38,322 bases of DNA, taken from positions 1,484-39,805 of the forward strand of contig JAAMXP010005087.1 in the NCBI GenBank assembly GCA_019693395.1, written 5' to 3'. Under the pieces are notes generated by a model. That model was not told the origin of the DNA, searched no databases, and saw only the letters and a list, made by a program, of their open reading frames with translations. Shown in pieces: positions 1-38,322 of this stretch; positions within the stretch are counted from its first letter, which is position 1, and each line of letters begins with the position of its first letter. The position numbers and the translations under genes were made by a program. Source of the DNA: Ettlia oleoabundans (taxonomy: Eukaryota; Chlorophyta; Chlorophyceae; Chlamydomonadales).

Positions 1-16
1 CCCACACACACACACA
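1..16. repeat. Short (CA)n tract
   Basis: A CA dinucleotide run opens the window, probably inside the SDH1 intron after exon 4; it may extend beyond the left edge. Confidence 0.7.
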
Positions 17-73
17 ACTTGTTCTCGAGCGCCGCAGCCAACATCAGTTTGTTTCCTGTAATAGCGTGCGCAC

Positions 74-1293
74 CTGGTCCATGATGAGGTCGAGTGCAAA
101 GTACTCCACGAAAAAGCGGCAGTCGTGCTTCATGGCGGCGCCGTACAACGTGTGCAGCATGGCGTGCCCAGTGCGGTCGGCAGCCGCGCAGCAGCGGTAC
201 GCCTGACCGCCACGCCCGTAGTCCAGGGACTGACCGCCAAATGCACGCTGGTAGATCTTACCCTCCTCGGTGCGGGAGAAGGGCAGCCCGTAGTTTTCGA
301 GCTCATAGACGGCAGCAGGCGCGTTCTTGCACATGTACTCAACCGCGTCCTGGTCGCCCAGCCAGTCGCTGCCTTTGACTGTATCATATGCGTGCCAGCG
401 CCAGTCGTCCTCTGCGGTACGGGGACAAGAGGCGGACCGGGGTTGAGGTACACTTTCCAAGGCGGCGAACATGCACAGCCAGATGTTTAGCGCGGATGGG
501 AACGACAGCGCGCAGCACATTGACGCCTTGGACAACTCAAGCGCTAGCTTGCCTACCTACTGCAATTGATTTGCTCCTGCCATTGCTGTCATGCTTCCGT
601 GAGGAAAAGGGGCAGACCGGAGCAATAGTTGCACGGCTGGCCACTGTGCTGGCCAATTACCTGTCATGTTGCCTAGCGCCGCATTGATGCCTCCTTGTGC
701 TGCTACCGTGTGGCTGCGTGTTGGGAACAACTTGGTGATGCATCTGCAAGCGTAAGAGCAGAAACAGGCATGAGTCGGCGCTGTTCCCAACCTTAACATG
801 CAGCATAGTCGCAGTTTGCTCACACAGCCCTGCTCACGCTGTGTTGAAGCCTCCCTCAGACAACCCCACAGCCGCACGCAGCCCTGCGCCACCTGCATAT
901 GGATCCAGTAGGACCAGAGTAATTTGTACGTTGCTTCTAGCAAAAGCTTGCCAGGGAAAGCGGCAGCGGCGAGGGTGGCGGAGCCAGGTGGCGGACGCCA
1001 AGTCCAGCCCCAGCAGTTTGCCCGAGGGAGGAATGAACCCTCTCACCGCGACACCCAATTCTAGCCTGGCATGCAGCGCCCACGGTGTTCCGGTTGACAA
1101 AGGTTTTAAGCGGCTGACTGGCAATTTATTGCCGTGGGCAGAGGCTGTCCACCAGACGCTTGCACGCACCTGCCCCAACGACTATAGCGTCAAACGTATG
1201 GTCCACGATGGGGTAAGACTGCGAGGAGAACAGGCGGGACCCGCCCAGACGCTGTAGCGCACTCAGCGCACTATTCGCTGTGCGTCGCAGCAT
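74..1293 (-). CDS. SDH1: Succinate dehydrogenase flavoprotein subunit, mitochondrial (5' part of gene)
   Basis: Catalytic FAD subunit of respiratory complex II, oxidising succinate to fumarate in the mitochondrial matrix. Four exons are visible: 1293-1170, 892-838, 743-661 and 411-74; they join in frame to the first 200 residues, and the gene continues past the left edge. The start at 1293 gives a basic Ser/Ala/Arg-rich N terminus beginning [16 protein letters not shown], typical of a mitochondrial presequence. It is followed by [12 protein letters not shown], the dinucleotide-binding loop, which is split exactly by intron 1. Exon 3 holds [17 protein letters not shown], where the family's covalent-FAD histidine lies. 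Exon 4 ([20 protein letters not shown], then [19 protein letters not shown]) is strongly conserved. Donors and acceptors are all GT-AG. The exon 4 end at 74 (CAG before GTGCGC) is the least certain boundary. Identity is secure from motif order. Confidence 0.95.
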
Positions 1294-2270
1294 ACTGTCG
1301 ACACTTCGGCTTTGGCTCCAACCGCGACGCTTCGGGTTTTCCCACAGTTGGTGACCTGTGCCAGCTTGTCCAGCTTGCTGAGCTGGCAACACCACTAGTT
1401 GAGAGCTACAAGAGGCTCCAGCATGAAGCTTTCTGCGCCTGCAGATCATTTTACTGGTGGTTCAGAAATGCAACAGCCGAACAGCTTCTGCTGGTATCAG
1501 TGGGTGCAACCAACATACATCGGCGTTCCCAGGGCAAGCGGTGTTAGTGTCGTGTCACATTGCTCCTGCAAATGCCATCCTGTAGGGAAGGCGTGCATGT
1601 GGCCCTGTATAGCGGTAAGGGGAGACCTCCGCATTTCGCCGAGTAGCTGGCCAATCAGGATCTGCAGCATCGGCTGGTGCTCAAACATGAGCGGGGCTTG
1701 CGGAGCGTGTAGTACCACTGGTGGTGGGGCTGCTTGATGCAACAAAGAACAGTTGCAGGTGAAGCCTTGCATTAAGTCAACGATTGCCGATTGAAAGGCA
1801 CGGCTGCACATGCGGCAGCTGCCTGAACAGTGCTGGAAGATGGAGTACAGGTGCAGCCGCCTGGCAGGACGGTAGGCAGGTGGACGGGAGAGGCTGTTGC
1901 CTCGGCGCGGCACGCGCATCGAGCATAAAGTAGAGAGAACTTCCACCATTGTCGGACGCCTTCACCTGGCGCCGGAACAAAGGGAGCCGCTTGCTGCTGA
2001 GCCCAAGCGCAGCAAGCGCAAACGCGGCATTTTGCGGTCCATCTCGAGTCATCTTGGGTTCCTTAAGCACAAGTTTTATCCCGCTTCTTGCAACCTTTGA
2101 GTGTGTAGCTCTGCAAGTGTTTGTGAGCGCAGCACACCTTTTTCTCCCGTCTTGAGTTACGCTTTCGGGGCTTCCTCAGCACTGTTCCCAGGGCCGCGCA
2201 CATCGCAAACAACAGCAGAAAGGCTGTGTACCCGCGGCGGGCGCGCCACCGAAACTCACCAGTTCCTCAC
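1294..2270. other. Intergenic region SDH1/PP2C with an unassigned minus-strand exon-like stretch
   Basis: Nearly 1 kb between the SDH1 start and the PP2C start. On the minus strand an ATG-initiated stretch at about 2070-1966 (MLKEPKMTRDGPQNAAF..., ending CAG before GTGAAG) and a stretch at about 1733-1632 (preceded by AG, ending before GT; contains QPMLQILIGQLLGEM) look more protein-like than their surroundings. They could be exons of a small gene lying tandem to SDH1. I could not recognise the product or join them convincingly. The remainder presumably holds the SDH1 promoter and the PP2C 5' UTR. Confidence 0.3.
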
Positions 2271-4553
2271 ATGGGTTGTGCCACCTCTAAAGCTCAAAGT
2301 GTCGCTGACGACTCTTTGGCCATGAGGAAGCGTGGCCCGAGAGCCAGTATGGTTGCGGCGACCTTCAAGCGGGAGGAGGTCTTCAGGGACTCAGCGGCCA
2401 AGGAGGCACAGCGGGTGGTTGCTAGCAACGGCAGCGTTGCCCTGCTGCAGCCCAGCGCCGGCTACACCCTGCGTTATGCTTATATCAGCCAACGGGGCTA
2501 CTACCCTGACACACCCGACAAGACTAACCAGGATGCAGCTTGCACAGCGGAGAACTTGGGCGGCAGCGCGGGTGAGCTGTTTGCGGGCAGTAGATGGCCA
2601 GCCAGTGGGCTGGCTGGCTGCCAGTAAAGCAGTCTACCATGCACCGTGAGGCTGCACAAAGCGATGTGGTTGCACTTCTCGCCTATCCTGCTCTTCCACA
2701 TCATTTCTGCTGCAACTGCTGCCCCTCTACACTCAGAGATGCACCTGTTTGGCGTGTTTGATGGCCATGGCGAGCTGGGCACCGAGTGCGCCCAGTTTGT
2801 GCAGGACAAGGTGATGCAGAGCTGCCGCTGCTCGCCTGTATACCTGTCTTCTACATAATGTTGCCCCGTGTGACTTTGTCCCTTCTCCGATCCCCACTCC
2901 CGCCTGCCCCTGCTGTCCTTTCCCCGGTCTTGCCTTCTCTTGCCAATGCAGCTGCCAGCCAACCTGCGCAGCGACCCTGGGGCTCTGGCTTCCAGCCCGG
3001 CCCAGGCCTTGGCAACTGCGCTGGTCACCACAAACACGCAGTTGCATGACGATCCTACTGACGACACGCTCAGCGGTACCACTGCCTGCTGCGTGCTGGT
3101 GGTAGGGCGCACGCTGTATGTGGCAAATGTGGGTGATTCGCGAGCTGTGCTGGCAGAGCGCGCCTCTGCTGATGGGGGTGGGGCTGAAGCCAGCGGCAGC
3201 GGCACTGGCCTGACTGCCCACGACCTCAGCCATGACCAGACCCCCTTTAGGTGCGCTCGGCTGGGCAACGTGCAGGGTGAGCTTCACTGGGCTGAGCCGC
3301 TGGCCTGTCCAGAGGGCATGGTCACAGCATTCAGGCTGGCATCCTTCTTGCTCTTCAGCTCTCTTCCCTTTCCCGTTTTTTGGCTATAATATTGAACAAT
3401 CACGCCACTGCGTTGTGCAACACCTCGTGCCCGCTTTGGCAAGCCATGCCCTGTCAATCTCTGCATTGGCCGCAGGCCCGATGAATGCTTGCGTGTGCTC
3501 AAGGCTGGGGCGCGTGTGCTGACTCTTGATCAGCTGGAGGGGCTGAAGGACCCCACACTGCCCTGCTGGACAAATGAAGCCGACTGTGATGGCGACCCTC
3601 CTCGCCTCTGGTCACCTGCCGGCATGTTCCCGGGCACTGCATTCACACGCAGCATCGGGGACTCAGGTGGGTGTGGCAGCCTAGAACAGGGTATGGATTG
3701 GGTTTGGGCCTGAGGCTGTACGTATGTGCGTGCGCGCATATGCGGTCGGAAGTCGTTGACAGCTGTTCAAGCATTGTATGTTGCCACGGGGTGTTGTCGG
3801 ACTGTGCAAGCCAGTTGCACAGCGCTCCTGCCTCACATCCTGACCTTGATGTATGATGACAAACACCTGCTCCCTACTCCTCCCCTTGGCTCCCTCCCGT
3901 TATGTGCCGGTGCAGCCGCCGAGAGCATAGGCGTGATTGCCGACCCAGAGCTCACCACCACGGAGCTGGGGCCGCAGGATGCGTTTGTGGTGGTGGCCTC
4001 TGATGGAGTGTGGGAGTTCATCACCTCGCAGCAGGCGGTGGACTTGGTGCGTTGTCGCAGTGCCAGGCTGCACTGGCCGCTCTTGCCGCAGCGCTGGAAC
4101 TCCCGCATGCATAGAAGCTGTGTTTCTGTGGTTGGCAACCACCTCCAGGGGGCTGACGTTTGTTAGTTCTGTCAATGGGGCATAGGCGCTTCAGCCGGCT
4201 GTGTTCACTTGGGGGGCAAATCCGCGTCTGCGCCCTTCCTCTTGCAGGTCGGGCGGTATGACAACCCCTACGATGCGGCCAAGGCGCTTGTGGCTCAGGC
4301 CTACAAGCTCTGGCTGCAGAAGGAGACCCGCACTGACGACATTACAGCGGTGGTGCTCTTTTTTGACTGGGCGCAACAGGAGCAGCAGCAGAAGGCAGGC
4401 CAAAAATGTCAGTCCCATCCGCAGTTGCAGGAGCAGACCCAGGCGCAGCAGCAGCAAGGCACTGGGCAGCGGCAATCGGAGGCAGTGATGCCGCCATCGC
4501 AGCAGGAGCAGCAGCAACAGCAGCTGCTGGAGCGTACACCCAGCCAAAAGTGA
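2271..4553 (+). CDS. PP2C-type Ser/Thr phosphatase, acylated N terminus, Gln-rich tail
   Basis: Metal-dependent protein phosphatase of the PPM/PP2C family. Six exons (2271-2571, 2737-2810, 2952-3250, 3476-3666, 3916-4046, 4248-4553) give 433 residues. The N terminus MGCATSKAQ fits N-myristoylation at Gly2 and palmitoylation at Cys3, which predicts membrane attachment. Catalytic motifs in order are YYPDTPDKTNQDA, FGVFDGHGELG (metal-binding DGHG), YVANVGDSRAV, DQTPFRPDE, FTRSIGDS, VVASDGVWEFI and RTDDITAVV; all metal-ligand aspartates appear present. The wording ISQRGYYPD, DNPYDAAKALVAQAY and LWLQKETRTDDIT resembles, from memory, the phosphatase half of the plant PP2C-kinase fusion (Arabidopsis At2g20050 type). 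Here it is followed by about 60 Gln-rich residues and a stop, with no kinase domain. Upstream exon 1 has no alternative ATG in a better context. Confidence 0.92.
4380..4530 (+). repeat. CAG-rich (polyglutamine-coding) low-complexity segment
   Basis: Imperfect CAG/CAA runs within the last exon of the PP2C gene encode a Gln-rich C-terminal tail with several stretches of three to five glutamines. It is a likely site of length polymorphism. Confidence 0.75.
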
Positions 4554-5335
4554 ATGCAGCAGAGCTCTGGTGGCGCCGCCATCAGCAATTATATGCTGAG
4601 CAAGCTTCTTCTTTGTCAGCCACCTTGGTGTTACCCCCAACAACCTACCTCAACTCATGTTGCCACAATGTGAGTTTTTAGTCCCGGAAACGAAATAACG
4701 CTGCTGCTGTATGCTAAATATCCGCGCACACTGCCTGTACAGACACCCCTCGCCATCTGATCACATTCTCTTCATATGCGGGTCTTTGTATCATGACCAG
4801 CAGTGGTTGCATGCATGCCATGGAACGCTTTTCACCCCCTTCTCTGCCAGAACCTTGACAGCATCACTGCTTTGATCGTTTGACTTGGGCCTGTTGCTGA
4901 GGCATCACACCTCTTTCTGTGATGCATGAATCATACCCTCATGTTTGTACCTGCTTTCGCCCAGCTCCAGTTTCTGTCCGTGAGAAATGGATGTTAACCG
5001 AGCTGCTACTCAAAACCAAGAGCTTTTTCCCAATCAAAGTGAGGCAGTAGCAAGCGATAGCGTCAAGCAGCAAAATCAAGCTGCAGACTTAACGCTCATC
5101 AAGAAAACAAAGTCTTGAGCGTCCCAGATGCTTGCGGGTGCCGGTGAGCAAGGCAATAGCACAAAAAGTCGCACACGATAACAAACTTGTATGACAAGGT
5201 AAAAGAACGAGGCTATTTGGTCAGTCAAATGCGTCATTGGGATCAGGGTGTTGAGACCTAACAAAATACAAGAGTGCTACCACCCCACTGCTGGAGCTGC
5301 ATGTTTGTGCGCATCCTCCACTCTCATGCGGCAGG
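4554..5335. other. Convergent intergenic region PP2C/TFIIB
   Basis: Holds the 3' flanks of two converging genes. It is more AT-rich than the coding regions. I see no open reading frame with conserved content, no RNA gene and no clear TGTAA signal for either gene. Confidence 0.6.
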
Positions 5336-7794
5336 CTACCTGTTTGACTCCATAGGCACCGGCAGCCTGTCCACATCTGCATGACTGGCAAACTTCCCAG
5401 CCTTGTCTATGAGTGCCTTGAGGTGTGGGTGGATTTCTCGGTAAATCTGGCGGATGGTGCCTTCCGCCACGCCACAAGTGCGGCAAATGTCTGGCAGCGC
5501 CACAGCCGTTTTGCCGGGCAAGTTGGCGATGATGTAGACCACGGTGCCAGCAATGGAGGTCGGGCTCTTGCCGTGCCAAGGGGTGTGCACGTTGGCCTCA
5601 GGGCCCTCCTGCGGCACGCAGATGGGGTGACACCGCGGCGGGGGGTTGCAAGAATTGATCAACAGAACTGCTCGGTAGGCAGAGCAGGTGAGAAAATAGA
5701 CCAAAACAGCAGCCGCATGCCTCTGACGCATGCCAGTGAGCCTACTTACACGCCACTGCACCACCGGCTGGCGTGGTGCAGTGCATGCAACACCGTGAAG
5801 GGGCCCAGCATCAGAAGATGTGCTTACAACCAGGCGGTTAAGCAGACATGCAGGCAAACAGAGACGGGGCAAGCAGCCATGTTGTCAATGGCACACCTGG
5901 GGCAGCAGCGCCAGTGCCAGCGCCTCCCCCCACATATACTCCTTGGGGTTCATGCTGAGCTGGCTCATGAAGCGGCGCATGTATGAGCGCGGGTGGCTGC
6001 CCTCCAGCTGCTTGTTGCCCAGCTCAGCCTCAAGCTTTAACTCGCGCACCACAGATTTGTATATGCGACCAATTTCCTGCAGCGCAAGCCGGCACAGAGT
6101 GGGACACAACTACCGGGCCATGTGCGAAACTTAGGACGACCGCCAAAGGCGGCCACGCCAACATCACACTGCCTGGCTTCGCTCATGCACCTCAATGAAA
6201 ACAGCCGTACACAAACCCAGACAGGCAGCCTCCACCCGCCTTGACGCTGGCTTGCGGCACCACGGCGCAAATCTCCTTGAAGGTGCGTGGATTTTTTGTG
6301 TGGCGGCAGGCCAGGAACACGATAGCCGCCAGCACCGCCGCCTGGCTCTTGCCCTTGATAGACCTTGCGTTCTTGTATGCCTGTGCAGACCAAAAGCAAC
6401 AACCAAATGTTAACATTGAGCACAAAGTCCAAAGGGCAAGCATCAGGCCTCCCAGGAGTTTAAGTACTATACAACCAGACCAGGCTAGAACAACGACCAA
6501 CACAGGGCAGATATGCATATCAAGGCACACGGTCAGCCAAACACTTCCCGGCCCACTTGCAGTGCCGCCCTGCATTGCATATGATTCTCGTGAGCATGAC
6601 ATATATCCACTCCCCAGCCTCCATTTTAGTTTCAGAACGCCGCCCATGCACCCGTTCAGTCACCCACTCACGCACCCGCTCCTACCCGTGCCACCCACTT
6701 GCGTGTAAAACTCCTCCGCCTGCTTCTTCACCGTGTCCAGCAGCTTCATGGCGGTGCAGATGTTGCCAATCTCCCGGAACGCAGCAATGAGAGCGCGGTC
6801 AGTAGTCACCTCGGTGCGCGCCTGCATGCGCTGAAGGTTGCGGACCTGCAGACGAGGAGCAGCGGAGGAGCACAGGGGCAACGGTTGCTGCAAGGCCTGG
6901 CACAGCTGGCGGTGCTCGATGTTGCAAGGTCATGTACATAAACCTCATACTGTGGGAACAAGGGCAGCAGGGTAGTGGGCGTGCGCACCAGGCCATGGTC
7001 CACTCCCTTGCCACCGCCAATCATGGTGGACATGCCGCCGTCTGATAGCAGATGGTTGACAGGCCCGCCGACGCGGTTGGGATCTGCACCACCACCACCA
7101 TCCTGCAACATCGAGGGGCGGGGAAGGGTGCGCAGGCACTCATCAGCTGACGGAAATGTGGCAGGAGCCAGTTGTAAAGCCAACCAAAGACACTTCACAG
7201 GTAGAGGGCCTGCTAGGCCCTTATACAGCGCAGCCCCGCCACAAGTGTGCCAATGATGCGAACTAGCAGGGTGCCGATATCTGCAACAGTAGACTTCCAA
7301 CGCATGCCTTGTCAGCAAAGGTTCGCCACTCTGACCGCTCATCAATCACGTGCGCCTCCACAACCACACCGCAGTTCTACAGGGCAACAGAGAGAAAATG
7401 ATGAGCACCCAACTATGAAGCTGTGTTTTGTTGTGGAAGAGGTACATGATGTGGCCAGATGAGGTGTGTGGCGGTGCTCGCTGGCAGGCAGGCAAAAGTC
7501 TCAGTCAAGGCAGCGCAAAGGGTGCTGTGTCAATTGAAGTCTACCGCCCCCACCACCCACCCGGCACACGAGGTCGCCACTGGCGTGGTCCTCCACAAAG
7601 TCGCTCTGCCCGCAGTCGGGGCATTGCTGTTCGTATTTAAGGCGCAGCCTACAGAAAAAAGGGCAGGGTCAAGGTCACGTCCAGGCGGCTGGGGGATATG
7701 GGGACCGCAGCAGCGTGCAAAGTTGAAGCATTGCCTGATGAAAGGATTAGTGGGGTTGAGGGCTGCAATCTTACGCAATGTTGAAGTCCCCCAT
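5336..7794 (-). CDS. TFIIB: Transcription initiation factor TFIIB
   Basis: General RNA polymerase II factor bridging TBP-DNA and the polymerase in the nucleus. Eight exons (7794-7775, 7648-7561, 7376-7308, 7102-6944, 6845-6699, 6380-6240, 6076-5897, 5608-5336) give 358 residues; the family is usually 310-350. The 20-base first exon (MGDFNIA) splices from a good GTAAGA donor to the zinc ribbon: CPDC at residues 16-19 and CRNC at 35-38, then a B-finger-like segment DERSEWRTFADK. Next come a linker (DPNRVGGPVNHLLSDGGMST) and two cyclin repeats. The first includes CRHTKNPRTFKEICAV and EIGRIYKSVV; the second includes SPTSIAGTVVYIIANL and CGVAEGTIRQIYREIHP. Introns 3 and 6 seem to need GC donors (AAG before GCATGC, AAG before GCGGGT). 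The gene is head-to-head with the RWDD1-like gene. Confidence 0.93.
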
Positions 7795-8272
7795 CCTCCT
7801 GTTTCTGCCTAGGTAGGCACTCGCCCCACTGAAGTCCCCCTGCGGAACGACGGTGGGGCAGTGGGGCGGAGGTGTGTTGGGTCGCAGGAGCCCTCGTTTT
7901 TACGCAGTCTGGTGGTACTTGGCGTGGAATTCGCTGAACTGCCGCCAACCACGCCACAGCTTGCCTGCCCAGAGCCTTCTCAAGCTGCAGCACCTTGAAG
8001 CCAAGCAGAGCGACTCTGACTACAGTGCACGAAACGCTTACAGTACTTGAGAATCAATAAAAAGTTACAACCCGTGTTGAGGGTACCTTACTAGTATGAG
8101 GAGTGAGTTGTACTGCCGAGGAGGAGGAGGTTGTACCTCCTTTAGAGCTGATGTTTATATTGGTACTCTTTTATTCCTCGCTTGCCTTACACTGATCCGC
8201 TTGGGGTCTCATAAGCCGTGCCGGGCTCGCGAGAAAGGAAAGTGTGTAACAGAGCGGAAGTGGTGTTGCGAA
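7795..8272. other. Divergent promoter region TFIIB / RWDD1-like
   Basis: 478 bases separate the two start codons, so both 5' UTRs and a probably shared promoter must lie here. No TATA-like element stands out. The segment 8041-8200 is relatively AT-rich. No coding content is recognised. Confidence 0.55.
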
Positions 8273-10106
8273 ATGACTGACTATGCTCAGGAGCAGGCGG
8301 ATGAGCTGGAGGCGCTCAGCAGCATTTTCATGGATGACTTGCAAGGTGGGCACCAACCAGCCGGGATGGGGCATGCCGCCACCTGCCGCCTGCGGTTCCA
8401 TTCTTGGTGCGAGGCCTTACGCTGTGGCTTGCACGCGGACCTACGTGCTATATGGTAGGTAACAAGTCCAATCTTGGTATGGTGGCGGTCATAACATGCA
8501 TGGACTGTGAGCTGCAGAGGTGAGGGACAGCATCCCGTCTGGTTGGAGCTCAGAGAACAAGGTGTGGCGGGTGGTCATCGCCCCACAACAGGAGGAGGGC
8601 GAAGAGATGGAGTACCCATGTGAGTGTGAGGAGTGTTATAAGAGGAAAAGCTGGGGAGCAACCCACTTGTAGCAGCAACCTGGAAGCTTGCTGGCCCTAC
8701 TTTGCCAACTGTCCATGTGCGTCCACATGCCTTGCAAGCACGAACTCAACTTGTTGTGCACGTGCAGTAAAAGTGGAGTTAGTATTCGCGCACACGGCAT
8801 CGTATCCTGATGAGCCGCCGCTGCTCAAAGCACGAGGGTAAGGCACAGCCACAAGCCTGGCCTTTGCAGCGGCCTTGCGCAGGCCCCCGTTGCGTAACTG
8901 CAGACGCCATTCGCGGCACCCGCCTCCCATGGTCTGCACCCGCACAGACAAACTGGCCATACCTTATTATTAGTGCTGTGGGTGATGCTGCTGCAGACTG
9001 CAGGGCATTAGCGATGCAGACGTAGGCGTGCTGCAGGGAGTTTTAGATGAGACGGTTGAGGCCAATCTAGGAATGGCCATGGTTTATACCGTCATCACTG
9101 TGGCACAGGAGTGGGTACAGGTAGGTGGGTTCGGATCAACTGGCCTTCGTGCAGCCCGTGAAGGGTAGGATGCTGTTGTCGAGAAAGCGTTAACACTTCC
9201 TTGCCTCCCCATTTACCACCTTACACATGCTCTACAGCCACAGGGACCGCAGCGCCACCTGAAGCTGCAGCCTTTGGCGGTCCGGCTCAGCCTGGGTACA
9301 CAGGCATGTTATGCTTGTTGCTTTCCTTGGTGCAGGAGAAGGCATCCAGCATGGCCTTGCCCTCCACGGACCCTGAGGCGGAGGAGCGGCGACGGCGGGA
9401 GGCTGAGGAGGCGCGGATGGCAGAGCTGCGTGCGCATGGGCACCCCGTTACGCCTGAGGCATTTGCCGAGTGGAAGGCCAAGTTTGATGCTGAGCTGGCG
9501 CTGCATCGCTCCAAGTTGGAGGACGGCAAGGCTGAAGAGAAGCGCAACCAGCTAACCGGCAAGCAGTGGTTCCTGCAGCAGGAAGAGCAGCACCTGGAGG
9601 TGGGTCAGGGACGCGTAGCGATATGGCCATTGCTGCAGAAGCCCTGCTCTGTGGCATTAGTGGGCGCCTTCATGGTGCTTTCTTTCTCGGGAGGACACGT
9701 GTATTACAGCTGCAAACCTACAGGCTGCCTGCCCAGTTGCCAGTGAACACTGCAAAGTGGTGCACGTGCCGGGTCTGTGCTGAGCGTGTTGGGCAGCCCT
9801 TTGGCCTGTTCCTTGTGCACCGTTGAAGTGAAGCTTCCTCAGGTTGGATGAGCCCATGTGGCTAGCTCGCCAAACCACCAAACATCATTCCACCTCCCTG
9901 CCTGCCTGCCTGCCTGCCTGTTCACATGCTCTGTCGTTCTTGTGCAGGTTGAAGAGCCAGAGATGGATGGTGTTGAGGAGGATGGGGAGGATGAGCGGCA
10001 GGACTGGGGCTCATCAGGGGAGGATGAGGATTTTGATTTTGATGAGCATGATGAAGAAGATGACGATGAGCTCCTTGATGAGTTGCTGGCCAGCAAAGCC
10101 AGCTGA
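8273..10106 (+). CDS. RWDD1: RWD domain-containing protein 1 (Gir2/DFRP2-like)
   Basis: Cytosolic RWD protein. In yeast and animals this family binds Gcn1 and the translational GTPase DRG2/Rbg2. Six exons (8273-8345, 8518-8619, 8768-8837, 8997-9120, 9336-9599, 9948-10106) give 263 residues, close to the human length of 243. The start MTDYAQEQADELEALSSIF is the typical RWD N terminus; it continues with ASYPDEPPLL (the YPxxxP turn) and EANLGMAMVYTVITVAQEW. Then follow a basic/acidic coiled-coil-like stretch, the conserved VTPEAFAEWKAKFDAEL and LTGKQWF motifs, and a very acidic C-terminal tail. Exon 4 was placed at the acceptor before ACTGCAGGG because the next AG breaks the frame. A TGTAA lies about 170 bases after the stop. 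The match to RWDD1 is strong along its whole length. Confidence 0.92.
9897..9920 (+). repeat. (CCTG)6 microsatellite in last intron of the RWDD1-like gene
   Basis: Six perfect CCTG units occur inside the intron just upstream of the polypyrimidine tract and acceptor of exon 6. It is likely length-variable. Confidence 0.9.
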
Positions 10107-11142
10107 GGCAGGGTCCCTAACATACATTGCACCTTCCCAACTTGGGGCCTATGCCCAGCACCCGACCTGAGTGGCTCGCCCACATGCACACCACCCGCCG
10201 TGGGACGGCTTCCCTTGCAGGGTGCTTGCTGCACTTCTTGCAGTCGTTTGTGGCTGGGTCGGTTGCAAATTTACTTGTTGTAATGTTGTCGGCACTAATA
10301 AGGCCTGCGGCAAGTCGTCCGGTGCGCCTGCCATGTTTCTCTGGGGCAGGGTGCTTTCAAAAAGTTCTATTGCGGCAGCAGTGGTCCAGCTTAAAACACA
10401 GATGAGCCACAGAGCAACCCAAGGGAAGCAGGTGGGAGTGGAAACTTGTTGCACGTTACGCAAGCAACAGCACACACCTTCAAAATGCCACAATTATGCA
10501 CGGAAACGCGGTGATGCCAGGCAGACCGCTGCCAGGTGAGTTTTGCACCGCCCCCCACCCACTCATCCACAAAGCCATGCGGTTTAGTTTTCGTTCTAGC
10601 TCCATCTGCTTCTGAAATGGTTTTAACGCCCTGCTCTGCCAATGCCATGTTGGAAATCCTGTTGACCGTCGTCATACAGGCAGGGCTAAACGCCCGGCAG
10701 CGGAATGCAGATACTGGTGTTACAGCGCGTGTGCACGGCTGCCAGAGAGTGAGTGTATTGTAAAGTTAGGGTGTAAATTTATCCTCTCGGTATTGCAAAG
10801 CGGGAGGCACCAAACCAAATGCTGAAGCACAAACATAATCAAGGGAAAGCTACAAAGCTACAAAACCAGCGCCACCATCAGGCGGGCATCGCCATTAGGC
10901 AAGCGCTGGTGTACCAAGTTGGGACGCATGCATCTAAAGGGTGGGCACGCGGTCCTCGCCAGCAAGGATCCTGCAGCAAAAACAAACAAAAAGGGGTCTT
11001 CAGGCTACTGAGCCTTAACAAACCAAAGGGTCGAACAAAGCACAGGCATGGCTGCCCCACACACCAAAAAATACTCTAATTTTGAACCAACAGAACAATG
11101 CCGTCGCCCGATAAGACCAAGGTGGTACCCGCCACCCGCAGC
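10107..11142. other. Convergent intergenic region RWDD1-like / CP26-like
   Basis: About 1 kb of 3' flanks of converging genes. Several TGTAA (+) and one TTACA at 10720-10724 (a minus-strand TGTAA) are present. A minus-strand open stretch at 10391-10675 has no recognisable family and no convincing partner exon. Nothing else is supported here. Confidence 0.55.
10279..10283 (+). promoter_or_regulatory. TGTAA poly(A) signal, RWDD1-like gene
   Basis: TGTAA, the typical chlorophycean polyadenylation signal, lies 172 bases downstream of the RWDD1-like stop. It is one of three TGTAA copies between 10279 and about 10775, so the exact site is uncertain. Confidence 0.5.
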
Positions 11143-12803
11143 TTACGTGAGCAGATTGTACCCAAAAGGATCGGCTACGTGCTTTGACCAGTTGGCGTAT
11201 GGGCCTGCAAATGCATGGCCAGCAAGACAGTCAGTAGCTGTTGCCCCTGCCTCTGCTGCCAAGCACAACGATGCGCCAGTTAAGGCATCCTAAACCCAGC
11301 AGTCCCAAGACTTAGGTATGTAGCAGCGAAAGAGAGTGCAGCCCCCTGACACCACGATATTTGAACCCGTAACCATGCACTTACCCTCGCCGGTGACAGC
11401 TGCCTGCACAGCAAAGCCCAGGAAAGAGACCATGGCGAGGCGGCCGTTCTTGATCTCCTTGACCTTCAGCTCAGCCAGCACCTCGGGGTCGTCGGCCAGA
11501 CCCAGGGGGTCGAAGGGGCCGCCGGGGTACAGAGAGTCCATGGAGTCGTAGGCAGACTCGTCAAACTTGCCCACACCAGGGCTGTAGCCGGCGGGGCCCT
11601 CGCCTGCAGATGCGGAGGCCACAAGGGAATGCAGGTTGGGTGGGGCCAGAGCTTCAAGCTGTGCTAGCAATGTTGAAGTTTAAGCTGCAGCGCACCCAAT
11701 GCTGTAGCTCCTATAAAGTACCATGACCTGCTCTTTGCCAACCATCCTTCCACTCTCAGCTCACCCACGCGACGGTAGTTCTCCACAGCCGCCATCAGCG
11801 CGGTGTTCACGGCCACCACAGCAAACAGGGGCAGGGGGTTGGAGATGTTGGCGATGGGCACCGCGAACCAGTTGAGCGTGCCGCCGTTGAGCATTGCAGC
11901 GCCGGTCTCGAACCAGGTGGCACCCTTGACATCAGCGCCATTGGCGGCCAGGCCCTCAGGGATGATGGCACCGGCGGCGGCAAGCATGGCCCAACGGGCG
12001 TGCAGCAGCTCGTTGGCGCGGTACTTGGCCAGGGTCTCAGAGTCCTTGGCCAGGCCCAGAGGGTCGTAGCCGTAGTCGCCGGGCAGGGTGCCGTTGAGCA
12101 CGGGGTTGATCTCATCACGAGCCATCAGGCCGCCTGTTGATGGGAGAAAAGTGGGTGAGATGATAAGCGTGAGAGAAGTGCATGTTGATGGACCTGTAAC
12201 GTCACAAGATCAAGAAGGGTGTGTGCTAGGAGGGCAGTGTTCCACAGTGTGCGCTGCACGCAGAGCAGGTCGGCGGCGGAGGCAGCAGCTGCCCTCGGCA
12301 TCTCGCAGCTCACAGCAGCTGCCAGTCCACTTCTCAGACTTTATTGTGCTATTAAGGCGTTTATGAGGAAAAGGATGACGGAATACTCACCGGGCAGGAA
12401 CAGCAAACGGTCAGGGCCGTACCTGCAAAGGCACAAGGACAACAGCAGAAAGGGGCAGGTCAGCTGAGCTGATATGGCGGCGATATCGCGGGGCTCAGGC
12501 AGGCTGGCACCAAAGGCCCTTGTCCCGTTTGATCCGTTACTAAAGGGTCGCGTCGGAATAACACATGGGGCAGCATGACTGCAAGCGTGCCGCTGGGCGG
12601 CCCCAGCCGGCCCAGTTGAGGAGCCCCTCATGATGCGGCCTCCCTGCGCACCACTTGTCCAGGTTGATGTTCTGGGAGTTGCTGCCCAGCCATCCGCCCT
12701 TGGTGCTGCTGGTGCCGGCCTTCTTGGCGGGGGAGGACGCCTTCTTGGCGGGGGCCTTAGTGCCCTTGCCGAAGAGGGCGGTCACCTTCAGAGCGGACGC
12801 CAT
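11143..12803 (-). CDS. LHCB5: Chlorophyll a/b-binding protein, minor PSII antenna CP26-like (Lhcb5)
   Basis: Thylakoid light-harvesting protein that binds chlorophylls and xanthophylls and connects LHCII trimers to the photosystem II core. Five exons (12803-12652, 12422-12391, 12133-11765, 11603-11385, 11204-11143) give 277 residues. Residues 1 to about 45 are Ala/Lys/Ser-rich and look like a chloroplast transit peptide. Then come [27 protein letters not shown] and the first Lhc helix [21 protein letters not shown] and a second helix lead to the third, [12 protein letters not shown], with its Glu/Arg chlorophyll ligands. The end is [22 protein letters not shown] followed directly by stop. LLFLPGG, TLNWF and DPFGYNLL favour CP26 over LHCII or LHCI, but paralogue assignment from memory is less certain than family. 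A light-responsive promoter is expected upstream of 12803 but no element is defined. Confidence 0.9.
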
Positions 12804-13901
12804 TGTGGCTTTGCTGTTTGGTAGCTGGAAATTAAGCGAGAAGGTGCAAGGCACGAGCTGGGGTGGAGGCCTATACTCATTACTCTGGCCGCGATAGCAG
12901 CAACTGCCGGGGTCCGATCCTGTCACCTCACCCTCGGCACGCGACGACCAAAAGCCATCCAGTCAAATTATAATGCCTTACGCTCATAGGTTTTGTTCTC
13001 TGCGAAAGGGCGATACCAATAGCCGGCTGCCGATTGTGCGGTCATCCACAATCCCGAGATTAGACCACTAGGTCGGGGCTGGGCGTGTTACTGACGTTTT
13101 AAAAATTGATCAGGTGTTAGCCAACCGCCTTTATTGACATCGTCTGCAGCCCCGCCAGCAGCCTGCCACCGTCACGCCACCTGGAACTGCCGCTGAGTTG
13201 CTGCGCCACTGACCTTGAAGGCAACAGGGCAGCAAAAGTTCAATGCGCACACAGCATCACTCCCTTTGCAATATGTGAAGGCACAATGGTTTGTGGTTGC
13301 TGTCAGGTTGTGTACATTTACGAGTGTTGTCCCTCCGTTGAAAGCGGCCAAGAAGTGGGCTTCCTTACCCCAGGTCCTAATGAAAACATGCCATGGTGTG
13401 GTCTTTGCTCATGGCCCTTCATGCCGGTGGTAAAGATTGACAGAAGCTCAGCCATTCAGCATGCCCCAGCAAAGCTGCTGCATTTCTTACACTGGTTGCT
13501 GTGCATTCACAGGCGCTGAAAAGCTTACAAAACTGCAATCAACGGAGGCGCAGTCAACATATCCCCCGAAAAAAATACCCACTTCCAGACAACATGATGA
13601 GTGGGTGGGGGCGCATGGCAATAAGCAACTGGCCCGACACGCTGGTTGATTGGCGCAGGGCAGGCCGGTTTGTGTTCCAGGCATGTTGTGGTGGTCGGGG
13701 AGAGTCGAAACTGACGGCGGTTCCAGAAACAACTTGACAACGGGTTTGTAATGGCGGTCAAAGCTATGGAGACAAGTCAGTTTGTAAAAGTCAACATACG
13801 GGGAGGCGCAGCTGTTGATCCAACGCTGGAATTCATCCGCTGATCGTCTGGCGCGACATTCTTACAGCCGCTGCCCAGCGGTCGGTGGCCGGCCGCAGCT
13901 G
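12804..13901. other. Upstream region of CP26-like gene and 3' flank of RAD21
   Basis: About 1.1 kb. It should contain the CP26-like promoter and 5' UTR (a GAGTATAGG box lies roughly 70 bases upstream of the start codon, a weak TATA candidate) and, at the far end, the RAD21 3' UTR. Open frames here on both strands show no conserved content. Confidence 0.5.
13862..13866 (-). promoter_or_regulatory. TGTAA poly(A) signal, RAD21
   Basis: TTACA on the plus strand reads TGTAA on the gene strand, 36 bases after the RAD21 stop codon, the expected spacing for a chlorophycean poly(A) signal. Confidence 0.65.
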
Positions 13902-16900
13902 TTAGTGCGAAAAGAACATGTTTTGAGGGCGGACCTGGATGTCGCCGTACGGCTCCTCCTGCCCCAGCTCCACAAATCCGGTGTTGCGCAGCACCAGGCA
14001 TTCGTAAAACCAGCGCGCAGCATCCAGGCGGCCGCGTGCGGCGCCGCCAGCGCCCCTCGCTTGCAGCAGCCCATCCAAGCTGAGCGTCGACATATCAGCT
14101 GCCAGGTTGCCGTGGGAGGGGTGACGCCGTTTGGAGCCTGCGGAGGGCGCAAACTCGTGGCGCAGGTGCTCCAGCACCAGAGCAGTGTTTTTGGTGAATG
14201 AAGTCTGCTGTGCAGCGCCGCTAGAGCCGCCGCTGCGCACTGCGCTGCTATCCTCAGGGCCTGCAGCAGTTAAGGAAGGAGGGTGTGGGCAGCATGTGCA
14301 ATGCGACGAGGGTCCATGGCCTCACAGAGGGCAGGCAGCTTGCACAACACCTGCGCAAGCTCTCTGAACTAACCCTGCACCAGCAGGAGCAGCAGCACAC
14401 CTATGGACCCAAGTTCCACTAGCGACTCGCCACTGCCTGACAGCGGCGCCAGTGGCAGCCTGCCGCGGCGCTCGGCTGCCGGCCCCTCCTCCTCCTCCGG
14501 CCTGCCTGGCCCCGCAGGGAAGGGTGCTGCCACCAGATCATGCTCCTGCTGCTGCGTGTCTGCCGTCTCGATGAACTCCTCATCCAATCCGCCCACAGAC
14601 AGCGGAGCAAAGTCACTGGTGCCGCCCGAGAACATAGAGGCAGCTCCATCGCCAGCGGTGTAGCCAGCAGACAGCCCCAGCGACCCTGGTGGCTGCAAGT
14701 CCACCCCCTCCTGCCCGAGCTGCTCCACCGCAACGTCAGCGGTCGCCGCCGCCGCTGCAGCCTCCTCCGCCGCTGCCGCCGCGCCCCTGCTGCTGCGTCT
14801 GCGGCGATGCGGGCTGGCGTCGGCTGCTGCCTGTCCTGGCAGTGTGTGGTTGCGGCTGAAGAGCTGCATCAGCTCTGACGACAGGTAGGTGAAGGCTGAG
14901 GGACGGTACATCTCACTCTCACGTGCAGCCTCACTCTGTGCAACCTGCGGCACCCAGGCAGGCAGCGCAGCATGGGCAAAAAAGCTTGTAAAACGCCCGG
15001 GAGGAGGGAGAATGCTAAAGGTGGAAGCACACCGTCAGGCCAGGCAGGAGTGGGCTGCCCTGCAAGTCAGGAATCAGCCCCTGCATGGTGACTACACAGG
15101 AGCAGGCAGCCTTTGGAAAGGCAAGCTTTCAAACAGCATCATAATTCCTGGGCGCAGAGTCATCAGGCAGGGAGGACAGCTGTCTCACCACATCAAAGGG
15201 AGCGGGCGGCAGCGCAGGCCGCTGCTTGCGCGCACGCAATCCCCGCCGTGTCATCAGTGGCTTGCGGTCAGCCAGCAGCTTGCGGATCTCATCGGAGGGC
15301 TGCGTGGTGGCAGGCCGCCCATCGGAATGCGCATCCACCTGCGGCCGTCGACGATGTGCGGGCCGCTGGCGGCGGCGCCCAGCCTGCTGCCGCCCAGGGG
15401 TGGCCCCGGCAGCGGCTGCTGCCACTGCTGCCTCTTCCGGCTCCTCTGCTTCCATGGGCAGCGGGGGCGGCAGCTCCCCATAATCAGTCATTGAAAAGCC
15501 GCCCCCACCAAACGTTCCCGCAGAGGTGGTGGTAGTGGCACCGGCCCCGCCGCCGCGAATGTCAGGCAGCAGGTCATCGGGGCCGCCAGCGGCAGGCAGG
15601 CTGGGTGGAGTGATGCGCATGTCGCTCAAGCCTGGCAGCGGCGCGCGGCCGCTTTCTGAAACAGGCGTTTTGCCAGGAGTGGGGGCTGGCCCAGCAAACA
15701 GGTCCTCGGGGGGCACCGCCATCACCTCGTCGTCCATCAACACTGCAAGACGGTGAACACAGCAGCAATGCTATGCCCAGTGGGTTGACTCAGCAGGTGG
15801 TATCCTTGCAACCTGCCAGCAGCAGTGTGTCGGCTGCTGCGCTTAAGAATGACCTGACTCTCCGTAGTGTACAAAGCAGTCCCTTCTCCCACCAAGTGGC
15901 CTTTGGCTCGCTTCGCACCTGGCGAGAAGGCGTCTGCCTGGCCTCCAAAGAACATGTCGGTGCGGTCATGGGGCGCCTCCACGCCCTGGGAGCGCAGCCG
16001 TTCCAGCTCCGTGCTGCAGGCATGGGCAGCGAGGGTGGCAGCAGCCGGGGATTGGGTTTGGGAGTCCTAAGTTTAAGGTTTGCTACCAGGGGCGCAAGGA
16101 AGCAGTGAGCCAAACAAGGCCGTCACCATTCACGACTGCCCAATAAATGTCAAAATGGCAGCCAGCTGACCTGTAGCTATGTTGCTGGCCAAACCAGCCA
16201 AACCTATCCCCCCCATGCTTATACCNNCCCCCCCCCAAAACAAAAAATGCCTGAAGCCTATCCCGGCTTATGCCCACCAAGCGCCACCTTGCACCTGAAG
16301 CGTCGTTCCGTGTCGGCTCCATCCACGTCGTACCGCTCCTCTTCACCCATAGGCGTCCAGTGGCTGCCAAACAGCTCCGAAATGTCCTGGGCCACCGTCA
16401 CAGAGGCACCAGGCGCGCCGTACCTGCCTCCTCCCTGCAGCCCAATGTCTCCCTCCCCAAACAGGCTGCTCTCAAAGCTGGGGAACAGCTCGGCACCCAC
16501 AAACTGAGCCATGGGGTCGTAACCGCCATCTTGCAAGGTAATGGCAACCTCAGGAGCCACGCCACCATCAGGCAAGTCCAACTGCATGCCTGTGCCGCCG
16601 CCTGCCGCCGCATTCTGCGGGATATCCAGCAGTGGAAAACTGGGGTGCAGGTGAGATGCATGGATGGCGCTGCCGAGTGCAGAGGGAAGCGGGTGTGCTG
16701 GTTTCAGCAGACTGGTGTTAAGCTTGGGGTGGTGGCAGCAAGGAAGGTGGGTGTAGTGGGGGCTGGAAGGCAAGCGCACCCTAGCCAGGCCGCGAAGCGC
16801 CAGCCCCGCATCCTCCTCCAGGAACTGCAGTTTGCGCAAATACAACCGCACCAGCCCCAGGAGCAGCTGGCCAGACAAGCGCAGTGCTAGCGGAGCCTCC

Positions 16901-17203
16901 GGGTTGATGATGGAGTCTGCAGCGAGGGCAGAACACAGCGAAACAGAGCACTGGCAGGTGTCACGGTAGGCGGAGAGGCACGGCGGCTGCGCCTGGTGGC
17001 AACCCGCTGCTGCCTCGGCCGCCATACCGCCACGTTTTAAACCCCTGCTGTTACCCTATCCGTGCCCTGGCGCACTCACCAACAGCGGCAGGCAGGCTGC
17101 AGCTAAAAACTTCTTGCCGCTTGAGGCTCCGCTGGCTCCATGACGCTATCCAGACGCTGCCCAGTGGCCCCTTCTTACTGAGTATCTGTGCACTGTAAAA
17201 CAT
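13902..17203 (-). CDS. RAD21: Cohesin alpha-kleisin RAD21/SCC1/REC8
   Basis: Kleisin subunit that closes the SMC1-SMC3 cohesin ring and is cut by separase at anaphase; nuclear. Seven exons (17203-17080, 16916-16780, 16614-16295, 16013-15919, 15742-15135, 14944-14401, 14260-13902) give 728 residues. The N-terminal kleisin domain spans exons 1-2: MFYSAQILSKKGPLGSVWIA, then DSIINPEAPLALRLSGQLLL and LVRLYLRKLQFLEEDAG. It is followed by the conserved LDLPDGG. The middle is long, acidic and Ala/Gly/Pro-rich, as usual for kleisins. The C-terminal winged helix has DAARWFYECLVLRNTGFVEL and EEPYGDIQV. The exon 5 donor (GTTTGA) and exon 3 acceptor are the least certain junctions, though both keep frame. 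I cannot tell mitotic RAD21 from meiotic REC8 by eye. The gene is tandem to POLD2. Confidence 0.9.
16226..16227. other. Ambiguous bases (NN) next to a C run
   Basis: Two undetermined bases sit before a run of nine C, within the intron between RAD21 exons 3 and 4. This is a sequencing or assembly artefact point, without effect on the coding model. Confidence 0.95.
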
Positions 17204-17553
17204 CTCGAGAGGGGAGCGCCAGAAGGATTGAACAGTACAGGGAGGGCCTCAGCGGTGGCTGTCCGGGAGGGAGATGGTGGAAACAAACAGATGCAGTGGG
17301 TAAGAGCAAGTGGGGCTGCAGCCGTAGCCTCAACGGCAGGCCCGGCGGGGCCGTGCACTCTGATCTAAACTCTCAGTTCTCCTGGTTGTTCGCCGCGCCC
17401 AGAGCCAAGTGGGTTTGGGGCGAATGATGCTGTGTTGGCTGCCCTCGCCCCTCACGTGCCCGCCAGGCGCCTGCATTTTGAAGTGCCATGTGGCGCCTGC
17501 CTGTCAGCGCAGCCACCCAACAGCTTACAGCGCCTTGCGGCAGACCTGGAGGC
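17204..17553. other. Short intergenic region POLD2 3' / RAD21 5'
   Basis: 350 bases between two tandem minus-strand genes, holding the POLD2 poly(A) signal and the RAD21 promoter and 5' UTR. No further element is recognised. Confidence 0.55.
17525..17529 (-). promoter_or_regulatory. TGTAA poly(A) signal, POLD2
   Basis: TTACA on the plus strand reads TGTAA on the gene strand, 25 bases beyond the POLD2 stop codon. Confidence 0.65.
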
Positions 17554-20500
17554 TCAGAAGTCGAAGTCAAAGTACACAGGGTGGCAGGCTAGACTGGCCA
17601 GGTTGACCAGCACCACACAACCAGTGGAGCAGAAGTTGGGCACTGCCACAACACGGCAGGCTGCACCGTTGGCCCCCTCAGTCCCATCCTCCACCAATGC
17701 GGTGGCAAACTGCGGTTGACCACCCGCAAACAGCACGTGTGGGGTGCTCTGCAGAGTAAAGGGGTCGTGGTCAAAAAAGGGGAAGGCGGCCAGGGTGTCA
17801 GGCGCCGTGGGTGCCAGGTGCCGCCACCGCAGCAGCTTCTCCAGGATGACGGCGCGGTCTTCAATCTCAGAGTACCTGCAGAGCACGTGAACATTGAGAC
17901 GAGGTAGAGGTATTAGAAGACGACAGCAGAGAACCGAAATATCCAGCATAATGTGCCGTCGTTTAGCGAAGGGATGGAGATGCTGCCGCTTGGCTGTTGC
18001 ATTGCTGCTCATGGCTTAGTATCCAAAAGCCATTCTGAAGCAATAGCATTTTCAAAGCACACACGCATGCGCCCTAACCTAAGACCAAGTATGAAAACCC
18101 AGGGCAGCAATACATGCCCCAGTACCAACCACTCTCCATCCCACCACATCAACTGCACCGCTATTATATTGCAGCCACCGTCTGGACATCCACCCGCACC
18201 CCGCGCACCTGTACACGTCATCCACGTTCTGCCCCGAGGTGCCCAGGAAGGTTACTCCATCCAAATCAAATTCGTGCGGGTTGGTGGAGCGGTGCAGTGT
18301 TGAGTAAGCAGCGGCCCCCGGGAACATGCAGCGGTGTAGCGGCTGCTGCGGCAGCGTGTAGTTTGCAGGGTCACCAGCACCCGGCATGATGTCCAGGGGC
18401 ACAGCAGCTGCAAGCTCAGTCAGCGCCTTATCGACGTCTCTGCAACGTGGGAATCCAGCAAAAGGGCGCGCTCAGAACAAAGAGAGGAAAGCAGACAGCG
18501 CAGCGGCCCCGCCGGAGGTTGCATTGATGGCAGAAGGCAGGGACATAGATGCGAGCGGGTTTGTACATCACAGCGATTGCCGCCGCCCATGCCTCCCACA
18601 CCTGACGGGGCCCAGTGCCGCTGCCTGTTGGCGCACGCTGCTGTAGGCCGTGGGCTGGCTGAGATTGGCATTGCTCTTCAGGAGGCCTCCAGCCAGCACC
18701 ACCCGTGCGATGCGCCCCACCACCTGGCCCCGCTCCTGCTCACCGCCCAGCAGCCCGCCCAGGTAATCAACTAGCAACTGAAGGCGCAGCGGGCTGCTCT
18801 CACCGTCGCCCACACCCAGCCCCGACACAAGCGCGACATACCTGCAGATGGCAGGGCAGCAGGGGAGCAGGAGCAGGCACTTGGCATGAGTGGGCTGTTG
18901 GCCAACAAACAGACCAGCTGGGCACAGGCTTGGACAACTGCAAGGCCAAGAGCCTCAACAACACAACAAGTTCCCAAGCCACCACCAAACCAACCCCCGG
19001 ACAGTCCCTACTCACTTGTCCTCGCCCACAGCTGGCAGCGGCACTTGTTGTGGCAGTCCAGCATAGCATATGTCGGATACCACAAAATCCCCATTTGGCA
19101 GCACGTGGCCCCTCACCGCTGCCACCACGCCTGTTACGCACTGCCCCACAGGCAGGGCCTCGCCGCAGAGGGACACACGGGCGCCCTCATCCTCAAGGAC
19201 CAGCCTGCGCAAAAATGGGGCGGTGCCAGCAGTTAGAGTGCAAAGTAGTTTGGTGCAGCAAATGGCCTTCGTTGTTCTGTGTTCGCATGCTGCCCAATGC
19301 CAAGGAGCATGAGACACAAATTCAATTGGCAACAGCCAGCTCAGAAGGACCTGAAGCAGGGCGACATCGTACGGAGGGTGTATATGATATACCTGCCCGT
19401 TACGTGAGCAGCAAGCTCATGCACACCCCACGTCCTGCACCAAAGAGGCGCACCTGTCATCTGACTGTGTGAAGCGCGCCCTGCCCAGCTGCTGTGCCAG
19501 AGCGCGATCTTTCACATACTCATCCAGGATGCTGGGCTTCAGCGCCATCTCCTTGTACAGCGTACCCACGATGGCCACATCGCCCTCCTCAGGCACAGTC
19601 AAGATGCGCATCACTGCGGGGGCGGGCATGGGATGGCGAATGTGGGCACAGCTGGCGGGGGTGGTCCCAAAGTCAGGAAGGCTGGCAAACAAGTAGAATC
19701 TTCTGTTTGTAACAAGGGATATAGTTGTCCAAATCCAGCGTGTTGATCACTACTGCGAACGTGAGGCCCAGGTGCCCATGCTGCCAGCCAGAACCACTAA
19801 ATGCTGCCCATGCTGAAGGGGCGAAGCACCGCTGCCCACCACACCAGGGATGCCTGGCCAGGCGCGTCGCGCGGCTGCCTCCAAGTGCTGGCGCATTTGT
19901 AGCAGGCGAGAGAAGTAAAGCTGCGAGTACTGCCGGTCGAAGTCACGGCCCTTCAGCAGGAAGCGGTCGTCCTTTGGGGTGAAGGTGGCGACAGCCCGCA
20001 CCACGGTGCCGGTGGGTGCCGCCGCGTCATCTGCCACAGGTGCCCCCAACAGCTCATCGTACGTGGCCCTGCATGAGTTTGCGATATATGAATACGAGAA
20101 AGCACAAAAAGGTTGCTGGATTAAAGCACAGGTTGCAGCAGGGCAAGCCAGGCCAGGCGAGTTTGGCGGCACCGGCAGCTGGAGGATCCTGCGCACTTGT
20201 GTGGTGGGCCCTCCAGTCCGGCCATATCCACCTCCATACTGCCAATACCGGGTATGCCAGCCGCCCGGAGTGTGCCTAGTGGCCGCCCTGAGCACTGATC
20301 GCTTGTTTCAAACAGATGCCTGCAATCCGTAGGCAGCTAACTACTATTGATTGCAAATGACCCAACGACTTGATTGCTCTGCACTTGGTTACACCCCTGC
20401 AAGGCTTGGTTTTTGGCACCCAAGTACCCCAAGCGACAGCAGTACACTCCCTCGTGCCGCTGCACATCTGCCACAGGCATGGCATGCAATTCAGCGCTCG

Positions 20501-20575
20501 CAGACCTATAGACCTACTTGCACACAACCTCACGCGCACGCCGACTGCCTCCCCATCTTGCTTTGACTGAGCCAT
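17554..20575 (-). CDS. POLD2: DNA polymerase delta small subunit (subunit B)
   Basis: Accessory B-subunit of replicative DNA polymerase delta; nuclear, lagging-strand synthesis and repair. Seven exons (20575-20526, 20068-19845, 19613-19454, 19204-19016, 18841-18602, 18439-18209, 17875-17554) give 471 residues; human POLD2 has 469. The first exon ([17 protein letters not shown]) joins to ATYDELLG, matching the VATYTN region of animal proteins. An OB-fold region follows: [37 protein letters not shown] and [13 protein letters not shown]. The inactive calcineurin-like domain contains [49 protein letters not shown] and [15 protein letters not shown]; it ends with [21 protein letters not shown]. 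All junctions are GT-AG. The start codon is only 118 bases from that of the divergent TPR gene. Confidence 0.96.
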
Positions 20576-20693
20576 CACAGCTTGGCTCTACCGGGGCCTG
20601 CTCGTGAACAAAACTCGCTCCTTGCTGCATCCTCAAACGCGCAAGGCCAGGGTGCACATCACCGACAGCGCAGGGGCCAGCAGCAGCACTGCC

Positions 20694-21523
20694 ATGGAGT
20701 CGGCCGCGGCGACTGCTCCACGAGCAGAGGATTCAGCAGCATCACCAACAGTGGCATCGACAGCAGCAAACCGAGAAGCAGTGGCAGTAGCAGAAAAATT
20801 CAAGGAGCTAGGCAATGCGGAGCATCGCAGCGGCAACTACTTAAAGGCTGCAGCATTGTACACGCAGGGCCTTCAAGCCGATCCTAGCAACGCTATCCTG
20901 TACAGGTATATAAGCAGTCCTCACCCTGTACTGGCTGGTAGGCTGCTTGAGGCAAGATGCCGCATCTGGAACTGGTGGCTTAACACCATAGGGTATTGGG
21001 TTGGATGCCTACCAAGCCTTTCTTAAACCAAACGATATGCCTGCCCCGCTGTGCCCCCGCTATACATTGTGCAGCAATAGAAGCGCAGCGCTGATGCAGC
21101 TGAGCAAGACAACAAAGGCACTGTCAGATGCGGAGGAGTGCATCCGCCTGCGACCTGATTGGGACAAGGGGTATTACCGCAAAGCAGCGGTGCTGGAGGC
21201 TTTAGAAAGGATGGAGGAGGTGCGTGGTTTAAGGCGCTCAATTAATATGTATGCTGTTCAAAATCAAGTGAGTGTTACTGCTCTGATAGGGACTGGCATG
21301 GCCACTGCTTCATATATATTTGGGAATCACATGTCACTTACAGACAAAAGCGGTTTGGGCTTGGGTTCCGCCTGCTGGCGCCCCCACTGCTGCTGGTTGC
21401 TGCCTGCAGGCATTGCAGAGCTACCAGGAGGCATTGCAGAGGAATAAGGAGAGCAAGCAGCTTGCGGAGAAGGTGCGGGTGCTGCACAAGGTCGTGAGGA
21501 GCAAGGCGGCGGCACAGAGATAG
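20694..21523 (+). CDS. Small TPR protein (Hsp70/Hsp90-type co-chaperone candidate)
   Basis: Three exons (20694-20905, 21075-21219, 21410-21523) give 156 residues. After a Ser/Ala/Thr-rich leader of about 30 residues come three tetratricopeptide repeats: AEKFKELGNAEHRSGNYLKA, then LYSNRSAALMQLSKTTKALS, then GYYRKAAVLEALERMEEALQ. The Lys/Asn/Asn/Lys/Arg spacing resembles the dicarboxylate clamp of STI1- or TTC-type TPR domains that hold EEVD tails of Hsp70/Hsp90. A basic, coiled-coil-like tail (QLAEKVRVLHKVVRSK) ends the protein. No other domain is present, so the specific orthologue is not clear. The start at 20694 is the first ATG; the upstream frame is open only from a GTG. It is divergent from POLD2 with a very short spacer, suggesting a shared promoter. 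Confidence 0.85.
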
Positions 21524-21705
21524 CCGGGAGCAGAGCACGTTGAATGGTTAATTCATTCTTTTTCGTATCAATGCCCTGGTCTTGCATCCGCTACCCTCAT
21601 CTGTCTTCTCCTATCTCTGTGACACTTCATGTTTAAAGGAACCGTGCAGAGGTGCACCAGGTGGCGCTGAGGGTTGCCAGGTGGGCAAGTTCCCAGCGCT
21701 GATTT

Positions 21706-23181
21706 ATGCTGTGCGACTGGATGACGGAAATTGACGGCATGGCCAATCTTCAAGAGCGCCTCGACGCTGCTTTTGGGAGACTGTTGCCAGGTGACGGGCA
21801 GCAGCCTGCTTGGAAGCCCGCGGCCCAGCGAGTGTTTCGCGCGGGAGCGCCCTTGGTAGACGATGTAGACAGCAGTGATGAGGAGGAGGTTAAAGAAAGG
21901 AAGCGCAGAGAAATTTTGCCCGGCCTGGCACAAACCTTGGCTGAAGAGGATGAGCCCGATGATGAAGGTTTCAGGTGTGTGGTTTGCATCCGGGCAAATC
22001 AAGGAACGTGAGTAGAGGTTTTGAAACGGCGGAAGGTAGAGGTGCGGCACTGGCGGGCACTGGCAGGCACTGACGGGCGGCGCTGCTACTGTTGAATGGC
22101 ACCCGTAGACTACACCTGCCGTTCTTGGTGTGCTTGTGCTTGCAGGCCCTCAGCTGCCTTCTGTCGCCAGTTAGATGCTGAGGAGGAGTACAATGAGGTA
22201 GACGAGGTGGCAATGGGCAACATCTCCCGCCATGCGGGCGAGGCACTGCCGCCACGTCACGCACATGTGAGCTATGCCAACCCGTTGCTTGTGCTGCCAC
22301 TTCGACAGGTTCTGTCGCTTTGATCTTTGCTGTAGCCTTTGTTGTTGGGTGTTACATCTATTCGCGCCTTGCATGGTTCCCATTGCTAACCGTGATGCTT
22401 GCAGGTTGTGGAGGATGCGGATTTTGACCTGGAGGTGGCATCGGCAGCCGCTGCTGTAAGGGAGGCCAGTGGCATGGAGGTTGAGGAGGCTGGAGAGCAG
22501 CCAGCAGTGGGTGGTGCTGCCGTGTCACCCACCCCTCCTGCTGCCCAGCTAGCGGGGCTGGCAAGTGGCGATGCAGGTGCGTCCGGCAGCAGCGGCGGCG
22601 ATACCAGGGTGGAGAAGCGCAGGGTGCGGTTTGAGGGCGTTCCTCCCGAGGCAGCCATGGTCTCAAGAGCTGGTATGCCTCGCCAACCCAAGAGACAAAG
22701 CGGTGGCCGCGGCAGCTTTGTACCGGACCACGTGAGACACCCTGAGCGGTACACCTGCTATACACTGGATGAACCGCTCATTGTGGGCGGCGGTGTTGGA
22801 CAGCTGGCCAGTGGCCAGCACAACCAGCGGGAGCAGCTGTCAATAGAAGCCGCAGGCGAGGTGCCAGAGCAGGAACATGAGCCAGAGCGCTGGCAGGGCC
22901 CGCCAGGCTCCATCCAGTTTGTGTCACGGCAGCAGCGTGGCGCAGACAGTGCAGGGACGGAGCCTGGCAGCAGGACTGGCACTGCTGTCGCGCCACCATC
23001 AGCAGGAAAAAGGCTGGCCCCGCAGGTGCATGCAGCGATATGTGCGGAGCAAGAGGATGCAGATGACTTGGCAGAGCTGGAATCCGATGCAGCTATGCAG
23101 GAGGCTGCCACAAAACCGACCCCGGCAGCAGCCAGGCCCAAGCGGCAGTATCGCCGAGGCGCAGCAGTAGATGCTGACTAG
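21706..23181 (+). CDS. TSSC4-like protein (U5 snRNP assembly factor family)
   Basis: Three exons (21706-21974, 22146-22266, 22405-23181) give 388 residues. The N terminus (LQERLDAAFGRLL) and the acidic segments VDDVDSSDEEEVKERKRRE and LDAEEEYNEVDEVA follow the pattern of plant TSSC4-like proteins. Exon 3 has KRRVRFEGVPPEA and then FVPDHVRHPERYTCYTLDEP, the family's signature VPD-V-P-Y-YTLD block. In humans TSSC4 binds PRPF8 and promotes U5 and tri-snRNP assembly, so a nuclear pre-mRNA splicing role is inferred. The C terminus is low-complexity with acidic and Arg-rich parts. ATG at 21706 or 21721 could start translation; the latter gives MTEIDGMANLQERL. TGTAA follows the stop by 40 bases. Recognition rests on short motifs. 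Confidence 0.75.
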
Positions 23182-23578
23182 GCTGGCAGCCTCTGCCAAC
23201 GAGCAATGGTAGCGCTTTCTTGTAATGCACATGTCTTGCATATGTACAGCTTGTGAAACAGTGGTGCCAATTCAAGGTCGTCAGAAGAGAGGAGAAGATA
23301 GGGGAATTGGACGCAGTCAGGAGGGAAAGGGGTGCAGCGAAACAATATTGGGAAGCGTACAAGCATAGGCAGGCCTCTGCCTTCTCTCACTGTGTGCGGG
23401 ATTGGGAAGGTAGGGGAGCAACGAAGTCATAACACAAAGACGAGGGGTCAATGTACCGCTGCAATAAGATGTCAATAGGAGGGAGGAGGGGTGGTCAAAA
23501 TGTAGGCCAGCTGGTTGCCAGCCAGCCAGTAGGTGTCTCAGCTGTCGCAAGGTGGCCGCAGCCCCTTCACATGTCTCG
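23182..23578. other. Convergent 3' region TSSC4-like / kinase
   Basis: 397 bases between the stop codons of converging genes. It contains the TSSC4-like poly(A) signal and no recognisable gene. Confidence 0.55.
23221..23225 (+). promoter_or_regulatory. TGTAA poly(A) signal, TSSC4-like gene
   Basis: TGTAA occurs 40 bases downstream of the TSSC4-like stop codon, within a TTCTTGTAATG context. Confidence 0.7.
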
Positions 23579-26500
23579 CTACTGCGCGGGTGGTGGGCGG
23601 TCTGGCGAGGGCGTGAGTGAGCGCAGGGCTGTGAGGTCGGGGGGTCGGTCAAATTCGGAGAACTCCTGCTCGTATTGATCCCTGTGGGAAGAAAGGACAA
23701 GGGGCCCAGCCAGGGGCAGGGGGCCATGCATGGCGTTACTGTGGGAGTGTTAAGGTGGAGAACAGACTTGGCCACAGTAAACTTGAATGCCAACGCTGAC
23801 ATTTATCAAGAGGGGTGCCAAGCGCGCTTGGTCGTGGTGTGCGGCTGGATAAAGGCACAACAGCTGGCACCAAGCACACCAACTGTCCCTCTGCAAAAGC
23901 CAGCAATCCCTGGGCCCCTTCCCACCTGAGCGCCTTGATGTTCTGCTCCGCCAGCATGTCGAGGTTCTTGTAAGAGAAGTTGCGAAAGTGTGGGTGACTG
24001 CCGTCGCTGCCCTCACTGCTAGCTTCGCTGCCGCTGCTGTAGTCACCGCCATCGCTGCCCATGGGGCTGCTGCAGCTGCTGCCCGACACAGAGGCGGCAT
24101 CACCGCAGCGCCCACACAACGAGCAGGAAGCCACATCGCCGCTACCCTCACCAGCGCTACGCAAAGCAGCTGCTGCGGTTGTTGTGACGGTGTCAGGGCC
24201 CGCTACCTCATCATCACCTCCAACATAAGGTTCCCGGACATATGCGGCAGGCGGTTCGCCGCCGCAAAGCTCCGGCAGTCCCTGCCAAGGCTGCTGGGCG
24301 GTCTGCTGCCGCTGCTGCTCCGGCTGCTGCTCCTCAAGCTGCTGGTGTGCCTGCACGCTGATGGTGGACTGCTGGAGCTGTAGCAGGTCTGCTGCAGCGT
24401 GCACCACGCTACCACCTGAACCATCCACCGCCATTGCCGCGTCAGCACCTGCCAGCGAGGCTCGGCTTGTGTTGGAGCCGCCGCTGCTAAGGCTCATTGT
24501 TGCCCCACGCAGGCCCCTCAACTCACTAAGCGACGGCCCAGAGGGCTCTGCCAGCGCCTGTCGTAGTGAGCGCCGCCGTCCACTGGGCCGCCGGCTGCCG
24601 CCCCGGCTCTGGCTGCGGCTGGAGGCTCGCGAGCCAGCAGGGCTCAGCGGCATGGCGGCCACGCCGCCGGCACCAACCGCAGCAGTCACCGACGCCAGGT
24701 CCAGCTCGCCCCTGCTGCTGTCCAGGTCAAGGGCCAGGGAGCGCTGCGACACTGGCTTGGATGAGAAGTAGGAGGTGTCTGTGTCGCAGTCAGGTGCAGG
24801 CACAAAGGCCACCTTTTGGCGCGCCAGGCTGGCCCAGTCAACACCAGCAAACCAGGGGTGCAATTTCACCTCGCCCGCACCCCTGCAGCAGCAGCCATTT
24901 GCAGGGCAAGGGGCATATCTGGCTGTAACGAGCTTGTGAGGGTAGCAATTGCCAATTGCCGCATTTGAAACCAGTGCAGCACCACCAGGCTAGGCTTGCT
25001 GCACTCACAGCCAGCTGTTTCAGGCCCCCGCTTGCCTGTGCCCCAGCCGGTCCTTAGGCTCAAGCTGCAGCAGACGCTCTATCAAGTCCCGGCACTCGGG
25101 TGACATCTCCTTCTCCGGGGGCCACACAATGTTCCTGCGCCAGCAGCAGCACATGGACAAGTAGCTTAGCAACAACACCCCAAGAATGGCAAGGAAGGTG
25201 GGCAGGCACCAACGATCCCATTCGGCAGGCTTCCCGGCAGGCTTCCCTGTCTCTGGGAAAGCAGCCACTGCAAAGTCAGGGACCTCCAGCACAGCCTGTC
25301 CAGCTCAACCGCGCCCCGCTTCTGGCCCATACTAACTGCGCACCTGTCCAGGATATTTTGAAATATTTCCTGGGGTGAGTCAGCGGCAAAGGGCGGAGCC
25401 CCTGTCACAAACTCGTACAAGATCACACCCAGGCTCCACCAGTCCACCTCCAGCCCATGCCCAGTGCCCAGCAGCAGCTCAGGAGCCAGGTAATCGGGTG
25501 TGCCCACGGCACGCCTAGGCTCCTCCAACCCTGCTGCAGGCCCCGCAGGCCCCAGCCCCTGCGGTAGGCGAGGGCTGGCCAGCAGCGACGCCTCCCGCAG
25601 CATGTCTGCCTTGCTGGCAGGGCTGGCTGTGGCTGAGGGGGGGTCGGGCCCCAGGTTGCTGGAGGTGCGGCGCTGGGCCTTGGGGGAGGAAGGCAGGCTG
25701 GCACCATCCAAGTCCATAACCACGGGAGGAGAGGGGTCAGTGCTGTCTATCAAGCCAAAGCATGATAACCCTGCAGCAAGAAACTGGGGAGGCTGAGACA
25801 TGATGGCAGCAGCAAGGAAGCCATTTTGGGTTGGTGAGCTCAGCAGCCTTGCTGACAGACATTCCTGGAACCAGTCGGGCACGTGAACGCCAGTTGCAAA
25901 TGTTAGATGGTGGGTGTACCGGGGTGTCACGCACTGCCATGTTGTCACACATAACTGGGTTGACGCAGGCCTTCCTGTCGGCATATGCCATGCACCACCC
26001 ATAACGCCACGCACCAAAGTCTGTGAGCTTGATGTGACCATTAGATGAGATGAGGAGGTTGTCCGGCTTGAGATCTCGGTGGATGATGCCCTGGGTGTGG
26101 CAGTACTCCAGCGCCAGCACCGCCTCTGCAACGTACTGCCGAGCCACCTCCTCCTCCAGCGCCCCCATGTTGCGCAGCAGGGAGAAGCAGTCGCCGCCAT
26201 TCAGGTACTCCATCACGATGTACAGGTTGTCTCGGGAGGTGAAGGAGTAGTAGAAGCGAACCTGGGGGTGATGAAGGTGGTGGGAAGGGTGGGGTGAGGA
26301 GTGTAGGGGATGGCCACAGCAAAGGCACAGCGAAGATGCTGTAAAGGGATACGATAAGGGTGTGTGGGTGGATGGGGCACAAGCAAAGAGTAGCAGTTGT
26401 ACGGTCGCGATAAGCCTCCTGGGGATGGTGTGACTGCAAGGAAAAAGGCAGGCAGGCAGGAAGGCAGGCAGACAGGCAGGAACGGGTACTGCCTGACGCT

Positions 26501-29500
26501 GGGCAGATACTTGGGGCTGGCGATTGGTGCTGCATGCCTGCCTGCTCATCTGCCTCGCTTAGCCATGCCCCCCTCCTTGCCCCATCTCAGCCCTCACCAC
26601 GAATGGGTTGTTGGCCATGGCCAGTATGTTGCGCTCGTTCTTCACCGACTGCACCATGTTCTTGCGGATGAGGTCCACCTTGCGCATGACCTTAATGGCA
26701 TACAGGTCACCCGTGGCACGCTTGCGGGCCAGGTACACACGGCCAAAGGCGCCGCGGCTGATCGGCTTCAGGATCTCAAAGTCATCAATGCTCATGCTAC
26801 TGGAGGTGCGGGGTGTAGAGGCGCCTGCATGAAGAGCATAGGGCAGGGGCACAATAACTTGGGACCGATACGGTTCAGTGTAGGCCAGTTGGGCTGAAGA
26901 AGCGGCGGCAAGCGGCCAAAACACAAGTGTCAGGCTGGTGCAGAGGTGTCCGTCACAACCTAGCCCTGGGGCTCGGCTGGCACAGGCACAGCCGCACCTG
27001 AATGCTCGCAGCTCTTCAAACCTTTTCACCCACCTGAACCCGCATCCGACATGCGACCAGGCACCGCCGTACGCAGCTCCCCCAGCTTGCACCGCACCAA
27101 GCGCAACACTCGCTGCGCATATGCCTCGGCCTCGGGAGACAGCCCACCGCTGCCACTGCTTGCACTGGATCCGCCGGCTGGCGCCAGCTGTGATAGGCTG
27201 TGCTGCTGGTGCCGCTCCCCCTGGTCCAGCATGGCCTGCAGCACCGCCGCAATCCCCTCACAGCGTAGCATGGGCTGCCGCGTGCCGTCGGGCTGTAAGG
27301 ATGCCACTTGTCTGCATGCGGCCACCAAATCCTCCATGCTATCAAAGTCAGCGCCACTTAGGGTGGGGCTTGCTAGCTGCTCCTCAATCACATTGCCCAG
27401 GCGAGTCAGCAGCGCATCCACGTCACCCCCCTGCAAACAGTTGCATCAATCGGCGAGTAGGATTAGGCAGGTCTTGTAGTGACAGATCATGTACTGGGCC
27501 AGTTCCAGGTTAGAGCATGCAACGGTCAGATGTAAACAGTCAAATGAGAAGGCGACAGATCGGCAAGGAGTTGCGACCGGCTGGCTTTTCTGGTAGCCAC
27601 CGCAAATGCAGAAAAGCCATTCTGCCCATAAAATCTGCCTGCTTGCCTTCTTGCTTCAGCAAGATTTACTAGCTGCCACCAGAGCATGCTCAGCAACCTA
27701 CCCACCTGCTTGCAGATGGCCTCCAGCATGGCACACACTCGGCTGTGACGCTGCAGCCCATCTCGTCCCACCGGGTCCTCACAGATGCGGCACACCACGC
27801 GGCAGGGCGACACACTTAGAGGGCTGCCCTCAGAAGACTCCAACTCTAATGTCAACGCCTTTTGCAGCCCCGGGTGCAGCCGTGGCTGCTGTGGCACGCT
27901 CAAGCTCTCCACATCAGCGGACATAGCCCGCCGTGCGCCCCGTGCGGTGAGCAGCATGTGCGGTGCCAGAGACTGCTTTGGAAAACCATCCACATGTTGC
28001 TGCTGCAAGGGCTTTGCCTGCAGGGCAGTCAGATGGCACTAGGGCTGTGTTCGCTGCATGCATGAATGCAACTGTGCATGGCGCATGTGGCAGGTGGGCA
28101 GGTAAGCAAGCGGTTTGAGAGGAACTACCTGGGACGCGCTTAGTGGTCGCATACCATCCACCACTGCTCCTGCATGTATGATAGACAAGTGGCCGTTGCT
28201 GTCTGCTCCCTCCTCCGCCACGGCAGGTGTGCTTGCAGCTGCAGCTGCTGGTGCGGCTGCTTCAGCAGAATTATGAGCCCGCTCCTTGCTGGCCCCTCGC
28301 ATGTTCTTGAAGCGCAGCTTGAGCAGCTTTAAGATGCCATACCGCTTGGTGGGCGAGTCTGTGCCCAATGGGCTGGCAGCGCTGCTATCGCTGCCACCAG
28401 GAGAGTGGCTGTGCAGCTCCTGCTGCACCTCCTGATGCTGCTGAGGTGCCTTGGCTGCTGCGGCAGCAGGCCTGCCCTGCCAGCCGTCCTGCCTTGTTGC
28501 CGCCTGCTCAAGCTCCGCTTCCAGTGCTGTCACCACGGAGCGGCCCAGCGGGGACAGGCCCACCTGGCGGGCTGAGTGCCCAGGGGTGGACACATCTGAG
28601 GCAGCGCCTGTCGTTGCTGGTGAGCGCACAGGGCCGGGCGACTCTGGCATGGGACTTAGGGCCGGTGGCTGTCTGGCCCCAATGCCGCCGGCTTCTTGGA
28701 TGCGCAGGTGGTGCATGCTAGCCAGGAGGTCCTTGAGGCTGCGTGAGGGCGCCGTGGCGGAGCGCAACAGCGGTGAGGCACCCGCACGTGGCGACGCTGA
28801 TAGAGCGGGCAGGTGGTGCACCTGGCCACTATGGTCCATAGATAGCTGGTTGCGCAGCATGGGGAATCCCGAGAAGCGGCGCAGCCGGCCAGGGCCCTTG
28901 CTGCGTGGCTGAACTGTCAGGTACGCGTTCCCGCTGTCTTGGTGGCGGACCGGGTGCCCACCGCTGCCAAAGGGGCTGCTCTCCTCGGTGGCCACCAGCC
29001 GACTGCATCGTGTGAGGATGAACAGCAGGCGTGTGGCCCAGCCACGCACCTCCCGCAGCTTACATGACCGCCGCAGATCCTGCAGCAGGCATGACGGGCA
29101 GCATGTGGATAGCAAGTCCCAGGCAGGGGGGCTGTACTGCTGCTGACATCTCGTCCTCACTGTCTCTGCGGTGAACGCTGGTCAGGGATGACAAACTGGA
29201 ACATATGATCACACAAATTTGCTACTTTCCCCCTCCTGCGTCTGTAGCATGCCTGCAACCCACCCAAGGGCCCCAGTGCTATGCCCCCTTGGGCATCTGC
29301 CGCCGCATTTATACACGAGTCCCTATTTTCTCCTTTCCCTCACCTCCACTTGGTCCACAACTGTTTGAATGGAGTCCCGGAAGGTCCTTTCATCCTCCGT
29401 CAAACACCTCTCCGCAATCATGATGATTCGCTCCAAGCTGCTAACATCACTGCTGTCCATCACAGCAGCTGCAACGGCGGAAGCAGGCGCCGCGGCTGCC

Positions 29501-30386
29501 TTCCTTGCATCCTCAATGAAAGCTTCAAGGTCTCGGTTGACCTGGTTGATAACAAGGGGGTGGGAAGAGCTTGAGCAAGGTGAGGGCACATACGACGAGC
29601 ACCAATACTAGTGGCGGGATGCAAGCCGTTCCACTGGCCACACACCTGCAGCTTGGCCAGCTGGAAGCTCTTGTGTAGCTTGTCCTTGCAAGCCGTGGTG
29701 GGGGAAGGACAGGCATCTGGGCTGCCATCCTGCAGTAACGGATACGGAGCAATATGGTGCTCCCCAAATGGGAGGAGTGGACAGCGAGGAGGAATGAACA
29801 GCCAGCTGACCCCAGCTGTTGTGCCTGGGGTGACGCAAACACCTGATAGCTAGTCAAAACTGCACGATGCGACAGCAGGTTTGCTCGCAGAATTGTTGAG
29901 ACTAGCATCCAACACTCACCGCCAGCTGGGTCCCGCTTGACACCGGCTTGCTACGCTCGCCCTCAAGGCGGACAAACAGGGAGGGCATGCGTGAAAAAGG
30001 GCCGCCAGCCTGGACATCAGTGAAATACCCCCTCCGGCGCACTGGCGAGGGTTGCGGCAGCGCAAAACCTGCCAGGGGTGTCAGTGGCGTGTTCGCTGCA
30101 GCCTGTAGCCCAGCAGGAAGAAAAAGCAGCAGCAGCTATCAAGTTGAGCGGGCGGTGGGGCATGGGAAAGGAAGCAAGTCCTTTGCTGCCAGCAGTGTTG
30201 GCAGAAGCCCCGGGCAAGCATGCTACACCACTTTTGGTTATAACAAACAACGCCAATCCCCTCGAAGACGGCCATTACACGCACTTGCTGCTCTTCATGG
30301 ACCGTCGCAAGGAACGGGCTGGCCTGCGGTGGCCCTGCAGCCTCAGCTGCAGCTGGCGGCGAGGGCGTGGCTGCGGTCGGCTCCAT
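23579..30386 (-). CDS. IRE/Rim15/Greatwall (MAST)-type AGC protein kinase with C2HC finger
   Basis: Thirteen exons (30386-30285, 30102-29920, 29729-29646, 29541-29344, 29136-28129, 28017-27706, 27430-27034, 26824-26598, 26261-26015, 25770-25344, 25134-25036, 24882-23926, 23681-23579) give 1447 residues. The N-terminal half has the IRE-family region [20 protein letters not shown] and a C2HC finger near residues 601-620 (CRIC...HSRVC). The kinase domain is at about 777-1106: GAFGRVY loop, YAIKVM lysine, [11 protein letters not shown] at about 918, GTPDYLAPE and a [12 protein letters not shown] segment. Between DFG and APE lies a Ser/Pro-rich insert of about 85 residues, a hallmark of this family. 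After HPWF come [16 protein letters not shown] and DTSYFSS, then a Ser-rich tail. Plant IRE kinases act in growth; yeast Rim15 and animal Greatwall phosphorylate endosulfine. Intron 11 uses a GC donor (CACAG before GCAAGC). The start is 366 bases from endosulfine's. Confidence 0.93.
26447..26480. repeat. GGCA-rich imperfect tetranucleotide repeat
   Basis: Imperfect GGCA units (with GGAA and GACA variants) lie within the kinase intron between exons 8 and 9. On the gene strand this reads as a TGCC-rich tract. Confidence 0.8.
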
Positions 30387-30752
30387 CTCGCAGCAGCCTT
30401 AATGTCGGCGTCAGTGTATAAACATTATAAGGCGCGCTCGTACAAAGACGGGGCAGAGCGCGTCGGGGGGAGCAAGGCTGTTGGACTGAGAGTCGCCGCG
30501 GTCTTGGAGGGTGGCAGCACCTGCCGCCACTTCACTGCTCCCTCCGTGGTGTGACAGACCGCGCGGAACGGACTGGAGATAATGCCAGAGGAAGCGCAGC
30601 ATGGCGTAGCACCTGACAAGAATGGGTTCCATGGCTCCTGGTTGCTTGTGCTTGCTCCCTTTCACTGAAATCGCACCAAGGTTCCCTCAGGTTCTCCTCC
30701 TGCGCCGGCGACCGCGGCCCTCGACAACGGTGTGTCGAACGGCCTGAAGAAA
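30387..30752. promoter_or_regulatory. Divergent promoter region between kinase and endosulfine
   Basis: 366 bases separate the two start codons and must hold both 5' UTRs and promoter elements. No TATA box is evident, and no other coding sequence is supported. Shared regulation is inferred from geometry only. Confidence 0.6.
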
Positions 30753-31203
30753 ATGTCCGCGCCTGGCGCCCTGGTGAGCACCATGGAAAAGCTGCGATGA
30801 TGCGTCATCCGTTGGGGCGTGCGGCGCGGGCGCCGCTTGAGATCACTTGTCTGGTAGCAGCCTTGGGGATGGGCGGCAGCACCGAGCAGAGGCCGGTGTG
30901 TTGCGCCACCCTGGCCGGTCGCTATCGCCTGCTCACCCGCACAGAAGAGTATGTTCCGTCCTACAGGGGCCCCAGCAGCAAGGCAATATGACCGAGGCAG
31001 AGCAGGAGGCGCTTTTGCGTGCCAAGTATGGCGGCATGCTGAAGAAGAAGCCGTTGCTGCCCAAAGACCGCAAGCATTTTGACTCGGCAGACTGGCAGCT
31101 GTCCAAGCAGGGGGTCCCTACGGCCCAGCCGCAACTGGAACCTAAACTGAACCCTTCGGTGCCGCCAGCACGCCGCTCCTCGCAGCTGGGTGATGGCCAG
31201 TAG
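30753..31203 (+). CDS. ENSA: Endosulfine family protein (ENSA/ARPP19/Igo), PP2A inhibitor
   Basis: Small, mostly unfolded regulator. When phosphorylated on the serine of its FDSxD motif by Greatwall/Rim15 kinases it inhibits PP2A-B55. Exon 1 is 30753-30773 (MSAPGAL, donor GTGAGC) and exon 2 is 30967-31203, for 85 residues. If this short first exon is not used, an in-frame ATG at 30988 (MTEAEQEALL) still gives the whole conserved part. Diagnostic sequence is LLRAKYGGMLKKKPLLPKDR followed by KHFDSADWQLSKQGV at residues 43-57. FDSADW, with the target serine at 47, is the plant form of animal and fungal FDSGDY. The tail ends with ARRSSQ, a possible basophilic (PKA-like) site as in animal ARPP19. 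TGTAA lies 110 bases after the stop. It is divergent from the IRE/Greatwall-type kinase. Confidence 0.92.
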
Positions 31204-31312
31204 TAGTGGCTGTACTTTATGCCCGCCACTGCTGATTCAGCCACAGTAGCGGCATTCAAGCGACAATTGTGCTCCTTAAACTATCTCGTTCCCTTGCTGC
31301 CTGCGCAGTTTT

Positions 31313-31317
31313 TGTAA
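31313..31317 (+). promoter_or_regulatory. TGTAA poly(A) signal, endosulfine gene
   Basis: TGTAA occurs 110 bases after the endosulfine stop codon in a TTTTTGTAAC context; it is the first copy downstream. Confidence 0.6.
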
Positions 31318-31692
31318 CAAAAGTTACATGCTTGTATGTTTGTCTAGACTGAGTCGAGTGCTTGAAGCGCTCCGTACCCTTCCTTATTTGTTCTTGTTTT
31401 GATCAAATCGAGCCGCTTTCAATTTCCTCCATGTGAAACGCTGCTCACTTTGCTCCCCGCACGCTCAGCAACAGCTTGGCGGGAACCATGTACGATATTA
31501 GAGGCTCTGCGGCCTCAGCATGAAGAGCAGCTGATTTACGATTGTGGGGGACAACAACTTTCTGGTTGGGATCACAGCAATGACGCACCGGCCTCCGTCA
31601 CACCATCAGACAATGTACTGTATGCAGTGGATCTGCAGGAACAAAGTTTCATGTGAGGGTGCATTCCTGCCCGTTTAGGCTAGGGTGTGGTG

Positions 31693-31806
31693 GGTTACAG
31701 CCATGGTGGGCAAGCTTCACAAACCTCCTACAACACTTATATAGACTCACTGTACCCCGGGATCCCTGGCCTGGCCAACGATCCAGAGGTGATGGTTGAG
31801 CTCAAC
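31693..31806 (+). pseudogene. Degenerate fragment of a CP26-like Lhc gene (exon 4 region)
   Basis: Translation of this stretch gives GYSHGG, then YIDSLYPG, IPGLANDPEVMVELN. CP26-like exon 4 (11603-11385, opposite strand) reads GYSPGV, then [23 protein letters not shown]. The DNA also matches: GGTTACAGCC then GGGCAAG against GGCTACAGCC then GGGCAAG, and CACTGTACCCCGG against CTCTGTACCCCGG. The relic has small deletions, among them about 15 bases of the GGPFDP part, and a frame change. It lacks flanking helix segments and cannot be functional as an antenna protein. Weak resemblance may continue to about 31860 (GGCCATGG). It is best read as a dispersed partial copy of this or a related Lhc gene. 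Confidence 0.75.
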
Positions 31807-32328
31807 ATCTTCTGTACGTTTGGGCTGACATGTGGCCATGGCCTGCTTCCCAACAGAGTCAACTGCAGCCTGCCGATTGACCATCCGATGTGCAACAATA
31901 ACTCACCACAGCCTAACAGTGTTGTCATTCATCATGACATCCATGCCCAAAACCTGATAAAAGCATCACATACGGTGTGCTATGCGGACAAAGTAAGAAA
32001 CCTTTCTGCAATAGTTCTTCTGCTGTTTAACATACATGTAACACATGTGTCAGCGGTATCAAATGTTCAGCAGAAGAAAAAGTAAAAACCAGCATACATT
32101 AGATTGAGCAAGGCACACAGCTATTTCCCCAGTGCCGCCTTTCGTCCAGATGACTTCAAAAACTTGCTGTCAGCTCGATTACAGACGTCGCAACTCAGCT
32201 TACAAGTCACGTGCATATATCCAGGATTTTTGTCGCCTGCAACGACGGGTGCACCATGGGTGCGCGGTTGGGGCGGGCTGGTGGATATGATGTGGCGCCA
32301 GCTGCCAGCTGTTTCGAGCGGTTAGGCC

Positions 32329-35036
32329 TCAGCATACATCGCACGACTTGCGGCAGTTTGCTTTCATGAAAGCAGGGTTGTTCTGGCCTGCAGCACCGCA
32401 GCATGCCACACACAACAGTACCTACATGCTCTCATCCCCATGCTGGATGGCAGCAAGCAAATGCCACAGATGCACAGGTTGAACTACCCTATCCCACGCT
32501 GAAAGAAGGTGCGGCTCAAAGTGTAAGTCTGCCGACAGAGGTGGTGAGCTCTTTGCCCAGCAGAAGCGAGCAAAGAAAAGCAGCACAAGAGGCAAGCCCC
32601 GGCAGTCAGCAGCTTCACCCCTTGCTGGCACTCACATTCGCCCATGACTGCCCATTCCTCGCACTTGTCGTTGTCATCTACACAGCCCTTGGCACCACCT
32701 GACTGGAAGGCGCCCACATGGATCCACCTGCAAGCAAGGCAGCACAGTGTAGCAGGCCAGGTGGGGTAGGCATGGAAGGCAAACTGCTCTGGCTGGTCTC
32801 CGCTAAAGCCAGCGCCGGAAGGAGCCAGCTTGAAGGTGTTCTACCAATGGAAATGTGCTGGTAGCACATACGGATACACCCCACTCCAGGCCCTTCTCAA
32901 CAGTCAATGCTAGGCAGCCAAAAGTGCCGGAATTGCGATGTTGCTCACCGTGTGGCGCTCCACTTTTCTCCCGCCAATGTGGGGCACGACCCATGCGTAG
33001 ATGCCTGGTCCTCCTCACCGTTGGGCTTGAGGCTGTAGAAGAGCAATGCATTGCCCTTGACCGCCTTCACTGCAAGCCCCCTGCGAGCACAGTCGCTCCA
33101 CCCCTCACCCTCCACCTGCAGCCGCAAGCATAAAGGGAGTGAGGCAATGGCAAGGGTGTGATTGCTGGGTGCTCATCACAGAGCGGGAAGGGGCAACCAG
33201 CTGGCGCTTTGAGTGGCCCAAGGGAATGTCACAGCAACAAAGGCAAAGGACAGGCAATCTGCCTTCAAGGCAGCTGCTGTAATTTTGCTATAGACATACC
33301 CTCCCCTTGCATGAGGCCCATTTTGCGCATTTGACACAGTATAGGCACATACACAACTGCCCCTGCTCTAAACTTGCACCAAGCTGTTTGCTATCCCTCC
33401 CCCCACCTTTTTCTCCGCGTAGGGAAATACCGTCTCGCCTCCCTCCTCAGGTGTAGACAGGTACATGAGCACTGTAGCGACCCGCTGCCCCCCATTCTCA
33501 GTTCGCGAATTGTACCTGGCAAGTAGCAAAGCCCAGGCGCAGGGTCCAGAGGATGAGAGGCAGGCCTATTGGAACGCATTGGGGGACAGCCTTACCCACA
33601 AACAGCACAACAACCTCCTCCCGACCCCCCACTGGTGGAACATCACAGCAGCAGCAGCAGCAATGGACGGTAAGGAACTTGCTCAGCATCCCTGGCAAGT
33701 GCTCAGGTGCTTATGCACACTGTCTTCGGATAAGCGCTGACTGGCGGCATTTTAATAAGCTGCTGCCCTGCACACCTGCAAAACAGAAGATACTCAATCT
33801 CATTCCCCCTACCACATGTTGGTTCAAACCGAACTAGCTCACTTGTCATGGAAGTAGTCTGTGTGGGGCTCATACTTCTGCCCATCCACGTACTTGAGGA
33901 TCTGGATAGCCTCGCCGTTCTCTGTGATGGGCAGCATCGTGGACAGTGAAACGGTAGAGATGCTATTGGCAACTGGTATGGCAATGGGGAGGACAGAGCA
34001 TGCACGGCTGCAAGATGTAAAGGGGGCAGCAAAATTGGCAGTCTGCATCGTGCTGGGTGACTTGTCATGCCGGAAATCAGTTGTACTAGTCTGAAGTTCG
34101 GTGGAGCCCGTTGCAAGTGCAATGGAACCTAGGAGGGAAGCCAGCACAAAGACAGATGTGAGCGACAGCAACTGGTGCTAAGTCTTCAAGTTGCCAGTGC
34201 AGCACTGTGTCACTGCCAGGCATGCCTAGCAACCATGAAGCACCTGCCCTCTATTTTGAGCAACTGCCCCCCTGCTGCCCACCCTGCATGCTGAGCGGCA
34301 TCCTCACCCTCTGGGATCATGGTGATCAGTGATATGCGCTTCTCGATGCGACGCACAATATCATCCTCGCCGCGCGCCAGGAAGGTGCCGCTGCTGGTCC
34401 GTACTGCAGAGTCCATAGACTTTCCAGTCTTGTTGTCCACTACGGTTGATTTGGTCAGACGCTTGCGAGCCATCGCTTTCAAGTGCTCACACTCTTCATC
34501 AGACAAAAAGTTGTGGTATACAAAGGCACGCGGCCGCCAGGAAACCTGCTCCACCCGGCCACGCCACACTTCCTGCAGGGCCCGGGTGAGCAGGTGGTAT
34601 ACCAGGTACACATTGGAGGGGTAAGGCGGCAATGGGGCATTGCGACACACGGTCGATGTGCTGGAATGGCTGCACAAAACGAACTGAGGCCAAACGGAAG
34701 TGGGAAGACGGTGCAATGGGCTGGAGGATCAAACCAAACCCGGCAGACAGTCCTTGCGTGAGACGACGGGGAGACCCCCCAAGACTGCTGGCTTGCGGGC
34801 TTCCGGGCCCTTCCCAGCTACAAGGCGATTACGATCATGCCAATAGGCGCTGTCATCAGCGTTTGCGCTCTCACCTTGCCTAGTTCGCCAAACCCAACCG
34901 TGTCTCCTGCAGTCGTGTCGCCCGGCAGTTCTCCTCGCCAGCCAGGAAAGCGGTCTGTATCCTCTATATACTTATCCAGCGCCAGGGCAACCGGCGCCAG
35001 GAGCAGCGCCACTGCCACCGCGCCCCTCCACTCCAT
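32329..35036 (-). CDS. Prolyl 4-hydroxylase, 2-oxoglutarate/Fe(II) type, with C-terminal ShK domain
   Basis: Hydroxylates peptidyl proline, probably in hydroxyproline-rich cell wall glycoproteins in the ER/Golgi. Seven exons (35036-34875, 34572-34308, 33921-33843, 33515-33407, 33115-32949, 32727-32636, 32387-32329) give 310 residues. Residues 1-20 (MEWRGAVAVALLLAPVALAL) form a signal peptide or anchor. The catalytic domain starts at VEQVSWRPRAFVYHNFLSDE; VRTSSGTFLARGED is typical. The Fe ligands are His and Asp of EPHTDYFHD and the distal His of STHGSCP; the 2-oxoglutarate lysine is in GEKWSATRWIH. The ShK toxin-like module GCVDDNDKCEEWA to FMKANCRKSCDVC, with six cysteines, is encoded by the last two exons and ends at the stop. 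This layout is known in plant and algal P4Hs. Two in-frame acceptors are possible for exon 2; the upstream one is used here. Confidence 0.95.
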
Positions 35037-35502
35037 GCTCGCGGTGTGTGGGTACCGCAGGGCGGCAGGGTGACAGTACTGTATCTACGACAAAGTGAAA
35101 GACTCGGAACACTTGTGGGCGTGTTGAGGGAGGCAACGTGCACCATTTGTGTACTGCTTGTACCTTACGCTGATCCTGTATGCGAACTGCGCGCGTGCTT
35201 GGGCGCTGCGACAACGCTTCTGGACCCTGCTAACGCTATGCGGGGTTTCGGAAGGGAGTTGGATATGGTTGCGTGACGGCAAGGTCAGCTCAGCGCCTCT
35301 CCGCCCGTGCAGGGCAGTGTAAGAGCACCTTTCAGAAGTGTGACAGCGCTCTCAGTACCCGCACCACCACCACCTGTGCGGAGCCCACTTGACAGCCGTG
35401 GCGTTGGGGCGCCTGCGCTAGCGCCGGGCGTGCCGTGCAGCTTACTCGCGTTACCTTCACTGTTGCAAGGCCAGCAGCCTCCCAACTCAGCCGAGGAATC
35501 AG
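35037..35502. other. Divergent promoter region P4H / RING-FYVE-SYLF gene
   Basis: 466 bases between head-to-head start codons. An open plus-strand frame at 35307-35531 overlaps the next gene's start in another frame; it is Pro/Ser-rich with no conserved content and is probably 5' UTR. Confidence 0.5.
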
Positions 35503-38144
35503 ATGTCCACGGCTCAACAAATGGGGTCTAGGTCCCCCAGGGCTCTGCCCACCGCCCCGCCAGCAAAGGACCCAAGCTTGCCGTCATGCCCGCTTTGCAT
35601 GGAGAACCTGGGCACTTATGGAGGTGAGTGCTGTGGCTTTCGGCACGCATTTGCGTCCAATTTGGGTAACAACGATGCACAGACTCCACTACTGACAGCT
35701 GCGCAACAGAAGCGGCCGCGACCGCTCACGTTTCTCATTAACCTGCCCTGCTGTTCGGCACCCACCTGGCGCAGGTCCTACCACGCTGCCCTGTGGACAC
35801 AACCTGTGCCTGCATTGCGCCGTCTACCTGCAGCAGCGACAATCAAAGTGCCCCCTGTGCCGTGCTGATTTTCCGCAAGATCTTCAGCTGGTGAGGCATG
35901 AGCCGTTGGGCGCAACCCCGAGATGGGGCAGAGGTGGAAGCAGAGTTGGGTGCAACTGCCTGATGCAGGATCGCCGACTTGAATGCCGCATCATTAATGC
36001 GGTGCAGGTGTAGAGTAAACACGCAGGCAGCGATTCGCTTCACCCTTAACCCCACCTTTGCTGCACACACACTGCTCACATCCGCCACCACTTGTTCTGG
36101 TCCCGGGACATGCTGTTGTCCTCGCTTGACCTACTGCTCAACCCAACCGCGACTTACATACTCGCCCCAACCATACATCTACTTGCCCCACATATGCCCC
36201 AGGCTGTGAACTGCGAGTTGCGCGAGCTGATGCGACTGGCTCAGGCACTAACTGCAACAGCGGTGGAGGGCGAGGATGGGTGGCAGGCGGTGCACTCGGC
36301 AGCCAGGGTGAGATAGGCAGGAGGAAGCCAGCTGGTGTCATTGAGGACCCCAGCTGATCACTGCTGGCCCGCTCTCTCATACATCCCTGCTTGTCCAGCA
36401 TCTGGTTTGTTTCGGTCCTCCTCTCTGGCCTTTTGGCGCATAATCTGTGCGGCTGTACCCTGTTGCTCAGGTGGATATAGGCGCCTGCTTGAACAAGCAA
36501 GGCGGCAGCAACAGCCCGTCGCACCCTCCTTCCCCTGTGGGCCTTGTGGACGTGATGGACGGCAGCGGCAGCGTGATGGAACTGCACCCGCAGCCCTGGG
36601 AGCCAGACTCCAGCTCAGCAACATGCAGGTGGGGTTGGAGGCCGAGTTCTGGTGCAGTGCCCTAATCGACAGGGCTGGGTGAGACAGGACTGGGACTGTG
36701 GTGCCGCCGCGCCGTGATGGCAGGCTGTTGGATTGGGAGGGACTGCCCGCAGCACTGGCGTGATGTTTCGCGGTGCATTCCCTGTTCAACAAACGATCCA
36801 GTCCTTCCCATCCCTGACCTTCCTCTGCAGGGCGCCCGGCTGCCGCAAGCCCTTCTCCTTCCTGCTACGTCCGCGCCACCACTGCCGCTGCTGTGGTCAG
36901 CTCTTCTGCGGCTCCTGCACCTCTGGTGCGCACCCACTTGCCCTTGATCCTGTTGTTGCTTTTCTCACGGCAGCCAGGTAGAAAAACATGCAAGGCTTTT
37001 CTGGCAGGCTTGTTGCTGCCCCTCTTGCAGGCATTGTGCTAGCTACATGCCCACTCCCAAACATCGGCTGCCCAGTAGTCTCTACTCCCTTGCCTTCGGC
37101 TCCCCCTGCCCTGCGCAGAGCGCCTGCTGCTACCCCCTCGGTTCCAAGAGGCGGAGCCGCAGCGTGTGTGCCGCGCGTGCCGCGAGCTGCTGCTGCCCAT
37201 CCAGCCACTGCTGGCAGGCAGCATCACGCCCGCAGTGCGCCAGCCTGTGCATGACGTGACAGACTGGTGGGTGAATGGGTGCGGGGTGCATCGCTGCATG
37301 CACATGGAACGATGTGGTCTGGCCCACTTTGGCTGACCGGCTGCCGATAGGGCGCTGCTGCTTCCTGGCTATTCGTGCTGCTGCTTCTGAGCTAATCCCA
37401 CAACCTTTCTGGTTGGCTTGGCCGCCTGCCTGATCTGTGCTCGGTGCTCCTCCCCGTCACGCACAGGCACCATCAAATGGTGCCTCCACCTGCCCTGCAG
37501 GTCTGCCATGCGGAGCCTGCTCAACCCTCCCCTCAGTTCACGCCTGGACACAGACATCTACACAGCCACAAACATACTGCGTGCCGCAACGGCAGCTCAG
37601 GGTGAGCGCTCTGTGCGTGCTGCGCCACACTGCATCAGAGGTCGGCTCAGTGTACCAGCCAGCCAGCCATTAAAGCAGGCGGACAGATGTTTGGTTGTGG
37701 CCGGCCATGGTGTGTGGTCCATTGGCACCTGCCGCCCATTTGTACCCACTTCCTCATCTCACGCCACTCAACACCGCATTTCCCACCTCTTTCACCTCTG
37801 CCTGCACCTGATGCACCCCTGTCCATATTCTGCAGCTGCCAGCCTTCCCCTGGAGCGCGCCATCCCCCCCGCCATCCTCCAGGGCTGTGCGGGGATGGCC
37901 ATAATGTCTGTTGCCCGCGCTGCAGCGGGGTGGTCTGTGAGCGTGGGCAGCGGGCTTGTGGTGGCACGGGCGCCAGGCGGGGGCTGGTCGCCACCCAGTG
38001 CTGTGCTCAGCCTGGCCTCCTCTGTGGGGTGGCAGCTGGGGGTGGAGGTGCAGGACCTGGTGCTGGTGCTGCGCAGCCAAGCAGCGCTCAACGCATTCTG
38101 CGCAAGCCAGCTGGGGGTAGGCGGCAGCGTGAGCCTGGCTGCAG
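35503..38144 (+). CDS. RING-FYVE-SYLF (Ysc84-like) protein, 3' end outside window
   Basis: Eight exons (35503-35623, 35775-35890, 36203-36307, 36471-36628, 36831-36925, 37119-37266, 37501-37601, 37836-38144) encode 384 residues before the gene leaves the window. A RING finger comes first (CPLC, then CGHNLCLHC and CPLCRADFP, about residues 27-75). Next is a FYVE-type finger: [25 protein letters not shown] and [10 protein letters not shown], with the RHHCR core that binds phosphatidylinositol 3-phosphate. Then follows a SYLF/Ysc84 domain: [44 protein letters not shown] and [18 protein letters not shown] proteins are known in plants (Arabidopsis At3g43230 type, from memory) and suggest endosomal membrane and actin work; RING suggests ubiquitin ligase activity. 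The start at 35503 is the first ATG of the frame. All junctions are GT-AG. Confidence 0.9.
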
Positions 38145-38322
38145 GTGCGCAGCCCTGCTGCTTTGCATAGCTGTCAGCCAGGTGCTTGCTCATCTTCCAG
38201 CAGCAGGGAGTGAGGTTTTCATCGGCTCGCAGCTCCTGCCCCCCTAAAACCTTGCATTGGGCCACGTGGGCCGCTACCCCACTGCATGCCCAGTTCACAA
38301 AATCACGTACCACCTTTATCCC

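Follow-up and report, generated by a model that had tools for sequence, protein, structure and literature searches.

In the green alga Ettlia oleoabundans, a gene predicted to encode a MAST-class AGC kinase of the IRE type lies head to head with a gene encoding endosulfine, and homologs of the two genes are neighbors or linked in other green algae, as judged by gene numbers and contigs. We consider it probable that their products carry out the first two steps of a Greatwall-endosulfine-PP2A-B55 switch and that the divergent pair is old in core chlorophytes. Overall, the arrangement reported in an earlier note on this DNA is confirmed, and the interpretation attached to it, that kinase and substrate are coupled through one promoter and act together, is partly supported and is strengthened by the linkage in other algae.

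Positions 23579-31203 of the window, i.e., the whole stretch of 38,322 nucleotides analyzed here, span both genes exactly (Table 1). Both gene models are based on splice sites, open frames, and homologs. The kinase gene occupies the minus strand from an ATG at 30386 to a TAG ending at 23579, and its 13 exons join into one open frame of 1428 amino acids (aa); its introns have GT...AG junctions, with a GC donor after exon 11 as the one exception. The acceptor of exon 5 (29079) was picked by resemblance to Arabidopsis IREH1 and yields an open frame, and the junction is backed by a Chlorella vulgaris homolog (P0028). The endosulfine gene, on the plus strand, has two exons of 21 and 237 bases, separated by one intron, and encodes 85 aa. 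The earlier note had placed the two genes head to head with 366 bases between their start codons; the 13-exon and two-exon models on opposite strands bear out the layout, and a count gives the same spacing.

Table 1. Features of the kinase gene, the endosulfine gene, and the region between them (positions in the window)
Feature	Positions	Strand	Remark
Kinase exon 1, aa 1-34, ATG at 30386	30285..30386	-	
Kinase exon 2, aa 35-95	29920..30102	-	
Kinase exon 3, aa 96-123, conserved N-terminal region begins	29646..29729	-	Region aligned with homologs
Kinase exon 4, aa 124-189, conserved N-terminal region	29344..29541	-	Alignment
Kinase exon 5, aa 190-506, 11-residue motif from aa 207	28129..29079	-	
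Kinase exon 6, aa 507-610, C2HC finger (aa 582-601) at about 27792-27733	27706..28017	-	
Kinase exon 7, aa 611-742	27034..27430	-	
Kinase exon 8, aa 743-818, AGC kinase domain begins	26598..26824	-	
Kinase exon 9, aa 819-900, HRDLKPDN and start of DFG	26015..26261	-	
Kinase exon 10, aa 901-1042, activation-segment insert and GTPDYLAPE	25344..25770	-	
Kinase exon 11, aa 1043-1075, then GC donor	25036..25134	-	
Kinase exon 12, aa 1076-1394, 14-residue C-tail segment at about 24806-24765	23926..24882	-	
Kinase exon 13, aa 1395-1428, stop codon	23579..23681	-	
Intergenic 366 bases; TATA-like word at 30417; AACGG at 30567, 30726, and 30738	30387..30752	.	Putative promoter
Endosulfine exon 1, MSAPGAL	30753..30773	+	N-termini alike in Chlorella and Micractinium rows
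Endosulfine exon 2, PF04667, stop codon	30967..31203	+	
Ser47 codon in FDSADW, expected phosphorylation site	31084..31086	+	
RRSS, PKA-type site near endosulfine C-terminus	31171..31182	+	

Several other frames were observed in the window. Plus-strand frames at 20571-23181 end about 400 bases from the kinase stop codon, tail to tail with the kinase gene; they match TPR (20571-21026) and TSSC4 (22396-23181), each weakly and below the Pfam cut-off. On the minus strand are a frame with a Rad21/Rec8-type cohesin kleisin N-terminus (16258-17055; PF04825), a frame without a Pfam match that could be part of the kleisin gene (15129-15770), an exon of a chlorophyll a/b-binding protein (11664-12209; PF00504), which fits a green alga, and an FAD-binding domain (44-556; PF00890) that gives the impression of a succinate dehydrogenase flavoprotein. 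A partial PP2C-type protein phosphatase (PF00481) lies on the plus strand at 2874-3389.

The product of the minus-strand gene is, judged by its sequence, a MAST-class AGC kinase of the IRE type. It matched the Pfam protein kinase domain (231.6 bits), and among PDB sequences its kinase domain was closest to human Greatwall (5loh, 325.8 bits; 8v5h, 325.5 bits), followed by CBK1 (257.9 bits), NDR (256.7 bits), and PKA (236 bits). In the reverse direction, a search of the genome with the Greatwall domain returned this locus first, with three exons at 101, 82, and 64 bits, the next kinase scoring 54. A C2HC finger (C-x2-C-x11-H-x3-C; aa 582-601, 20 residues), which we take to be a mark of IRE kinases, precedes the catalytic part; DFG is at aa 899 and APE follows 97 residues on, which implies an insert in the activation segment, and a C-tail segment of 14 residues occupies aa 1102-1115. 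These motifs, together with Greatwall as the top PDB match, agree with the earlier assignment to an IRE/Rim15/MAST class with a C2HC finger and an insert.

Motifs were counted in 121 proteins, comprising the window's kinase and 120 listed of 5985 matches (scored from 7991 candidates). The C-tail pattern F-I/V-P...DT-S/T-Y/F-F was present in 121/121, the finger pattern in 116, and an N-terminal LFILTRC-type motif in 88, with some of the misses being short or partial models. Among the matches listed, the plant rows bear the names IREH1 and IRE3, and the closest organism-named relatives over residues 540-1130 are from C. vulgaris (78% identity) and Micractinium conductrix (77%). The DFG-APE spacing of 97 residues compares with 49 to 59 in the 43 land-plant-named rows among these matches, and it is longer in some of the algae listed.

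In a member-by-member Pfam search, DUF1908 was matched by 2 of 11 segments (best E value, 0.0051), the window's segment not being one of them, and a profile search of PDB found no solved DUF1908. Pfam gave no PDZ match in the kinase, an absence that excludes the animal MAST1-4 type only, since plants are said to lack PDZ too in the available part of PMC12024977. MASTL in the narrow sense was considered and is ruled out by the 97-residue spacing, where the MASTL insert is several hundred residues, and by the about 755 residues that precede the kinase domain, where the N-terminus of MASTL is short; a passage in PMC11961639 likewise describes a MASTL insert far longer than this spacing. As insert and N-terminus differ, we file the protein as one that may work like MASTL and not as MASTL, and, given a DFG-APE spacing far shorter than that in animal Greatwall, activation by CDK cannot be assumed for the algal kinase.

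The plus-strand gene had been read as an 85-residue endosulfine with FDSADW, and its product indeed scored 43.6 bits against PF04667 (cut-off, 29.8). The FDS-x-D core is present in all 121 endosulfines compared (the window's and 120 listed of 302 matches), as FDSADW in 110, FDSADY in 10, and FDSGDY in 1. In an alignment of 21 hand-picked rows, which did not include the sole FDSGDY row (P0025), F, D, S, A, and D are invariant. An RRxS motif, which we take to resemble the PKA site of ARPP-16, follows the core in 88 of the same 121 proteins, and the second site of regulation in ARPP proteins may thus be old in endosulfines too. In ARPP-16, this PKA site (Ser88) opposes the MAST3 site, according to a section of PMC5515580. 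A search of PDB with the single endosulfine sequence gave no match; a profile of ten endosulfines matched ARPP19 in the PP2A-B55 complex 8ttb (E value, 0.0014), with FDSADW aligned on KYFDXGDY, where X is presumably the modified serine. None of 36 pattern matches in viral contigs, and none of 252 in bacterial and archaeal contigs, was confirmed as an endosulfine relative.

The assembly is a 32.9-Mb draft in 1230 contigs, and one endosulfine locus was detected in it. A genome search with the kinase returned its own exons at 310, 176, 125, and 84 bits and all other matches at 69 bits or less. The two best other kinase loci were classified, one as PKA- or PDK1-like and one as RSK/S6K-like (the latter is also matched by Greatwall, at a lower score, 57.2 versus 76.5 bits); no second MAST-class kinase was recognized in the genome, with these two loci classified individually. 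A B55 gene is present as seven pieces on one other contig, with 53 to 67% identity to the human protein. All three players, kinase, endosulfine, and B55, are therefore encoded, and single-celled algae may hold one copy each of the kinase and endosulfine, as the counts in this genome suggest.

Linkage in other species was read from gene names, gene numbers, and contigs among the listed homologs (120 of 5985 kinase matches and 120 of 302 endosulfine matches). The two genes have consecutive numbers in Parachlorella kessleri (kinase, N2152v2_006130; endosulfine, N2152v2_006131; both on a 4,246,843-base contig) and in an alga from EukProt (scaffold20.g7617 and g7618). In Haematococcus lacustris, which belongs to another class, the numbers are two apart (kinase, QJQ45_017100; endosulfine, QJQ45_017098), and both genes are on a 6,605,496-base contig. 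In C. vulgaris and M. conductrix, kinase and endosulfine share one contig (1,096,452 and 1,044,756 bases, respectively), linkage there being read from the contig. Identity to the window's endosulfine is 49% in P. kessleri, 64% in the EukProt alga, and 40% in H. lacustris (49% for another model), which indicates that the linked pairs are not close copies.

The H. lacustris row is the least clean of these, with a second endosulfine copy and damaged-looking models. In its kinase model, the kinase part is preceded by only about 260 residues, and the finger and the N-terminal motif are absent; at a guess, tag 017099 could be the missing half. The second, nearly identical endosulfine (QJQ45_013233) is on a contig of the same size, so the tags there do not simply follow the order along the chromosome. 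The endosulfine models P0203 and P0206 from this species are nearly identical, have different first exons, and reflect recent duplication, allelic variation, or an assembly copy.

The two genes are apart in Apatococcus fuscideae, on different short contigs (kinase, 21,511, marked partial; endosulfine, 84,905), and also in EukProt (kinase, gene30770; endosulfine, gene18589), if both of those come from one species. None of three land plants (Bidens hawaiensis, Senna tora, and Helianthus annuus) has them linked, each pair being on contigs of different length, assuming one assembly per species. Apium graveolens and Mikania micrantha were left out because their tags differ in style, probably reflecting separate annotations, and the Nannochloris rows because their tags come from different strains. 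Absence from the lists weighs little, given the fraction of matches that they hold. On synteny across chlorophytes, to which the earlier note had looked as a check, the outcome is thus mixed: the genes are neighbors or linked in five algae by gene numbers or contig and apart in A. fuscideae. The pair is not a one-off of one genome, a conclusion drawn from gene numbers and contigs, with orientation read in E. oleoabundans only.

Retention of the pair may still have arisen without any benefit. Both genes could act together while their neighborhood was inherited by chance, without shared regulation, and we regard this as quite possible, though somewhat short of an even chance. In compact genomes, divergent gene neighbors are common. 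Gene order has been extensively rearranged between Coccomyxa and Chlorella variabilis, with 252 adjacent ortholog pairs conserved among 5,232 orthologs (PMC3446292), so some pairs persist anyway; the baseline is expected to be higher within Chlorellales, and survival there alone would be less remarkable. Against chance, the members are an enzyme and an established substrate of its class rather than random genes, and the near-adjacency in Haematococcus, which would raise the surprise, crosses the class boundary between trebouxiophyceans and chlorophyceans, where weak synteny alone is reported to persist (PMC3446292). As adjacency loss is strong between green-algal genera, the retention of the pair is notable, but it is no proof of selection.

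Coupled expression of kinase and endosulfine, as the reading of an old functional pair would have it, directs attention to the 366 bases between them. Three AACGG words occur there, all on the plus strand, where 0.46 would be expected from the density in the window; as five words were tried, the excess is a hint only. In plants, AACGG forms the core of the mitotic MSA element. Two of the words lie immediately ahead of the endosulfine ATG, with a spacing of 12 bases, and the TATA-like word sits near the kinase start. E2F-type and CCAAT words are absent from the 366 bases, and GATA is seen once, with one expected. The short common 5' region, a putative shared promoter, probably helps to keep kinase and endosulfine levels in step.

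In the proposed switch, the MAST/IRE-class kinase, driven by a presumed upstream signal, would phosphorylate Ser47 of endosulfine in FDSADW, and phospho-endosulfine would then occupy and inhibit PP2A-B55. With the phosphatase inhibited, CDK sites, or nutrient-controlled sites in starvation, would stay phosphorylated. By analogy with other eukaryotes, this mechanism appears likely, and, as the searches detected a single endosulfine and recognized a single MAST-class kinase, the reaction on Ser47 is its simplest reading. The earlier claim that this kinase class phosphorylates this serine elsewhere holds by precedent for MAST2, MAST3, KIN-4, Rim15, and Greatwall in the available portions of four papers (PMC12732324, PMC5515580, PMC11961639, and PMC4072559). 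As described there, Rim15 phosphorylates Igo1 Ser64 and MAST3 the core serine of ARPP-16, each yielding a PP2A-B55 inhibitor (PMC4072559 and PMC5515580, respectively); MAST2 phosphorylates ENSA Ser67 (PMC12732324); and the worm MAST kinase KIN-4, which does the job of Greatwall, phosphorylates ENSA-1 at its DSG motif with a kinase domain made in Escherichia coli (PMC11961639).

These same precedents, together with the lack of a second recognized MAST-class kinase in the genome (weaker matches aside), argue against a reading in which the substrates of the IRE kinase belong to the cytoskeleton or to growth, something else phosphorylates endosulfine, and the neighborhood is coincidental. We regard that reading as unlikely, even though parts of PMC12024977 and PMC12732324 connect IREH1 with animal-cell centrosomes and IRE kinases with the growth of root hairs, and a 2025 review, in the part available, denies plants Greatwall homologs (PMC11829769). 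That the layout is an assembly artefact is highly improbable, even in a draft of this many contigs, given the neighboring gene numbers in the assemblies of other species.

The same review leaves the functional homology of plant MAST kinases undetermined, and likewise the control of PP2A-B55 by a Greatwall-like kinase in plants and algae, and the accessible text of a 2025 paper places IREH1 nearer the MASTL lineage, as an early outgroup, with plants predating the MAST/MASTL split (PMC12024977). A linked kinase-endosulfine pair in algae was not found in the literature searched, which comprised titles and opening lines and had most subscription papers and bioRxiv outside it. Endosulfine has no occurrences in the main text of a Chlamydomonas nitrogen-starvation phosphoproteome paper; in the available portions of PMC5414177 and PMC8159995, plant endosulfine appears only in a reference title, and those portions hold no statement on plants and Greatwall. 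With the kinase gene and that of its presumed substrate close together in several algae, the IRE-type kinase and endosulfine are a pair to test, and the question of Greatwall function in plant MAST kinases becomes testable with them.

The old functional pair that we favor raises the possibility that this switch of yeast and animals operates in the green lineage as well, and, if true, it would connect algal nutrient and cell-cycle control with the pathways of Rim15 in yeast and Greatwall in animals. Only tentatively, and with more doubt than belief, do we extend this to a stronger statement, namely, that the role of Greatwall is filled in the green lineage by IRE/MAST kinases and that core chlorophytes have kept a divergent, co-transcribed pair since before the Trebouxiophyceae-Chlorophyceae split (700 to 1,000 million years ago in a passage of PMC8226300, citing others) because the kinase:endosulfine ratio sets the switch.

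Among known systems, the animal Greatwall (MASTL)-ENSA/ARPP19-PP2A-B55 module provides the closest solved kinase, with 59% and 52% identity over two kinase parts, and shares the FDS-x-D core of the substrate, the C-tail F-I/V-P...DTSYF, and the presence of B55. It differs in the DFG-APE spacing, which is several hundred residues in animals and 97 here, in the long N-terminal region with a C2HC finger that the algal kinase has, in the adjacency of the algal genes, and in the substrate motif, which is FDSGDY in animals (as in 8ttb) and FDSADW here. Rim15 of budding yeast has other N-terminal domains. The Rim15-Igo1/2-PP2A-Cdc55 pathway has the same kind of substrate site (Igo1 Ser64) and the same pathway logic, as a section of PMC4072559 presents them. 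KIN-4, MAST2, and MAST3 are, like the algal enzyme, of the MAST class and act on endosulfine or ARPP-16 in vitro, in the portions available of PMC11961639, PMC12732324, and PMC5515580; they carry DUF1908 and a PDZ domain (a passage of PMC12024977), neither of which was recognized in the algal sequence. Plant IRE/IREH1 kinases share the C2HC finger, the LFILTRC-x-RL motif, the insert, and the DTSYF tail, and the three land-plant rows compared are 71 to 74% identical to the algal protein over the first kinase part; they differ from the kinase described here in their shorter DFG-APE spacing, and it is the gene of the alga that adjoins endosulfine.
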